A stretch of DNA of 64,000 bases from Desulfosarcina ovata subsp. ovata (GTDB lineage Bacteria; Desulfobacterota; Desulfobacteria; Desulfobacterales; Desulfosarcinaceae): contig NZ_AP021879.1 in the NCBI RefSeq assembly GCF_009689005.1, forward strand, positions 4,828,652 through 4,892,651. Direction: 5' to 3'. The notes beneath the pieces were generated by a model. That model did not search any database. It was not told the origin of the DNA and saw only the letters and a program-made list of their open reading frames with translations. How positions within the stretch are numbered: the first letter of the stretch is position 1; the number at the start of each line of letters is the position of its first letter. Shown here piece by piece: positions 1 through 64,000 of this stretch. Made by a program: the position numbers and the translations under genes.

Positions 1-2617
1 GTGGCGGAACGGCCGACGAGGCGATCCGTTGATGGGCGAACAGCTCCTCCCGTTGGTGCGATCGCCGCCGCTCGGTCTGCCAGGCGGCCAGGGCCCAGCG
101 CAGGCGGGTGCGTGAGGCCTCGGGGTCCAGGCCGTCCAGGGCGCCGCAATGGACCAGGGCCCGCGCCTCGTCTTCGTCGGGTTGCACGCGGGCGAGAAAA
201 CCGGCCATGTCGGGAAACCCGGAGGCCGGCCGACCGGCAACGATCCGCTCCATGGTGGACCGGCTGAGCCCGCCCACGGCCATCAGGCCCACCCGCAGGC
301 GCCGGTTTTGGCCGGTCCAATGGATCCGGCTGCGGTTGACGTCTGGCGGATCGATGGCCAGCCCCATGCGCCGGGCCTCGGAGACATAGGCGAAGGTGCT
401 GTAAAACCCGCCCTGATTGCTGATCACCCCGGCCATGAACGCTGCCGGGAAGTGGGTCTTGAGATAGGCCGCCTGGAAGGAGACCCGGGCGTAGGATGCG
501 CTGTGGGGCTTGCAGAAGGAGTAGCCCGAAAAGCTCATCATCATCTGCCACACCGCCTCGGCCCGGGCCACTGAAACGCCCCGGGCAGCGGCGCCTTTCA
601 TGAAGCGTTCCCGGAAGTCGGCCAACTGGCGCTCACGGTCTTTCCTGGCGATGATCTTGCGCAGGCCGTCGGCCTCGGCATCGGAAAACCCGGCCAGGGC
701 CACGGCCGCCCGGGAGACATCTTCCTGATAGACCATGATGCCGAAGGTGTCGTCCAGCACATCGGCCAGAAGTGGGTGGATCGGGTCCCAGGATGCACCA
801 TGCAGACGTTCCAGGTAGGCCTGGATATACTCGTTGGCCGCCGGCCGGATAATGGAGGAATGGATCACCAGGTGATCGAAGTCGCCGTTGCCGGCTTTCT
901 GGTGAAGCAGGCGCATGGCCGGACTTTCGATGTAGAAACAGCCCATGGTCTGTCCCCGGGCGATGGTCCGGCGGGTGGCCGGATCGTCCTCGGGCGCCCA
1001 GTGCTGCTCGTCAAAGGCGATGCCGTTGGTGCGCATGACCGACAGAGTATCCCGGATCACCCCCAGGCTGCGGTTGCCCAGAAGATCGATCTTCACCAGG
1101 CCGGCGTCCTCGGCCGCGTCCTTGTCCCACTGAATGATCGGTACTCCCTTGGGCGCGGTTTCGATGGGCACGTAGCCGTCAATGGGCGCCGGGGTGATCA
1201 CCACTCCGCCGGGATGCACGGAGAGGTGGCGCGGAATGCCGATGATCCGCTGGGCCAGGGCCATGATCTGCGGCCAGGGCCGGGCAAAATCCAGGTGGCG
1301 GGTCTCGGGACGCTGACGCAGGTTTTCCAGCAGGCTCGCATCCAGTTCGTCCCGGTGCCAGAACCAGGGCAGCCTCCGGCTGATCCGGCCGATCTCGGCC
1401 GCAGGCATGCCGAATACCTTGGCCGTTTCCCGAAGGGCCATGCGCGGCTGAAAAAGAATGTGGCTGGCCACCATGGCGCTTCGACCGGCAAACCGATCCA
1501 GCACGCCGGCGATAACCGCGTCGCGTTCATCCCAGGCAAAGTCCACGTCGATGTCCGGCGGATCGCTCCGCCCGGGATTGAGAAATCGGCCGAAGTAAAG
1601 GTTGTGTTTGACCGGGCAGACATTGGTGATGCCCAGGCAGTAGGCGACCAGCGAGGCGGCGGCCGACCCCCGCCCGCAGGTGCGCGGGCTCTGGGAAACG
1701 ATTTCCTCGACCACCAGGAAATAGGCCGAGAATCCCATGCGGGCGATCGTGGCCAGTTCGTGCTCCAGGCGCTGGGCCACGGCTTTGCCCAGCTCCTGTC
1801 CGTACCGCCGGCGGGCGCCGGCAAAAGCGGCCCGGCGCAGGCAATCGTCAGCGCTGCGACCGTTTTCGTCCTTCCAGGGAGGCATGACCAGCCCGAAGTC
1901 AGGGCCGCTGAAGGTGATCGTCCCGGCCAGCCGGAGGGCATTCTCAATGGCTTCCGGACAAACGGCAAAACGGTGGCGGTAGACATCCGGCGCGGCCAGC
2001 CAGGCGTCGGCCGGAGCAATCGCCGACGGTTCCAGGCGCGAGAGGGTCGTGTTGCCGGCAATGGCCCGCAGCAGGCGGTGCACCGCCAGATCTTGCGGGT
2101 CAAGAAAGAAGCTGCCCGGGGTGGCCACCAGGGGCAGGCCCAGACGGCGGCCCGCCTGCACCAGGGGATGGAACGGCGATGGCGGGCGCCGGGGCAGGGC
2201 GGCGGCCACCCGTACCCCGGACCGGTGCCAGTCCGCCAACAGGTCGGCATGGCCGGTGAGCACCAGCAGTCCCCCGGCCGAAGCGGGCAATGCCGTGGCC
2301 AGATCAAATGCCGGGTCGCGGTGACGTCGGGTGATCAGGCGGCACAGGTTGGCGTAGCCGTCACCATTTCTGACCAGGCAGACGGCCCGCCGGGTGCTGC
2401 ACGGATCGGTGACTTCCGCCCCCACGATGGGGGTAAGCCCCTCTTCCCGGCAGGCATGCAGAAACGGCCACAGGCCGCAGAGGTTGTCCGTGTCGGTCAG
2501 GGCCAGCCGCTCGTAGCCCAGTCGCCGGGCCGCCCGGCAGATGGCCGTCGGTGAGTCGGTGCCCCACATCAGGGAGTAATGGGAGCGAAGCGTAAGGGGA
2601 ATGAAAGGCTGGTTCAT
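1..2617 (-). CDS. dnaE2: Error-prone DNA polymerase III alpha subunit, DnaE2/ImuC type (C-terminus beyond window)
   Basis: Replicative-type (family C) DNA polymerase used for translesion synthesis in the SOS response. The reading frame is open from an ATG at 2617 to the left edge, about 872 codons; DnaE2 proteins are usually 1,000-1,100 residues, so the C-terminal part is missing. The N-terminus is a PHP domain (SHYSLMWGTDSP, then LALTDTDNLCGLW); the PHP metal ligands look poorly conserved, as is common in DnaE2. The polymerase active-site motif PDIDVDFAWDERD lies near 1,525-1,565 and carries catalytic aspartates. It is the last visible gene of the lexA operon, 16 bp after the imuB-like gene. 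DnaE2 rather than housekeeping DnaE is inferred from this context. Confidence 0.9.
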   Translation of the reverse strand, partial: MNQPFIPLTLRSHYSLMWGTDSPTAICRAARRLGYERLALTDTDNLCGLWPFLHACREEGLTPIVGAEVTDPCSTRRAVCLVRNGDGYANLCRLITRRHRDPAFDLATALPASAGGLLVLTGHADLLADWHRSGVRVAAALPRRPPSPFHPLVQAGRRLGLPLVATPGSFFLDPQDLAVHRLLRAIAGNTTLSRLEPSAIAPADAWLAAPDVYRHRFAVCPEAIENALRLAGTITFSGPDFGLVMPPWKDENGRSADDCLRRAAFAGARRRYGQELGKAVAQRLEHELATIARMGFSAYFLVVEEIVSQSPRTCGRGSAAASLVAYCLGITNVCPVKHNLYFGRFLNPGRSDPPDIDVDFAWDERDAVIAGVLDRFAGRSAMVASHILFQPRMALRETAKVFGMPAAEIGRISRRLPWFWHRDELDASLLENLRQRPETRHLDFARPWPQIMALAQRIIGIPRHLSVHPGGVVITPAPIDGYVPIETAPKGVPIIQWDKDAAEDAGLVKIDLLGNRSLGVIRDTLSVMRTNGIAFDEQHWAPEDDPATRRTIARGQTMGCFYIESPAMRLLHQKAGNGDFDHLVIHSSIIRPAANEYIQAYLERLHGASWDPIHPLLADVLDDTFGIMVYQEDVSRAAVALAGFSDAEADGLRKIIARKDRERQLADFRERFMKGAAARGVSVARAEAVWQMMMSFSGYSFCKPHSASYARVSFQAAYLKTHFPAAFMAGVISNQGGFYSTFAYVSEARRMGLAIDPPDVNRSRIHWTGQNRRLRVGLMAVGGLSRSTMERIVAGRPASGFPDMAGFLARVQPDEDEARALVHCGALDGLDPEASRTRLRWALAAWQTERRRSHQREELFAHQRIASSAVPP

Positions 2618-2633
2618 CGCAGATGGCTTCAAT

Positions 2634-3806
2634 CTACGCCACCAACGTCCGTCCCACGGTCACGGCCTGGGACCCGAAACGCCGGCGAATGCGGTCCATG
2701 GCGGCCACCAGCCGGTCCTGTTTTTCCATGTGGCGGCGCTCTGATTCGAACAGGGGGCGCTGGGCCGGCGGAAAGACCAGACGATCACAGATGACGGTCA
2801 TGCGCCGCATCCGCACCCGGCGGGTCCAGGCCAGATCGAGCACCTGCCGGGCGTGGTTGAAGAGGGAAAAGTCGTTGGCCGTGGCCGGCCGAATGGCGGT
2901 CTGCCGGGCACGACGGACACCGTCGGTGTATTCCAGGATCAGGCCAACGCGCCGGGCGGCCAGGATTTGTCGCCGCAGATCCCGGCCGGCCTGTTCCACC
3001 AGCCGGTAAAGGCTGTGCTCCGCTTGCACACGGTGGTGGATATCGTTACCTAACTCGATGCTGTGGACGATTTTCGGCAGCGGCTGGCCGATCTGACGAA
3101 CGGGAGACGGGTCAATGCCCCGAATCCGGTCATGGATGACCGCTCCCCGCTGGTCAACGATGGTTTGCAACTGGTCGATGGTAAGCCGGCACGCCTCGGA
3201 CACCCGGGTGATATTGAAATCGTTCAGGCGCGCCAGGTCGCCGGATTCGATGCCGGGGATCAGAAAAAGGGGCAGCGGGGCCAGAAACGCGGCTTCGTCG
3301 CCGGGCTCCACAATATACTCACCGTCGGGTTTGACCAGACGGGAGGCGGTTTTGGCGACGAGCTTGTTGGCGGCCAGGGACCAGATCGGCACCAGCTCCA
3401 TGTCCGCCTGGATATGGCGACCCAGCCGCCAGGCCACATCCACCGGCGGACCCAACAGCCGGCTGCTGCCGCTGATATCCACAAACAGATGACCGTCATC
3501 ATCGCCCGGCTCGATGAGCGGCGAATAGGGCAAAGCGGTTTTCAGCATCCGGGCCATGGCCTGGCGATAGCGTTCCGGCCGGGGGGAAAGTACCTGGGCG
3601 CCCCGGCACCGGCGCAGGGCCCACCCCAATGGCATGTGTTTGCGTACCCCGGCCTGATACGCCTCTTCACTCATGTCGTAAACAACGGCCCGGGCGGCGC
3701 CTTCCGGGGCGATGATCACCGGCCGGCCGGCGAGCCGGCGGTCGAGCACCCGTTCCACGGCCACGGCGAAATCAGCCACATTGATGTGAATGATGGATCG
3801 GTCCAT
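2634..3806 (-). CDS. imuB: Y-family polymerase-like protein, ImuB type, catalytic residues missing
   Basis: Product of 390 aa related to DinB/Pol IV. In ImuB proteins this fold bridges DnaE2 and the beta clamp rather than polymerising DNA. The palm motif reads IIHINVADFAVAVE where Pol IV has IIHVDMDCFFAAVE, so the metal-binding Asp8 is Asn9. The second motif, SLDEAYLDV in Pol IV, is DGHLFVDISGSS (residues 104-115), so the Asp-Glu pair is replaced, by Gly105-His106 if aligned on the following Asp. ImuB proteins show the same loss. A little-finger-like C-terminal region follows. It is 7 bp downstream of the DUF72 gene and 16 bp upstream of dnaE2. Lack of polymerase activity is inferred from the missing residues. 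Confidence 0.85.
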   Translation of the reverse strand: MDRSIIHINVADFAVAVERVLDRRLAGRPVIIAPEGAARAVVYDMSEEAYQAGVRKHMPLGWALRRCRGAQVLSPRPERYRQAMARMLKTALPYSPLIEPGDDDGHLFVDISGSSRLLGPPVDVAWRLGRHIQADMELVPIWSLAANKLVAKTASRLVKPDGEYIVEPGDEAAFLAPLPLFLIPGIESGDLARLNDFNITRVSEACRLTIDQLQTIVDQRGAVIHDRIRGIDPSPVRQIGQPLPKIVHSIELGNDIHHRVQAEHSLYRLVEQAGRDLRRQILAARRVGLILEYTDGVRRARQTAIRPATANDFSLFNHARQVLDLAWTRRVRMRRMTVICDRLVFPPAQRPLFESERRHMEKQDRLVAAMDRIRRRFGSQAVTVGRTLVA

Positions 3807-3813
3807 TCATTGC

Positions 3814-4632
3814 TCACCAACCCGCCATCTGCGCCATCAACATTTGCGCGTTTCTCGGGGCCTGCCCACGAACGTGATTGTTGAAAAAGATGATGCCGGT
3901 GGTGGCTTTTTGGGCCATTTCGGGAATGTGCTGCCGACTCCAGCCGGCCAGTTCGGCCTCACTGTAGTCGTAATCGAACTGCTTCTGCATCTTGCCCGAC
4001 CGCCATCCGCCGGCATTGCGGCCGTGGAAGCGGACGTAGAAAAGATCGGGGCTGGTGACCCGGCAAAGGGGCGGAAAGAGGTCCGGCAGGTCCGGAACAT
4101 CCACGCAGACCAGGGCCACCCGGCGCTCCTTGAGGCCGGTGAAGACCCGCTCCGTGGCCCAGGAGACGTGGCGGAATTCCACAGCCAGAGGCAGACCGGC
4201 AAGGGCGTCCAGGAGCTTGGCCAGGTAACGGCGATTTTGCGGATTGCGTCGAAAGAAGGGGGGCAGTTGGACGAGAACGGCCAGCAGTTGGCCCGACTGC
4301 ATCAGGGGGGCGATTCCTTCCCGGTATCGGGCGGCCTGGGCCGGCCATCCGTCAGGGTCCACTTCGTGGGTCAGGGTGCGGGTGAGTTTGGCGGCAAAAT
4401 AAAACCCCTCCGGCACCTTGCGGCGCATGCGGTCCATGGCCGGCGCCTTGGGCATCTGATACCAGGTGTAGTTGATCTCGGTCACCGAAAAAAAACGCGT
4501 GTAGTGTTCCAGCATGCGTGCCGAACCGGTACCGGGAGGGTAAAAACCGGCATCCACCCATTCGCTGTAGGCATATCCGCTGGTGCCGATCAGGATGGGG
4601 GGAATATTGGTGTTTGAGGTTTTCGTAGCCAT
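3814..4632 (-). CDS. DUF72 family protein (YecE-like)
   Basis: A 272-aa protein of the DUF72/YecE family, a TIM-barrel-like fold of unknown biochemical function. Recognisable family features are the N-terminal IGTSGYAYSEWV, YTRFFSVTEINYTWY, the central FAAKLTRTLTHE, VEFRHVSW, and the C-terminal FNNHVRGQAPRNA. It lies 3 bp after lexA and 7 bp before the imuB-like gene, all on one strand, so it is almost certainly co-transcribed with them. It occupies the slot where many SOS mutagenesis cassettes carry imuA. That suggests, but does not show, a role in DNA damage tolerance. Confidence 0.9.
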   Translation of the reverse strand: MATKTSNTNIPPILIGTSGYAYSEWVDAGFYPPGTGSARMLEHYTRFFSVTEINYTWYQMPKAPAMDRMRRKVPEGFYFAAKLTRTLTHEVDPDGWPAQAARYREGIAPLMQSGQLLAVLVQLPPFFRRNPQNRRYLAKLLDALAGLPLAVEFRHVSWATERVFTGLKERRVALVCVDVPDLPDLFPPLCRVTSPDLFYVRFHGRNAGGWRSGKMQKQFDYDYSEAELAGWSRQHIPEMAQKATTGIIFFNNHVRGQAPRNAQMLMAQMAGW

Positions 4633-4635
4633 CGC

Positions 4636-5265
4636 TTAACCCGTCTCCATCACTCTCTGGATTCCGACGACCCGTCCCTGCACCAGGACTTCGTCGAACC
4701 CGTAACGCATCACCGCGTAATCGGGATTTTCCGGCCGCAGCTCCACATGATCCGTATGGGAAAAGAAGCGTTTTACCGTGGCCTCTTCCCCGTGGATCAG
4801 GGCCACGACGATCTCTCCGTTTTGGGCATATTGGCGCGGCGTGCAGATGGCCAAATCACCATCCAGGATACCCGCCCCCCGCATGGAATTCCCTTGCACC
4901 CGCAGGGCAAACAGGTGTTGGCCGCGATACAGGGCGCTGTCCAGCACCAGGCTGCCCTCCCATTCCTGCTGGGCATACAACGGCAAACCGGCGGTGACGC
5001 GGCCCACGATGGGTATCTCCCGCCAGCGTTGGACCGCCGCCTTGTTACCGATGGGGCCGATCAGGTGAATCGTCCGGCTGTAGCGTCCCTGACGCTTGAG
5101 GACGCCTTTTTGTTCCAAGATTTTAAGGTGTTGGGAAACGGCGCCATGGCTGACCCCCAGATCTCCGGCCGCTTGGCGCAGGCTGGGGCTGCGGCCGGTA
5201 CGTTCGATGGTTTTTTTCATATAATCAAACAGGCGCTGCTGGCCGGGGGTCAGTTCAGGTGCCAT
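4636..5265 (-). CDS. lexA: LexA-type SOS repressor
   Basis: Transcriptional repressor that is inactivated by RecA-stimulated self-cleavage. Its 209 aa fit the family length. The N-terminal winged helix (residues 1-65) reads SPSLRQAAGDLGVSHGAVSQHLKILEQKG. The peptidase part shows the Ala-Gly cleavage site in VTAGLPLY, the nucleophile Ser in QGNSMRGAGILDGD and the general-base Lys in EEATVKRFF. It is the first gene of lexA-DUF72-imuB-dnaE2 and so probably represses its own operon. The recognition helix differs from the E. coli type, so its operator need not be CTG-N10-CAG. It may be a second LexA paralogue dedicated to this cassette. Confidence 0.93.
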   Translation of the reverse strand: MAPELTPGQQRLFDYMKKTIERTGRSPSLRQAAGDLGVSHGAVSQHLKILEQKGVLKRQGRYSRTIHLIGPIGNKAAVQRWREIPIVGRVTAGLPLYAQQEWEGSLVLDSALYRGQHLFALRVQGNSMRGAGILDGDLAICTPRQYAQNGEIVVALIHGEEATVKRFFSHTDHVELRPENPDYAVMRYGFDEVLVQGRVVGIQRVMETG

Positions 5266-5301
5266 GATGCCTCCACATCCGTCAATGACAGGTCAACGCC
5301 C

Positions 5302-5329
5302 ATTATAGATGAACAAATGTATATGTCAA
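5302..5329 (-). promoter_or_regulatory. Consensus sigma70 promoter of the lexA operon
   Basis: On the minus strand TTGACA (5329-5324) is followed after 16 bp by TATAAT (5307-5302), an exact match to both sigma70 hexamers. The -10 box is about 37 bp upstream of the lexA start codon. Confidence 0.8.
5311..5322. promoter_or_regulatory. Candidate LexA operator in the lexA promoter spacer
   Basis: GAACAAATGTAT lies between the -35 and -10 boxes. Its ACA-AA-TGT core is palindromic and it resembles the Gram-positive type SOS box (GAAC-N4-GTTC) on the left arm. Two ATGTATA direct repeats (5317-5323 and 5329-5335) overlap it. The position suits a repressor, but the site is inferred from a single copy. 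Confidence 0.4.
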
Positions 5330-5472
5330 TGTATAAACAGATCTATTCTTTTAACTTTACATGCAGGGCAACCCTATTTAAAAGAACAGATAAAATCCTT
5401 GTGCCCACCGCTCCTCTTCGAATACAGATGACTCTGTCAAAAAATTATGAATTCCGTAGAAGGAACCAAGTA

Positions 5473-8160
5473 ATGTCAAGCCACTGCCAACTTTTGTGTC
5501 ACGGCCGTCTATCGATAAAACGGCTCGTTCTTTTATCCATTTTATTATTTTCAGGAACGATATCGGCAGGCACCGGCGATCGGATGGTAAAAGTCGGGGT
5601 ATATGAAAACGCACCCAAAATTTTCACCGCCGCCGATGGTCAACCGGCGGGGATCTTCATCGATATCATCGCGTCCATTGCGAAGGACGAAGGCTGGCAT
5701 CTGCAATATGTCCACGGTACCTGGAGCGAGGGCCTGGAGCGTCTGGGAAAAGGGGAAATCGATCTTATGCCCGACGTGGCCTACTCGTCGGAAAGAGAAA
5801 AACTGTTTCGGTTTCACAAAAGGCCCGTCCTCTCCTCCTGGTTTCAGGTTTATGCCCGCAGGGGCAGCGGAATCAAATCGATATTGGATCTTAGGGGCAA
5901 ACGCGTTGCCGTGCTGGATCGTTCGGTTCAACAGGATACATTTACACAGCTTGCCGCCAGCTTCGAACTGGAGACGCGCCTCGTCTCTCTGCCGGACTAC
6001 CAGACCATCTTCGAGCGGGTTGCAGACAATCAGGTCGATGCGGCGATCACCAACCGCTTTTTCGGACTGATGCATGCGAAAAAGTTCGACCTTGAGGATA
6101 CAGCGGTGATTTTTCACCCCAGCAACTTGTTTTTCGCGGCACCGCACAAAGCCCCCGGTCAATTGCTGGATACGATTGACGCCCAGCTGTTGAATCTGAA
6201 AAAAGATCCGCAATCAGTCTACTATCGCTCGCTGAAACGATGGGTTTCCGAGGAAGTCCGGTTTCAATGGCCCATATGGCTCCAGGCATTGGGCATGGTT
6301 GTCTGTGTGGTGCTGCTGACGAGCCTGCTGGGAAGCGTTGTCCTCAAGCATCAGGTCAATACGCGCACCCGGGAGCTGAACCAAATGAACCGGGTACTGC
6401 GGACCCTCAGCGAGTGCAATCAGGCATTGGTGCGCTCCACTGACGAAGCCGGATTGCTTGAGGCCATCTGTCGCATCATTGTCGAAATCGGCGGCTACCG
6501 GTTTGCATGGATCGGTTTCACCGGTCCGGAGACCGATGACAATCTCCGTCCCGTGTCCCAGGTTCGCGCCGGGGGTGGCACCCCCGTTACCGCAAAGGCG
6601 GACAATGGCCCGGCCGCCCCCCCCATCCATCCCTTAATCCAAAAAACCCTCCGAAGCGGCCAACCCTGTTCCGCCCGGCATATTTTGACGGATAAGACAT
6701 TCGAATCCTGGCGGGCCGATGCGCTCAAGGAAGGCTATGCCTCGGTACTGGCACTCCCCTTGCTGGCCGATGGAGAAAAACTGGGTGTCATGTGCATCTA
6801 TTCGGCGGATTCCGACGCGTTCGGTGCGGAGGCGGTCGTCCAGCTTACGGAGCTTGCCAATGACCTCTCTTTTGGCATCCACAGCCACCGAATGCGAGTT
6901 GCCTACGCCCAGGCCGAAGCGCAGCGACGGGAGGCCCAGCAGCGATTCGAGGCGACACTGCGTGCCAGTGAACTGAAATACCGCGAACTGGTGATGCTGG
7001 CCAACAGCATCATCCTGCGCTGGTCGCGCGATGGGCGGATCACTTTCCTGAATCAATTCGGCCGGCGCTTTTTTGGATATACGGAAACGGAAATCCTCGG
7101 CCGGCACATCGTCGGAACGATCGTTCCGGAAAGTGAACGCAGCGGACGGGATCTGCGGCAACTGATGGAGGAGATCAGCACGGATCCCCATGCCTTTGAA
7201 CGGAATATCAATGAGAACATGCGTCGCAATGGCGAGCGCGTCTGGATCGACTGGACAAACAAAGTCGTTCTCGATGAACAGGGACAGGTCAAGGAGATCC
7301 TCAGTATCGGTTCCGATATCACTGCCCGCAAGGCGGCGGAGGAACAGATTCACCGTTTGAATATTGAGTTGCGGGAACATGCGCAGGTCCTGGAAAAACG
7401 CGTGGCCGAGCGCACGGCGGAACTGGTGGTCGCCAAGGAGCGCGCCGAGTCTGCCGATCGGCTCAAATCCGCCTTTCTGGCCACCATGTCCCATGAATTG
7501 CGCACGCCGCTGAATTCGATTATCGGCTTTACCGGTATCCTGCTCCAGGAGTTCGCCGGCCCGTTGAATGAGGAGCAGAAAAAACAATTGAGCATGGTGC
7601 AAATCAGTTCCCGCCATCTTCTGGCGCTGATTAACGATGTGCTGGATATTTCCAAAATCGAAGCCGGCCAACTGGAGCTTTCTTACTCACCCTTTGAATT
7701 GCGGCCGTCCATTGAGAAAATCGTCAGGATCGTTGCGCCACTGGCCGAAAAAAAGGGACTTGATATCAAGATAGACATATCCGAGAATGTCGATTTGGTG
7801 ACCGCGGACCAGCGGCGACTGGAACAGGTGATCCTCAATTTGCTCAACAATGCTCTGAAATTCACCGAAAAGGGGCATGTCCACATTTATTGCCGGACCG
7901 ACAACAAGCAGTACCGGTTATCCATTTCGGATACCGGGATCGGGATGCAACCCGAAGCGCTGTCAGGCCTTTTCCAACCATTTCACCAGGTCGATACCGG
8001 ACTGTCACGCAAACACGAGGGAACGGGGCTGGGGCTTTCCATTTGCAAAAAACTGATGGATCTGATGGGGGGGACCATCGATGTGAAAAGCCAGTGGGGC
8101 AAGGGCAGCACGTTCACCATGCGCTTTCCGCAACAGGGGCCGGCGGGAGAATTGTCATGA
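5473..8160 (+). CDS. Membrane sensor histidine kinase: SBP_bac_3 sensor, GAF, PAS, HisKA, HATPase
   Basis: An 895-aa transmembrane sensor kinase. The ATG at 5473 is chosen because it follows AAGGAA and opens with a signal/TM segment (RLVLLSILLFSGTISAG). Then come a periplasmic solute-binding domain of the SBP_bac_3 family (about residues 35-255, with GIFIDIIASIAKDEGW and GKRVAVLDRS), a TM helix (WLQALGMVVCVVLLTSLLGSVV), a GAF domain (SARHILTD, LALPLLADGEKLGVMCIY), a PAS domain (IILRWSRDGRITFLNQFGRRFFGYTE), a coiled coil, HisKA with phosphoacceptor His in ATMSHELRTPLNSI, and a HATPase domain with NLLNNALKFTE and GTGLGLSI. The binding domain suggests sensing of a small ligand such as an amino acid. 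It overlaps the next gene by ATGA, and the operon diverges from lexA. Confidence 0.93.
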   Translation: MSSHCQLLCHGRLSIKRLVLLSILLFSGTISAGTGDRMVKVGVYENAPKIFTAADGQPAGIFIDIIASIAKDEGWHLQYVHGTWSEGLERLGKGEIDLMPDVAYSSEREKLFRFHKRPVLSSWFQVYARRGSGIKSILDLRGKRVAVLDRSVQQDTFTQLAASFELETRLVSLPDYQTIFERVADNQVDAAITNRFFGLMHAKKFDLEDTAVIFHPSNLFFAAPHKAPGQLLDTIDAQLLNLKKDPQSVYYRSLKRWVSEEVRFQWPIWLQALGMVVCVVLLTSLLGSVVLKHQVNTRTRELNQMNRVLRTLSECNQALVRSTDEAGLLEAICRIIVEIGGYRFAWIGFTGPETDDNLRPVSQVRAGGGTPVTAKADNGPAAPPIHPLIQKTLRSGQPCSARHILTDKTFESWRADALKEGYASVLALPLLADGEKLGVMCIYSADSDAFGAEAVVQLTELANDLSFGIHSHRMRVAYAQAEAQRREAQQRFEATLRASELKYRELVMLANSIILRWSRDGRITFLNQFGRRFFGYTETEILGRHIVGTIVPESERSGRDLRQLMEEISTDPHAFERNINENMRRNGERVWIDWTNKVVLDEQGQVKEILSIGSDITARKAAEEQIHRLNIELREHAQVLEKRVAERTAELVVAKERAESADRLKSAFLATMSHELRTPLNSIIGFTGILLQEFAGPLNEEQKKQLSMVQISSRHLLALINDVLDISKIEAGQLELSYSPFELRPSIEKIVRIVAPLAEKKGLDIKIDISENVDLVTADQRRLEQVILNLLNNALKFTEKGHVHIYCRTDNKQYRLSISDTGIGMQPEALSGLFQPFHQVDTGLSRKHEGTGLGLSICKKLMDLMGGTIDVKSQWGKGSTFTMRFPQQGPAGELS

Positions 8161-8549
8161 GCGATACCATATTGATCATCGAAGACAACCCGCAAAATAT
8201 GTACATGATGCGATTTCTTTTGGAAAAAAATGGCTTCATCGTCATTGGTGCGGAAAACGGCCGCCAAGGCATTGACGTGGCGCTGCAGTACCGTCCACAT
8301 GCCATCTTGCTGGACATTCAGCTGCCCGAAATGGACGGCCATGCCGTGGCTGCGGCACTCAAGGCACATGCGGAACTGGATGCGCCGATCATTGCGGTGA
8401 CGTCATATGCCATGGTGGGAGATCGGGAACGGATCCTGGCTGCCGGGGCCACCGGTTACATAGAAAAACCGATCGACCCGGAAACCTTCGTTGCCGAGAT
8501 CGTTCAATACATGTCGATGGCGCGCGGCGCTCAGGAGAAGCAAAAGTGA
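8157..8549 (+). CDS. Single-domain response regulator receiver (CheY-like)
   Basis: A 130-aa stand-alone receiver domain. Visible are the acidic pocket IIEDNPQN, phosphoacceptor Asp in AILLDIQLPEMDGH, the Thr/Ser switch region IIAVTSYAM and the Lys of YIEKPIDPE. It has no output domain. The ATG overlaps the stop of the sensor kinase (ATGA) and its own stop overlaps the GTG start of the hybrid kinase. The three genes are therefore translationally coupled and probably form one phosphorelay. The preceding ORF extends in another frame without a credible start, so the ATG at 8157 is used. Confidence 0.93.
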   Translation: MSDTILIIEDNPQNMYMMRFLLEKNGFIVIGAENGRQGIDVALQYRPHAILLDIQLPEMDGHAVAAALKAHAELDAPIIAVTSYAMVGDRERILAAGATGYIEKPIDPETFVAEIVQYMSMARGAQEKQK

Positions 8550-10633
8550 ATATTCTCATTGTTGATGACCATGAAGTCAACCGGTATCTGCTGGAAAGCA
8601 TGCTCAACGGCAGCGGGCATGATGTGCGGTCGGCCACAAATGGTGCGAAGGCTTTTGAAATCATCACGGATGGTGGGATCGAACTGATCATCAGCGATAT
8701 TCTCATGCCGGTGATGGATGGGTTTCAGTTGTGCCGCAAGGTAAAGGCCGACGCGCGTTTTCGCCGGATCCCGTTCATTATCTATACGGCCACCTATACC
8801 GGTCCCCAGGATGAGGCGTTTGCCATGACGATCGGTGCGGACCGCTTCATTCAAAAGCCCTGCGAGCCGGATATCTTCATGGGAATCGTTGAGACATTGA
8901 TCGCAGCCGGCCCCCATCATCAACCCCTCACGCAGCCGGAACAGGCAAGCGAAGAGGAAATCCTCAAGCTTTACAGCGAGCGACTGGTCAGGAAACTTGA
9001 GAAAAAAATGGTCGAGTTGGAGGAAGAGCTCGAAAAACGAAAAGAGGTCGAAGAGACCCTGCGCCGGATTACGGCATCCGTTCAGGATGCGATTGTCATG
9101 ATGGATGACCAGGGCAAAGTATCCTTCTGGAATCAATCCGCAGAACGTGTTTTTGGCTATTCCCAACAGGAAATCATCGGATCTGATTTGCATCTCGCCC
9201 TTACGCCGTCCCGATTTCACAAGGCCTATCATCATCGATTCCCCGGCTTCAGGGAAACCGGGGAAGGTCCGGCAGTGGACAAAATCACCGAATTGGCAGG
9301 CAAAAAAAAGGATGGCACGGAGTTTCCGGCAGAGCTGTCGCTATCTGGAGTCAAAATCCATGGGAAATGGCATGCCATTGGCTTGGTAAGAGATATCAGC
9401 ACTAAAAAGAACATCGAAATTCAACAGAAAAATCTGGAGAAACAACTGCAGCAAGCCCAAAAAATGGAGGCCATCGGGACCCTTGCCGGGGGCATTGCCC
9501 ATGACTTCAACAATATATTGACCGCTATCATTGGCTATACCGAACTGACCTTGGACAAGGTCGAAAAAGATTCGGTGATTGAAGATTATCTGCACGAAGT
9601 GTTCTCGGCCGGGAAACGGGCCAAAGACCTTGTCAATCAGATCCTGGCGGTGGCCCGGGAAGCCAACGAAGAGGTTAAGCCGATACCGCTTCACCCGATC
9701 GTAAAAGAAGTCCTCAAGTTGATCCGTTCATCGATTCCGGCCACAATTGAGGTCAAACCGGCCGTTGAGAGTGATTCCCTGATCATGGGAAATGCAACCC
9801 GGATTCATCAGATATTGATGAATCTATGCACCAACGCGGCCCATGCCATGCAGGAGAAAGGGGGTATTCTGGAGGTCGGCTTAAGGGATGTGACCATCGC
9901 AAACAAAGCTTCCGCTTCAGCGCTTGCGTTGAAACCAGGGGATTATATTGAACTGACGGTTTCGGATACCGGCACGGGTATCCCGCCTGATATCATCGGA
10001 TTTATTTTTGAGCCCTATTTTACCACAAAGGCCTCCGGAGAAGGCACCGGACTGGGACTTTCCGTGGTTCATGGAATCGTTGAAAGTTATGGTGGCAAAA
10101 TAGGCGCCGACAGTGAATTGGGAAAAGGGTCGGCGTTCACCATTTATTTGCCGATCACCAAAAAGATCCACAAAGCCGGCCAACCGCGTGAGATAGCGGA
10201 ACTGCCTTCGGGCACCGAACGAATTCTGTTTCTGGACGATGAAGCGTCAATTGCCAACCTTGGCTGCCAAATACTTTCAGGCATCGGCTATTCCGTGACC
10301 CAAAGGACAAGCAGTGTGGAGGCGTTGGCGCTTTTCCGGTCCAAGCCCAACGCGTTTGATCTGGTGATCACCGATATGACCATGCCGAACATGACCGGTG
10401 ACAAACTGGCGGTTGAATTGATGAAAGTCCGATCTGACATTCCCATTATCCTGTGCACGGGTTACAGCAACCGAATTTCTGATCAAACGGCAAACGCATT
10501 AGGCATAAAGGCGTTGGTCCATAAGCCGATCGTCAAAGCCGACCTGTCGAAAATCGTCAGAAACGTATTGGATCGACACAATCGTTTCACACGACCGGGG
10601 GAAATCTTGAAAATGGAAGGGAGGGACACATGA
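8546..10633 (+). CDS. Hybrid histidine kinase: receiver, PAS, HisKA, HATPase, receiver
   Basis: A 695-aa soluble protein starting with GTG preceded by CAGGAG. Order: N-terminal receiver (residues 1-120; [13 protein letters not shown], phospho-Asp in [12 protein letters not shown]), coiled-coil linker (around 145-175), PAS domain ([25 protein letters not shown]), HisKA with [18 protein letters not shown], HATPase_c ([28 protein letters not shown]), and a C-terminal receiver ([12 protein letters not shown], phospho-Asp in [13 protein letters not shown]). No membrane segment is seen. A cytoplasmic kinase flanked by two receivers is suited to receiving phosphate from the upstream kinase or the single receiver. 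No DNA-binding output domain exists in the operon, so the final target is unknown. Confidence 0.92.
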
Positions 10634-11481
10634 AAACCATGGCGGGGGTTGCCTTTTTTCTGTTCGGTCTGCTGGCGGCAACGGCCTGGGCCGACCTGAC
10701 CGGGCGCTGGACCTGTAACGACGGGGGGACCTATTACCTGCGCGAGCAGGCGGGGCAGCTCTACTGGTACGCCGAAGCCAAGGGCACCCCGCCGGCATGG
10801 GCCACCGTTTTCAGCGGACACATGGTTGACGGCGGCATCGAGGGACGCTGGATCAACGTTCCCAAGGGACGCGCGACCGGATCGGGGGAGCTGAAGCTGG
10901 TGATTGAAAAGGATGGCCAGCGGTTGCGGGCAGTGGAGCGGAGCGGCGGTTTCAAGGGGTCCCGGTGGACCCGGCTGGACAGCGCCGCCCATGCCAGCAG
11001 CCCTTTGACCCGGCTCAAACCGTCTGCCGGCGAAGACTGTATTCAATTCGATCCCGCCCGTACCGGCGTTCAGCAGGCGAGCGGCCGCTGGAAAATCACC
11101 GACGGGGCGCACTGGCTCTTTGATTTCGGTAATAATGCGGCCGCCGCCCGAAAGGCGCTCGACGTGATCCGGCACTACCGCATGGATCGTGCCTGCTTTG
11201 TCGGGCGCCCCCATACCGCCTTCACCTATATGCTGGCCAAAGGCGGCGTGCCGACAGGGGCCATGGCCGATGAAGATTGTGTGGCCTTCGATACCGGCAC
11301 GCTGACCGTCAGCAAAATTCAGGGCCGCTGGAAGATCGTCTCCGGCCGGCGCTGGCTGTTCGATTTCGGGAACAACGAGAGCGAGGCGCGCGCGGCCCTG
11401 GCCATCATCCGGCGCTATCGCTTCAACCAGGCCTGTTACGTGGGACGCCCTAAGGCCGACTTTTCCTATCTGCGCCGCTAA
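10630..11481 (+). CDS. Secreted protein with a duplicated ~65-residue domain
   Basis: A 283-aa protein with a signal peptide (MAGVAFFLFGLLAATAWA). An N-terminal beta-rich part (LTGRWTCNDGGTYYLREQ, residues 24-115) resembles small lipocalin-like secreted proteins. It is followed by two copies of one domain at about residues 135-203 and 214-282. Both share EDC-x-FD, GRWKI, HWLFDFGNN or RWLFDFGNN, a helix A-x-IRxYR, AC(F/Y)VGRP and F-Y at the end. The paired Cys in each copy could form a disulfide in the periplasm. It overlaps the hybrid kinase gene by ATGA and so belongs to its operon, suggesting the kinases respond to, or act with, an extracytoplasmic protein. The domain is known in uncharacterised secreted proteins; the function is unknown. 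Confidence 0.85.
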   Translation: MKTMAGVAFFLFGLLAATAWADLTGRWTCNDGGTYYLREQAGQLYWYAEAKGTPPAWATVFSGHMVDGGIEGRWINVPKGRATGSGELKLVIEKDGQRLRAVERSGGFKGSRWTRLDSAAHASSPLTRLKPSAGEDCIQFDPARTGVQQASGRWKITDGAHWLFDFGNNAAAARKALDVIRHYRMDRACFVGRPHTAFTYMLAKGGVPTGAMADEDCVAFDTGTLTVSKIQGRWKIVSGRRWLFDFGNNESEARAALAIIRRYRFNQACYVGRPKADFSYLRR

Positions 11482-11550
11482 AGGCGCATTGTGGCTCAGA
11501 CGCTGCAGAAATTTAAAAAAAGAATTCGTGAACAGCGACGTGCCGATCCT

Positions 11551-12033
11551 TCAGAATCCGTCAATGGCCCGGTGGATCGCATCGGCTTCGAATCCGCGGC
11601 CGGCCAGATAGCGGTAGGCCTTCTGGCGCCGTTTCCAGGCATCGCTCTCCCGGTCGAGACGGGAGCGTCTTTTTTCCAGCAACCGCCGGGCTGTCCGCAC
11701 CTGATCGTCCTCACCGCACCATTGGCCCGTCAACCGGTCGACGAGTCCTTCGTCCAGCCCTTTTTGCAGAAGGGTCTGTCGGATACGCAGGGGGCCATAC
11801 CCCCGCCGGGCCAACTGGCCGGCCATGGCGCCGGCAACCCGATCATCGTTTAGATAGCCCAGATCACGGCAGCGCTTCAGGGCATGGTCGATGGCGCTGC
11901 GGGCGAATCCCTTTGCGCGCAGCTTGACGGATAGTTCCTGGCAGGTGTGATCCCGCCGGGCCAGGATGCGAAACGCACTTTCCATGGCGGCGGGTTCTGG
12001 AGTCCTGTTTTTCTGTGAACGATCGGCTGGCAT
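11551..12033 (-). CDS. recX: Regulatory protein RecX
   Basis: A 160-aa protein of the RecX family, which binds inside the RecA filament and inhibits its activities. Family repeats are visible as three-helix units: AFRILARRDHTCQELSVKL, AIDHALKRCRDLGYLNDDRVA, and RGYGPLRIRQTLLQKGL, followed by KAYRYLAGRGFEADAIHRAI. Here recX does not sit next to recA; it follows gpmI after a 132-bp gap on the same strand. It may be transcribed on its own or by read-through. Its 3' end converges on the signalling operon. Confidence 0.88.
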   Translation of the reverse strand: MPADRSQKNRTPEPAAMESAFRILARRDHTCQELSVKLRAKGFARSAIDHALKRCRDLGYLNDDRVAGAMAGQLARRGYGPLRIRQTLLQKGLDEGLVDRLTGQWCGEDDQVRTARRLLEKRRSRLDRESDAWKRRQKAYRYLAGRGFEADAIHRAIDGF

Positions 12034-12165
12034 GGCGTTGTTCCGTTGAAGCGGTTCCTGCGCCCCACACGCCCTTCCCGAAAAGAAGCACTTGACTGTT
12101 GGCGTTGGCTAACGTAGGCGTACGAAAAAGTCGGGGAAGGCGTGGCCATTTCACGGAAACGGCAT

Positions 12166-13707
12166 TCAGCCGTCGAGCAGGCTGTGACCGGTCATCTGCT
12201 CCGGCTGCGGCAGCCCAATCAGGGCCAGCATCGTGGGCGCGATATCCCCCAGACGCCCCTCCCGCAAGCGGGCCGAGCGGTGCGCGTCGTCCACCAGCAG
12301 CAGGCGCACCGGATTGGTGGTGTGGGCCGTGAAGGGCTTGCCATCCGGCCCGGCCATCTTTTCCGAATTGCCATGATCGGCAGTGACCAGGGCCATCCCG
12401 CCCTGGGCCAGCAGCTTGTTCAGCACCGTTTCCAGGCAACGGTCCACGGTCTCGCAGGCCTTGACCGCGGCGGCCATCACCCCGCTGTGCCCCACCATGT
12501 CCATGTTGGCAAAATTGAGCACGATAAAATCGTATTTTCCCGAATCGAGCCGGGCCACGACTTCGTCGGCCACCTGGGGCGCGCTCATTTCCGGTTTCTG
12601 GTCATAGGTGGCCACCTCACGGGGGGAGGGAATCAGGCAGCGGTCCTCGTTTTCAAACGGGGTCTCCTCGCCGCCGTTGAAAAAATAGGTCACGTGGGCG
12701 TACTTCTCGGTTTCGGCAATGCGCAATTGATGCAGTCCCTGGCGGCTGATCACCTCCCCAAGGATATTCTCCAGGTGGACCGGGCCGAAGGCCATGGGCA
12801 GATCGAAGCTCTCGTCGTAAAGGGTCATGGTGGTATAACTGGCCAATCTGGGCGCCTTCCGGCGCGAAAACCCGTCAAAGCCCTCTTCGGTAAAGGCGCG
12901 GGTGATCTCCCGGGCACGGTCGGCGCGAAAATTGAAAAAGATGATGCCGTCGCCGTCGGCCACCGTGCCCACCGGCCGGCCGTCACCGTCGACCATTACC
13001 ACCGGCTGGACAAATTCATCGGTTTCACCGCGCCCGTAGGCGGCCTTGACGGCATCCAGGGGATCGGTTTGCGGCCGGCCCTCGCCCTCGGTGTACAGCC
13101 GGTACGCCTTTTCCACGCGATCCCAGCGCTTGTCGCGATCCATGGCATAATAACGGCCGCAGACGGAGGCCACCTGGCCGCTGCCGATGGATTGGCATTG
13201 ATCCAGCAGCTGTCCGAGGTAGCCGGCCCCGCTGTCCGGCGGGGTATCGCGGCCGTCGAGAATGGCATGCACATAGACCCGGTCCAGCCCCTTTTGACGG
13301 GCCAGCCGCAAAAGGGCGAAAAGGTGGGTCAGTTGGCTGTGAACGCCACCGTCGGAGACCAGCCCCATCAGGTGCAGCGACTTGCCGCCATCGGCCACGG
13401 CGTCCATCACCGCGCCAAGCTGGGGGTTGTCAAAAAAATCACCGTCCTGGATCGCCTTGTCGATGCGCATCAGGTCCTGGTAAACCACCCGCCCGGCCCC
13501 GATGTTCATGTGCCCCACCTCACTGTTGCCCATGATGCCGGCGGGGAGTCCCACATCCTGGCCGGAACAGGCCAGCCGGGTAGCGGGGTACGTGGTCTGA
13601 AGCCGATCGAGAAATGGCGTGTTCGCCACCAGTACCGCGTTGGTGGGCTCGTCGGCACCAATGCCCCAACCGTCGAGAATGATCAGCATATGAGTCTTTT
13701 TCTGCAT
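12166..13707 (-). CDS. gpmI: 2,3-bisphosphoglycerate-independent phosphoglycerate mutase
   Basis: A 513-aa metalloenzyme that interconverts 3- and 2-phosphoglycerate in glycolysis/gluconeogenesis in the cytosol. Typical motifs are [10 protein letters not shown] (metal-binding Asp), the catalytic Ser in [51 protein letters not shown] and [10 protein letters not shown]. Length and all metal-ligand motifs fit an intact enzyme. It lies 30 bp downstream of rsfS in the rplU-to-recX block and is likely co-transcribed. A 526-aa antisense frame overlaps it but has no family features. Confidence 0.96.
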
Positions 13708-13737
13708 GGTGGGCTCCTGTAAAGGCCGAATTGGAAA

Positions 13738-14157
13738 TTACTCGATAAACACCGTTTCGTCGATGTCCGTATCGTCTTCGGGTTCAGGTTCGTCGACCCG
13801 GTCGGCCAGGCTCGCCGTAGTGAGGCGCCGGGCATCCGACCAGAGTCCTTCCAGGTCGTAGAAGCGCCGCGTGTCTTCATAAAACACATGGATCACCACA
13901 TGACCGTAGTCCATCAGCACCCAATGACCGTCCTTGAGCCCGTCGACGCTCAGCGCCTTGATGCCCTGTTTTTTCAGGTCCCGCTGGATGTGTTCGGCAA
14001 TGGCGCTGACCTGCCGGTTGGAGGTGCCGTGGCAGATGAGAAACGCATCGGCCAGGCTGGTCAGGTGGCGGACATCCAGCAGCACCGGCTGGCGGGCTTT
14101 TCGGCCCAGCGCGGATTTAACGTAAACATCCAGTTCGGCCAAAAATGGTTCGGTCAT
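13738..14157 (-). CDS. rsfS: Ribosomal silencing factor RsfS (Iojap)
   Basis: A 139-aa protein that binds ribosomal protein L14 and blocks 30S-50S joining when nutrients are scarce. Family motifs: LLDVRHLTSLADAFLICHGTSNRQVSAIAE, KALSVDGLKDGHWVLMDYGHVVIHVF and RRFYDLEGLWSDA. The C-terminus has an acidic tail (EPEPEDDTDID), an extension compared with the E. coli protein. Its ATG overlaps the nadD stop codon (ATGA), and nadD-rsfS coupling is common in bacteria. Confidence 0.95.
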   Translation of the reverse strand: MTEPFLAELDVYVKSALGRKARQPVLLDVRHLTSLADAFLICHGTSNRQVSAIAEHIQRDLKKQGIKALSVDGLKDGHWVLMDYGHVVIHVFYEDTRRFYDLEGLWSDARRLTTASLADRVDEPEPEDDTDIDETVFIE

Positions 14158-14819
14158 CGATAGATTCCTTTTTGTTCAATATACGCACACACCGCCGTCG
14201 GCACAAGCGCGGCAATGTTTTTTCCCGCCTTGACGCGCCGCCGGATCTGGCTGGATGACACGTCCACGGGATCGGTGGCCAAAAGATGAATGGCCTGCCC
14301 GGCCGCGGCCGGCTGCCAGCAGCGGTGGCGGGCAACGTACACGTAAGTTCCGGCAAGGTGGCTGCGGATGTAAGCCTGCATCCGGTGTTGTGCCGTTTCC
14401 GGCCCCTCCGTGTCCACCGTACGGGTCACCACCACCGGCTGCACCGTCTCCAGCAACCGGCGCTGGCTTTTCCAGGTGTGCAGTTCCAGGAACGCATCCA
14501 GCCCCATGACCAGAAAAAGGGCGTCGCCGGCATCCATCCGGCTGGCGAAATGACGGGCCGTATCGATGGTGTAGGATGGACCGCGGCGCTGCAGTTCGAC
14601 ATCGGAGATGTCATACCGCGCGTCGGCCGGCAGGGCCATCCGGATCATCTCCAGCCGATGCACCACCGGGGCCAGTGAGGCCTCGGGTTTGTGCGGCGGT
14701 CGGCGACAGGGAACAATATACAGGCGATCCAGGGAGAAGCGCTGCAGGACCTGACGGGCCACCATCAGGTGACCGTTATGGATCGGGTTGAACGTACCGC
14801 CGAAAATTCCAGCTCGCAT
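14154..14819 (-). CDS. nadD: Nicotinate-nucleotide adenylyltransferase
   Basis: A 221-aa enzyme that adenylates nicotinate mononucleotide in NAD biosynthesis. The nucleotidyltransferase HxGH motif is seen in IFGGTFNPIHNGHLMVA at the N-terminus, followed by PCRRPPHK and the C-terminal VSSSQIRRRVKAGKN (ISSTxxR motif). The ATG at 14819 is preferred because it follows GGGAAG and begins directly before the Rossmann strand (MRAGIFGG). A longer frame with 29 extra residues starts at 14906, but that part has no family similarity. It lies 64 bp after proA. Confidence 0.94.
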   Translation of the reverse strand: MRAGIFGGTFNPIHNGHLMVARQVLQRFSLDRLYIVPCRRPPHKPEASLAPVVHRLEMIRMALPADARYDISDVELQRRGPSYTIDTARHFASRMDAGDALFLVMGLDAFLELHTWKSQRRLLETVQPVVVTRTVDTEGPETAQHRMQAYIRSHLAGTYVYVARHRCWQPAAAGQAIHLLATDPVDVSSSQIRRRVKAGKNIAALVPTAVCAYIEQKGIYR

Positions 14820-14883
14820 ACCGCTTCCCGCAATTGAGGATATCTTCCGGAGGGATAACCGTTGAGGGCCTCGTAAAAAGTCG

Positions 14884-16140
14884 CTAGGACCGCACCTGCC
14901 CGTCACCTAGCACCACAAATTTCCGGGTCGTTAACTCCTCGAGGCCCATGGGGCCGAAAGCGTGCAGTTTGGATGTGCTGATCCCCATTTCCGCGCCCAG
15001 CCCCAGTTGGCCGCCGTCATTGAAGCGGGTGGAGGCATTGACCAGGACCACCGACGCATCCACTTCCCGGACAAAGCGCTGAGCCCGGCGGTAATCGCTC
15101 GTGACAATGGCCTCCGTGTGACTGGAGCCGTACTCGGCGATATGGGACATGGCCGCATCCATGTCATCGACCACCTTCACCGCCAGGATCAGATCCAGGT
15201 ACTCGGCCGGCCAGTCCGCATCGGTGGCCGCGGGGATATCGGGCAGGATGGCCAGGGTCCGGGAACAGCCGCGCAGCTCGACCCTGGCCTCAGCAAAGCG
15301 CCGGGCCATGGCGGGCAGGAATTCAGCGGCCACGGACTGGTGCACCAAAAGGGTTTCCATGGCGTTGCACACCCCCGGGCGCTGGGCCTTGGCATTCAGC
15401 GCAATCGCTTCGGCCATCGCAAAGTCGGCGGATTCGTCCACGAAAACATGGCAGACCCCCTTGTAATGCTTGAGCACGGGGATTTTGGAATGTTCGACCA
15501 CGAAACGGATCAGCCCCTCACCGCCCCGGGGGATAATCAGGTCGACGAATTCCTCCTGGGCCAGAAGGGCGTTAATGGCACTGCGATCCTCGGTCGGCAC
15601 CACCTGGGCCGCCTGGGGGGGCAGTCCGGCACTTTCCAGGGCCTGTCCGATAATGGCGGCCAGGGCCTGGTTGGAATGCATCGCCTCCGAGCCGCCCCGC
15701 AGGATCACGGCATTGCCCGATTTGAGACACAGGCCGGCCGCATCGATGGTCACATTGGGCCGGGATTCATAGATGATGCCGATCACGCCGAGGGGAATGC
15801 GCATCCGGGCCACCCGCAGGCCGTTGGGCCGTACCTGGGTCTGATCCATGGTGCCCACCGGATCCGTGTAAGCGGCCACTTCCCGCAGGCCGCCGGCCAT
15901 GCTGGCAATGGTTTGTTCCGAAACGGTCAGCCGGTCGATCATGGCGGCCGAGAGCCCGGCGACCTTGGCCCGTTCGAGATCCTTGCGGTTTTCGGTGAAA
16001 ATCGATTCGGCCTTGGCCTCCAGAAGGTCGGCCATGGCGGTCAGCACCTGGTTCTTCTGGGTGGTGGTGCATCGACTGATCACGGCAGCGGCTTTTTTGG
16101 CGTCGCGGGCCATCTGACAAATGGTTTGCTCGATATCCAT
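14884..16140 (-). CDS. proA: Gamma-glutamyl phosphate reductase
   Basis: A 418-aa NADPH-dependent reductase that makes glutamate-5-semialdehyde, the second step of proline synthesis. It has the aldehyde-dehydrogenase fold: IPLGVIGIIYESRPNVTIDA, KSGNAVILRGGSEA, DLIIPRGGEGL, the catalytic Cys in QRPGVCNAMETLLVH, and VNASTRFNDGGQLGLGAEMGIST near the C-terminus. Length matches the family. It follows proB by 28 bp, so both early proline steps are made together in the rplU operon. Confidence 0.97.
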   Translation of the reverse strand: MDIEQTICQMARDAKKAAAVISRCTTTQKNQVLTAMADLLEAKAESIFTENRKDLERAKVAGLSAAMIDRLTVSEQTIASMAGGLREVAAYTDPVGTMDQTQVRPNGLRVARMRIPLGVIGIIYESRPNVTIDAAGLCLKSGNAVILRGGSEAMHSNQALAAIIGQALESAGLPPQAAQVVPTEDRSAINALLAQEEFVDLIIPRGGEGLIRFVVEHSKIPVLKHYKGVCHVFVDESADFAMAEAIALNAKAQRPGVCNAMETLLVHQSVAAEFLPAMARRFAEARVELRGCSRTLAILPDIPAATDADWPAEYLDLILAVKVVDDMDAAMSHIAEYGSSHTEAIVTSDYRRAQRFVREVDASVVLVNASTRFNDGGQLGLGAEMGISTSKLHAFGPMGLEELTTRKFVVLGDGQVRS

Positions 16141-16168
16141 GTTCGCTCCTCAAGGAAAAGGGTGTCCG

Positions 16169-17317
16169 TCAGTCATTCTCCGGCTCACCGGTAATTACCA
16201 GGTTGTCCCGATGAATCACTTCGTCGTAGGTCTTCTGGCCCAGTCGCGCCTTGATCTGACCGCTCTTGAGCCCCATGATGGAACGGATCTCATCGGCATT
16301 GTAGTTAACCAGGCCGTTACCGATGAGTTCACCGCTTCCATTGACCACAGCCACCGGTGCGCCAATGGGAAATTTCCCCTCGACGCCGACGATCCCCCCG
16401 GGCAGCAGGCTTTTGCCGTTGGCGAGCAGTGCCTTAGCGGCGCCGGCATCGATTTTAATGGTTCCACTGGTTTTGACCGTGTAGCCGATCCAGCATTTCT
16501 TGCGGTTGAGCTTTTGGTCTCTGGGCACGAAAAAGGTCCCGTGGGCTTCGCCGGCCGCCAGACGAATCAGGATGTCCGGCCGGTAGCCCTTGGCGATGAC
16601 CATGGGAATACCCGCCGCGGTGACTTTGCGGGCCGCCTTGATCTTGCTCAGCATGCCCCCCGTCCCCAGGGCGCCGGGAATGTCGCCGGCATACTTTTCG
16701 ATGCTTTTGCTGTACGTGGCAACCCGCGGAATCAGCCGGGCATCGGCGTGAATGCGGGGGTCCTTGTCGTAAAGCCCGTCAATATCGGTCAAATTGATGA
16801 AGATGTCGGCATCCAGCTGCAGGGCGATCATGGCAGCCAGATTGTCGTTATCCCCCAGTTTGATCTCCTCGACCATGATGGTGTCGTTTTCGTTGATGAT
16901 CGGCACCACCTGCCACTCGAGCAGGGTATTCATGGTATTGCGCGCATTCAGGTAACGTTTGCGGCTGGTCAGATCGTCGCTGGTGAGCAGGATCTGGGCC
17001 ACCCGGCGATCGAACCGGGAAAAGGCCTTTTCCCACTCGCGGATCAGCCCCGCCTGGCCCACGGCGGCAATGGCCTGGCGTTTGGGAATCGCCTCGGGCC
17101 GTCTGGCAACCCCCATCTTTTTCATCCCTGAGGCCATGGCCCCCGAAGAGACCAGGATGATTTCGATCCCCTGATCGAGCAGGTTGCAGATCTGGCTGCT
17201 GATGCCGTCGATGGCTTCGATGTTCAGCCCGGACCGGGTCGTGAGGACATTGCTGCCCACCTTTACCACGGCCCTTGAAATGGGTTTACCCGTCTGCTTC
17301 CGGTTGTGCGTCATCAA
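16169..17317 (-). CDS. proB: Glutamate 5-kinase with PUA domain
   Basis: A 382-aa enzyme that phosphorylates glutamate in the first, feedback-controlled step of proline synthesis. The amino-acid-kinase domain (about residues 15-265) shows VKVGSNVLT, LVSSGAMASGM, NENDTI and LTDIDGLYDKDPR. A C-terminal PUA domain (about 290-370; GTIKIDAGAAKALLANGKSLLPGGIVGVEG) is present as in E. coli ProB. The 5' end overlaps the 3' end of obgE by 32 bp, unless a later start is used. It is slightly longer than the E. coli enzyme at the N-terminus. Confidence 0.96.
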   Translation of the reverse strand: MMTHNRKQTGKPISRAVVKVGSNVLTTRSGLNIEAIDGISSQICNLLDQGIEIILVSSGAMASGMKKMGVARRPEAIPKRQAIAAVGQAGLIREWEKAFSRFDRRVAQILLTSDDLTSRKRYLNARNTMNTLLEWQVVPIINENDTIMVEEIKLGDNDNLAAMIALQLDADIFINLTDIDGLYDKDPRIHADARLIPRVATYSKSIEKYAGDIPGALGTGGMLSKIKAARKVTAAGIPMVIAKGYRPDILIRLAAGEAHGTFFVPRDQKLNRKKCWIGYTVKTSGTIKIDAGAAKALLANGKSLLPGGIVGVEGKFPIGAPVAVVNGSGELIGNGLVNYNADEIRSIMGLKSGQIKARLGQKTYDEVIHRDNLVITGEPEND

Positions 17318-18308
17318 GTTGGTCCAACAATTCGCAAAGCGTTTCGGTCAATTGGTCGAGGCCACTGCCGGCCGCCGCAGAAATCCGTAGCAGGGACCCC
17401 TTGCCATAGGCCTCCTCGAAGAGGGCGGCCGCATCATCGGCCCAGGCCACATCCATTTTGTTCAGCACCACCACCTGGGGTTTATCGGTCAGTGCCCGGC
17501 TGTACTGCTTGAGCTCCCGGTTGACGGTTTCAAGATCCCTGAGCGGCTGGTCCGGATCGATGGCCGCGACATCCACCAGGTGCAACAGTACGCGGGTGCG
17601 TTCCACATGCCGCAGAAACCGCACGCCCAGTCCCAGTCCCGTATGGGCGCCTTCGATCAACCCGGGAATATCGGCAACGATGAACGGTTCCCGATAGCCG
17701 GTCTGAATCACCCCCAGATTGGGTGTCAGGGTGGTAAAGGGATAATCGGCGATCTTGGGTCGGGCCGAGGAGAGAGCCGAAACCAATGTCGATTTGCCGG
17801 CATTGGGCAGCCCCACGATCCCCACATCGGCCAGCAGCTTCAATTCCAGGCGCAACGCCAGGGTCTCTCCGGGTTCACCCGGCTGGGCGAAGCGCGGCGT
17901 ACGGTTGGTCGACGACTTGAAGCGGGCATTGCCCAGACCGCCCCGGCCGCCTTTCGCAACGACAAAGACCTCGTCGGGATCGACGAGGTCTTTGATGAGC
18001 TCTCCGGTATCGGCGTTGATCACCAGGGTGCCGGGTGGCAGTTCAATGATCAGATCGTCGCCGCCCTTGCCGAAACGGTTCTGACCCTGCCCGCCGGCCC
18101 CGTTTTTGGCCTTGTACAGCTGCTGGAAACGAAGATGGTAGAGTGTCCGCTTTTTGGTGGTTGTCTTTAGAACAACATCGCCGCCGCGCCCGCCATCGCC
18201 GCCGTCCGGTCCGCCTTTGGGAATGTATTTTTCCCTGCGGAAACTGACACAACCGGCACCACCTTTTCCCGACTGGACGGCAATGCGGACTTCATCAATG
18301 AATTTCAC
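17286..18308 (-). CDS. obgE: GTPase ObgE/CgtA
   Basis: A 340-aa essential GTPase that acts in 50S ribosome maturation and stress control. The Obg fold (residues 1-158) is glycine-rich ([31 protein letters not shown]). The G domain shows G1 [14 protein letters not shown], switch I around [12 protein letters not shown]3 [16 protein letters not shown], and G4 NKMD. The C-terminal extension is short and acidic (DAQPEADG). Its start overlaps the rpmA stop (ATGA), giving the conserved rplU-rpmA-obgE unit. Confidence 0.97.
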
Positions 18309-18559
18309 GCGGCATAGACACTGACCTGTTTGCGGTCGCGACCTTTTCGTTCGTAGGCAACGACACCGTCAATCAGGGCGAAAAGGGTATAGTCTTTGCC
18401 CATCCCCACATTGACGCCGGGATGAATTCTGGTGCCCACCTGGCGCACCAAAATGTTACCGGCAAGCACCTGCTGGCCGCCGTAGCGTTTGATTCCCCGA
18501 CGCTGGGCGTTACTGTCACGACCGTTTTTTGAACTACCGGCTGCTTTCTTATGTGCCAT
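18305..18559 (-). CDS. rpmA: 50S ribosomal protein L27
   Basis: An 84-aa ribosomal protein whose N-terminal tail reaches the peptidyl-transferase centre. Sequence begins [21 protein letters not shown], with GIKRYGGQ and [25 protein letters not shown]. The N-terminus starts directly with AHKK, so no Firmicute-type cleavable extension is present. It lies 75 bp after rplU and overlaps obgE by four bases. Confidence 0.98.
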
Positions 18560-18634
18560 GATTTTCTCCTCAATAACAAAAGGGCGCCGGTACGATACTG
18601 TTGCGGCAACCCTTGCAGGTGTTGGGATAAACGA

Positions 18635-18946
18635 CTACGCCTCGATGCGATCGATACGAACGGCCGTAAACGGCTGGCGATGACCCTGTTTGCGGCGGTA
18701 GCGTTTCCTGCGTTTGAACTTGAAGACAAGCACTTTCTTCTGCTTGCCCTGGGCCACAATCTGCCCGTGAACGGTTACCCCATCGACCTCGGGCTGGCCG
18801 ATCTTGACATTCTCACCATCGGAAAATATAAGGACCTTGTCGAAGGCCACCGTCGAACCGATGTCACCGGCAAGCTTTTCGACCCTGAGAATATCTCCCT
18901 CGGCCACCTTATATTGTTTACCGCCTGTGGCAACCACTGCGTACAT
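18635..18946 (-). CDS. rplU: 50S ribosomal protein L21
   Basis: A 103-aa protein, MYAVVATGGKQYKVAEGD at the start and FKRRKRYRRKQGHRQPFT near the end, both characteristic of L21. It opens the rplU-rpmA-obgE-proB-proA-nadD-rsfS-gpmI block. Its promoter lies at 19,001-19,028, and an insertion element now ends just upstream of that promoter. Confidence 0.98.
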   Translation of the reverse strand: MYAVVATGGKQYKVAEGDILRVEKLAGDIGSTVAFDKVLIFSDGENVKIGQPEVDGVTVHGQIVAQGKQKKVLVFKFKRRKRYRRKQGHRQPFTAVRIDRIEA

Positions 18947-19000
18947 GTTTTGTCCTCCTGTGAAAACCAGATGCCTTTTCCTGAATTCAAAAAATAAGAA

Positions 19001-19028
19001 ATATTAAACTTTCCCATATCGTTGTCAA
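19001..19028 (-). promoter_or_regulatory. Sigma70-type promoter of rplU
   Basis: On the minus strand an exact TTGACA (19028-19023) is followed after 16 bp by TAATAT (19006-19001), 55 bp upstream of the rplU start. The target duplication of the first insertion element begins 17 bp farther upstream. Confidence 0.6.
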
Positions 19029-19044
19029 GAAAAAAACTGAATCA

Positions 19045-19053
19045 ACGCCGAAA
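19045..19053. repeat. Left 9-bp target-site duplication of insertion element 1
   Basis: ACGCCGAAA, repeated exactly at 21835-21843 on the other side of the element. Confidence 0.85.
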
Positions 19054-19067
19054 CAGCTCTGACGCAT
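19054..19067. repeat. Left terminal inverted repeat of element 1
   Basis: CAGCTCTGACGCAT; partner of 21821-21834 with one mismatch. Confidence 0.85.
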
Positions 19068-19174
19068 GAATAAAAAGAATCAGGGGTTGGTCACGATTAG
19101 GGCCCCACTTTTCATCACCCGGCTAACGTCTTCACACTTTTATGACCAAGATTTGCTCCTCAGACAATTGTCAT

Positions 19175-19194
19175 GACATAATCTCAATTATGTC
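19175..19194. terminator. Hairpin downstream of the element 1 transposase
   Basis: Perfect 8-bp arms GACATAAT / ATTATGTC around a CTCA loop, inside the 207-bp non-coding 3' part of the element. No long U-tract follows; it may be a weak terminator or shield the genes from outside transcription. Confidence 0.35.
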
Positions 19195-19260
19195 TGACCG
19201 TGGACTCCCATCTCTTCCAGGCTTGAGAGGCTGTTTCGCTTTGTTTTGGTACGGCTACTG

Positions 19261-20787
19261 CTACACCAACCGAAGCTGAAAAGGGGCGGCCAGACGAATT
19301 TCCAGCCATTCATAATCCAACCAGGGGTTGGCTATGGTCTCGCGAATAAAGTGAATAAGGCCTCGCACGCCGGTATCTTTGACGACCTTGGCCAGCCGTT
19401 CCGAATAGCGAGCCAAAACGTTGAACATATGGCCCAGACGCATTAAATAGTGATATCCCTTCATGACATTCCAGTTATACGAAAAGCAGTGCTCATAGCG
19501 ATATCCATGATGTTTTTCAACCAGGATACCGGTTTCGATGCCCCAGCGCGCGCGTGCGCCCAGATTGCACCGTTCGTGAAGATTAAACCGGTTCAACGGT
19601 TTGCTGGACAGCCACACGTGTCGGCTGCTTTTGTCCTCCAATTGCCCGGTTTGCGGGTTAACCTGTTGCCAGCGCTCTTGGCATTCGACGACGTGCAGGA
19701 TTTGGCTTTTTTTATCGTTCGGACCAAACCGATAGTCGATACTGTTTACCCATTTGAACACCTGTTTTCTGTTGCCCCATCCCTGGCGGAAACGATTTTT
19801 TATCTCAAGTGCCGCAAGCGCTTCAAATTCACTCATCACGCTGGGAAGGGATTTGTCTTTCAGGACGATCATGAACTGCCATTTATTTTTGCGGCAAACC
19901 TCTACCACGGGACCCTTGGCGTAAAGCCCATCGATTAACACCATGATTTTCAGCGCCGGAAAGGCCGACTTCAGGCGTTGGGCCAATCGGTAAAAGGCTT
20001 TAAGCTCGCAGTCCTGTTTATCATTGGCGGTGTCGCCTTCGGTGTAGCTTAACATTTCACTCATCAACGGAATAGTCATGCCATCGCGAAACGCCAGATT
20101 GGCCTCTAAAATATAGACATGGTATTGAAGGTGCTCCCCATCCGCTTGCGTAACGGTGCGCTGCAAACACTCCTCGGCCCAAATCCAGTCACGCTTAAAT
20201 TTGCCGGTGCCATCGATCGCGATCGGATAGCACTCGTCAATCAAATAGCGCCGAAATTTCTTTTTCCGGATCAATTGCCGGATCAACTCAAGATGCAACT
20301 GTTCGATTTGATTGACGTCGATCACCGCCAGTAACCGTTTGAGCGTGTCATGATGGGGCAAACTTTCAAGCTCTGGGAAGAAAAACTGCAGATTCTGCCA
20401 AAACAGCGGCCGGGACATCTCCCGGTTGGCCTCGCGACTAGAGCTCATCTGAAAAACAAACATCAGTATCCCATAGATCATCAGGGTCGACAGATTGTGC
20501 TTGATCTTTTTAGGATTTCTCGGGTCCTCGATTTTGGACAGTTGCTTAAGCAGCACAGGCATCTTGGCCCGAAAGATCCCTATTTTCTCGGCAACCGCCT
20601 CATTGCGGGCAGTGTACTCCTGCTCAATGCTTTCGTATTTACACTTGCCGTTTGAAATCGTGGCATGTGATGGCGCCTTAAAGCCCTTGGCCTTTTCATC
20701 CTGACGCAATTTTTTCTGTGCATGTTTGCGCTGTTTGATTTGGGCTTTGATCTGCTCACGACTGGGTCTGCGGCTGGTTTTTTTCAT
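19261..20787 (-). CDS. DDE transposase of element 1 (IS4-like, family uncertain)
   Basis: A 508-aa transposase. The basic N-terminus (KKTSRRPSREQIKAQIKQRKHAQKK) precedes an RNase-H-like core. Likely catalytic residues are Asp192 in AIDGTGKF, Asp286 in LIDGLYAKG and Glu418 in RWGIETG, with GYRYEHCFSYNWNVMK downstream resembling the YREK signature of IS4-type transposases. The frame is intact and the element has matching ends and target duplications, so it could be active. It is preceded at 3 bp by the DUF4338 gene and is probably translationally coupled to it. Confidence 0.85.
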   Translation of the reverse strand: MKKTSRRPSREQIKAQIKQRKHAQKKLRQDEKAKGFKAPSHATISNGKCKYESIEQEYTARNEAVAEKIGIFRAKMPVLLKQLSKIEDPRNPKKIKHNLSTLMIYGILMFVFQMSSSREANREMSRPLFWQNLQFFFPELESLPHHDTLKRLLAVIDVNQIEQLHLELIRQLIRKKKFRRYLIDECYPIAIDGTGKFKRDWIWAEECLQRTVTQADGEHLQYHVYILEANLAFRDGMTIPLMSEMLSYTEGDTANDKQDCELKAFYRLAQRLKSAFPALKIMVLIDGLYAKGPVVEVCRKNKWQFMIVLKDKSLPSVMSEFEALAALEIKNRFRQGWGNRKQVFKWVNSIDYRFGPNDKKSQILHVVECQERWQQVNPQTGQLEDKSSRHVWLSSKPLNRFNLHERCNLGARARWGIETGILVEKHHGYRYEHCFSYNWNVMKGYHYLMRLGHMFNVLARYSERLAKVVKDTGVRGLIHFIRETIANPWLDYEWLEIRLAAPFQLRLV

Positions 20788-20790
20788 CCG

Positions 20791-21714
20791 TCAGCCCTCC
20801 CCTGAACATAACACTTGCCGAAAATTATCCGCCAGCGGATAAACAAAGATCTTTTTCGGACTGGTGGCGTAGCTTTGACCCTGTCGAATAAGCCCCATTC
20901 CGCGGGTCATGCCAAGATACCTAAAATTGGCCGCCCGGTAGCACGTCCCATCGAAATAGTGCGGATCGACAAAGGTTTCCAGCAAAACCGGCCGATAGCC
21001 CCAGCGCTCCTGCCAGTGCCGCCCCAACTCCCTGATCGCCTTGCCCAATGCGCAGCTTGCCAAGTACCTGACCTTTACCCACGGAAAAATCAAATACCGC
21101 CCATTGTTGACAACAAATCCCAGGTTCCGCAGTCGCTCGTTGGTGCTCCAGCCGATCCATTGATCTCTCTTGATTAGCGCTTTGGCCGCTCCTGAAAACA
21201 GCATACACCCCAATAGCGTGCCTGCGCCTTCGACAAAATAGCGCAAATAACATCCAAATGGCTTCTTGTCCCCCAAGTAGTGGTAACGGCTCAGGTATTC
21301 ATTAAAAAGCGCCTTATCTGCTTTGCCTTGTACGACCCTGAGCCGGATCGGCCCGATATCCGAAAGCTTGCCCACGACTGGCTCTTGAGGCTGGATCCGA
21401 TGGGATGCTATCGGCTGCTTGCCGCTTTTGCGGCCGCTATCGCGTTTAGCGGGCAATCGTATGCGCCCTTGCGCTTCCAAACGCTTGAGCAACTTCAGGC
21501 AGGCGTCCACTTTATTGCCGCCGGAAGCGGTGTGCCAGCCCAAATGCTCACATACCGTTTGGGCCAACTCCCACTGACTCAACCGCCAAAATGTCTCAAC
21601 GGTTTCGCGAATTTGCGCAAGCTCCTCACTCTCAATCTGCCGTCCACACTGGACTATCAAAGCGACCTCCTTTTCAAGTGTAGCGTCACGACTATGATGC
21701 GTGCTTACAAACAT
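20791..21714 (-). CDS. DUF4338 (DruA-like) protein carried by element 1
   Basis: A 307-aa protein. The N-terminal part (about residues 20-90) looks like a helical DNA-binding region; the DUF4338 core spans about 125-300. Hallmarks: RYHYLGDKKPFG, RDQWIGWSTNERLRNLGFVVNNGRYLIFPWVKV, LLETFVDPHYFDGTCYRAANFRYLG. The family gives its name to DruA of the Druantia phage-defence system, but no druB-druE genes are nearby. It sits upstream of the transposase inside one pair of terminal repeats, so an accessory role in transposition is more likely here. A second, diverged member occurs at 52327-53208 beside an unrelated transposase. Confidence 0.85.
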   Translation of the reverse strand: MFVSTHHSRDATLEKEVALIVQCGRQIESEELAQIRETVETFWRLSQWELAQTVCEHLGWHTASGGNKVDACLKLLKRLEAQGRIRLPAKRDSGRKSGKQPIASHRIQPQEPVVGKLSDIGPIRLRVVQGKADKALFNEYLSRYHYLGDKKPFGCYLRYFVEGAGTLLGCMLFSGAAKALIKRDQWIGWSTNERLRNLGFVVNNGRYLIFPWVKVRYLASCALGKAIRELGRHWQERWGYRPVLLETFVDPHYFDGTCYRAANFRYLGMTRGMGLIRQGQSYATSPKKIFVYPLADNFRQVLCSGEG

Positions 21715-21820
21715 CCTATGCTACCTCTACCAAAAGCCCGATCGCTTGTCTATAGCTATTTTGAGACAAACTTTTTTTGATGTCTGTCTATCTCGCTGGT
21801 ATCAGTGGGTTTAAATAGTT

Positions 21821-21834
21821 ATGCGTCAGTGCTG
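21821..21834. repeat. Right terminal inverted repeat of element 1
   Basis: ATGCGTCAGTGCTG, the reverse complement of CAGCACTGACGCAT. Confidence 0.85.
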
Positions 21835-21843
21835 ACGCCGAAA
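21835..21843. repeat. Right 9-bp target-site duplication of element 1
   Basis: ACGCCGAAA, identical to 19045-19053. Confidence 0.85.
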
Positions 21844-21964
21844 TGGGAAAAGCCGTGGACAAGCGGCGCTGAAGGCTTATATTTTTCGGCAGCCGGCCGG
21901 GCGATTGTGGTTCTGGCGGGCGTTCTCGGGCAACCAACGTTACCACCACAGTCAGGGAGACGCC

Positions 21965-22768
21965 GTGGACAGTCATCCGCACGATATCCGCATTGTTGAA
22001 AAATCGCAAACCACAACCGCAAGCATGCATCTGATTGGCGAGGAGCCCCTTTCCATCCGTATCCAGGGGGCACCCTACGCCGTGGTCATGCGCACACCGG
22101 GGGACGAGAAGGCCCATGTGGCCGGTTTCTGCCTGGGCGAGGGTATCGTGGACGCGCCCGGTGACATCACCAACATCGCCTTCTGCGACGGTGAAGACAC
22201 CAACGTGGTCACCGTCACCCTCACCGCCGACCGGCGCCGCCGTATCGCCGACCACCTGGACCGGCGCACCTATATCAGCCAAACCTCCTGTGGAATCTGC
22301 GGCAAATCGATCGTCGCCGACCTGGTTCAGGCCCTTACTCCGTTGACCGACGCCGAGGCGCTCGACGGCAATGCGGCCAGGGAGCGGTTGCTGGGGCTTG
22401 GCGAGCTGCAGCCGCTACGCCGGCAGACCCGTGCCGCCCATGCGGCGGCCATCTACGATCCGGGGTTGAACCTGCTGTCCATCGCCGAGGATGTGGGCCG
22501 TCACAACGCCCTGGACAAGGCCATCGGACAAATTTTCCTGGATAACCGGTTGCCCCGGGCAGGGCTGCTGACCCTCTCCTCGCGCATCAGCTACGAGTTG
22601 GTGCAGAAAGCCGCCCGGGCACGCATCCCCGTCATTCTGGCTGTCTCCCGGCCGACGGCACTGGCCGTCGAACTGGCCACGGCCCTGAACATCACCCTCG
22701 CCTCGCTGGGCAAGGGCGACAGCCTGAATGTCTACTGCCACGCAGGGCGCCTCGTCTGGCCCGGGTGA
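21965..22768 (+). CDS. fdhD: Formate dehydrogenase accessory sulfurtransferase FdhD
   Basis: A 267-aa protein that passes sulfur from IscS to the molybdenum cofactor, needed for active formate dehydrogenase. Family motifs: GEEPLSIRIQGAP, MRTPGDEKAHVAGFCLGEGIV, the redox pair in QTSCGICGKSI, HAAAIYD, EDVGRHNALDKAIG and SRISYELVQKAARARIPVI. The GTG at 21965 after CAGGGAGA is chosen; a longer frame starts at 21905 but adds residues without family similarity. No formate dehydrogenase subunits are in the window. dus follows 12 bp later. Confidence 0.93.
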   Translation: MDSHPHDIRIVEKSQTTTASMHLIGEEPLSIRIQGAPYAVVMRTPGDEKAHVAGFCLGEGIVDAPGDITNIAFCDGEDTNVVTVTLTADRRRRIADHLDRRTYISQTSCGICGKSIVADLVQALTPLTDAEALDGNAARERLLGLGELQPLRRQTRAAHAAAIYDPGLNLLSIAEDVGRHNALDKAIGQIFLDNRLPRAGLLTLSSRISYELVQKAARARIPVILAVSRPTALAVELATALNITLASLGKGDSLNVYCHAGRLVWPG

Positions 22769-22780
22769 TCCAACCGAGCG

Positions 22781-23809
22781 ATGCAAACGGAATCGGATCT
22801 TACCCGGCGGCTGTCCCGCCCCCTGACCATCGGACGAACCGAGATTACCAATCGTCTGGTGCTCGCGCCGATGACCTTTCTGGGCCATATCGCCTTTCGG
22901 GAACTGTTGGCCGGTTATGGCGGCTACGGCCTGCTGTTCAGCGAGATGTGCAGCGCCCGGCGCATTCCCAATGAACTGTCCAGCGGATCGGCCTATTTCT
23001 GCTGGCGCGAGTCGGAGCGCGGGCACTTGGTTGTGCAGATTTTCGGTGCCGAGCCGAAGGCCATGGCAACCGCGGCGCGCATCATCCAGGATAGCGGCCT
23101 GTTCGGCGTGGACCTCAATTTCGGCTGTTCGGTGGCCACGATCTGCAAACAGCAGAGCGGCGCGGCCCTGCTGAAGACACCGGATCAGGCCATGCGCATC
23201 GTCGAGGCCGTACGACGGGCGGTAACGATTCCGCTGTTCGTCAAATTCCGCACCGGCTGGGAGGACGATCCGGCGATCCCGGTCGATCTGGCCCGGCGAT
23301 TCGAGTCGGCCGGTGCTGACGCCCTGACCTTTCACCCCCGGGTGGCCCCGGACCGCCGCTCCCGTCCGCCACGCTGGGACTACATCCGGCAGGTCAAAGC
23401 GGCCGTATCGATTCCGGTTTTCGGCAACGGCGATGTGTTTGACGAAGCGGATTGCCTGCGCATGCTGCAAACCACCGCCTGCGACGGCGTGGCCATCGGG
23501 CGCATGGCCATCGCGCGCCCCTGGCTGATGGCCGGGATGAACGGCCGGATACCGCCGGACGGGAATATCTACCGCGAAACGGCCATGACCCTTCTGAACC
23601 TGATGCAACACCACTTCGATCCGCGCCGGGTGCTGCGACGCTACAAAAAATTCGCCCTCTATTACAGCGCTAACTTCAAGTTTGCCCACAGCTTTTACAC
23701 GCGCATCAACAATGCGCCGGACCTGGAAAGCCTGAAAAACGAACTGGAGCGATTTTTCAGCCACCGGCCGGAAACCGTGACACGGCCCAACATGAACTTT
23801 TTCCTCTAA
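22781..23809 (+). CDS. tRNA-dihydrouridine synthase family protein
   Basis: A 342-aa flavoenzyme of the Dus family, which reduces uridines in tRNA using FMN and NADPH. The TIM barrel starts with NRLVLAPMTFLGH; the catalytic Cys region reads FGCSVATICKQQSGAALL (usually GCPxxxVxxxxxGAALL, so Pro is Ser here). Further motifs are FVKFRTGW, HPRVAPDR, VFGNGDVFDEADC and GVAIGRMAIARPW. Which tRNA positions it modifies cannot be told. It is 12 bp from fdhD and shares its strand. Confidence 0.88.
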   Translation: MQTESDLTRRLSRPLTIGRTEITNRLVLAPMTFLGHIAFRELLAGYGGYGLLFSEMCSARRIPNELSSGSAYFCWRESERGHLVVQIFGAEPKAMATAARIIQDSGLFGVDLNFGCSVATICKQQSGAALLKTPDQAMRIVEAVRRAVTIPLFVKFRTGWEDDPAIPVDLARRFESAGADALTFHPRVAPDRRSRPPRWDYIRQVKAAVSIPVFGNGDVFDEADCLRMLQTTACDGVAIGRMAIARPWLMAGMNGRIPPDGNIYRETAMTLLNLMQHHFDPRRVLRRYKKFALYYSANFKFAHSFYTRINNAPDLESLKNELERFFSHRPETVTRPNMNFFL

Positions 23810-23827
23810 ACGGGCCAGGGCCCCTTT

Positions 23828-24595
23828 TTATCGAGCCAGATAGGTGGTGTAGGCTAGCTTGACGATGGTCGCCGCCACCACCACCAGAAAGAAAATCCGC
23901 ACAAAGCCGGTGCCCCGGCGAATTACCAGCCGGGAACCGAGAAACGCCCCCAGCATCTGAGCCAACCCCATCAGCAGACCGGCCGAAATCACCACGTTGT
24001 GGCCGGCAAAAAAAGCCCCCAGCGCAACGATGTTGCTGGTAAAATTGAATATTTTGGTGTGGGCGGTGGCCTTGCGCAGATTGAGACCCAGAAGCATCAC
24101 CAGGGCGATGGTCCAGAAAGAGCCCGTACCCGGCCCGAAAAACCCGTCGTAAAACCCCAGCAACAGTCCGGCGCAGCCAAAAAAAACCGGGGCCGTAATG
24201 AACGGCCGCCGGTCCAAGCGGCCCAGATCCGGCGTGAAAAAAGTGTACAGGAAAACGCCCACCAGAAGGATAAGAATAATATGGCGCAGAAAATCGGCCG
24301 TGATCAGCTGGACGGAAACGGTTCCGGCCAGGGCCCCCAGGGCGGTAAAGACAACCCCGCTGGGAATCTCCCGCAGGTTGACCAGCCCCTTGCGCGTGTA
24401 GTTGACTGCGGCGGTCATGCTGCCGAAGGTGCCCTGGAGCTTGTTGGTCCCCAGAGCCAGATGGGGAGGCATTCCGGTGGCCAGCAGGGCCGGCAGGGAA
24501 ATGATCCCCCCTCCTCCGGCAATGGAATCCACAAATCCGGCCAGAAGACCGGCGAGCCACAACACGAGCAGGGCGGAGAAGGATAACGATTCCAT
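23828..24595 (-). CDS. TSUP family transporter (TauE/SafE type)
   Basis: A 255-aa membrane protein with about eight TM helices. The family signature GLLAGFVDSIAGGGGIISLPALL is at the N-terminus, with its repeat GFYDGFFGPGTGSFW in the middle, as in the two-fold TSUP fold. Members move sulfite, sulfoacetate, taurine-derived or other anions; the substrate cannot be assigned. The ATG at 24595 begins the mature-looking N-terminus; a TTG nine bases earlier is possible. It converges on dus with an 18-bp gap. Confidence 0.88.
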   Translation of the reverse strand: MESLSFSALLVLWLAGLLAGFVDSIAGGGGIISLPALLATGMPPHLALGTNKLQGTFGSMTAAVNYTRKGLVNLREIPSGVVFTALGALAGTVSVQLITADFLRHIILILLVGVFLYTFFTPDLGRLDRRPFITAPVFFGCAGLLLGFYDGFFGPGTGSFWTIALVMLLGLNLRKATAHTKIFNFTSNIVALGAFFAGHNVVISAGLLMGLAQMLGAFLGSRLVIRRGTGFVRIFFLVVVAATIVKLAYTTYLAR

Positions 24596-24767
24596 GGGCG
24601 GCAACCAGTTTCCGATCTCTGTTGAAGGATGTTCGCGGCAGGGCCGACAGGTTTGGCAAGCGTAAACCCCGCCCTGCAGACGGCGCCGAAGGGTCCGGGG
24701 TACATAACGGTAAAATCACAGCGGGTCAATATGAATGGAAGGCATGGTGGCAAAGGGTGGGATGGCG

Positions 24768-24989
24768 TCAGGCGTATAGATTCACCACCGTACCGAGTTG
24801 GGCATCGGCGACAAAACGACCGTCCCGATTATAGGCCACGCCCGTCTCCGGGTCGGGCACGGCAATCCGGACCAACTTTTCACGGGGCAACGCGCGTCGG
24901 GCCGGCTGGCCGAATTTGCGCAGCATACCGCTGTCCGCAGGGACGGGCGCATAAAACGGTTTTGGCACCAACGCAGCAGAGGGCAACAT
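24768..24989 (-). CDS. Small hypothetical protein
   Basis: A possible 73-aa product that I do not recognise. The C-terminal half (VRIAVPDPETGVAYNRDGRFVADAQLGTVVNLYA in outline) has protein-like composition and reads better than overlapping frames. The start lacks a clear ribosome-binding site, so a different start or a chance ORF is possible. The surrounding 24,596-25,287 stretch holds no other convincing gene. Confidence 0.35.
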   Translation of the reverse strand: MLPSAALVPKPFYAPVPADSGMLRKFGQPARRALPREKLVRIAVPDPETGVAYNRDGRFVADAQLGTVVNLYA

Positions 24990-25287
24990 GTTCCGACTTT
25001 CAAGCCACTATCGTTGACGGATTCGTGAAAAGTGACAATCCGGTGTCCCACGAATTCGTCAAAGGAAAACCACCAAGCCGATTAATGCAAAAATTGGACA
25101 AGTCTTCCAAAATAAATATATCTATCTGATATCGATTAGTTTTTCGTAGATTCCGGGGCTGTCTGCGACCAGAACGCCCCGGCAATTGTTGCCGCCGGGC
25201 GGCCCGGTTGCCCACCGATCGTAACCCCGGACGGGAAAGGAGCATACCCGGCAAATCCTTATGGGGGGAAATCAAACCAAGAAAAAA

Positions 25288-25584
25288 TTATGCGGGTTCT
25301 GCCGGCGGAACGATACGGGTGCTGTCCATGCGCAACTCGGGGTGGCCCTGCGCATTCTGGGTCAACCATATCCGGCATGACGCATGTCCGCCAAGCAGCG
25401 GCCAGCGGCTTCTGAGTTGTCGGAAATCAAACGCCCGGAGGGCCTGGTCGAGCAGATCGATGGTTTCCTCCAATGCCGTTTTGTCAGATGCCGCCTTGAA
25501 ATATTGGGAAATGGCGGCGTTGTGACGCCGCCGGATTTCCGTTTCAATGCAGTGGTGATTGAGGTCGAGTTCGATATCCCTCAC
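25288..25584 (-). CDS. Small hypothetical protein
   Basis: A possible 98-aa soluble protein starting with GTG after GGGGCAATTC. The middle is helical and charged (RRRHNAAISQYFKAASDKTALEETIDLLDQALRAFDFRQ in outline). It lies 206 bp downstream of the cytidylate-kinase-like gene on the same strand. No family was recognised. Confidence 0.45.
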   Translation of the reverse strand: MRDIELDLNHHCIETEIRRRHNAAISQYFKAASDKTALEETIDLLDQALRAFDFRQLRSRWPLLGGHASCRIWLTQNAQGHPELRMDSTRIVPPAEPA

Positions 25585-25790
25585 GAATTGCCCCGTTCAG
25601 CATGCGGGTTGCGGTTTCAAACTTTCCGACCCTATCATCCAAACGGCAGATGGGCAAGTCAAACCAATGGGTGTGCCGGTTCTGGGGATGGCCGGCCAGC
25701 CTCGGCGCATCCCCGTGATCAAGCGGACGGAATCGATCGCAGCCGGATGCGGAGCGTTCAGTGGTCTGGGTCCTCCGACGCAACGATCCG

Positions 25791-26564
25791 TCAGGCTGCC
25801 GCCGCCCGCACCTGGCTCTTCTTGAATTTTCTTTCAAAGGCGAGGGTGACGATATCGGCCACATCCCCTGGGTTGGCAAAATGATCCAGGTTCACCACCA
25901 GATCAAACTCATAGGGGGATGCCATTTTCTTGCCGAAGACCTTCTTGAAAAAGGCCGCCTGCTCCTTGTCAATACCGGGCAACCGCTTTTCGGCTGCGTC
26001 CTTGCCAATCCCCATGATCTCGGAAATGCGCTTGGCCCGATAAGTGTCGGAACAGATGCAGCGCACCGCCAGCACACGATCACGGGGCAGAATCAGGTGG
26101 GTCCCGCGGCCAACGAAGACCGTCGGTTCAAGCCCGGCAATGGCAAACACGGCACTGATCAGGTGCCTCGAATAGTCGCTGTCGATAAACGACTTCTCAC
26201 CGAACAGGTACTTGAGTGTGCGACTGGTGTACCCCGGGAAACGCTCATCAAAAAATGAGACGGCGCTTTCGCTTAGGTTGGTCTGGTTGGCAATCTGTTC
26301 GATCAATTCACGATCGGCCACCGGCCATTTCAGTTTCTGGGCCACCATGTCCGCAATTTCCAGGGCACCGACGCCGATTTTTCTGGAAAAAGAGATACAG
26401 GGTGCCAGCTCTGATGAGGCGGCCCGGGCACGGTCTTCAGCCTCCTGGGCCAGGCGCCGGCCCTCCCAGGAACGCACATAATGCCCCACCAGCGACTCGG
26501 CACCGGGTTTACGTTTGGCGTAGGTACCCGGAACATACTTGTCGGCACCGATGTTTCCAGCCAT
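25791..26564 (-). CDS. Cytidylate kinase-like family protein
   Basis: A 257-aa protein of the cytidylate-kinase-like group, P-loop-fold proteins related to CMP kinase and frequent in anaerobic bacteria. Recognisable parts are ISFSRKIGVGALEIADMVAQKL in the nucleotide-binding region, ELIEQIANQTNLSE, VFVGRGTHLILP and LAVRCICSDTYRAKRISEI. The GxxGxGK Walker loop of true CMP kinase is altered (SRKIGVGA), so substrate and activity are uncertain. The ATG at 26564 follows AAAGGAGGT, a near-perfect Shine-Dalgarno sequence; a start 10 codons upstream is less likely. Confidence 0.82.
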   Translation of the reverse strand: MAGNIGADKYVPGTYAKRKPGAESLVGHYVRSWEGRRLAQEAEDRARAASSELAPCISFSRKIGVGALEIADMVAQKLKWPVADRELIEQIANQTNLSESAVSFFDERFPGYTSRTLKYLFGEKSFIDSDYSRHLISAVFAIAGLEPTVFVGRGTHLILPRDRVLAVRCICSDTYRAKRISEIMGIGKDAAEKRLPGIDKEQAAFFKKVFGKKMASPYEFDLVVNLDHFANPGDVADIVTLAFERKFKKSQVRAAAA

Positions 26565-26875
26565 GGCGACCTCCTTTCGGTTGAGTAATCCCAAGCAAGC
26601 TCTAACGACACGATTCCTGACAATCTTTCAGCAATGGCTATGCCAAGCGCCGAAACAATGACAATTCTTTGTTTTCATATATTTTTCTTCAAATTCGCCC
26701 CATTGTTCGGCAACGGATCATCAAAAATTCTGTCAGCTCTTTTTACACCTTGGAAAACCATTGGCGGGCCGTATCCCGTCCCCCTTTGCCAAAGGCCGAA
26801 CAGACACGATTTATGCGCTACCGCCTTGAACTGATGTCCGAAAAAAGGTAGATGGTATAAGAAAGAGGAAATGCG
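26565..26875. other. Divergent intergenic region
   Basis: 311 bp between the cytidylate-kinase-like and HDOD genes. It must hold both promoters; an AAGAAAGAGGA ribosome-binding region precedes the HDOD start. No clear promoter pair, RNA or repeat was seen. Confidence 0.5.
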
Positions 26876-27724
26876 ATGCTGTCATTGGATCAATTGCTAC
26901 AAGAAAGTGAACGAATCGAGCCGGTCCCCCAGGTCGTTCACCAGCTGATGGATCTGGCCGATGACCCAGACGTGCCGGTCTCCGAGATTACCGAACTGAT
27001 TTTTTACGAACCGGTAATCACCGCCAATCTTTTAAAATTGGCCAACTCCGCGGCATTCGGTTTCAAGAAAAAGGTGGATTCGGTGCAAGACGCGGTGGTG
27101 ATGCTGGGCCTTAAACGAGTGGTGGAGCTGGCTCTTCTGGCCAGTGTCACCAAATCATTCCGCGCCCCCCAGGCCGGCTATGTGCTCTCCAAAGGCCAAT
27201 TGTGGAAACAGTCCGTTTCCTGTGCGCTGATGGCCAGCACCGCTGCCGATACCGTCGATGCCTCAATCAAACATATCGTCTTCACGGCGGCGTTGCTCAA
27301 GGATATCGGCGTAATCGTCATGGACCCGTACATGCACAAGGCCGAAGCGGAAATCAAACAGGCCATGCAAACGGACCATCTCGATCTGGTAACTGCCGAA
27401 CGGCGAATTCTGGGAATCGATCACGCCCATCTGGGCGGGCAGATCGCCCGGAACTGGCATTTCAGTGATGCCCTGGCAACGACCATTCAGGACCACCATC
27501 TCATCGATGCGTCAGAAACCGTTGTAACCGAAACCGCCATGGTCTACCTTGCCGACTGCATGTGTTCCCTGAGCGGCATCAATGGCGCCCTGTTCTGCAG
27601 CCATTATGAGCACTACGACCGCATGTTGAAACAGCTTGGGTTGACCGAAACCATGGTGAACCGGATGATGTCCGATTTTTATTCACAGAAAGATAATATT
27701 TACGGCCTGCTGGCGATTCTATAA
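26876..27724 (+). CDS. HDOD domain protein
   Basis: A 282-aa protein consisting of one HDOD domain, a degenerate HD-phosphohydrolase fold used in bacterial signalling. Motifs: VPQVVHQLMDLADDPDVPVSEITELI, ANLLKLANSAAFGF, VQDAVVMLGLKRVVELAL, FTAALLKDIGVIVMD, and LGIDHAHLGGQIARNW. No extra GGDEF, EAL or receiver domain is attached. A conserved small gene follows at 73 bp and may be in the same operon. Confidence 0.9.
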   Translation: MLSLDQLLQESERIEPVPQVVHQLMDLADDPDVPVSEITELIFYEPVITANLLKLANSAAFGFKKKVDSVQDAVVMLGLKRVVELALLASVTKSFRAPQAGYVLSKGQLWKQSVSCALMASTAADTVDASIKHIVFTAALLKDIGVIVMDPYMHKAEAEIKQAMQTDHLDLVTAERRILGIDHAHLGGQIARNWHFSDALATTIQDHHLIDASETVVTETAMVYLADCMCSLSGINGALFCSHYEHYDRMLKQLGLTETMVNRMMSDFYSQKDNIYGLLAIL

Positions 27725-27797
27725 GGATGCTCCCGCCATCCAGCAAAACAATAGCACGCTTGGTAATCCGAGAATTTCAGGAGAAACCCAATTTAAA

Positions 27798-28142
27798 ATG
27801 AGTCCCTACGAACTTGCCAAACTGATTCACATGGAACTGTCCCCCATTGCTCCCCGATTGTCTGCTGCCATCAACCGCGCCCTGGTCGATATTGGCGAAG
27901 GCTCCGTACTGGTGGGACTGGGCCCCGGCACCCACGAAAACGACCATGTTTCGTTTCAGGAATCCGAAACGATCAACGCCGATGCCGGCGAGGCCAGCAG
28001 TGTGCTGGCCAGGATCCATGCGATGATGTGGAAACTGGAAGAACACTCCTCCTGGAAGGTGATCATCGATAAGAAACCGGATCGTCAGGGAAAACCACTT
28101 GAGTTGCTCTATACCCTGTTACGGACCAAGGCTGACCTGTAG
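27798..28142 (+). CDS. Conserved-looking hypothetical protein, 114 aa
   Basis: A 114-aa soluble protein that I do not recognise. The N-terminus is amphipathic (SPYELAKLIHMELSPIAPRLSAAINRALVDIG), followed by a glycine-rich turn VLVGLGPGTHENDH and a C-terminal LLYTLLRTKADL. It lies 73 bp after the HDOD gene on the same strand with AGGAGAAA upstream, although the spacing to the ATG is long. Confidence 0.6.
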   Translation: MSPYELAKLIHMELSPIAPRLSAAINRALVDIGEGSVLVGLGPGTHENDHVSFQESETINADAGEASSVLARIHAMMWKLEEHSSWKVIIDKKPDRQGKPLELLYTLLRTKADL

Positions 28143-28489
28143 CCGGATTCGTTTTCCTATTTGCCGCAAGAATATGGTTTGTCGGCGCTGATGCAACCGG
28201 CCAGGCGGCAGGCCCTCATATTAAAAGGATCGGGGCGGTCAATTGACCGCCCCGCAGGCAGAAGGAGTTGGATGAAAGAAGAGGAGATGACTCATCCCAA
28301 CGGCAATCCCCCGATGTGCCGTTGTGAAATCAACATCGGCTGCCTTCCCGGATAGCTTTAGTCTTTTTTTTTATTTTCTTGAAAACAGTCGGCCACCCGG
28401 ACTGCCGGCGACGATGGATGATCGCCCATCGCCGGCCCAGGAATGGACGAGCGGTTGTTATCACCCCTAAAACCAGGAGGAGAAGCCAA
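28143..28489. other. Intergenic region with palindromes before the ABC importer operon
   Basis: 347 bp with no convincing gene. It holds a perfect 22-bp palindrome (28232-28253), a T-rich run (28357-28372) that could end upstream transcripts, an imperfect inverted repeat (about 28403-28434) and the strong ribosome-binding site AGGAGGAGAA of the binding-protein gene. Confidence 0.55.
28232..28253. repeat. Perfect 22-bp palindrome
   Basis: GGGGCGGTCAA followed directly by its reverse complement, without a spacer. No U-tract follows immediately. It could be a terminator stem or a dimeric repressor site. Confidence 0.6.
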
Positions 28490-29413
28490 ATGAGAAAAGT
28501 ACTTGCCATCACCCTTTGCCTTGCCGTTATTTTTGGTTTTACCGCCATGGCCGGTGCCACGACGCTGAAAGTGGGGCTGGATGCCGATCCGGTCTCTCTG
28601 GATCCCCACGTTCAGCTCTCCGGCGGCATGCTGCAGTATTCCCATTGGGTGTTCGATCCGCTGGTCCGCTATGCCCAAGACATGTCCATCGAACCCCGTC
28701 TGGCCACGCGCTGGGAGCGCATCGATGACCTGACCATGCGCTTTTACCTGCGCCAGGGAGTCAAGTTTCACAGCGGCAATGCCTTTACGGCCAGGGATGT
28801 GGTCTTCACTCTGGATCGATTGAAACAGAGTGTGGATTTCAAGGGGCTGTTCGAACTGTTTGAAAGTGCCGTGGCAGTGGACGACTATACCGTCGACATC
28901 AAAACCAAGAAACCCTACGCCCTTTTGCTGCGGATGTGCACCTACATTTTCCCCATGGACAGCACCTTCTACACCGGCACTGACGGAAGTGGCCAACCCA
29001 AGGACGCCATCGTCAAAATCGGCCCCTCCTTCGCCCTGAGCCATGAATCGGGAACCGGGCCTTACACCGTCGCCGAGCGGGAACATGGTGTACGCCTGGT
29101 CCTGGCCCGCTTTGCCGATTACTGGGACAACGCCTCCCCCGGAAACGTGGACCAGATCGTCCTGACGCCCATCAAGGAAGACGCCACCCGGGTCGCCGCC
29201 CTGCTCTCCGGTGACGTGGATTTTATCTCCCCGGTTCCCCCCCAGGATTTCAAACGAATCGAAAAAGACCCCCAAGTCAATCTGTTTACCTACCCCGGCG
29301 GCCGTATCATCACCATCCAGCTCAACCAGAAGCGCCGCCCCGAATTCCGGGTACAGAAAGTCCGCCAGGCCATGGTTTACGCCATCAACAACGAGGGCAT
29401 CGTTAAAAAATAA
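28490..29413 (+). pseudogene. ABC transporter peptide/amine-binding protein, N-terminal part (frameshifted)
   Basis: Codes for 307 aa of a family-5 (DppA/OppA-type) periplasmic binding protein. Signal peptide MRKVLAITLCLAVIFGFTAMAGA, then LKVGLDADPVSLDPHVQ, WVFDPLVRY, RLATRWERIDDLTMRFYLRQGVKFHSGNAFTARDVVFTLDR in outline, all typical of lobe I. The frame ends at TAA (29411-29413) after VKK, in the run TTAAAAAATAATG. Adding one A gives VKKIMKGTA and joins the next frame into a normal-length protein of about 517 aa. It could be a sequencing error in the A-run, a real mutation or a slippage site. Confidence 0.85.
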
Positions 29414-30042
29414 TGAAAGGCACCGCCACCCCCGCCGGTCAGCAGAGCCCCAAGGGCTACGCCGGCTACAACCCCAACTGCGTACCGCGCTACGACCTGA
29501 AAAATGCCAAGGCCCTGATGCAGGAAGCCGGTTTTGGCAAGGGGTTCGAATGCACCATGATCTCGCCCAACAACCGCTATGTCAACGACGAGAAAATTGC
29601 CGAGGCCGTGGTGGGCATGCTGGCCAAAATCAACATCAAGGTCAACCTCAAAACCATGCCCAAGGCCCAGTACTGGGATGAGTTCGACGCCCAAGTGGCC
29701 GATATTCAGCTGATCGGCTGGCATTCGGACACCGAGGACTCGGGCAATTTCTCCGAATTCCTGGTCATGTGCCCCAACAAGGAGACCGGCTACGGCCAGT
29801 ACAACAGTGGCAACTACTGCAACCCGGAGGTGGACCGGTTGACCCTGGCGGCCCAGAGCGAAACCGACCTGGCCAAACGCGCCGGGATGCTGCAGCAGAT
29901 TGAACAAATCCTATACGACGATGCGGCCTTCGTGCCCTTTCACTGGCAGAACCACTCCTACAGCGCAAAAAAAGGCGTGGATGTGGCGCCGATCATCAAC
30001 ACCATGAATTTCCCCTATTTTGGCGATATCGTGGTGAAATAA
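29413..30042 (+). pseudogene. ABC transporter binding protein, C-terminal part (frameshifted)
   Basis: Codes for the remaining 209 aa of the same family-5 binding protein in the -1 frame. It begins with an ATG that overlaps the TAA of the first part (TAATG). Content is typical of the second lobe: GYAGYNPNCVPRYDLKNAKALMQEAGF, NNRYVNDEKIAEAVVGML, GWHSDTEDSG and FVPFHWQNHSYSAKKGV. No signal peptide is present, so this part alone could not reach the periplasm. Function needs frame restoration. Confidence 0.85.
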
Positions 30043-30136
30043 AAAACAGGGAAGACCGGTTACCGGCAGTAGGGGCGAAAAATCTTTCGCCCCTGCACCG
30101 ATTTCAAGCAACCGATCAACAACCGGACCATTGCCG

Positions 30137-31111
30137 ATGCTCGCTTTCGTCATCCGACGCATTACCCAGGCCATTTTCGTCATGCTGATCATCAGCCTGG
30201 TGGGTTTTTCGATCAAGAACCAGATCGGCGATCCCATACGCGACATGGTCGGGGAACGGGTCACACCGGCCGAACGGGAAGCCCTTCGGGACCGGCTGGG
30301 ACTCAATGATCCCTTTCTGACCCAATACCTGCGCTTTGCCGGCAATGCTGTCCGCGGAGACCTGGGCATCTCCTTTTTTCACAAAAAACCGGCCCTGGCG
30401 GTAATCGTCGGCAAGGCGCCGGCGACCCTCGAACTGGTCCTCGGAGCGGCGCTGATCATCATTTTCGTTTCCCTGCCCATCGGCGTTTTTTCGGCCATCT
30501 ACCCCAAAAGCGCCTTATCACGCTTTACCATGGCCTTCTCCACCCTGGGCGTGTCCGTGCCGGTATTTCTTACCGCCATTGTCTTCATCTATATCTTTTC
30601 TGTGGAATTGCACTGGCTGCCGTCGTACGGACGCGGGGAGACCGTGGCCATCGGAGGATGGGACAGCGGACTGATCACCATCGACGGCCTCAAGCACCTG
30701 CTCCTGCCCAGCATCTCCCTAGCCTCGATCATGCTGCCGCTGTTCATCCGACTGATCCGGTCGGAAATGATGGAAGTGCTGGAGACCGAATACATCAAGT
30801 TCGCCTGGGCCAAGGGACTGCACCGAAAACGCATCTGGTTTGTGCACGCCTTCAAGAACACCTTGCTTCCGGTGATCACCGTATTCGGCGTACAGATCGG
30901 CATCATGTTCGCCTTTACCATTCTCACCGAAACGGTCTTCCAGTGGCAGGGTATGGGCTTCATGTTTCTGGAGGCGGTCGAACGCTCGGACATTTCTCTG
31001 CTGGTCGCCTACCTGATGGTGGTGGGGGCGGTTTTCGTGGTGGTCAACACCGTGGTGGACATCATTTACGGGCTGGTGAACCCCACCATCCGCATTGCAG
31101 GAAGAAAATGA
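30137..31111 (+). CDS. ABC transporter permease, DppB/OppB type
   Basis: A 324-aa inner-membrane permease with six TM helices. N-terminal LAFVIRRITQAIFVMLIISLVGFS, the large periplasmic loop with RDRLGLNDPFLTQYLRFAGNAVRGDLGISF, and the EAA loop EYIKFAWAKGLHRKRIWFVHAFKNTLLPVI are hallmarks of family-5 importers. The ATG at 30137 is used; a TTG six bases upstream is an alternative. It overlaps the next permease by ATGA. The 94-bp gap after the binding protein holds no terminator. Confidence 0.94.
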   Translation: MLAFVIRRITQAIFVMLIISLVGFSIKNQIGDPIRDMVGERVTPAEREALRDRLGLNDPFLTQYLRFAGNAVRGDLGISFFHKKPALAVIVGKAPATLELVLGAALIIIFVSLPIGVFSAIYPKSALSRFTMAFSTLGVSVPVFLTAIVFIYIFSVELHWLPSYGRGETVAIGGWDSGLITIDGLKHLLLPSISLASIMLPLFIRLIRSEMMEVLETEYIKFAWAKGLHRKRIWFVHAFKNTLLPVITVFGVQIGIMFAFTILTETVFQWQGMGFMFLEAVERSDISLLVAYLMVVGAVFVVVNTVVDIIYGLVNPTIRIAGRK

Positions 31112-32028
31112 ACCGAACCTGGCAACGCTTCACATCGTCCTACCTGCTCTTCAGTTTCAAGCAGGACCACACGGCCATTTTCAGTTTCGTGGTTCTGTTG
31201 ATCCTTTTGATTACCGGCCTGACGGCACCGCTGATCTCTCCTTACAATCCGTACGATCCGGCCAACATCGACATCATGAATTCTGAATTGCCGCCATCGT
31301 GGATGGAAGACGGAGAGGCAGCCTTTCTGCTGGGCACGGACATTCAGGGCCGTGACCTTTTGAGCACCATGATCTACGGCCTGCGCCTCTCCATTCTGAT
31401 CGGTTGCGGGGCCGTTCTACTGCAGGGCATCCTCGGCGTGGTGGTGGGGCTTCTGGCCGGCTACCTGGGAGGTAAAATCGATGCCGTGCTCATGCGCATC
31501 GCCGACATTCAGCTCTCTTTTCCCTACCTGATGGTGGCCATCTTCATCAGTGCCATTTTCCAGGTGGCCTTTGGCATCGGCCGCTACGAAGACCTGGCCG
31601 TGCCCCTGCTGATCGCCATCATTGGTCTGGCCGAATGGCCGGTCTACGCCCGTACCGTGCGGGCATCGGTCATGGGCGAGAAGAACAAGGAATACGTGGA
31701 AGCAGCCCGGGTGATCGGGCTGAACCGCTGGCGGATCATGTTCCGCCACGTACTGCCCAACACCATGACGTCGGTGCTGGTCATCTCCACCATTCAGGTG
31801 GCCAACGCGGTCATGAGCGAGGCGGCACTCTCCTTTTTGGGTCTGGGCATGCCGGTGACCAAGCCGTCCCTGGGCTCCCTGATCCGCTCCGGGTTCGAAT
31901 ACATCTTCTCCGGCAGTTGGTGGATCACCCTTTTTCCGGGGATATTTCTGGTTCTGCTGGTGCTGGTGATCAATCTTCTCGGGGACTGGCTGCGGGATGT
32001 GCTCAATCCGAAACTGTACAAGGGATAA
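31108..32028 (+). CDS. ABC transporter permease, DppC/OppC type
   Basis: A 306-aa partner permease. The N-terminal TM segment (FSFVVLLILLITGLTAPLI) is followed by NPYDPANI, LLGTDIQGRDLLSTMIYGLRLSILIG and the EAA loop EYVEAARVIGLNRWRIMFRHVLPNTM, all typical of DppC. The start ATG overlaps the dppB-like stop; the ATPase gene begins one base after its own stop. It forms the heterodimeric channel with the preceding gene product. Confidence 0.95.
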   Translation: MNRTWQRFTSSYLLFSFKQDHTAIFSFVVLLILLITGLTAPLISPYNPYDPANIDIMNSELPPSWMEDGEAAFLLGTDIQGRDLLSTMIYGLRLSILIGCGAVLLQGILGVVVGLLAGYLGGKIDAVLMRIADIQLSFPYLMVAIFISAIFQVAFGIGRYEDLAVPLLIAIIGLAEWPVYARTVRASVMGEKNKEYVEAARVIGLNRWRIMFRHVLPNTMTSVLVISTIQVANAVMSEAALSFLGLGMPVTKPSLGSLIRSGFEYIFSGSWWITLFPGIFLVLLVLVINLLGDWLRDVLNPKLYKG

Positions 32029-32029
32029 A

Positions 32030-33019
32030 ATGAGTCATCTACTGGAAGTCAACGACCTGGAAGTCAAATTCGCCCTGCGCTTCGGCGATCTGACCGCCAT
32101 CAACGGCATCAGCTTCAATCTGGACCGCGGCGAACGCATGGGACTGGTGGGCGAAAGCGGGGCCGGCAAATCGGTGACCGGTTTTGCCATCATCAAGCTG
32201 ATCAGCAAGCCGGGATTTATCTCCGGCGGCCGGGTGCTCTTCAACGGCCGCGATCTCACCTCGCTCTCCGCCGAGGAAATGCGTGACATCCGGGGCCACC
32301 ACATCAGCATGATCTTCCAGGATCCCATGATGACCCTCAACCCGGTACTGACCATCGGCACCCAGATGGTCGAGACCCTGCTGGCCCACCGGGCGATCAG
32401 CCGTAGCGAGGCCGAAGCCATCGCCCTGGAAAAACTGCGCAAAGTGCAGATTCCCGCGCCGGAAAAACGCCTGGCCCAGTACCCGCATGAATTTTCCGGC
32501 GGCATGCGCCAGCGGATCGTCATCGCCATCGCCCTGATCACCGATCCGGAACTGATCATCGCCGACGAGCCCACCACGGCCCTGGACGTCACCATTCAGG
32601 CCGAAATCATGGATCTTTTGCAGCAGCTCTGTGAATCCGAGCACACGGGGCTGATTCTCATCACCCATGACCTCGGCGTCGTCTCCCAGGTGACCGAGAA
32701 AATGGCCGTCATGTACGCCGGCAAAATCGTCGAAGCCGGCCCCACGGACCGCATCGTCAGCGACCCGATGCATCCGTACACCCAAGGCCTGATCAAAGCC
32801 CTGCCCGGCAGCCTGCATCCCGGCGACCGGCTGAATCAGATTCCGGGGATGATGCCGACCCTGACCGATATCCCGCCCGGCTGCGCCTTCAATCCCCGCT
32901 GTCCGCTCTGCGAAGCGGTCTGCAGGAGCCAGGAACCACCGTTTGTTCCCGTGGACCACCAGACCCGCATGGTGGCCTGCCACATGGTTACCCCCAATCC
33001 CGGCAATGGAACCCGATGA
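32030..33019 (+). CDS. ABC transporter ATP-binding protein, DppD/OppD type
   Basis: A 329-aa ATPase. Walker A GESGAGKSVTGF, Q-loop IFQDPMMTLNPV, signature FSGGMRQRIVIAIAL, Walker B LIIADEPTTALDVT, H-loop ITHDLGVV. The C-terminal oligopeptide-transporter domain has the Cys motif CAFNPRCPLCEAVCR, which may bind an iron-sulfur cluster as in related ATPases. It overlaps the next ATPase gene by four bases. Confidence 0.95.
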   Translation: MSHLLEVNDLEVKFALRFGDLTAINGISFNLDRGERMGLVGESGAGKSVTGFAIIKLISKPGFISGGRVLFNGRDLTSLSAEEMRDIRGHHISMIFQDPMMTLNPVLTIGTQMVETLLAHRAISRSEAEAIALEKLRKVQIPAPEKRLAQYPHEFSGGMRQRIVIAIALITDPELIIADEPTTALDVTIQAEIMDLLQQLCESEHTGLILITHDLGVVSQVTEKMAVMYAGKIVEAGPTDRIVSDPMHPYTQGLIKALPGSLHPGDRLNQIPGMMPTLTDIPPGCAFNPRCPLCEAVCRSQEPPFVPVDHQTRMVACHMVTPNPGNGTR

Positions 33020-34071
33020 CGACTGAAACGCCCCATCCGAAAACCGATGACACTCACGGCCTGTTGGCCCTGGACAAGGTGGTCAAACACTTCGACATCT
33101 CCGGCGGCTTCCTGGATCAGCTTCGCTTCACCCATGGCCGCATCACCCGCCAACGCACCACCGTCAAGGCGGTGAACAACGTTAGCTTCACCATCGCCCC
33201 GGGCGAGACCTTCAGCGTGGTGGGCGAAAGCGGATGCGGCAAATCGACCCTGGCGCGCGCCACCATCGGCATCTATCCGCCCAACAGCGGCGAAATCCGC
33301 TACCGCGGCCAGCGCATCGACAACAAAACGCCAAAGGAAATGCTCCCTTTCCGCCGCCGCATGCAGATGATCTTCCAGGACCCCTACGCCTCACTGAACC
33401 CGCGCAAAACCGTCATGCAGGCCCTGGAGGAACCGGTTGCCTTTCACAACCCGGGAATGCCGGCCGGTGAGGTACGTGATCGGGTGGCCACGGTCATGTC
33501 CCAGGTGGGCGTCGACCCCAAGTGGGCCGACCGCTACCCCCACGAGTTCTCCGGCGGTCAGCGCCAACGCATCAGCATTGCCCGGGCCCTGATGGTCGAT
33601 CCCGAATTCATCGTGGCCGACGAGCCGGTATCGGCCTTGGACGTCTCCATCCAGGCCCAGATTCTCAACCTGCTCATGGACGCCCAGTCGCAACGGGGCC
33701 TCACCTACATGTTCATCACCCACGATCTGTCGGTGGTCCAGCATATCAGCACCCGGGTGGCGGTCATGTATCTGGGCACCCTGTGCGAACTCTCACCGGC
33801 GCGGACCCTTTTCGAATCCCCCCGGCATCCCTATACCCAGGCACTGCTTTCGGCCATCCCCCGGCTCGGGCATAAAAAAAGCCTGCATATTCGGCTTAAA
33901 GGAGAAGTCCCCACCCCCATCCAGCTTCCCCAGGGGTGTGTGTTTCACGGTCGCTGCATTCACGCCAACACGCGGTGCCTGAAAGAAGTTCCGGCGGCAG
34001 TCATGGTCGACGGAGACGTCCAGGTGGCCTGCCATGCCGTTGAGGAAGGGCGCATCTATCGGGAAGCGTAG
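33016..34071 (+). CDS. ABC transporter ATP-binding protein, DppF/OppF type
   Basis: A 351-aa second ATPase. Walker A GESGCGKSTLAR, Q-loop IFQDPYASLNPR, signature FSGGQRQRISIARAL, Walker B FIVADEPVSALDVS, and C-terminal CVFHGRCIHANTRC. A 35-residue segment between the first strand and Walker A (FDISGGFLDQLRFTHGRITRQ) is an insertion seen in some DppF proteins. Its 3' end overlaps that of the convergent FAD oxidoreductase gene by 16 bp, which brings the two operons tail to tail. Confidence 0.95.
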   Translation: MTTETPHPKTDDTHGLLALDKVVKHFDISGGFLDQLRFTHGRITRQRTTVKAVNNVSFTIAPGETFSVVGESGCGKSTLARATIGIYPPNSGEIRYRGQRIDNKTPKEMLPFRRRMQMIFQDPYASLNPRKTVMQALEEPVAFHNPGMPAGEVRDRVATVMSQVGVDPKWADRYPHEFSGGQRQRISIARALMVDPEFIVADEPVSALDVSIQAQILNLLMDAQSQRGLTYMFITHDLSVVQHISTRVAVMYLGTLCELSPARTLFESPRHPYTQALLSAIPRLGHKKSLHIRLKGEVPTPIQLPQGCVFHGRCIHANTRCLKEVPAAVMVDGDVQVACHAVEEGRIYREA

Positions 34072-35267
34072 CGGACTTCCTTTTGCAGCAGGCCGCCCTC
34101 TAGGATGGGTTTACCATCAAGGACGCGTCGGGGATCAAAAATTGAAAGATCCATGGTCAGATCACTGCCGGTGAGCATCTCACTCAGGTGACGCCCCACG
34201 GCCGGCCCCTGCTGAAGGCCATGGCCGGAAAACCCGTTGGCCAGGTATAATCCTCTGATTTCAGGCCATTCACCAAGAATGGCATTTCCGTCCAGGGTAT
34301 TGACCGCATAAAGACCGGCCCACCCTCGAATCAATTTCAACTGCTCGAAAGCCGGAACGAATTCAGCCAGTTCCGGCCACATCTGTTCCATGAATCGATT
34401 TTGCTCCCAGGTAAAGTCGAATCCCACCCCATCTTCGGGCATGGATTTGCCCATTATGACCATGCCCCCGGTTTCGGTCCGGAAGTAAAACCCTGAAGGC
34501 AGGAACGTCAGGGGAAGTGGCCGGTCCGGCTTGACCGCCGGGTCAATGCAGAAACACTGGCGTTTGACCGGGTTGACCGGCAATTCCACACCGGCGGTAC
34601 GGAGCAGCTCATTGCACCAGGCTCCGGTGCAATTGACAATCAGAGTGGATAAATAGGTATCACCGGATTTGGTTTTAAGACCACTCACCCGGCCATCGTC
34701 GATCAGTAGACCGGTTACCTCATCCTCGATGTAGGCCGCCCCCTGGGCCCGGGCATTGGCCTTGTAAGCCATAAGTACCGCATAGGCGTCGAAATGGCCG
34801 TCCTGGGCACCGAAGGTGGCTCCGACGATGGTCTCCTGCGGTTTGTAGAGCGGATAGTGCTCGACGATGCCTTCCGGCGACCACCACTCGACCTGGCACC
34901 CCATCTCCTGTTGCATGGTCATGGCGGCTTTGGCACTCTCCACGGCGTCCGCTTCATAAAGGAAAAGGTTGCCCTCGCGATGATAGGCGATGCTGGGGCG
35001 GAGATCGTTGACCGTCATCTCGTCTTCGAAGCGATCCAGGATGTCAAAAGCATACTGGGAGATCTCGACATTTTGTTTGAGGTTGAACTGAATTCTCACG
35101 TTGACCATGGACAATGCCGTGGAGGCCCGGGCATAGGTCAAATCCCGTTCGATGACCGCCACCTTGAGCTTCGGATCTTTCTTGGTCAGGTAGTAAGCAG
35201 TGGTGGACCCCATGATCCCGCCGCCGACGACAATCACATCGTAAAGGTTGTTGTTATCCATGGTCAC
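34056..35267 (-). CDS. FAD-dependent oxidoreductase, DAO family (glycine/sarcosine/D-amino-acid type)
   Basis: A 403-aa flavoprotein of the D-amino-acid oxidase/sarcosine dehydrogenase family. The Rossmann motif VIVVGGGIMGSTTAYYL is at residues 10-26, ERDLTYARASTALSMVNVR follows, and the C-terminal FAD/substrate region reads RGWAGLYAVNTLDGNAILGEWPEIRGLYLANGFSGHGLQQGP in outline. In anaerobes such enzymes act as dehydrogenases. ETF-QO lies 29 bp upstream, so electrons could pass to the quinone pool. Substrate is unknown; an amine or amino acid delivered by the neighbouring importer is a reasonable guess. The GTG start follows AAGGAG; an ATG two codons later is possible. Confidence 0.88.
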   Translation of the reverse strand: MTMDNNNLYDVIVVGGGIMGSTTAYYLTKKDPKLKVAVIERDLTYARASTALSMVNVRIQFNLKQNVEISQYAFDILDRFEDEMTVNDLRPSIAYHREGNLFLYEADAVESAKAAMTMQQEMGCQVEWWSPEGIVEHYPLYKPQETIVGATFGAQDGHFDAYAVLMAYKANARAQGAAYIEDEVTGLLIDDGRVSGLKTKSGDTYLSTLIVNCTGAWCNELLRTAGVELPVNPVKRQCFCIDPAVKPDRPLPLTFLPSGFYFRTETGGMVIMGKSMPEDGVGFDFTWEQNRFMEQMWPELAEFVPAFEQLKLIRGWAGLYAVNTLDGNAILGEWPEIRGLYLANGFSGHGLQQGPAVGRHLSEMLTGSDLTMDLSIFDPRRVLDGKPILEGGLLQKEVRYASR

Positions 35268-35296
35268 AGATTCTCCTTATGGTCGGCCTGAAGCGG

Positions 35297-36964
35297 TCAG
35301 GCCTGTTTGTAATTGGGTCCCTCCCCACCCTCCGGGCAGGTCCAGGTGACGTTGCGGAAGGGATCCTTGATGTCACAGGTCTTGCAGTGCAAACAGTTGG
35401 TAAAATTGAGTTTGATGCCCTCGATGCCGTCGCCGTCCCCGCTTCGCTCCATCTCGTAGACGTCTCCCGGGCAGAACCGCGTGCAGGGGCAACCGTAGGT
35501 CGGGTAGCATTTTTCCACGCAGACGCGCTGATCGTGGATAAGGATGTGCGAGGGCTGATCCTCGCGGTGCAGGGTGCCGGAGAGGTAAACACCGGTCAGC
35601 TTGTCGACCATGGCCGGATCATCCTTGGGCACGTCGTACTTTTCCACATCCAGGCTGTCGGAACGCTGCGGTTTGAGGGTCGTGGCGTCGTCCACCGCCG
35701 GCAGGCGATCTCTCAGCCCCTTGCCGCCGGTAACGTGCTGGGCAGCCAGGTGGATCCACTTGGCCGGCCCTTTTTTTGCCAAGGCCTGGGCGAAATTGCG
35801 CCCCTCGCGCAACTCCTCACCGACCCAGCTGTCGGCCAGACGCTGGCCATATGCCGCCAGGGTCCGGCGTCCGGCATCGCCGGCCTCGATGGCATCCATG
35901 ATCGTCTCGGCGGCCAGCATGCCCGATTTCATGGCCAGGTGAATGCCCTTGATGGCCGGTGTGCTGTGAATGGCGGCAGCGTTGCCGGTGAACAGCGCGC
36001 CGTCCACCGCCAGTTGCGGCATACTGAACCAGCCGCCGGTGGAAACGGCCCGGGCGCCCTGTTCGATCACTTTGCCGCCGCGGATGAGTTTCTGGATCAG
36101 GGGGTGCCCCTTGAAACGCATGAACGTATCGTAAATGTCCAATGCCGGATTCTCGTAGCCCAGCGCCACCAGGAAGCCCAACGCGATGCGGTTGTCGGCC
36201 ATTTCGTAAACAAAACCGCCGCCGGGTGTATTCAGATCCAGGGGGAATCCCAGAGTGTGAATGTCGTTGAAGGGACTCTCCTTGAAAAAATGGTCCTCGG
36301 GCAGTTGAATAACCTCTTTGATGCCCGTTTCAAACAATTCGGGCAGCCGGCCGGAACGGATGGGCAGGCGCCCGGCCAGCTCCTTGGTGAGGCTTCCGCG
36401 GGCGCCCTCGCCCAATACGGTCACCTTGGCCATCAGGTCGATCCCCGGTTCGAAATTGGTCTTGGGCTTGCCGTCCTTGTCCAGCCCCTTGTCACCGGTA
36501 CGCACGCCGGCAACGGTCTTGCCGTCACCGGCCATGAGGATCGTCTTGCCGTCGAAGCCGGGGAAAATATTGATGCCCAGTTCTTCGGCCTTCTCCCCCA
36601 GCCAGCGGCAGACCCGGGAAAGGCTGACGATGGGAAAGCCGGTATTGTGCATCTGGCGCGGCACCATGGGCACTTTGAAGCTACGTTGACCCGTCAGGAA
36701 ATAGAACCCGTCCCCACGAACCATTTGTTCCACGGGGAATCCCTGGTCCCGGTAATCCGGGTAGAGTTCGGCAATGGCCACGGGATTCATCACCGCCCCG
36801 CTGATGGCATGGGAGCCGATGGCAGCACCTTTGTCGATCAGGGCCACTTCCAATTCACGTCCCTTTTCCGCGGCCAGTTGCATCAGCCGGATGGCACCGG
36901 CCAGGTTGGCGGGGCCGCCACCGATAAAAAGGACATCAAAATCAATGGATTCGTGCGTGGTCAT
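35297..36964 (-). CDS. Electron transfer flavoprotein-ubiquinone oxidoreductase (ETF-QO)
   Basis: A 555-aa membrane-associated enzyme that moves electrons from reduced flavoproteins to quinone. N-terminal FAD motif VLFIGGGPANLAGAIRL, then IGSHAISGAVMNPVAI, VTVLGEGARGSLTKEL, and the ubiquinone-binding region. The C-terminal ferredoxin part has Cys residues in CYPTYGCPCTRFCPGD and NCLHCKTCDIKDP, enough for a [4Fe-4S] cluster. Length matches mitochondrial and bacterial ETF-QO. It is upstream of the DAO-family gene. No etfAB genes are in the window, so the electron donor is inferred. Confidence 0.94.
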   Translation of the reverse strand: MTTHESIDFDVLFIGGGPANLAGAIRLMQLAAEKGRELEVALIDKGAAIGSHAISGAVMNPVAIAELYPDYRDQGFPVEQMVRGDGFYFLTGQRSFKVPMVPRQMHNTGFPIVSLSRVCRWLGEKAEELGINIFPGFDGKTILMAGDGKTVAGVRTGDKGLDKDGKPKTNFEPGIDLMAKVTVLGEGARGSLTKELAGRLPIRSGRLPELFETGIKEVIQLPEDHFFKESPFNDIHTLGFPLDLNTPGGGFVYEMADNRIALGFLVALGYENPALDIYDTFMRFKGHPLIQKLIRGGKVIEQGARAVSTGGWFSMPQLAVDGALFTGNAAAIHSTPAIKGIHLAMKSGMLAAETIMDAIEAGDAGRRTLAAYGQRLADSWVGEELREGRNFAQALAKKGPAKWIHLAAQHVTGGKGLRDRLPAVDDATTLKPQRSDSLDVEKYDVPKDDPAMVDKLTGVYLSGTLHREDQPSHILIHDQRVCVEKCYPTYGCPCTRFCPGDVYEMERSGDGDGIEGIKLNFTNCLHCKTCDIKDPFRNVTWTCPEGGEGPNYKQA

Positions 36965-37132
36965 GGTCTTCCCCCCTCTTTTTCAGGTTATCCGCAAAGT
37001 GCACGGCGATAGTCGCTGAATACGCTGACTGATTAGAGGGGTCAGATAGCTTGATTTATCACTAAAAACAAGGGCTCGGGGATGAAAACCGAACCGCCGG
37101 TCCCAGATGATCCGTCCAATCGGGTTCATCGC

Positions 37133-37873
37133 TCACATGTTTCCGCGATAGGGTCGCTGATCCAATGCGCTCTTCACGTAGCGGATCATGGTGATAAAAT
37201 CGAAGACAGGTCTTCCGGTCGCTGCTTGAACCGCATGGGCAAAGGGCGGCAGATCGCTGCACTCGAGCAGCATGGCGCCGATGTCCGGATAGCGGTCAAC
37301 CAGCGCAACGGCTTCCGCGAGCACTTCGGCTTGCATGCGATCGGAATCCAGGGTGCCCTTCTCCTCCAGCACCGCCTCCCGGAATTCATCCCGGCCCTGC
37401 ATGCTGGCCACGGCCATGGGAATATCCGGCGTGACCCCCACGGCCGCAAAGTGGGCATCGGTCAAGACATCGGCATTTGCGGTGATGATCCCGATCCGCC
37501 GGCCGGGGCCGGCAATCTGATGCATAAACGGAATTTGCAGCAGACTGGAGACAAACACCGGAATCGAGACGGCTGCGGCAATCTCGCGCTGAAACAGGGC
37601 CATGAATCCACAGGCACCGGTGATCGCCTTGACCCCGTCGGCCTCCAGCTGCCGGGCAGCAGCGATGAAGGCATCGATCAGGGAGGGGTCGCGCCGGTTG
37701 AGCAGGCGATCGATGGAGGCATCCTTGACCACCTGGTAGCGCACCGGAAAATCGAAGGTGGTGGCATTGCCCACATTCCCCGGAATACAGGGGTAGGCGG
37801 CATCCAGAATCAGAATGCCGATGGACTCGCCGTACCAGGATTGACGGGGATTGTCGACGCGATACAAGGGCAT
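37133..37873 (-). CDS. Aspartate/glutamate racemase family protein
   Basis: A 246-aa protein of the Asp/Glu/hydantoin racemase and maleate isomerase superfamily. The two catalytic Cys positions are seen in ITGACGFMALFQ and LLECSDLPPF. The N-terminus (LYRVDNPRQSWYGESIGILILD) is typical of a subgroup found next to amino-acid catabolism genes. It lies 168 bp upstream of ETF-QO on the same strand, with a good promoter in front. A racemase feeding a stereospecific DAO-type dehydrogenase would make biochemical sense; the substrate is unknown. Confidence 0.85.
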   Translation of the reverse strand: MPLYRVDNPRQSWYGESIGILILDAAYPCIPGNVGNATTFDFPVRYQVVKDASIDRLLNRRDPSLIDAFIAAARQLEADGVKAITGACGFMALFQREIAAAVSIPVFVSSLLQIPFMHQIAGPGRRIGIITANADVLTDAHFAAVGVTPDIPMAVASMQGRDEFREAVLEEKGTLDSDRMQAEVLAEAVALVDRYPDIGAMLLECSDLPPFAHAVQAATGRPVFDFITMIRYVKSALDQRPYRGNM

Positions 37874-38255
37874 ATTGGACTCTTTGCAAATGACATAAGT
37901 ACACTTAAAGTTTTATCAGTTGTATACTATTGGTTCAGAAAACTGTCAAGGCTCATTTGCGGGGATTCCCGGCCGCTGTCAATGGGCATTTGGATTTTGG
38001 CATTTGACAGTCATCCATCCGAAAACAAGGGGCAACGAATAGTATATTGAGCGAATTTCAGATTAAATACGGCCAGCCGGGGTGATCATGCACCCGCCTG
38101 TTGACAGCGGGCCGGATACAAACCAAAATATCATCTGTGTCGATTGCCCGGCACCCGGTTCGTTTTTCCCCTTTCTCCGGCTGGATGGATTGAGACCTTT
38201 ACCAAGGCGGGCCTCCCGGCAGGCCTTGACCTTATCTCCGTACAGGGAGGTGCCG
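37874..38255. other. Divergent intergenic region between the racemase gene and aceE
   Basis: 382 bp holding the racemase promoter and an AGGGAGG ribosome-binding site at 38243-38249 before aceE. No clear aceE promoter pair was found; TTGACA at about 38005 has no -10 box at normal spacing. Confidence 0.5.
37921..37949 (-). promoter_or_regulatory. Sigma70-type promoter of the racemase/ETF-QO/DAO operon
   Basis: On the minus strand TTGACA (37949-37944), a 17-bp spacer and TATACA (37926-37921), 48 bp upstream of the racemase start. Confidence 0.6.
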
Positions 38256-40934
<2,679 letters not shown>

Positions 40935-41093
40935 GGCTGGCGGAAAGAAATAATTCCCCCAGATCGCACCGGATTTGGGGTCGTCTACAAGGCGCCGCCA
41001 CCGGTGCATATCGGGAATATGTGCCGGTGGCGGTAACGCGGTAGACGGGCACAAAGACAAGCAGGATGGTGGAATTATTTCTTTCCGCCAGCC
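40935..41093 (-). mobile_element. MITE copy A (159 bp) between aceE and aceF
   Basis: Perfect 23-bp terminal inverted repeats (40935-40957 and 41071-41093; outer sequence GGCTGGCGGAAAGAAA), flanked by TAA on both sides (40932-40934 and 41094-41096). Inside are nested stems: CGTCTAC/GTAGACG (40982-40988, 41041-41047) and CCGCCACCGG/CCGGTGGCGG (40995-41004, 41024-41033), with apex GCATATCGGGAATATGTG. Read on the minus strand it aligns with the copies at 53326-53484 and 55366-55523. No ORF of its own. Confidence 0.85.
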
Positions 41094-41110
41094 TAATGGA
41101 AGGAGAATCC

Positions 41111-42400
41111 ATGACAGAAGCCATCAAGGTTCCGGAAATTGGAGAAAACGTTGAAGCGGGTGTGGTTGTGGCCGTCCATATCAAGGAAGGGGATACCATC
41201 GCGGTGGACGATACGGTGATCGAATTGGAGACCGACAAGGCACTGGTCGAAATTCCATCGCCCTTTGCCGGTCGGATTACCGAGGTACTGGCCCGTCCGG
41301 GTGCCCAGATGAAAGTGGGCGATGTGATTGCCCGGCTGGAAACCGAAACGGCCCCCCTGCAAACCGAAAACGAAGCGGCCGACGGTTCGCCCGCCGATAC
41401 CGGCGAGGTTACCGAGGCGACCGAACCCGGAACCGTGGCACCAACCAAACCCGCCGCCGCGGCAGTGGTGCCCGAGGCTCCCGCCACGGATCGTTCTCCC
41501 GTGCCTGCCGCGCCGTCGACCCGGCGCATCGCCCGGGAACTGGGTGTCGATATTTACACGGTCCAGGGCAGCGGTCCGGGCGGGCGAATCAGCGAAGCGG
41601 ACGTAAAGGCGCATGTTCGTCGGCGCATGCCGGAACCGGCCGGCCATGAAGGAACGGTGCCTTCGGCCGACACGGCCCCCCACCCCGACTTCAGCCAATG
41701 GGGGCCGGTCGAGGTCAAGGAGATGGAAACCGTCCGGCGGCTGACCGCCCAGAGCACAACCACCGGCTGGAGTACCATTCCCCATGTCACCCAGTTCGAT
41801 GAAGCCGACATCAGCGGCGTGATGGCCTTTATCGAAAAAAATGCTGCGCGGGCGGAGCAGGCCGGGGCACGGCTGACCCTGACGGCGATCCTCACCCGGG
41901 TCGCTGCCGAAGCCCTGAAGCGCTTTCCCCGCTTCAATGCCAGCATTGACGTTGCCAGCAACTGGATCATCCTGAAAAAATATATCCACATCGGCATCGC
42001 GGCCGAAACCCCGCGAGGGCTTCTCATTCCGGTGGTCCGGGATGCCGACCGCAAAAGCATTCTCGAACTGGCCGGTGCGATCGGTGACCTGACGTCACGG
42101 GCACGCAGCAAAAAAATCAAACCCGATGAAATGCAGGGCGGGACCTTTACCATTTCCAACCAAGGTGGTATCGGAGGGGTTGGCTTTACGCCGCTGGTGC
42201 TGTGGCCCCAGGTGGCCGTTCTGGGCGTGAGCCGTTCCTCGGTCAGGCCGGTTTATATAAAGGATCGGTTCGAGCCGCGAACCATTTTACCGCTCTCCCT
42301 CTCCTACGATCACCGCATGCTCGATGGTGCCGACGCGGCACGCTTTCTGCGGTGGATCTGTGAAGGCCTGGAGCAACCGTTAGCCCTGTTTTTCGAATAA
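41111..42400 (+). CDS. aceF: Pyruvate dehydrogenase E2, dihydrolipoamide acetyltransferase
   Basis: A 429-aa acyltransferase core of the pyruvate dehydrogenase complex. One lipoyl domain (residues 1-78, lipoyl-Lys in ELETDKALVEIPS), an Ala/Pro/Glu-rich linker, an E3-binding domain (about 148-185; TRRIARELGVDIYTVQGSGPGGRI) and the catalytic domain with active-site DHRMLDGADAARFL. E. coli AceF has three lipoyl domains; this one has one. The ATG at 41111 follows GGAAGGAGA. Without the MITE it would start 14 bp after aceE, so the two were a tight operon. Confidence 0.95.
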   Translation: MTEAIKVPEIGENVEAGVVVAVHIKEGDTIAVDDTVIELETDKALVEIPSPFAGRITEVLARPGAQMKVGDVIARLETETAPLQTENEAADGSPADTGEVTEATEPGTVAPTKPAAAAVVPEAPATDRSPVPAAPSTRRIARELGVDIYTVQGSGPGGRISEADVKAHVRRRMPEPAGHEGTVPSADTAPHPDFSQWGPVEVKEMETVRRLTAQSTTTGWSTIPHVTQFDEADISGVMAFIEKNAARAEQAGARLTLTAILTRVAAEALKRFPRFNASIDVASNWIILKKYIHIGIAAETPRGLLIPVVRDADRKSILELAGAIGDLTSRARSKKIKPDEMQGGTFTISNQGGIGGVGFTPLVLWPQVAVLGVSRSSVRPVYIKDRFEPRTILPLSLSYDHRMLDGADAARFLRWICEGLEQPLALFFE

Positions 42401-42448
42401 TCGGCGTGGATTGCCCGCGTCGCAAAGTGAAGAAAGCGAGTATGCTGC

Positions 42449-43876
42449 ATGACTGACAATCAAACCCACGTGGCGGTGATCGGTGCCGGGCCAGGCGGAT
42501 ACGCGGCCGCGTTTCTGGCGGCCGATCTGGGCATGGATGTAACCCTCATCGATCCGGCGGAAAACCCCGGTGGCGTCTGCCTGTACCGGGGTTGCATTCC
42601 ATCCAAGGCCCTGCTGCACGTCTCCCGGTTGATCAACGAGGCTGCCGATGCCGATGCCTGGGGGGTTTCATTCGGCAAGCCCAAAATCAATATCGATAAA
42701 CTGCGCCAGTGGAAGACCGATGTGGTTGCCGGGCTGACCGGCGGCCTGGGACGCCTGGTGGCCCAGCGCAAAATCACCTATGTGCGTGCCACGGCGGCGT
42801 TTTCCGACGCCCGGACCCTGCAATTGACCGAGGCGGACGGCAAGACCCGCACGCTGGGGTTCCAGTATGCCATCCTGGCCACAGGCTCCCGGGCCTCGGG
42901 GCTGCCCATGTTTCCAGCAGATGACGATCGCATCTGGAACTCGAAAAATGCCCTCGACCTGGAAACGATTCCCAAAAGCCTGCTCGTGGTGGGCGGTGGT
43001 TATATCGGGCTGGAACTGGGCAGCGTATACGCCTCCCTGGGGACCGAGGTGACCGTGGTGGAGATGCTGCCGCATCTTTTGGCCGGGGCGGACCGGGACT
43101 TGGTGCGTTTTCTGCAGAAAGGACTGACCGAACGGTTCAAGGCCATCCGGCTGAACACCACCGTGGAGGCGGTCAAATTCCAGAAAAACGGAATCAAGGT
43201 CACCTTTGGCGGCGATGCCGAAAAGCCGGTCAGTCAGCTTTTCCAGCGGGTTCTGGTGGCCGTGGGCCGCCGGCCCCACACGGCCGGCCTGGGACTCGAG
43301 AACGCCGGGGTGGCGGTGGACGACAACGGATTCGTGCGCATCAACGGCCAGTGCCGCACATCCGCGAATGCCGTTTTTGCCATTGGCGATGTGGCCGGAC
43401 AGCCCATGCTGGCCCACAAGGCCTCCTATGAAGCGCGCATTGCCGTGGAGACCATCGCCGGGAAGAACGTGATTTTCGATCCGGTGGCCATACCGGCGGT
43501 GGTGTTTACCGACCCGGAAGTGGCCTGGGCCGGGCTAACCGAAAGTGACGCCAAGAAAAAAGGCCTCACGGTGGCAGTGACCCGCTTTCCCTGGGCCGCA
43601 TCCGGCCGCGCGACCACCCTGGGCCGCAGTGACGGGATAACCAAGCTGGTGATCGACCCCGAGACGGAACAGCTGCTGGGGGTCGGAATCGTAGGACCCG
43701 GTGCCGGCGAGATGATCGCCGAGGCGACCCTGGCCCTGGAGATGGGCGCCAACGCCACCGATGTGGGGCTGACCATCCATCCCCATCCGACCCTGTCGGA
43801 AACATTCAAGGAAGCCGCCGAGATTTTCCACGGCACGGCCACGCACTACTACCGGCCCAAGAAAAAGAAGAAATAA
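42449..43876 (+). CDS. lpdA: Dihydrolipoyl dehydrogenase (E3)
   Basis: A 475-aa FAD enzyme that reoxidises dihydrolipoamide with NAD. FAD motif VAVIGAGPGGYAAAFLAADLG, redox disulfide in GGVCLYRGCIPSKALL, NAD motif LLVVGGGYIGLELGSVYASLG, second FAD site FAIGDVAGQPMLAHKA, and the C-terminal catalytic His-Glu pair in TIHPHPTLSETFKEAA. The motif has Val and Tyr-Arg where most have Thr and Asn-Val (GGTCLNVGC), a mild divergence. It follows aceF by 48 bp. Confidence 0.95.
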   Translation: MTDNQTHVAVIGAGPGGYAAAFLAADLGMDVTLIDPAENPGGVCLYRGCIPSKALLHVSRLINEAADADAWGVSFGKPKINIDKLRQWKTDVVAGLTGGLGRLVAQRKITYVRATAAFSDARTLQLTEADGKTRTLGFQYAILATGSRASGLPMFPADDDRIWNSKNALDLETIPKSLLVVGGGYIGLELGSVYASLGTEVTVVEMLPHLLAGADRDLVRFLQKGLTERFKAIRLNTTVEAVKFQKNGIKVTFGGDAEKPVSQLFQRVLVAVGRRPHTAGLGLENAGVAVDDNGFVRINGQCRTSANAVFAIGDVAGQPMLAHKASYEARIAVETIAGKNVIFDPVAIPAVVFTDPEVAWAGLTESDAKKKGLTVAVTRFPWAASGRATTLGRSDGITKLVIDPETEQLLGVGIVGPGAGEMIAEATLALEMGANATDVGLTIHPHPTLSETFKEAAEIFHGTATHYYRPKKKKK

Positions 43877-43882
43877 AACAGC

Positions 43883-44947
43883 TTACAACCATTTCTTGCG
43901 CTTGAAGAACAACAGCATGGCGACGACCACGGCGATGATGACCAGCCAAACGGTCAGGTACCCCCAGCGCCAGCCAAGCTCGGGCATGTGCGAGAAATTC
44001 ATTCCATAGACGCCGGCGATGAAGGAGATCGGGATGAAGATGGTGGCAATGATGGTCAGCACCTTCATCACCTCGTTCATGCGGTTGCTGATGGTCGACA
44101 GGTAGAGATCCTGCAAGCTTGACAAGGTATCCCGGAACGACTCGATGGTATCGATCGCCTGGATCGTGTGATCGTAAACATCGCGCAGGAACATGCCCGT
44201 GGTTTCACCGATGAACGGGTTGTCTCCCTTGAGCAGGTGGGCAACCACTTCCCGCAGTGGCCAGACCTGTTTCCTCAGGTAGATCAGCTCCCGGCGGATG
44301 TCGTGAATCTCTTCCCGCATGCCGGCATCGGCATCTTCGTCAATGCTTTCTTCGAGGGCTTCCAGCCGCTCCCCCAGTTTTTCCAGAATCACATAGTAAT
44401 GATCCACGATGGCGTCGAGGAGCGCATAGGCCAGGTAGTCGCACCCGGCGGTCCGGATTCGCCCTTTTCCCTTCCGGATCCGCTCCCGGACCGGTTCGAA
44501 AACATCACCGGCCGCCTCCTGAAAGGACAACAGGACGTTTTCTCCCAGAATCAGGCTGATCTGTTCGGCTGTAATGAGACAATCCGTGGCATCGTAGCGG
44601 ACCATTTTGAGCACGACAAACAGATATTCGTCGAAAGCTTCGTCCTTGGGCCGCATAGTGGTGTTGAGAATATCCTCAAGGGTCAACGGGTGGATGTGAA
44701 ACAGGCGACCGATCTGCTCGATGAGGGTAACATCGTGAATGCCGTCGATGTTGATCCAGGTGGTGGCACCGGGCTTGAGCCGGGGCAATGCCGTTTCGAT
44801 ACCATCAAGGGATTGCTCGATCAACTCCGCCCCCGCATAGTGCATCATGGAGAGATGGACACGATCCGTCTTTTTCTCGCCCACATGAATTAATGTGCCG
44901 GGAGCGCTTCCGGCCGTTTTCGTCGATTTTCTGGTCAATCGGGACAT
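43883..44947 (-). CDS. corA: Magnesium/cobalt transporter CorA
   Basis: A 354-aa inner-membrane channel for Mg2+ (also Co2+). The large cytoplasmic N-terminal domain carries WINIDGIHDVTLIEQIG and HPLTLEDILNT; two C-terminal TM helices flank the selectivity signature GMNFSHMPELGWRWGY. The basic C-terminus FKRKKWL is typical. It is convergent with lpdA (6-bp gap) and divergent from the thioesterase gene. Confidence 0.95.
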   Translation of the reverse strand: MSRLTRKSTKTAGSAPGTLIHVGEKKTDRVHLSMMHYAGAELIEQSLDGIETALPRLKPGATTWINIDGIHDVTLIEQIGRLFHIHPLTLEDILNTTMRPKDEAFDEYLFVVLKMVRYDATDCLITAEQISLILGENVLLSFQEAAGDVFEPVRERIRKGKGRIRTAGCDYLAYALLDAIVDHYYVILEKLGERLEALEESIDEDADAGMREEIHDIRRELIYLRKQVWPLREVVAHLLKGDNPFIGETTGMFLRDVYDHTIQAIDTIESFRDTLSSLQDLYLSTISNRMNEVMKVLTIIATIFIPISFIAGVYGMNFSHMPELGWRWGYLTVWLVIIAVVVAMLLFFKRKKWL

Positions 44948-45019
44948 GGAACCTCACAAATAGAAAACGTCTGTTTGTTGGCGGTTGATTTTTCGGCCGG
45001 TTCTGTTAAAAACACCTGC

Positions 45020-45508
45020 ATGGATGCCGACAATCATACCGGTCCTCACCGTTTCAGCATGCCGGCCTGGATCAGCTGCGCGCCCTACGAGCAGCTCCTG
45101 GGCATGGAAATTCTCAGTGCTGAAGCCGGTGAGGCGATCCTGCAGATGCCTTTTCTCAAAATCCTGGCCCAGGGGGCCGGGCTGATGCACGGCGGCGCCT
45201 TGGTCAGCCTGGCCGATACCGCCGTGGTCATGGCCATCAAAAGCGTGGTGGCGCCGGGCACCCATTTTGCCACCATCGCCATGGAAAACCGCTTTCTGCG
45301 TCCGGTCAAAAAGGGCATCGTACAGGCCCGGGCCCACGTTTCCGAACGCAAGGATACCATCCTCAAAGGGCAATGCGAAATTCAGGACGAAGCCGGCCGT
45401 ACGGTGATGACCTTCGCCAGCGTCTTCAAAATCGCCAAAGATGCCGTCGTCCGCGATGTCCGCTTCGGTGATGCACCGACGCAGAACGAAGCGCACCGGC
45501 AAGGCTGA
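45020..45508 (+). CDS. PaaI-family thioesterase (hotdog fold)
   Basis: A 162-aa hotdog-fold acyl-CoA thioesterase. Motif HGGALVSLADTAVVMAI contains the Gly-Gly turn and catalytic Asp of the PaaI group, and ENRFLRPVKKGIVQARAHV is the following strand pair. The ATG at 45020 is preferred over upstream TTG starts because no family residues precede it. The acyl substrate is unknown. It is divergent from corA. Confidence 0.85.
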   Translation: MDADNHTGPHRFSMPAWISCAPYEQLLGMEILSAEAGEAILQMPFLKILAQGAGLMHGGALVSLADTAVVMAIKSVVAPGTHFATIAMENRFLRPVKKGIVQARAHVSERKDTILKGQCEIQDEAGRTVMTFASVFKIAKDAVVRDVRFGDAPTQNEAHRQG

Positions 45509-45819
45509 CCGCCTTCACCCGCCCGGTCTCTCCGGACAGCGCTTTTCAATGACCTTGATGGTGGACTTACGTATACCGCATCCCTGACCCGGCGCAAGTC
45601 ATGATTGCCCCTGGCCCATCATCCCCCTTTTTTACAATCTGTCAGGAATATTGCCATGGCAGATCGGAAGACATCTAAAAAATATATATAAATTCAATAT
45701 GTTCAAAATGGTATCGATCTTGCTTTTGAATATGGCAAGCAACGGTTTGTCGTCGATTCTGACGCGCCCGGAATCACCACCGCCCTATCCACCATCAAAC
45801 CGACGGAAAGGAGCCCCTC
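45509..45819. other. Intergenic region
   Basis: 311 bp without a convincing gene, AT-rich around 45,670-45,720. An AAAGGAG ribosome-binding site ends it, before the Cys-rich small gene. Nothing else was recognised. Confidence 0.5.
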
Positions 45820-46035
45820 ATGACGCAGTCACCTTGTCGAAACTGCCCCAACCGGGACAAGGATAAAAACATATGTGCCGCTTCCTGCCCATTGCTGAAC
45901 CGCGTCCAGTGTTTCCAGGCGGCCAGCATGGCCCCCCCCCTGTTCTCGGCAGTGGATATTGCCGACGAGGGTCGTTACGGCATTTCGACTGTCTTTGAGG
46001 GCCGCACGACGCAGCGCAACCACCTACCCTATTAA
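45820..46035 (+). CDS. Small Cys-rich protein, probably metal-binding
   Basis: A 71-aa protein with a strong ribosome-binding site (GAAAGGAGCCCCTC before the ATG). Five Cys lie in the first 32 residues: CRNCPNRDKDK then CAASCPLLNRVQC. The two CxxC/CxxxC pairs suggest zinc or an iron-sulfur site. Similar small proteins occur in related anaerobes, but I cannot name a function. It is monocistronic and ends at a hairpin. Confidence 0.65.
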   Translation: MTQSPCRNCPNRDKDKNICAASCPLLNRVQCFQAASMAPPLFSAVDIADEGRYGISTVFEGRTTQRNHLPY

Positions 46036-46049
46036 CCACGCATGGTTTC

Positions 46050-46078
46050 TTGCGGACCGTTTTGCAAGCGGTCCGCAA
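46050..46078. terminator. Hairpin between convergent genes
   Basis: Perfect 10-bp arms TTGCGGACCG / CGGTCCGCAA with a 9-base loop, located between the convergent small Cys-rich gene and the amidase gene. No long U-tract follows on either strand, so it may act as a bidirectional terminator of the U-poor kind. Confidence 0.55.
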
Positions 46079-46094
46079 TCCGTTCCGGCAACTG

Positions 46095-47513
46095 TCAAGG
46101 CTTAGTCAGATCCCCCGGCCGCTGGTCTTTCCAGGGCCTGGCCCGTTCATAGGCCCGGGACGCCTGCAGGACCCGGTCGTCCTGATGACGCGGCCCGACG
46201 ATCTGCAGGCCTACGGGCAGCCCCGTGGGCGTCAGGCCGGCCGGCACCGTCGCGGCCGGATGGCCGGAAAGGTTAAAGGGATAGGTAAACGCCACCGCCC
46301 CCAGAAGCGGGATGGGGTGCCCGTCGATCTCAGCCGGTGGCGGCCCGCCGGCGTCAAAGGCCTCGGTGGGCATGGTCGGGGTAAGCAGCAGATCGAATGA
46401 CTCGAACAGCGTTTCCAACCGGCGGTTCAGCTCCGCCCGCAGACGCTGCATGATGGTCAGTTCGGCCACGGTCAGATGCCGGGTGCGGTCAACCGCCGCC
46501 AGCAGGGTCCGTCCAATCGTCTCACGATCCTCCTCTGAAAGGTCGCCAAGCTGGGCGTAAATATCCGTGGCGATCAGGGTCGACCACGCCTCGCCCACAT
46601 CCGGCAGGCTTCCGGCCCACCTCTCCACGGTATGCCCCATCCCTTTGAACGCATCCACGGCCTGCTCGACGTTGGCCATCACCTCACGCTGAACCCGGGC
46701 ATAACCAAGATCGGGACTGAAGGCGATGCGCAGCCGCTTCGGCAGATCGTCGATGGTGGCCAGGTAGGACGCGGTGGGGTCCGGCAGGGCATACGGATCG
46801 GCCGGATGCACGCCGGCCGTGCAGTCCAGGTACAGGGCCGCATCCCGCACCGTGCGGGTCAGGGGACCGGCCACGGTCATGGCGCTGCCGCTGACCACCG
46901 GAGACGGCCCCAGTGGAATCCGTCCGAATGACGGTTTGATCCCGAAACACCCGCAGTAGGATGCGGGAATGCGAATCGAACCACCGGCATCGGACCCCGT
47001 ACACAAAGGCACCAGACCGGCACTGATGGCCGCTGCAGCGCCGCCACTGGAACCGCCGGGCGTGCGCTGCCGATTCCAGGGATTACGGGTGACGCCGTAA
47101 AGCCGGTTCTTGGTAAAACCGGTAAAACCGAATTCCGGGACGTTGGTTTTGCCCACCACAATGGCGCCGGCCGCCTTGAGCCGGGCCACCTGAATGGAAT
47201 CCGCCATGGTCAGGTTGTTTTTAAACGGGATCGATCCGTAGCTGGTCACCAGACCGGCAGCATCTTCGAGATCCTTGACTCCCAGGGGAAGCCCGGCCAT
47301 GGGCCCGACGGGTTTTCCCGCCACGATCCGCTCGGTCATTGTGCGGGCTTCGTTCAGGGCCGCCTCGATGCCCAAAAGAGCGAAGGCGTTGAGGTTGGGA
47401 TTGATCCGCTCGATACGATCCACGGTTGCCTGCATCACTTCCAGTGGAGAAATCGATTTTCCCGCCATGTGCTGCGCCAATTCCCAGGCGGCCATCCAGC
47501 TGAAATCGTTCAT
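46095..47513 (-). CDS. Amidase (amidase-signature family)
   Basis: A 472-aa hydrolase of the amidase-signature family. The Ser-cisSer-Lys triad is visible: Lys in LPLGVKDLEDAAG and the serines in TPGGSSGGAAAAISAG, with GSDAGGSIRIPASYCG following. The ATG at 47513 (after AAGGAT) is chosen; a GTG six codons upstream is possible. It lacks the features that would mark GatA, and no gatB/gatC are nearby, so a catabolic amidase is more likely. It diverges from the acetoacetyl-CoA synthetase gene. Confidence 0.87.
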   Translation of the reverse strand: MNDFSWMAAWELAQHMAGKSISPLEVMQATVDRIERINPNLNAFALLGIEAALNEARTMTERIVAGKPVGPMAGLPLGVKDLEDAAGLVTSYGSIPFKNNLTMADSIQVARLKAAGAIVVGKTNVPEFGFTGFTKNRLYGVTRNPWNRQRTPGGSSGGAAAAISAGLVPLCTGSDAGGSIRIPASYCGCFGIKPSFGRIPLGPSPVVSGSAMTVAGPLTRTVRDAALYLDCTAGVHPADPYALPDPTASYLATIDDLPKRLRIAFSPDLGYARVQREVMANVEQAVDAFKGMGHTVERWAGSLPDVGEAWSTLIATDIYAQLGDLSEEDRETIGRTLLAAVDRTRHLTVAELTIMQRLRAELNRRLETLFESFDLLLTPTMPTEAFDAGGPPPAEIDGHPIPLLGAVAFTYPFNLSGHPAATVPAGLTPTGLPVGLQIVGPRHQDDRVLQASRAYERARPWKDQRPGDLTKP

Positions 47514-47528
47514 CGCATCATCCTTGTG

Positions 47529-47547
47529 CACGATTTAATTAATCGTG
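47529..47547. promoter_or_regulatory. Inverted repeat between divergent amidase and acetoacetyl-CoA synthetase genes
   Basis: CACGATT-N5-AATCGTG, perfect 7-bp arms directly upstream of the amidase start. A suitable site for a dimeric regulator of one or both genes; inferred from symmetry and position only. Confidence 0.4.
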
Positions 47548-47595
47548 TTCATTAACTGACAAATCAAAACAAAGCGAACGAAAATAACAAATGGC

Positions 47596-47624
47596 TTGAC
47601 AGAATCATGCCGGCACAATACCTT
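47596..47624 (+). promoter_or_regulatory. Possible promoter of the acetoacetyl-CoA synthetase gene
   Basis: TTGACA (47596-47601), 17-bp spacer, TACCTT (47619-47624). The -10 match is poor. Confidence 0.35.
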
Positions 47625-47711
47625 CAAAATGAGAAACTATTTGATATTTATAATATTTCATTAAAGCCAAACAAAAACAACCGGTTTTTACCGACTTGCG
47701 GGGAGGTTACC

Positions 47712-49673
47712 ATGAACCATCCGAAAATGCTCTGGAAGCCCGCCGACGACGTTGTCCGGCAATCCAACATGGTGCGCTTCATGACCGAGGTAAACCGGCG
47801 CTTTAACCTGTCCCTGAGCGATTACGACCAGCTGTGGCAGTGGTCCATCGATCATATCGCCGAATTCTGGGACCTGTTCTGGAAATTTGCCGGCATCATC
47901 TCCAGCAAGCCATACGACCAGGTGGTGGACGATCCCAAAAAAATGCCCGGCGCCCGGTGGTTCGCCGGTGCCGAGCTGAATTTTGCCGAAAACCTGCTGC
48001 GCTTCCGGGATGATCGCACGGCCCTGATCTTCCAGGGAGAGGGCCAGCCCCTGGCCTCCATGACCTATGCCGAGCTCTATGCCCAGACCAGCCGCATGGC
48101 CCAGGCGCTCGCCGCCGCCGGGGTTCGTAAAGGCGACCGCGTGGCCGGGTTCATGCCCAACATGCCCCAGACCATTATCGCCATGCTGGCCGCTGTGAGC
48201 CTGGGCGCCATCTGGTCGTCATCTTCCCCGGATTTCGGCATCAAAGGGGTGCTGGACCGTTTCGGCCAGATCGAACCCAAGGTCCTGGTCACCGCCGACG
48301 GCTATTTCTACAATGGCAAAGCCTTCGACAGCCTGCAGCGCGTGGGCGCCATCCTCGATCAGTTGCCCATGGTGGAAAAGGTGGTTGTGGTCGATTACAC
48401 CTGCACGCAGCCCGATGTCACCGGCGTGCCCAATGCCATTGCCTGGCAGGATTTTCTAGCGCCGTACCAACCGACGGAGATGACCTTCGTGCAGGTGCCG
48501 GCCGGGCATCCCCTCTACGTCATGTACAGTTCCGGCACCACGGGCAAGCCCAAGTGCATGGTCCAGAGCCATTCCGGGATTCTTACCAACCAGCTCAAGG
48601 AGCACCTCCTGCACTGCGATCTGCGGCGCGAGGACGTGCTTTTCTATTTTACCACCTGCGGCTGGATGATGTGGAACTGGATGGTCTGCGGCCTGGGCGT
48701 GGGTGCCAGCCTGGTCCTGTACGACGGCTCGCCCTTCCACCCGGGTCCGGAAGTGCTCTGGAAGCTGGCTGAAACCGTAGGGATAACCATCTTTGGCACC
48801 AGCGCCCGCTACATTACGGCCCTGGACGAGGCCGGCTACCAACCCGCCAGCGACTGCAACCTAGAAAAACTGCGCATGATCTGCTCCACCGGATCGCCCC
48901 TGGCCGTATCGGGCTTCGAATACGCCTACCGCGAAATCAAGGCCGACATGCAGCTGGCCTCCATCAGCGGCGGCACCGACCTCAACGGCTGCTTTGCCCT
49001 GGGCAATCCCATGTCCCCGGTTCACGCCGGCGAACTGCAGGGACGCGGCCTGGCCCTCAAGGTGTACGCCTATGACGACAGCGGCCAACCGGTGTATGAC
49101 CAGACCGGAGAGCTGGTCTGCACGGCGGCCTTTCCCAGCATGCCGGTCTACTTCTGGAACGATGACGACGGTCAGCGCTACCAGAGTGCCTATTTTCTCA
49201 AATACCCGGGGGTGTGGACCCACGGCGATTTTATCAGCATCAACAGCCAGACCAAAGGCATCACCATTTATGGCCGCAGCGACGCCACGCTCAATCCCGG
49301 TGGCGTGCGCATCGGTACCGCCGACATTTACACCGCCCTGGAATCCCTTGTCGAGGTGGCCGACAGCGTGGTGGTGGGCCAGAAATGGCGGGATGACGTG
49401 CGCGTGGTGCTGTTCGTCACCCTGGCCAAGGGGATCGACCTGAACGAGGGGCTGACCAAAAAAATCAAAACCACCATCCGTGAGGCCTGCAGCCCGCGCC
49501 ACGTACCGGCCAAGGTGATTCAGGTGACCGAGATTCCCTACACCATCAACATGAAAAAAGTCGAACTGGCTGTACGCAACGTGATCCACGGCAAGCCGGT
49601 GACCAATCGCGATGCATTGGCCAATCCGGACTGCCTGGACCAGTATGAAGGGCTGGAAGAGTTGAAACGATAA
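47712..49673 (+). CDS. Acetoacetate-CoA ligase (acetoacetyl-CoA synthetase)
   Basis: A 653-aa ANL-superfamily enzyme that activates acetoacetate to acetoacetyl-CoA with ATP. The family N-terminus (LWKPADDVVRQSNMVRFMTEVNRRF in outline), the P-loop-like YSSGTTGKPKCMVQSHSG, SISGGTDLNGCF and the C-terminal GRSDATLNPGGVRIGTADIYTALE identify the acetoacetate group rather than acetyl-CoA synthetase. Catalytic Lys is in NMKKVELAVRN. The ATG at 47712 follows GGGAGGT; the frame begins 35 codons earlier without support. It would feed ketone-body or butanoate carbon into acetyl-CoA. Confidence 0.93.
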   Translation: MNHPKMLWKPADDVVRQSNMVRFMTEVNRRFNLSLSDYDQLWQWSIDHIAEFWDLFWKFAGIISSKPYDQVVDDPKKMPGARWFAGAELNFAENLLRFRDDRTALIFQGEGQPLASMTYAELYAQTSRMAQALAAAGVRKGDRVAGFMPNMPQTIIAMLAAVSLGAIWSSSSPDFGIKGVLDRFGQIEPKVLVTADGYFYNGKAFDSLQRVGAILDQLPMVEKVVVVDYTCTQPDVTGVPNAIAWQDFLAPYQPTEMTFVQVPAGHPLYVMYSSGTTGKPKCMVQSHSGILTNQLKEHLLHCDLRREDVLFYFTTCGWMMWNWMVCGLGVGASLVLYDGSPFHPGPEVLWKLAETVGITIFGTSARYITALDEAGYQPASDCNLEKLRMICSTGSPLAVSGFEYAYREIKADMQLASISGGTDLNGCFALGNPMSPVHAGELQGRGLALKVYAYDDSGQPVYDQTGELVCTAAFPSMPVYFWNDDDGQRYQSAYFLKYPGVWTHGDFISINSQTKGITIYGRSDATLNPGGVRIGTADIYTALESLVEVADSVVVGQKWRDDVRVVLFVTLAKGIDLNEGLTKKIKTTIREACSPRHVPAKVIQVTEIPYTINMKKVELAVRNVIHGKPVTNRDALANPDCLDQYEGLEELKR

Positions 49674-49689
49674 TGACAAGCGGTAGCGG

Positions 49690-50373
49690 CTAAAGAAGAG
49701 AAATCAAAGCTTGGTAAACGAAGGGGATGAAGATCGCCGGCAGCAGGTTGCCGATCTTGATTCGCTTGATTTCCAATAGCCCTAGTCCGATTGCCATGAT
49801 GAGCAGCCCCCCCACGGCGGACATCTGGGATACCACCGCCGGTGACAACAGATCCTTGGCATGGGATGCCGTCAAGGTGATCAGCCCTTGATACACGAAG
49901 ACGGATACCGCCGAGAACAACACCCCGATTCCCAAGGTGGACGCGAAAAACAGCGATCCGATCCCATCAAGAATGGATTTGGCAAACAGCGTCTGGTGGT
50001 TGCCCGACAACCCGCTCTCCAGCGATCCGACGATGGCCATGGCCCCTACACAAAAAAGCAGGCTGGCATCCACGAATCCCTTGGCTATGCCGTGGCTCTC
50101 TTTGGAAATCCGTTTGCCGATCCAGTTGCCCAACGCCCCCAGACGATCCTCCAGGGCAAGCAGTTCTCCGATCAAACCGCCGAGGGTAAGGCTCATGATG
50201 ACTGTCAAAAGATCATCGGTGGCAAGCGCCGCTTTCAAACCGATCAACAATACCGCCAGCCCGATGGCGTGCATGATGGTGGTGCTGAATTTTTCGGGGA
50301 TCGCTCCCCGAAAGAAGATCCCGATCAGGCTTCCCGCGATGATACTCAATGTGTTGACGATGGTTCCGAGCAA
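49690..50373 (-). CDS. DUF554 family membrane protein
   Basis: A 227-aa protein with about seven TM helices. LGTIVNTLSIIAGSLIGIFFRGAIPEKF at the start and LALEDRLGALGNWI, SLLFCVGAMAIVGSLESGLSGN, LDGIGSLFFASTLGIGVLFSA in outline identify DUF554, of unknown function and sometimes considered a transporter. A TTG at 50373 after GAGGAAAAGG gives the usual family N-terminus; a GTG at 50433 would add 20 hydrophilic residues. Confidence 0.85.
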   Translation of the reverse strand: MLGTIVNTLSIIAGSLIGIFFRGAIPEKFSTTIMHAIGLAVLLIGLKAALATDDLLTVIMSLTLGGLIGELLALEDRLGALGNWIGKRISKESHGIAKGFVDASLLFCVGAMAIVGSLESGLSGNHQTLFAKSILDGIGSLFFASTLGIGVLFSAVSVFVYQGLITLTASHAKDLLSPAVVSQMSAVGGLLIMAIGLGLLEIKRIKIGNLLPAIFIPFVYQALISLL

Positions 50374-50435
50374 GGTTGCCTTTTCCTCTTTGGGATGGCC
50401 ATGATGTTTCTTTTCACCGAAAGACGAGCCCACCG

Positions 50436-50720
50436 TATATAGACGGGTGCTTTGCGGTGGTACTATGGAAGGTCTATCGGTGAAACGACGATTCCCGCGC
50501 CCTGGAGACGCTGCTGGCGTACAATCTGCAGGATTCCATCAACCTGGAAGCGCTCATGGTAACGGCCTACAACATGAAAGTGGCGCAGATGCCTTTCGAG
50601 GAGCGATTCCAACTGCCGAAACCGACCGCCCCGGCCAATCCCTTCCATGCCCACCGCGATACCATTACGCGTTATCGCAAGGAGGTGGACTTCATTCGCT
50701 CCTTGCAGCCCGGCTGGTGA
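50436..50720 (+). pseudogene. Remnant of a YprB-type ribonuclease-H-like exonuclease gene (C-terminal end)
   Basis: Reading from 50436, YIDGCFAVVLWKVYR is followed by an in-frame TGA (50481-50483), then NDDSRALETLLAYNLQDSINLEALMVTAYN and a tail ending LQPGW before TGA at 50718. This matches the C-terminal end of YprB-like RNase-H-fold proteins, where the last catalytic Asp sits in YNLQDSINLE. The N-terminal two thirds are absent; the region upstream codes DUF554 on the other strand. It is a decayed fragment next to the second insertion element, which may have caused the loss. Confidence 0.6.
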
Positions 50721-50867
50721 GCGACCTTAGCATTACCTATGGGTGGCGCAGGGGCAATTTTCGGACGCGAATTCGACTCCCGCCGCCTTTAAGAGACAAC
50801 AATAGCCCAATGCTTAAGAAACTAAAAATCGATGACTCTATTTTAATCCAGGAGGGTGCAATCCCAT

Positions 50868-52340
50868 TTAGGGGCAAGCTTCAAATGTTCCTCGATTCAG
50901 TTGTAGCAAGTGTTCCAGCATATTATCCCAACGCCCGCAAAGTAATGTGCTCCTGAGAAAAAGCATGACCTCAGCGGTCTCACGCTTCCAAAAAATACCC
51001 GGCGCTTTCAACCGAAGATTGATCACGCGACGTATCGCGCTTTCAACACAACCGCTGCCGGTCGGCAGATTTAATAACCGAAAGGCCGCATACTGCATGC
51101 GGCGGAGATTTTTCACAAAGTAATTGTTGAACTTGTTCAATGCTTTCTTTAGCTTCGACGGATACGTGATGTACTGACGAATCTGATTTCGGATTTCCAT
51201 CAAATTTCCTTGCCATAACAGGTCCTTCCAATTCTTGAGAATCGCCGTTCGCTCTTTGGCTTCAAGGGTTTTGGGAAGATGATCCGCGACAATATGCAAA
51301 TTCTGTTTGGCATGGGTATAGTCGATCACTTGGAAACACGTCTTGGCTTCAAGCTTTTCTGCCAGTGAGGAAAATCGTTTCCAATATCTGCGATCGCCAT
51401 CCGCGCAGAAAATTACTCCGTCGGCCTGGTCAACGCCGATTTGACGAAGATAATCTTCCAATAATTCAAACGCACCGTTGATGTCGGCCATCGTGGCATC
51501 GTAAAGCGGGGCAATTTCCTTGATCGGATTTGCCTGGGCGTCGAGCCATTGAATAACGATTTGTGTCGGCTCCCGCCAGTCGGAATAATATCCTCTCCGT
51601 TTTTGATGGGAAGCCAACCGCCCCTTTTTGGTCCGGCGTTCACGAAGGCGGCCACCATCAATGCACACGAACAAAACGCGGCCGGTTACATGGTCATTTT
51701 CCGATAATGTTATCCGATGCCGATTCTCCATGGAGCGATTGCCCATGTGCATACACAACCGCCGGATCGTTTTAATATCCATGTCGATGCCAACAGAAGA
51801 CAAGGTCCGATTGGCAATCTCAAATGACGGACACAATAAGCTTGCCTGAACAGACGCCGATGCCAAAACAGCGCTGCAACGATCCATAAAACCCAGATAG
51901 GCCAACCCCAGGTGAATACCGCTTTTCGGTTTCCGTTTCTTCCTTTTACGACCACGGCGAGATTTCGGAAGCGCTTTGGCAAAATAAGGGGATTCAATCG
52001 GTAGCGATCGGCCGGATAAAAGCCGAATGCTGGTGGGTTTGAATCCCTTGAAGCGAAATCCGAGTTTTGCTGCCAGCTTTTTTACGGCTTTAAAAAAACA
52101 TGGATCGGAAAACAGATTTTCAATGGAAGATACAATCAAGTCCTCAATTGTGGAGAAGAGGGCTGTGCGCAGATCGATGATCAGCCGGTTGGCATCGGAA
52201 TGTGTCTGGAAATTGGAAAGGGTTTCATCAATGGTCCGTTGCAGCTTTTGAATATCGACAGTGGTCTCCATGGCTCGCCTCGCAGATAGCAGGTTCTCGA
52301 ATGCCTGCCGTGCAAGTAGCGAAGCTTCAGCCTGCGGCAC
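50868..52340 (-). CDS. Transposase of element 2 (ISKra4/ISLre2-like)
   Basis: A 490-aa transposase unrelated to that of element 1. Features: basic linker PKSRRGRKRKKRKPKSG, probable catalytic Asp in VLFVCIDGGRLRERR, second in GVIFCADGDRRYWKRF, DYTHAKQNLHIVADHLPKTL, and the C-terminal GSGCVESAIRRVINLRLKAPGIFWKRETAEVMLFLRS in outline, which carries the expected final Glu (VES). This layout resembles the ISKra4 and ISLre2 groups. It overlaps the DUF4338 stop by 14 bp, which suggests coupled translation. The frame is intact. Confidence 0.82.
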   Translation of the reverse strand: MPQAEASLLARQAFENLLSARRAMETTVDIQKLQRTIDETLSNFQTHSDANRLIIDLRTALFSTIEDLIVSSIENLFSDPCFFKAVKKLAAKLGFRFKGFKPTSIRLLSGRSLPIESPYFAKALPKSRRGRKRKKRKPKSGIHLGLAYLGFMDRCSAVLASASVQASLLCPSFEIANRTLSSVGIDMDIKTIRRLCMHMGNRSMENRHRITLSENDHVTGRVLFVCIDGGRLRERRTKKGRLASHQKRRGYYSDWREPTQIVIQWLDAQANPIKEIAPLYDATMADINGAFELLEDYLRQIGVDQADGVIFCADGDRRYWKRFSSLAEKLEAKTCFQVIDYTHAKQNLHIVADHLPKTLEAKERTAILKNWKDLLWQGNLMEIRNQIRQYITYPSKLKKALNKFNNYFVKNLRRMQYAAFRLLNLPTGSGCVESAIRRVINLRLKAPGIFWKRETAEVMLFLRSTLLCGRWDNMLEHLLQLNRGTFEACP

Positions 52341-53208
52341 ATAAGCGCTTTTTGAAATCGGCTGTCAACGGATAAACGTACAGGTCTTTGACCGGCACCT
52401 TCAACTTTCGATAGCGATCTTGACGGCTGCGGCCTTTGGTTTGCCCCAATTTTAGCCAGTTGGCAGCCTGATAACAGGTCCCTTCAAAGCGGGAACGATC
52501 GACGAAGGTTTCGACCAGGCACAAATCGTGACCATAGCGCGTGGACCAATCGGACCGCAACCGCCTGAGACAAGCGCCCAGAATGAAACTGGCCAAGTTG
52601 GGAATGCGAACCCAGGGTAGAATCAAAAACCGGGTGTTGTTGGTCAACAGCTTCAGATTCCCTTGGCGTGTAGCCACGTTCCATCCGATGTAACGGTCTC
52701 GTGGTGTTGTTTTCCAGGCTGCCGATCCAAAAAGCAGGCAGGCCAGGGGCCTTTCGTGGCGATCATAGACCATATACTTCATATGCTCGCCAACGTGACC
52801 CCGGCACCCCAAATAATGGTAGCGATCCATTAGACAATGAAAAAGGTGATCGTTGTCTGAACGGCCACTGACCATGATGATTTCAACAGGACGAAGATCG
52901 TCCAGCACTCCCTCGATGGGGTCGCGACGATGAGGCATGTCAGGTATCTGCCGGGAATGATTTCCCGGTCGCAACGGTGGCGGCAGCACGATGAACTGGC
53001 GTTGTTCTAGCTTACGCAACATTGAACGGCAGGCAATATCTTTGGGCTGACCTTTATCGGTGCGCCAATTCCACATTCGGCACAGTTCGATGGATAACCG
53101 ACTGCGGTGCCAATCCGGATTGTCGGCCATCAGCCGACGAATCAGTTCAATATCTTCGGAAAATAATTTGCGCCCCTGAATGGTCATGCTCTCACTCATG
53201 GACGACAC
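52327..53208 (-). CDS. DUF4338 (DruA-like) protein of element 2
   Basis: A 293-aa member of DUF4338, clearly diverged from the copy in element 1. Shared hallmarks: DRYHYLG, RDRYIGWNVATRQGNLKLLTNNTRFLILPWVRI in outline, LVETFVDRSRFEGTCYQAANWLKLG, and the final segment KDLYVYPL. The N-terminal 90 residues differ from the other copy (RKLFSEDIELIRRLMADNPDWHRSRLSIELC in outline), perhaps a recognition domain fitted to its own element. No other Druantia genes are present. Confidence 0.85.
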   Translation of the reverse strand: MSSMSESMTIQGRKLFSEDIELIRRLMADNPDWHRSRLSIELCRMWNWRTDKGQPKDIACRSMLRKLEQRQFIVLPPPLRPGNHSRQIPDMPHRRDPIEGVLDDLRPVEIIMVSGRSDNDHLFHCLMDRYHYLGCRGHVGEHMKYMVYDRHERPLACLLFGSAAWKTTPRDRYIGWNVATRQGNLKLLTNNTRFLILPWVRIPNLASFILGACLRRLRSDWSTRYGHDLCLVETFVDRSRFEGTCYQAANWLKLGQTKGRSRQDRYRKLKVPVKDLYVYPLTADFKKRLCAAG

Positions 53209-53325
53209 CTTATCGAAGATAGCGTTTTGAGTCCAGCTTTATTTTTCAAAGAGCGAGAAAATCGGTACCATTACGCCTGTTAGTAAATTTGCCCCAATTT
53301 GGGTTTACACCCATCCAGGAGGTTA

Positions 53326-53484
53326 GGATCGGGAATTTTATTAATTAAACGAAATTGCTTGTTCTTGCGCCCGTCTTCCGCGTTGCATCAATGGCCACAT
53401 ACTCCCGGTATGCAACCGTTGATGCGCCTTGAAGACGAACACAAGCCCGGCGCAATTACGTTCAATTCATTTCATCCCCGATCC
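53326..53484 (+). mobile_element. MITE copy B1 (159 bp)
   Basis: Begins GGATCGGGAATTTTATTAATT and ends with the related inverted sequence (reverse complement GGATCGGGGATGAAATGAAT), flanked by TTA on both sides (53323-53325, 53485-53487). Inner stems CGTCTTC/GAAGACG and GCATCAATGG/CCGTTGATGC (one T-G wobble as RNA) enclose the apex CACATACTCCCGGTATG. From 53371 onward it is nearly identical to copy B2. Confidence 0.8.
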
Positions 53485-53591
53485 TTAGAGGAATCTTAAA
53501 AAAATTTTATACCATAGATAGTGTCTGACCGGAAACCCCTTTGATAGGAAGTTTTCAGGTAGAAGTAATTACAGTTCATTTAATGAGCAAT

Positions 53592-53599
53592 GATTATTT
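53592..53599. repeat. Left 8-bp target-site duplication of the IS66 element
   Basis: GATTATTT, repeated exactly at 55187-55194. Confidence 0.9.
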
Positions 53600-55186
53600 G
53601 TAAGCGTTCACGGGGTATATTGGGCGCTCAATCCGGCGCACTTTTTTCGCTCCGCTAACCTCTCGTAATTTCAATATTTTTATACAAAATCAATAACTTA
53701 TTGAAATAATTAAAAATATCTAGACTTTCCATTTCTAGTATGCTATCGTGCTTTTCATGAAGCCCGATAGACCCATTTCAGATGCCGATTGGCAAGCTAC
53801 TGCTGAACCGGTACGCCAGTACATCGTTTCTTTGGAAGATGAGCTGCGGGCGATTAAAACTCAAAACGACAAGCTGGAGAAAAACAACGAGAAGCTTGAA
53901 AAGCAAAAACGCCAAAACTCGACCAACTCCAGCAAACCGCCCTCATCCGATCCGCCCTATAACAAACCCAAACGCGAAAAGCCCAAAGGCGAACGCAAGC
54001 CGGGCGGACAAAAAGGACACCCGGGGCATGGGCAAATGCTGCTAACGCCCAACAATACTCAAAATGTGATGCCCGAGTGCTGCGGTTGCGGTCTCCATTC
54101 ATCGGATTGGGATAATCTGCGACCCTTTCATACTCACCAACATATCGAATTGCCTGAAATCGAGATGGACATCACCCATTTTGTTCTGCACCAAGGTCAA
54201 TGCCCTGGGTGCGGCAAGATTGTCAAAGCACAGGTTCCGGAGGCGTTTAGCACCGGCTACGGCCCGCGGTTTTGTGCGTTTATCGCCGAACTGAGTGGTA
54301 TCAAGGCCATGAGTCGGAGAAATGTGCAGCAACTGGTCCACTCCGTGTTTGATATCAAAATCGCCACCGGCACGATCCAAAAGGTTATCGACCGCGCTTC
54401 CGAGGCCATTGCCTCCACCTATGAGCGTATCGGCCAGGTGGCCCGCAGCAGTGAGTGCAACTTCATCGATGAAACCAGTTGGTTTAAAAAGCACAATCTG
54501 CAATGGCTCTGGGTAATGGTCAATACGATGGTGGCCTTTTTCCGCATCGATCCGAAAAGATCCAAACAGGCCTTTCTCGAACTGATCGCCGACTGGAAAG
54601 GCATCTTGATCAGCGATGGTTATCGCCTTTATTGCAAATGGGTCCATGGCCGGCAAACCTGCCTGGCCCATTTGATCCGAAAGGCCAAGGCGTTAATCGA
54701 GAGTAGAAAACTCAACGAAAGGCGAGGCGGCAAGTTAATCTTGGCACATTTGAATACCCTGATCGAATTTTCAAAAAACAAACCGCCACCTTTAAAATGG
54801 GAGCGTTTTTATAACTCCTTGTTGCTCATCCTCAGCCTTTTTGAAGACGACACCGACGGTGCCGGTCGCCTGGCCAGGCAAATAATACGAGAAATTGACG
54901 CATTGTGGACCTTTCTCGAACATGATGGCGTCGAACCCACCAACAACCGTGCCGAACGCTCTCTGCGCTTTGGCGTGCTATGGCGCAAATGTAGTCTGGG
55001 AACGCAAAGCGACAAAGGCAACCGCTGGGTCGAACGAATCTTGTCTGTAAAAGAAACCTGCCGACTGAGAGATAAAGCCACATTTCCGTTTATAGTCGAA
55101 TGCCTGGAATGTTACTTTGCAGGCATCTCTGTTGATGTGAGTTGGATCTAAGCCTCTCTTCAGCTAATAGCCCCGTGACCGTTTAC
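53600..55186 (+). mobile_element. IS66-family element, single-gene (ISBst12-like) type
   Basis: Complete 1,587-bp element. Left end GTAAGCGTTCACGGGGTATA (53600-53619); right end on the other strand GTAAACGGTCACGGGGCTAT (55186-55167). Both start with the GTAA typical of IS66. The 8-bp duplication GATTATTT also fits IS66. Only the tnpC-type transposase is present; the tnpA and tnpB helper genes are absent, as in the ISBst12 subgroup. Confidence 0.93.
53757..55151 (+). CDS. IS66-family transposase (TnpC type)
   Basis: A 464-aa transposase. A leucine-zipper-like coiled coil (SLEDELRAIKTQNDKLEKNNEKLEKQ in outline), the SSKPPSSDPPYNKPKR segment and the zinc-finger-like CGCGLHS with CPGCGK are characteristic of IS66 TnpC. 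The DDE core has Asp in FIDETSWFKK, Asp in LISDGYRLYCKW and Glu in NNRAERSLR. The ATG at 53757 is used; a GTG three codons earlier is possible. Intact and flanked by proper ends, so possibly active. Confidence 0.94.
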   Translation: MKPDRPISDADWQATAEPVRQYIVSLEDELRAIKTQNDKLEKNNEKLEKQKRQNSTNSSKPPSSDPPYNKPKREKPKGERKPGGQKGHPGHGQMLLTPNNTQNVMPECCGCGLHSSDWDNLRPFHTHQHIELPEIEMDITHFVLHQGQCPGCGKIVKAQVPEAFSTGYGPRFCAFIAELSGIKAMSRRNVQQLVHSVFDIKIATGTIQKVIDRASEAIASTYERIGQVARSSECNFIDETSWFKKHNLQWLWVMVNTMVAFFRIDPKRSKQAFLELIADWKGILISDGYRLYCKWVHGRQTCLAHLIRKAKALIESRKLNERRGGKLILAHLNTLIEFSKNKPPPLKWERFYNSLLLILSLFEDDTDGAGRLARQIIREIDALWTFLEHDGVEPTNNRAERSLRFGVLWRKCSLGTQSDKGNRWVERILSVKETCRLRDKATFPFIVECLECYFAGISVDVSWI

Positions 55187-55194
55187 GATTATTT
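55187..55194. repeat. Right 8-bp target-site duplication of the IS66 element
   Basis: GATTATTT, identical to 53592-53599. Confidence 0.9.
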
Positions 55195-55365
55195 TGATGA
55201 AAAAGTAATTATCTTCGAAATTTTTAATATTCCGGAACAATACTGCCAGCCCAACATATCGGCTGAATCCTTCGAGGCCATGGTCAGGGCAGCGGTCCAG
55301 ACCGTGGTTTTCCAATGCATTGATCGCCGACTCTACGGCTGCATGTTTACGCCGCGCATAAATAA

Positions 55366-55523
55366 GGCGATTTCTGTCAAAGAATATACCCGCCTGCTTG
55401 TCTTTTCATCCGTCTTCCGCGTTGCATCAAGGGTCACATACTCCCGGTATGCAACCCTTGATGCGCCTTGAAGACGAACACAAGCCCGGCGCAATTACGT
55501 TCAATTCATTTCATCCCCGATCC
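55366..55523 (+). mobile_element. MITE copy B2 (158 bp)
   Basis: Flanked by TAA on both sides (55363-55365, 55524-55526). Inner stems CGTCTTC/GAAGACG and GCATCAAGGG/CCCTTGATGC are perfect around the apex CACATACTCCCGGTATG. The left 45 bp (GGCGATTTCTGTCAAAG...) resembles the left end of copy A read on the minus strand, whereas the right 115 bp is nearly identical to B1, so the copy looks like a mosaic. It interrupts the end of a small ORF. Confidence 0.8.
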
Positions 55524-55569
55524 TAAGATGGACGATTGTCCGCGTCTCGACGCAGGCTCAGGACCCTGA

Positions 55570-56058
55570 GCCCCAGCGGGGAAGCCATGGCCCAAGGCCG
55601 GATGTCAGAAGCTGTTCCAAAATACACCCAACCTGCCTAAGATATTATAATGCTCGCTGGGCACAGTGTGTTCCTTGCATTGGCCTTGCTCAAGTGGGCT
55701 TTCCATTCCTTAGAAAAGTTGATCACTAAAAAAATAATGAGTAAAATTCTATTGAGGCTTTTTCCATCCTTCCGTTTTTTTCTAATTCGACACCTTCCGT
55801 TATTTTTCTTTGGTTTGATTGAAAGCGCTCAGATGTCTGAGAGTGCTGCTCATGATATATAACCAATTAAAATAATAAGGATAAATAATTATATTTTAAT
55901 TCATTTCTAAAAGTGATATGCTCAACGCATTGGGTCAGAATGTCGATGAGGACGTTTTAAAAAAAGTGAAGATAGCAATAATCAAGCACACAAAGCAAAA
56001 AAACCTCGACGCCCATTAAGTTCATTTGAAATTAACAGAAAATAAAGCATAGGTTGTT
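55570..56058. other. AT-rich intergenic region before the tandem TetR gene
   Basis: About 490 bp, becoming strongly AT-rich after 55,700. A 70-codon frame at 55650-55862 has a hydrophobic, low-complexity product and no ribosome-binding site, so it was not called. No repeat or RNA was recognised. Confidence 0.5.
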
Positions 56059-57306
56059 ATGGGTGTAAAAAATAAAGTGTTGGCCGCTAACCGGCGTAAG
56101 GATTTACTAAAATCCGCGCAAGAAATTTTTTCACAAAAAGGATTAGCAGATGCCAACATTTCCGATATTGCAAGAAAAGCAAACATAGCAGATTCAATTA
56201 TTTATCATTATTTCATTAATAAGGAAGACCTGCTTTTTTATGCATTGGCGGATAAACTTGATGAGGTTGAACGTGAATTAAAACTTCATTTATCTGGTAT
56301 TAGAGATCCGGTTTCTAAGCTCGGAAAAATGATATGGCATAACCTGTATATTAACGATTTGAGCCCACATGAAACTCGAGTTCTAAAAGATCTTCTTTTT
56401 GAATGCCGGTCTAACCAAAATTTTTATTCTCATGAAGGCTATCAGGCTCTTAGACGATACACGAAAATCATGTCTGATATATTGCAGCAGGGAGTCAATA
56501 AAAAAATTTTCAGGTCTGATGTCGACCTAATATTAGTTAGAAACATGATATTTGGGCTGCTTGATGAAGAGTCCCTTTCTCGTTTCTCTTCACAAGAGAT
56601 AGACAGTACCTTGCCTGATTTTGACGGTATTATGGATTTGGTGTTGTCAATTATATCGTGTGAAGAAGCAGCGGCAAAGGAGGTTGTTAATGATGACAAT
56701 AAAGAAGCTCGAATTCTTAAGGCAGCTGTTCAGGTGTTTTCTGAAAAAGGGTACAACGCAGCAACAATGGCTGAAATTGCAAGTACAGCCAATGTTGCGG
56801 AAGGAACGATTTATATCTATTATCCAAGTAAAAGTGACTTGCTTTTTTCGATACCGAAAAGACGATTTAAATGGCTATGCGAAAGCCGGGATGAGGTTTT
56901 TAACATCGATTGCCCCATAAGAAAGCTTCGCCGATTTACCCGTTTATTATTTACAACATTTATGGGCAACAGGGATTTCTTGCGTGTTTTTCTACTGGAT
57001 ATTAAATTAAATAAAAAATTTTATGTATCCTCAGCATATAAAGATTACATCGATTATGTATCCATCTTAGAAGCAATATTGGAAGAGGGAAAACAACGAG
57101 GCATATTTAAAGAAAAAATTAATAATCGATTATTCCGGAATCTTTTTTTAGGAACATTTGCGCATTTGGCAACTCGATGGGTAATGTTAGACAATGCAAA
57201 ACCCATCGACATGATGAAAAGCATTGAAGACTTGGTATCGTTGTTATGCTGGTCCGTTGTGATAGATAAAACGGCGCTGCAAGAGATTGAAGAGAGCGTC
57301 GGATAA
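56059..57306 (+). CDS. Tandem TetR-family regulator (two TetR units in one chain)
   Basis: A 415-aa protein, about twice the normal TetR length. The first helix-turn-helix (about residues 13-60) reads LLKSAQEIFSQKGLADANISDIARKANIADSIIYHYFINKEDLL in outline; the second (about 218-263) reads ILKAAVQVFSEKGYNAATMAEIASTANVAEGTIYIYYPSKSDLL in outline. Each is followed by its own all-helical ligand/dimer domain. The chain could fold as a covalent pseudo-dimer with two different half-site preferences. The gene is far more AT-rich than its neighbours and lies at the edge of the mobile-element island, pointing to transfer. The target is unknown; it converges on the NuoF-like gene. Confidence 0.88.
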   Translation: MGVKNKVLAANRRKDLLKSAQEIFSQKGLADANISDIARKANIADSIIYHYFINKEDLLFYALADKLDEVERELKLHLSGIRDPVSKLGKMIWHNLYINDLSPHETRVLKDLLFECRSNQNFYSHEGYQALRRYTKIMSDILQQGVNKKIFRSDVDLILVRNMIFGLLDEESLSRFSSQEIDSTLPDFDGIMDLVLSIISCEEAAAKEVVNDDNKEARILKAAVQVFSEKGYNAATMAEIASTANVAEGTIYIYYPSKSDLLFSIPKRRFKWLCESRDEVFNIDCPIRKLRRFTRLLFTTFMGNRDFLRVFLLDIKLNKKFYVSSAYKDYIDYVSILEAILEEGKQRGIFKEKINNRLFRNLFLGTFAHLATRWVMLDNAKPIDMMKSIEDLVSLLCWSVVIDKTALQEIEESVG

Positions 57307-57327
57307 AAGATTATGGCCACCAAGCCT

Positions 57328-59298
57328 TCATCTCCGGCGGCCACTCGATCGCCGGTACCAAGTGAGCCGGTCCGGTGGCTGTTCGATCACCGGCACCAGG
57401 TGAGCCGGTGAAACCTTGACCACGGCTCCGTAGACCGACGGGCAGACCACCATGCACTCGCCGCATTTGACGCACAGGGACTGGTCGATGCCTTTTTTGC
57501 GGTCGCTGGTGGTATAGATCGCGTCCACCGGACAGCAGCCGAAGCATGAATCACAGCCGATGGCACATTTTTCCTGGTCAATGTAAAACGCTATCAACGG
57601 ACGGCAGACGCGCCCCGGGCAGCGCCCCTCGTTGATGTGGGCCTCGTACTCATCACAAAAATAAGTCAGGGATGTGAGCACCGGGTTGGGTGCGGTCTTG
57701 CCCAGGCTGCACAGGGATCCCGTTTTGATCGCCCGGCTGAGGGTCTCCAGCTGCTCAATGTCCCCCTCGCGGCCTTCGCCACGGGTAAGCCGCCGCAACA
57801 TATCCAGCAGGTGGCGGGTGCCGATACGACAGAAGGTGCACTTGCCGCAGGATTCCTTCTGGGTGAATTCGAGAAAATAGCGCGAGACATCCACCATGCA
57901 GGTATCCTCGTCCATCACCACCATGCCGCCGGATCCCATCATGGCGCCGGCGCGGGTCAGGGCATCGAAATCCACCGGTGTATCCAGGAAATCGGCCGGC
58001 AGGCAGCCCCCCGAAGGCCCGCCGATTTGCACCGCCTTGAACTTTTTCTTTTTGGGAATGCCGCCGCAGATATCGAAAATCAGTTCCCGCAGGGTCACCC
58101 CCATGGGAACCTCCACCAGTCCCGGCTGGGTGACGTTACCCACCACGGAAAAGACCGCCGTGCCCGGGCTGTCGGTGGTACCGATGCTGCGGAACCAATC
58201 GGCCCCATTCTCCACGATGGGTGCCACGGTAGCCAGGGTCTTGACGTTGTTGATCACTGTGGGGCGTCCGTCCAGCCCGCGCTGCACCGGAAAGGGCGGA
58301 CGATGCCGGGGCGTACCGCGGTAGCCCTCCACCGAGCGGATCAGGGCGGTCTCTTCACCGCACACAAAGACGCCGGCCCCCTGGAACAGGTCGATGTCGA
58401 AATCGATGCCGCTGCCCAGAATATTCTTCCCCAACACCCCATTTTGACGGGCCTGCTCGACGGCCTGGGTGAGAATCCGCACCGCCAGGGGATATTCGGC
58501 ACGCACGTAAAAGAGCCCCCGCGTGGCACCCATGGCAATGGCGGCGATGAGCATGCCCTCGATCACCTGGTGGGGGTTGCTCTCCAGCAGGGTGCGGTCC
58601 ATGTAAGCACCGGGATCGCCCTCGTCGGCATTGCAGATGATCCGTTTGTCTGCCCCCGAAGCCGCCCGGGCGAAACGCCATTTCCGTGCCGTGGGAAACC
58701 CGGCCCCGCCGCGCCCCCGGAGGCCGGCGGCCTCGATCAAATCGATCAGGGCTTCAGGCGGCTGGCACAGGGCCTCGAGCAGTGCGCGGTAACCGCCGTC
58801 GGCGATATACTCGTGGATCTGTTCGGGATCGATTCGCCCGCAGCGGTTCATGATCACCCGTTTCTCGCGGTTAAAACGGGCGAGTTCGGTCACCGATGGA
58901 ATCCTCTCGGTTTCCACGGTCGCGCCCATGATGTGTTCGAAACACAGGTCGCCCTCTTCCAGAAAAAGTTTGACCAGCATCTTGGCTTTGTCCGGGGTTA
59001 TTTTGGGATAGAGAATCGGCGGAAAACCCGAATCGGGATGGTCGATGACCACCACCGGTTCGGCGTAGCAGTGGCCCATGCAACCCACGGTGTGGATATG
59101 GGCCTCGACGCCCTGCTCGGCCAGGGCCGTCTCGAATGCCGCCTGGGTTTCAAGGGCACCAGAGGCGATACCGCAGCTGGCCATGCCGATATGAATCTTA
59201 GGCAGCGGGCTCTGGGCGAAGGCGTCCTGCCGGGCGGTCGCCTTGTCGAAGAGGGCCTGGTAGGCTGCTCGGATGGTGCTGTCGGCATCTGCGGTCAT
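57328..59298 (-). CDS. NuoF-like NADH-binding flavo-iron-sulfur protein with extra ferredoxin domains
   Basis: A 656-aa protein of the NuoF/HndC/HoxF type. Order: thioredoxin-like [2Fe-2S] domain (about 33-120; ASCGIASGALET, VGCMGHCYAEP), FMN/NADH domain (about 190-420; GRGGAGFPTARKW, NADEGDPGAYMDRTLLES, FVCGEETALIRSVEGYRG), [4Fe-4S] site SCGKCTFCRIGTRHLLDML, and a C-terminal two-cluster ferredoxin (CAIGCDSCFGCCPVDAI, CVKCGECMVVCP). Such subunits pass electrons between NAD(P)H and ferredoxin or a partner such as hydrogenase or formate dehydrogenase. No NuoE or NuoG partner is adjacent. The next upstream gene is a glutamate dehydrogenase 29 bp away. Confidence 0.93.
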   Translation of the reverse strand: MTADADSTIRAAYQALFDKATARQDAFAQSPLPKIHIGMASCGIASGALETQAAFETALAEQGVEAHIHTVGCMGHCYAEPVVVIDHPDSGFPPILYPKITPDKAKMLVKLFLEEGDLCFEHIMGATVETERIPSVTELARFNREKRVIMNRCGRIDPEQIHEYIADGGYRALLEALCQPPEALIDLIEAAGLRGRGGAGFPTARKWRFARAASGADKRIICNADEGDPGAYMDRTLLESNPHQVIEGMLIAAIAMGATRGLFYVRAEYPLAVRILTQAVEQARQNGVLGKNILGSGIDFDIDLFQGAGVFVCGEETALIRSVEGYRGTPRHRPPFPVQRGLDGRPTVINNVKTLATVAPIVENGADWFRSIGTTDSPGTAVFSVVGNVTQPGLVEVPMGVTLRELIFDICGGIPKKKKFKAVQIGGPSGGCLPADFLDTPVDFDALTRAGAMMGSGGMVVMDEDTCMVDVSRYFLEFTQKESCGKCTFCRIGTRHLLDMLRRLTRGEGREGDIEQLETLSRAIKTGSLCSLGKTAPNPVLTSLTYFCDEYEAHINEGRCPGRVCRPLIAFYIDQEKCAIGCDSCFGCCPVDAIYTTSDRKKGIDQSLCVKCGECMVVCPSVYGAVVKVSPAHLVPVIEQPPDRLTWYRRSSGRRR

Positions 59299-59327
59299 GA
59301 TCGAGCAGCCTTCCTTTCAAATTGACA

Positions 59328-60686
59328 CTAAATCACGCCCTGATCGATCATTGCGTCGGCCACCTTTACAAAACCGGAGATGTTGGCTCCCACCAGGTAG
59401 TTGCGCGGATGGCCGTAGGTTTCGGCTGCCGAGAGACAGGTGTCGTGGATGCTTTTCATAATAATTTTCAATCGGCTGTCCACTTCCTCGCCCAGCCAGC
59501 TCAGGCGGATGCTGTTCTGGGTCAGCTCCAGGCCGGACACCGCCACGCCACCGGCATTGGCCGCTTTACTGGGGGCGTAGAGAAGGCCTTTGTCGATGAA
59601 GATTTCCTGGGCTTCCGTGGTGCAGGGCATACTGGCGCCTTCGCAGACCAGCTTCACATTGTTGTTGATCAGGTGATAGGCATCCTGTTTGCCGATTTCA
59701 TTCTGGGTGGCGCAGGGGAAAATACACTGGGCACGGTGCCGCCACAGGGGGTTCTCGTCCTGGTCCGGGGTCGCCGGCGTGTAGACCGCATCCGGATATT
59801 CATCCACGTACTCACTGATGCGACCGCGACGGATGTTCTTCAGCCGTTTGACGAAATCCAGTTTCTGAGCATCGATGCCCTGTTCATCAAAGATATGGCC
59901 CGATGAATCCGAGAGGGTGAGTATCTTGGCACCCATCTCGATCAATTTGCGGCAGGTGGCCTGGGCCACATTCCCCGCCCCGGAGACCAGGCAGGTTTTG
60001 CCTTTCAGGGTGTCGTTGCGGGTGGCTAGCATCTGGGCGGCAAAATAGACGCAACCAAATCCGGCGGCTTCCGGTCGGATCAGGCTGCCTCCCCAGCCAA
60101 GCCCTTTACCGGTGAGCACCCCGCTGAATTGATTGTTCAGTTTACGATACATACCGAACAGGTAGCCGATTTCACGGGCCCCCACACCGATGTCGCCCTC
60201 GGGTACGTCGGTACTGGCACCAATATGCCGGAACAGCTCCGCCATGAAGCTCTGGCAAAACCGCATGATCTCGGCATCCGATTTCCCCTTGGGTTCGAAA
60301 TCCGTTCCGCCGGCGCCGCCGCCCAGGGGCAGGGTGGTGAGCGCATTTTTGAAGACATGCTCGAAGGCCAGGAATTTCAGAATGCTCTGATTGACTGAAG
60401 GATGAAAGCGCAGTCCACCCTTATAGGGGCCGATGGCGCTGTTCATCTCCACGCGAAATCCACGGTTGACCTTGACCTGACCCATGTCGTCCATCCAGGG
60501 GACGCGGAAGGTGATGATGCGTTCGGGTTCAACGAGGCGCTCCACGACGCCGTGGTGGCGATACTCGGGCGTTTGGTCGAGTACCGGCCTGACGCTGCTC
60601 ATTACATCGCTAACCGCCTGAAGAAATTCATTTTCATTGGGATCTCGGACGACTGTATTTTGGGGAATGTCGGACATGTCACTCAC
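59328..60686 (-). CDS. gdhA: Glutamate dehydrogenase family protein lacking the catalytic lysine
   Basis: A 452-aa protein of the hexameric NADP-type glutamate dehydrogenase family. Conserved: MNSAIGPYKGGLRFHPSVN (Lys89), FKNALTTLP (Lys113), DVPEGDIGVGAREIGYLFG (Asp165), VSGAGNVAQATCRKL and SDSSGHIFDE (dinucleotide domain). The motif that is normally GGGKGGSDFDPKGKS reads GGGAGGTDFEPKGKS, so the catalytic Lys125 of the Clostridium symbiosum enzyme is Ala125; numbering from the GTG start coincides with that enzyme. The codon is GCC. Activity may be lost or altered. It lies 29 bp upstream of the NuoF-like gene on the same strand. An ATG three codons after the GTG is an alternative start. Confidence 0.9.
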   Translation of the reverse strand: MSDMSDIPQNTVVRDPNENEFLQAVSDVMSSVRPVLDQTPEYRHHGVVERLVEPERIITFRVPWMDDMGQVKVNRGFRVEMNSAIGPYKGGLRFHPSVNQSILKFLAFEHVFKNALTTLPLGGGAGGTDFEPKGKSDAEIMRFCQSFMAELFRHIGASTDVPEGDIGVGAREIGYLFGMYRKLNNQFSGVLTGKGLGWGGSLIRPEAAGFGCVYFAAQMLATRNDTLKGKTCLVSGAGNVAQATCRKLIEMGAKILTLSDSSGHIFDEQGIDAQKLDFVKRLKNIRRGRISEYVDEYPDAVYTPATPDQDENPLWRHRAQCIFPCATQNEIGKQDAYHLINNNVKLVCEGASMPCTTEAQEIFIDKGLLYAPSKAANAGGVAVSGLELTQNSIRLSWLGEEVDSRLKIIMKSIHDTCLSAAETYGHPRNYLVGANISGFVKVADAMIDQGVI

Positions 60687-60920
60687 CTTGTCGGTTGAAT
60701 CGTTTCGGTTAATCGGCGTTTGTTGAACAGCCCCGTTTTAGGCGATTGGCGAAGATTCTGCAAATCCTTTTTGGCATGGTTTTTCTCCTTCATGGTTCCC
60801 GATGACGATGATGTCACCCGGAGCTGAAGACGCTTATTTCCGGCAACCTAAAAAAACTATTGTTTTTTCATAAAAGTGCCAATAATAGGATTACAACATG
60901 CTTAACAAGGAGTCACAATC

Positions 60921-61247
60921 ATGAAAGTCAAAGGCAATAACCTGCAATCCAAACTCACTGTGTACGGAGCGGCACAAATTCAGGAATTCCGCCCGGAAAA
61001 CAGGGAAATCAAAAAAAGCGCGAAGGCGTCATCCGATATGGACTGGGTGGATTTGAGCGGTCAGGGGCAAATGGTCGCCGATGCCCAGCGGGCGATCGCC
61101 TTGATACCGGATGTACGGGTTCCGCTGGTCAGTCAGATTCAGAACGATCTTCAGGATGGGGCGTATGTGTTTGATCACATGAAATCCGCCGAGAGCATGC
61201 TTCGCGAATCCTTCGAAAACCAGGCTGCCTTGATGTACCTGATGTAG
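60921..61247 (+). CDS. flgM: FlgM-like anti-sigma-28 factor
   Basis: A 108-aa protein matching the FlgM C-terminal signature: WVDLSGQGQMVADAQRAIALIPDVRVPLVSQIQNDLQDGAYVFD in outline, then SAESMLRESF. FlgM holds sigma-28 inactive until the flagellar hook is finished. An AAGGAG site lies in front of the ATG. No flagellar genes are in the window, so it is an orphan; the N-terminal half (LTVYGAAQIQEFRPENREIKKSAKAS in outline) is disordered as usual. It could act on another sigma factor. Confidence 0.78.
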   Translation: MKVKGNNLQSKLTVYGAAQIQEFRPENREIKKSAKASSDMDWVDLSGQGQMVADAQRAIALIPDVRVPLVSQIQNDLQDGAYVFDHMKSAESMLRESFENQAALMYLM

Positions 61248-61323
61248 TCGAGCATCCGGTTCTCCATCGGGTGCCCCAAAATAGGACCTCGGCCGTGTGG
61301 TCCAATTCCCCTTTGGGTTCGTT

Positions 61324-63816
61324 TCAATGGTTTCCCCCTCCGTGCGCGCGATCATCGGTGTCTGCCAATACCCGGCCCAGCGTTTCCTTTAGTTTTTTAA
61401 TCTCAAACGGCTTCTGGATAAACCCGTCCGGCAGGCCGATTTGTGCGAAACGGTCCTCTATCTGCTGCCAGGTGTAGCCGCTGGTCACGATAATGCGTGC
61501 CGTGGAGCCGATTTTTTTAATGTGTTGCAGGGTCTCTAGGCCATTCATGTCCGGCATGGAAAAATCCAACAACAGACAGTCGATCGAATCGGCGGCTTGC
61601 CGGAAGATGTCCAGTGCCGCCTGACCGCTTGAAGCCGTTTTAACTGTATACCCTAGGCGTTCAAGGAATTGATGGCCGATATCCATTACCATGGTTTCAT
61701 CGTCCACCAGGAGAACCGTTTTGCCCGTCGATGGCGATTCCACGGTTTCCGCTTCAGAATGGCGCCGGTGGTGGGAGATCCCCTGGATGGGAAACAGGGC
61801 GGTAAACACGGAGCCCTCATTTTTTACGCTGTGAACCCGGATCGCCCCGTTGTGGGAGCGGATAATACCCAGTACGGCTGCCAAACCCAGTCCACGGCCG
61901 GTGAATTTTGTGGAGAAAAAGGGATCGAACGCCTTGCTCAAGGTTTCCGTATCCATACCGCAGCCCGTGTCGGCAACTTCGGCGAAGGCGTACATGCCTT
62001 CACAGATGCCATCGTTAAGGTAGGTGTCTGCCAGGAAATGGTCGTCGCAGTGCATGGCACCGGTAGAGATGCGCACCCGTCCCGGTTTGTTACCAAGGGC
62101 TTCAATGGCATTGGTCACAAATCCGGATACGATCTGGCGCATCTGACCGGCATCGGCGGCAATTAAGGGCATGGGATCGGCCAGATCCAGGTCCAGATTC
62201 ACATTGGCCATGGTTGTTTCATCCATATTTTCCAGAACCTGGCCGGCCACCTGGGAGAGGTCCACCGGGACACTCTCTTTTTTCAGTTGGCCCACATAGG
62301 TCAGCATCATACTGCTCAGATCGGCAGCCCGTTGGGATGCATTGATGGCTCGCTGAACATTGAGCAGGGGTGGCTGTGATATATTGAGTTCCTCTTTGGC
62401 CAACTCCAGGTTTCCCAACACCACCATCAACAGGTTATTGAAATTGTGCGCAATGGAGCCAGCCATGGTGCCGAGGCTCTCCATTTTTTTGGCCTGCTGG
62501 CGCCGGGTTTCGTCCTCATGGCGGGCTTTTTCATATTGTTTTCGCCGGGATAGGTCCCGGGAAATACCGAGCACCGCATTGGGGCTGCCGTTTTCATCGG
62601 TCAGAAAATTGGCGATCATTTCGATGGGGACAATCGTGCCATCTTTGTGCACCTTTTCCAGTTCCATATTGACGGCGTTGCACGGGGAGCTGGTTTTCTC
62701 CCCGTAAGCGGGATTTAGTGTCGTGGATAAGATGGCGGCTACCTTATCACAGGAATCCGGTGTCAGGTATCGATCCATGGGAAGGCCCATGATTTCATCC
62801 GGTGTGTACCCCAGCATCTTTTCCACGGAAGGACTGATATAGGTGATTTTCAGGTCCTGAAAATCGAAGATCCAGATTACGTCCGTGACGTTTTCCGTTA
62901 CCAGGCGGTAACGGGCTTCGCTTTCCTGGAGTTGCGTATAGGCCCTGGCATTGACAATGCCGGTGGCCACCTGGGCGGCAATGCCCATCAGCAGATGGAT
63001 ATCGCTGGCAGTCCGGTTTTTTTTGCCGTCCCGGGCGTCGACAATAATCAGACCAAGGGGGTCGTCTTTATGCCGTAATGGCACACCGATCAGCGAGACG
63101 ATATTGAGCTGTTCAAAAACGTTAAGCGTTGACGGACTGAGATTCTGGTTGTGATGGTGGATGCCCTCCAGAAAAACCGGCCGGCCATGGTTCAGCGCCT
63201 GAACGAAGGGATTCTCGGTGTCGTCGGTGTTGAGTTCGAGTTCCAGCGGATCCAGAACTTGTTGGTCCGGCTGTGAGAAACCGTAGTTGGCCCTGTGCTT
63301 CAGGTGTCGGCAGGCATCCTGGCAAAGGACAATCATGCCCCGGCTGAAATCGAGGTTACGCGCCATGGAGTCGAGTACGGTCTGCAGAAAGGTGCCGATC
63401 TCCAATATATCAGCACCGGCAAGGCTGATTTCCTGAACCAGGCGGGCATTGTGATGGCGCGTATCGAGCTCTTCCCGAAGATGGCTGGCGAGATCTTCCT
63501 GCGCTTTGAGAGATCGGGTCAGGTTGCCGACTTCCAGTCGGTTGGCGACCACCCATATGCATAGACAGACGAGACCCAGGGCCAGCGCAAGGGGGCCCCA
63601 CGCCGTTGCCGGGAAAAAAGGGACCGTTGCGGCGGTGATTGCGATGGTCAGCAGGGCGGTATATTGTCCGGCCCGTCTCCATACGCTTAAGGGGGGCTCT
63701 TTCCAGGCGGTCCGGTAGCGGCAGGCGTCATCATTCCCGATGATTTCACTGTCGTACAGCGACGTTTGGTCATCGAATGAGGATACAGTGGATACATCAG
63801 TTGGTGTGGTGGACAT
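61324..63816 (-). CDS. Hybrid sensor histidine kinase: TM, GAF, PAS, HisKA, HATPase, receiver
   Basis: An 830-aa kinase. Two close N-terminal TM helices (about residues 50-90; LLTIAITAATVPFFPATAWGPLALALGLVCLCIWVV in outline) without a periplasmic domain, a coiled coil, GAF domain (about 135-290; VSLIGVPLRHKDDPLGLIIVD), PAS domain (DVIWIFDFQDLKITYISPSVEKMLGY in outline), HisKA with LGTMAGSIAHNFNNLLMVV, HATPase_c (DTGCGMD, GRGLGLAAVLGI) and a C-terminal receiver (LLVDDETMVMDIG, phospho-Asp in LLLDFSMPDMNG). The phosphoacceptor His is in SIAHNFNN, one residue off the usual HDFNN. It stands alone and ends 76 bp from the convergent flgM-like gene. Confidence 0.92.
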   Translation of the reverse strand: MSTTPTDVSTVSSFDDQTSLYDSEIIGNDDACRYRTAWKEPPLSVWRRAGQYTALLTIAITAATVPFFPATAWGPLALALGLVCLCIWVVANRLEVGNLTRSLKAQEDLASHLREELDTRHHNARLVQEISLAGADILEIGTFLQTVLDSMARNLDFSRGMIVLCQDACRHLKHRANYGFSQPDQQVLDPLELELNTDDTENPFVQALNHGRPVFLEGIHHHNQNLSPSTLNVFEQLNIVSLIGVPLRHKDDPLGLIIVDARDGKKNRTASDIHLLMGIAAQVATGIVNARAYTQLQESEARYRLVTENVTDVIWIFDFQDLKITYISPSVEKMLGYTPDEIMGLPMDRYLTPDSCDKVAAILSTTLNPAYGEKTSSPCNAVNMELEKVHKDGTIVPIEMIANFLTDENGSPNAVLGISRDLSRRKQYEKARHEDETRRQQAKKMESLGTMAGSIAHNFNNLLMVVLGNLELAKEELNISQPPLLNVQRAINASQRAADLSSMMLTYVGQLKKESVPVDLSQVAGQVLENMDETTMANVNLDLDLADPMPLIAADAGQMRQIVSGFVTNAIEALGNKPGRVRISTGAMHCDDHFLADTYLNDGICEGMYAFAEVADTGCGMDTETLSKAFDPFFSTKFTGRGLGLAAVLGIIRSHNGAIRVHSVKNEGSVFTALFPIQGISHHRRHSEAETVESPSTGKTVLLVDDETMVMDIGHQFLERLGYTVKTASSGQAALDIFRQAADSIDCLLLDFSMPDMNGLETLQHIKKIGSTARIIVTSGYTWQQIEDRFAQIGLPDGFIQKPFEIKKLKETLGRVLADTDDRAHGGGNH

Positions 63817-63945
63817 TATTAACGCTTAGGCTCCCGGAACCAAATTGAACATTACTGGCCGGTGCAACGGCCGATCAGGATAGTTATCGGTCAGATACCG
63901 CGAATCATTAGCGGAAAACCGGGGGCTGGGCGCCTGGAGAGGGCG

Positions 63946-63973
63946 GGCGCCGCCGGTGCTTGCCGGCGGCGCC
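63946..63973. terminator. GC-rich hairpin near the right edge
   Basis: GGCGCCGCCGG / CCGGCGGCGCC, perfect 11-bp arms with a 6-base loop. No U-tract follows; it may end a transcript entering from the right. Confidence 0.45.
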
Positions 63974-64000
63974 ATCAACGGGTCAGACGGTGTGTAGGTG

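What the first reader, a model, noticed from the sequence alone, without database searches (positions are those of the whole stretch)
50868..53208. A second DUF4338 gene is coupled to a non-homologous transposase
Element 2 has the same order, DUF4338 first and transposase second with coupled translation, but its transposase has no evident similarity to that of element 1. The two DUF4338 proteins share their core motifs (YHYLG, IGW, NN-R-LI-PWV, ETFVD-F-GTCY-AAN-LG) and differ in the N-terminal 90-120 residues. Inference: DUF4338 is an accessory recruited by different transposases, with an exchangeable N-terminal recognition domain. This would be a two-component transposition system not described by family names alone, and could be the ancestor of the Druantia use of DruA.
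Basis: partly seen in the sequence, partly recalled or inferred. Interest (0 to 1): 0.7.

Follow-up and report, generated by a model that had tools for sequence, protein, structure and literature searches.

The report
Jumping genes sharing a DruA helper
Several unrelated bacterial jumping genes in this genome each carry, or are fused to, the same kind of helper protein, which is built like a viral enzyme that chemically modifies DNA, so the helper may be a portable DNA-modifying part that mobile elements borrow.

Summary
Element 2 is a complete insertion sequence (window 50854-53312, 2459 bp): a DruA/DUF4338 gene and an ISKra4-like transposase between inverted repeats, in eight identical copies, each with its own 8-9 bp target duplication. 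Element 1 pairs DruA with an unrelated transposase; a third element fuses DruA to an IS701 transposase. In the phylum, 40 of 60 fetched DruA loci have a same-strand transposase beside or fused to DruA. Partners over curated cut-offs are IS66, IS701, IS4, IS1634, ISAs1 and ISKra4; others score lower. Partners follow DruA clades but were exchanged several times. So "DruA is an accessory of different transposases" is supported. "Exchangeable N-terminal domain" is not: that domain is shared, and missing in IS701 and ISAs1 fusions. Descent of Druantia DruA cannot be told. The DruA core is a GNAT fold whose best solved match is phage Mu Mom, a DNA-modifying enzyme; most residues aligned with Mom's are nearly invariant and the domain is under purifying selection. 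Best reading: a portable Mom-like helper that acts on DNA at the transposition complex. Catalysis and target are untested.

The parts
50854..53312 (-). Element 2: complete insertion sequence, 2459 bp
   Evidence: Limits set by aligning 8 identical copies with their flanks
50846..50853 (.). Target duplication, low-coordinate side (8 bp, ATCCAGGA)
   Evidence: Same 8 bp on both sides of the window copy
53313..53320 (.). Target duplication, high-coordinate side (8 bp, ATCCAGGA)
   Evidence: Same 8 bp on both sides of the window copy
50854..50881 (.). Terminal inverted repeat beyond the transposase gene, starting GGGTGCAATCCC
   Evidence: 21 of 28 positions match the other end, counted from the sequences printed
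53285..53312 (.). Terminal inverted repeat beyond druA, starting GGGTGTAAACCC when read on the minus strand
   Evidence: 8 exact copies and 2 copies with 1-2 mismatches in the genome
52327..53208 (-). druA (DUF4338), 293 residues; N-terminal domain about residues 8-75, GNAT core about residues 101-291
   Evidence: PF14236 139.6 bits; model mean pLDDT 92.6; fold matches
50868..52340 (-). ISKra4-like DDE transposase, 490 residues, GTG start overlapping the druA stop by 14 nt
   Evidence: NF033572 107.1 bits, below cut-off; D, D and E conserved in 7 aligned relatives
19054..21834 (-). Element 1: complete insertion sequence, 2781 bp, 9-bp target duplication TTTCGGCGT on the minus strand
   Evidence: 6 copies aligned
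20791..21714 (-). druA of element 1
   Evidence: PF14236 116.7 bits
19261..20787 (-). Transposase of element 1, not assigned to a family; starts 3 nt after druA
   Evidence: PF13808 49.2 bits; IS1380 24.1 bits of 180, ISAs1 12.2 of 70

Best explanation
Element 2 is a recently active insertion sequence that carries DruA as an accessory of transposition. DruA is a portable module, a Mom-like GNAT core usually behind a small helical N-terminal domain, that DDE transposons of at least six families have acquired, exchanged and, with four of these families, fused to the N-terminus of the transposase. I infer that DruA works on DNA at the transposition complex: the transposase, or DruA's own N-terminal domain, brings it to the element and the GNAT core modifies bases there, as Mom does on Mu DNA, to protect the element or its intermediates or to license new copies. 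Shown here: the two genes move together; many partners; exchange; fusion; fold; selection. Inferred: physical action with the transposase, base modification, and its effect. Rough odds: accessory shared by many transposases 0.95, Mom-like fold 0.9, acts with the transposase 0.7, modifies bases 0.45.
For: Identical copies with both genes inside the target duplications. Six partner families over NCBIfam cut-offs. 40 of 60 phylum loci with a same-strand or fused transposase. Fusions with IS701, IS4, ISAs1 and IS1634. 12 partner changes on the tree, where 7 would do without exchange, against at least 26 in 200 shuffles; DruA 78% identical with different partners in L056 and L066. Best solved fold match phage Mu Mom, Z 14.4, next row 13.1; Pfam Mom matches 16 of 59 relatives at E<=0.01; residues aligned with Mom nearly invariant in 132 rows. 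dN/dS 0.15-0.21 for the DruA part of four IS701 fusions. DUF4338 was called a GNAT domain fused to DndF in PMC10853773 (passage); Mom modifies adenine N6 (PMC7824862, passage).
Against: No activity is tested. The window protein scores 20.4 bits for Pfam Mom, under its cut-off of 27.1; hhalign with Mu Mom gives 5% probability; Foldseek's 50 shown rows hold other GNATs and not Mom; a shared fold does not show function. Most IS701 and ISKra4 elements outside this genome lack DruA (2 of 22 and 0 of 5 loci have it), so these transposases can do without it. Some DruA genes stand alone (10 of 60 phylum loci without a transposase). A 283-bp element with both ends but no druA has a target duplication, so druA is not needed in cis.
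Confidence: 0.55

Rival explanations
1. DruA is an architectural helper: its N-terminal domain and a non-catalytic GNAT scaffold bind DNA or the transposase and help to build the complex; no base is modified.
For: Fusions to the transposase; a three-helix N-terminal domain; no activity is shown; the window protein is below the Mom cut-off.
Against: Polar core residues aligned with Mom (H, Y, D or E, Y, N) are nearly invariant also in fused and solitary forms; the N-terminal domain is missing in IS701 and ISAs1 fusions while the GNAT core stays.
Confidence: 0.27
2. DruA is anti-restriction or anti-defence cargo, like Mom in phage Mu: it modifies element or replicon DNA so that it survives entry into a new host, and takes no part in transposition.
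For: Mom-like fold; the DruA domain also occurs in defence systems.
Against: Repeated fusion to, and tight overlap with, the transposase suggest a role in transposition itself; no match in 50,697 phage records and only 2 of 72,556 plasmid records with element 2's DruA, where such cargo would be expected.
Confidence: 0.13
3. The pairing is incidental: a Druantia remnant beside a transposon.
For: The family is named after Druantia.
Against: Only druA and the transposase lie between the duplications, in eight identical copies. PADLOC's DruA model covers 73 of 407 positions at 20.3 bits, against 292-379 bits for DruA in L120, L122 and L123.
Confidence: 0.02

Closest known systems
Phage Mu Mom (PDB 8bv8; Pfam PF25680)
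   Same: GNAT fold of the core (Z 14.4, rmsd 3.9, 170 residues aligned) and aligned H-Y, N, D and G..YQA.N..G positions.
   Different: Only 16% identity; below Pfam's Mom cut-off; extra N-terminal domain; sits beside or inside DDE transposases. No modification activity is known for these proteins.
Druantia type I DruA
   Same: Same Pfam family PF14236.
   Different: The PADLOC profile barely matches; only a transposase gene lies with it inside the element.
ISKra4, IS66, IS701, IS4, IS1634 and ISAs1 insertion sequences
   Same: Transposases of these families, with inverted repeats and target duplications where tested.
   Different: They carry DruA as an extra gene or fused domain; DruA-less IS701 and ISKra4 elements are the commoner form in the loci seen elsewhere in the phylum.
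TnpB in IS200/IS605 and IS607 elements (recalled, not tested here)
   Same: One accessory protein carried by unrelated transposases.
   Different: DruA has a GNAT fold, partners DDE transposases and is often fused to them.

Membership tests
Insertion sequence (complete element) | Terminal inverted repeats and a target duplication around the transposase gene, in several copies | tested here: met
   8 of 8 copies with 8-9 bp duplications
ISKra4 family | Transposase over the curated NCBIfam cut-off | tested here: not met
   107.1 bits against 205; called ISKra4-like here. A partner in L124 does pass (363.9 bits)
ISKra4 family | DDE residues conserved | tested here: met
   D, D and E conserved over 7 relatives aligned here
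DruA / DUF4338 (PF14236) | Score over Pfam's gathering cut-off | tested here: met
   139.6 bits against 27
Druantia type I | Full-length match to the PADLOC DruA model | tested here: not met
   73 of 407 positions, 20.3 bits
Druantia type I | druB to druE beside druA | tested here: inconclusive
   Only a transposase gene lies inside the element; genes outside it were not scanned with PADLOC, apart from the neighbouring IS66 transposase
Mom family (PF25680) | Score over Pfam's gathering cut-off | tested here: not met
   20.4 bits against 27.1; 16 of 59 relatives match at E<=0.01
Mom family (PF25680) | Mom-like GNAT fold | tested here: met
   Mom is the first VIA-align row, Z 14.4 against 13.1 for the next
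Mom family (PF25680) | Adenine modification activity | not testable with these tools
   Needs biochemistry

The most novel reading that the evidence does not exclude
DruA is a transposase-independent DNA-base-modifying enzyme that DDE transposons of many families repeatedly capture and fuse in order to mark their own DNA during transposition, and Druantia and DndF-type defence systems use the same module.
Probability: 0.35. Interest if true: 0.87.

Novelty: new variant of a known kind. Interest (0 to 1): 0.64.

Why it matters
Insertion sequences with accessory genes are known, but one Mom-like GNAT protein that serves at least six DDE families, is exchanged between them and is fused to the transposase in four would be an unusual general helper. 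It makes the role of the DruA domain testable in a small two-gene system, instead of inside the large Druantia complex. It also warns that a 'Druantia DruA' name on a gene beside a transposase may mark a transposon and not a defence system.

Tried and rejected
The first guess for the left end of element 2 (near 50741) was wrong; comparison of copies put it at 50854. A plain sequence link to Mom by hhalign failed (5% probability); the fold and Pfam results carry that claim. A profile search of the PDB by sequence found no relative (only an E 0.78 match). The N-terminal domain gave no significant fold match: Foldseek best E 0.67, VIA best Z 5.1, with Lrp-, MarR- and paired-domain entries among the weak rows; 'HTH-like' describes its three helices only. 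That DruA replaces TnpB in IS66 elements was rejected: TnpB-like ORFs were found in 28 of the 140 loci L040-L179. The IS1634 partner of L056 might be a later insertion: no IS66 remnant was detected on that 3.5-kb contig and its ends could not be fixed, so this exchange is likely, not proven. A viral-contig scan with the fusion and a phage search with DruA found nothing. Sampling other phyla with the genome search did not work, so the less biased count is for one phylum; the 80 loci are the best matches to element 2's DruA and so biased. The transposase profiles were built from DruA neighbours themselves, so they cannot find unforeseen families; for example L080's IS701-like transposase was missed and seen only by NCBIfam. 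Two of the 40 phylum loci rest on hits near the 20-bit limit (L174, 23 bits; L177, 21 bits for the fused ORF, 111 for the next). Rows dropped: of 72 non-own rows, 11 low-scoring ones were not fetched. The tree left out DruA hits under 200 bits, five duplicates and further own-genome copies; it is a quick tree with 49 weakly supported forks of 129, so counts of exchanges are approximate. Two of three dN/dS values among L056, L066 and L145 could not be computed.

Papers: DUF4338 occurs in 3 papers of the library; I saw passages of PMC10853773, PMC7251935 and PMC6174562, and no passage shown there links it to transposons. Passages of PMC8565338, PMC12774648, PMC7824862 and PMC8670742 were also seen. 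0 papers hold both whole words DruA and transposon. The 31 papers ('drua' there also matches Druantia, with transposase) were seen as a listing, passages in two only, so a mention among them could be missed. Further listings. Most subscription journals, preprints and ISfinder could not be searched.

Full report
What is there. On the minus strand, druA (52327-53208) is followed by a transposase gene (50868-52340) that overlaps it by 14 nt. DruA matches PF14236 with 139.6 bits; the transposase matches NCBIfam ISKra4 with 107.1 bits, under the curated 205. The genome (7.63 Mb, one contig) holds 19 DruA matches: eight of this type, six of element 1's type, four inside a 720-residue ORF and one solitary.

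Element limits. Aligning copies with their flanks gives sharp limits. Element 2 is 2459 bp (50854-53312) with inverted repeats starting GGGTG. Its eight copies are identical and each has its own duplication, 8 bp in four and 9 bp in four. Element 1 is 2781 bp (19054-21834): six copies, a 9-bp duplication in five of six. The third element is 2313 bp: four copies, a 4-bp duplication in all four. The duplications lie outside druA and the transposase, so the two genes move as one unit. A 283-bp element with both element 2 ends, neither gene, and a 9-bp duplication also lies in the genome, so the ends can be used without either gene in cis.

Different transposases. BLASTP between the two window transposases finds nothing. 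The third element's ORF is DruA (residues 64-226) fused to an IS701 transposase (309-685; 294.8 bits, cut-off 150). In other genomes the partners over their NCBIfam cut-offs are IS66 (320 bits of 180), ISKra4 (364 of 205), IS1634 (264 separate and 291 fused, of 100), IS4 (396 of 160, fused) and ISAs1 (140 of 70, fused). Below cut-offs are an IS1182-like type (69 of 270), an IS701_3-like one in L080 (124 of 170) and element 1's type.

How common. PF14236 is found in 47 of 297 genomes of the phylum, the own genome included. Of 72 rows from other genomes, 61 were fetched as 60 loci. With transposase profiles built here and a 20-bit limit, 16 loci are fused, 20 have the transposase downstream and 4 upstream on the same strand: 40 of 60. 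Six end at a contig edge, 4 have no DruA by my profile and 10 show no transposase. L120-L123, matching nearly the whole Pfam model, are among these last twenty. Outside fused ORFs, transposase ORFs fall from 0.255 per kb within 1.5 kb of DruA to 0.025, 0.020 and 0 per kb in the next three 1.5-kb belts. In the 80 loci closest to element 2's DruA, from many phyla and biased by choice, 67 have a same-strand transposase, 2 one on the other strand, 6 end at a contig edge and 5 show none. Inverted ends with 8-bp duplications around druA and the IS66 transposase were found in 6 of 46 loci that could be scanned, and in none with a displaced control.

DruA is optional. Of 29 IS701 loci from 118 genomes (own included), 6 carry DruA: 4 of 7 in the own genome (one of the other three is a truncated copy of the third element) and 2 of 22 elsewhere, some of these cut by contig ends. 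Of 13 ISKra4 loci, 8 of 8 in the own genome and 0 of 5 elsewhere carry it. Of 612 plasmid records that match the fusion, none covers 80% of it; the 25 listed match the IS701 part.

Exchange of partners. On a quick tree of 132 DruA, 102 rows have a partner label. Twelve changes are needed, against a mean of 28.6 and a minimum of 26 in 200 label shuffles. Eight partner types need at least seven changes even without exchange, so five are extra. The six ISKra4 rows alone need 5 changes and the two IS1634 rows 2; IS701, IS4, ISAs1, IS1182-like and element 1's type need 1 each. In L056 (IS1634) and L066 (IS66) DruA is 78% identical (228 of 291) and the printed DNA stops matching at the end of druA. 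Fused against separate needs 4 changes. Many forks of this tree are weak, so the counts are approximate.

What DruA is. The model of element 2's DruA has mean pLDDT 92.6. Among 999 chains aligned by VIA-align, phage Mu Mom (8bv8) comes first: Z 14.4, rmsd 3.9, 170 residues, 16% identity; the next row is a GNAT at Z 13.1. Foldseek's 50 shown rows are GNATs without Mom. Pfam's Mom model matches 16 of 59 relatives at E<=0.01, best 1.3e-6, but the window protein only with 20.4 bits, below 27.1. Adding Mom to the DruA alignment puts Mom's H-Y, N, D and G..YQA.N..G on DruA H131-Y132, N191, D237 and G243..Y246QA.N250..G255. In the tree rows with a letter there, H131 is present in 131 of 131, Y132 in 127 of 131, N191 in 127 of 132, R193 in 131 of 132, Y246 in 129 of 130 and N250 in 128 of 130; position 237 is D in 86 and E in 44 of 130. 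Over six pairs of four IS701 fusions, dN/dS is 0.15-0.21 for the DruA part, 0.08-0.16 for the transposase and 0.9-1.4 for the first 60 codons, which may not be translated. DUF4338 has been called a GNAT domain fused to DndF (PMC10853773, passage).

The N-terminal domain. Residues about 8-75 form a hairpin and three helices with only weak HTH matches. Elements 1 and 2 share it (24/85 identical, core 73/186). It is found in 95 of 97 adjacent pairs, 4 of 5 IS4 fusions and the IS1634 fusion, but in 0 of 10 IS701 fusion rows (four of them own-genome copies) and 0 of 3 ISAs1 fusions. It is kept or lost, not swapped. Its loss in these fusions fits the idea that the transposase then does the DNA targeting (inference).

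Mechanism. Shown: DruA travels inside the element, is a recurrent partner of DDE transposases, becomes fused to them, keeps its core under selection and has a Mom-like fold. Inferred: it modifies DNA at the element. That would explain the conserved polar residues, the indifference to end sequence and duplication length (4 to 9 bp), the fusions, and reuse in defence systems. A DNA-binding scaffold or an anti-restriction cargo remain possible.

Relation to Druantia. PADLOC's DruA model gives 20.3 bits for the window protein and 292-379 bits in L120, L122 and L123, where neighbours include HerA-like ATPases (L122, L123) and a TmtA-like protein (L123). No direction of descent can be read from an unrooted tree.

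Novelty. I saw no paper that links DUF4338 or DruA to transposons, in the listings and passages named under Tried and rejected. The library lacks most subscription journals and ISfinder could not be consulted, so the elements may be listed there.

Noticed in passing
window 56059-57306 (+): A 415-residue protein with two TetR_N stretches, which looks like a tandem TetR fusion.
   Followed up: no
window 53748-55151 (+): An IS66-type transposase with a DUF6444 domain lies about 435 bp from element 2, on the other strand; the ORF list shows no second DruA beside it.
   Followed up: no
G000:C1:3237176-3242995 (L023, L024): Two copies of element 2 lie in opposite orientation around 902 bp that hold one 246-residue open frame, like a small composite transposon.
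   Followed up: partly
L193 2813-3095 (G000:C1:7260312-7260594): A 283-bp element with both element 2 ends and a 9-bp target duplication, without druA or transposase: a MITE-like derivative.
   Followed up: partly
L171 about 1750-1880 (-), L173 about 7000-7120 (+): In these DruA-ISAs1 fusions the reading goes on in an overlapping second frame, with a run AAAAAAAG in the overlap, which may be a programmed frameshift.
   Followed up: no
L037 4110-5030 (-); also L128-L130 and L132-L135: DruA genes without a detected transposase beside them; solitary, perhaps domesticated or remnants.
   Followed up: partly
L090, L099, L119: IS66-type elements with a TnpB-like ORF just upstream of druA, so DruA is an addition to TnpB there.
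   Followed up: partly
L182 3956-5290 (plasmid NZ_CP020371.1): A protein annotated as ISAs1 family transposase (WP_216644545.1) overlies a DruA match, so such fusions can hide under transposase names.
   Followed up: no
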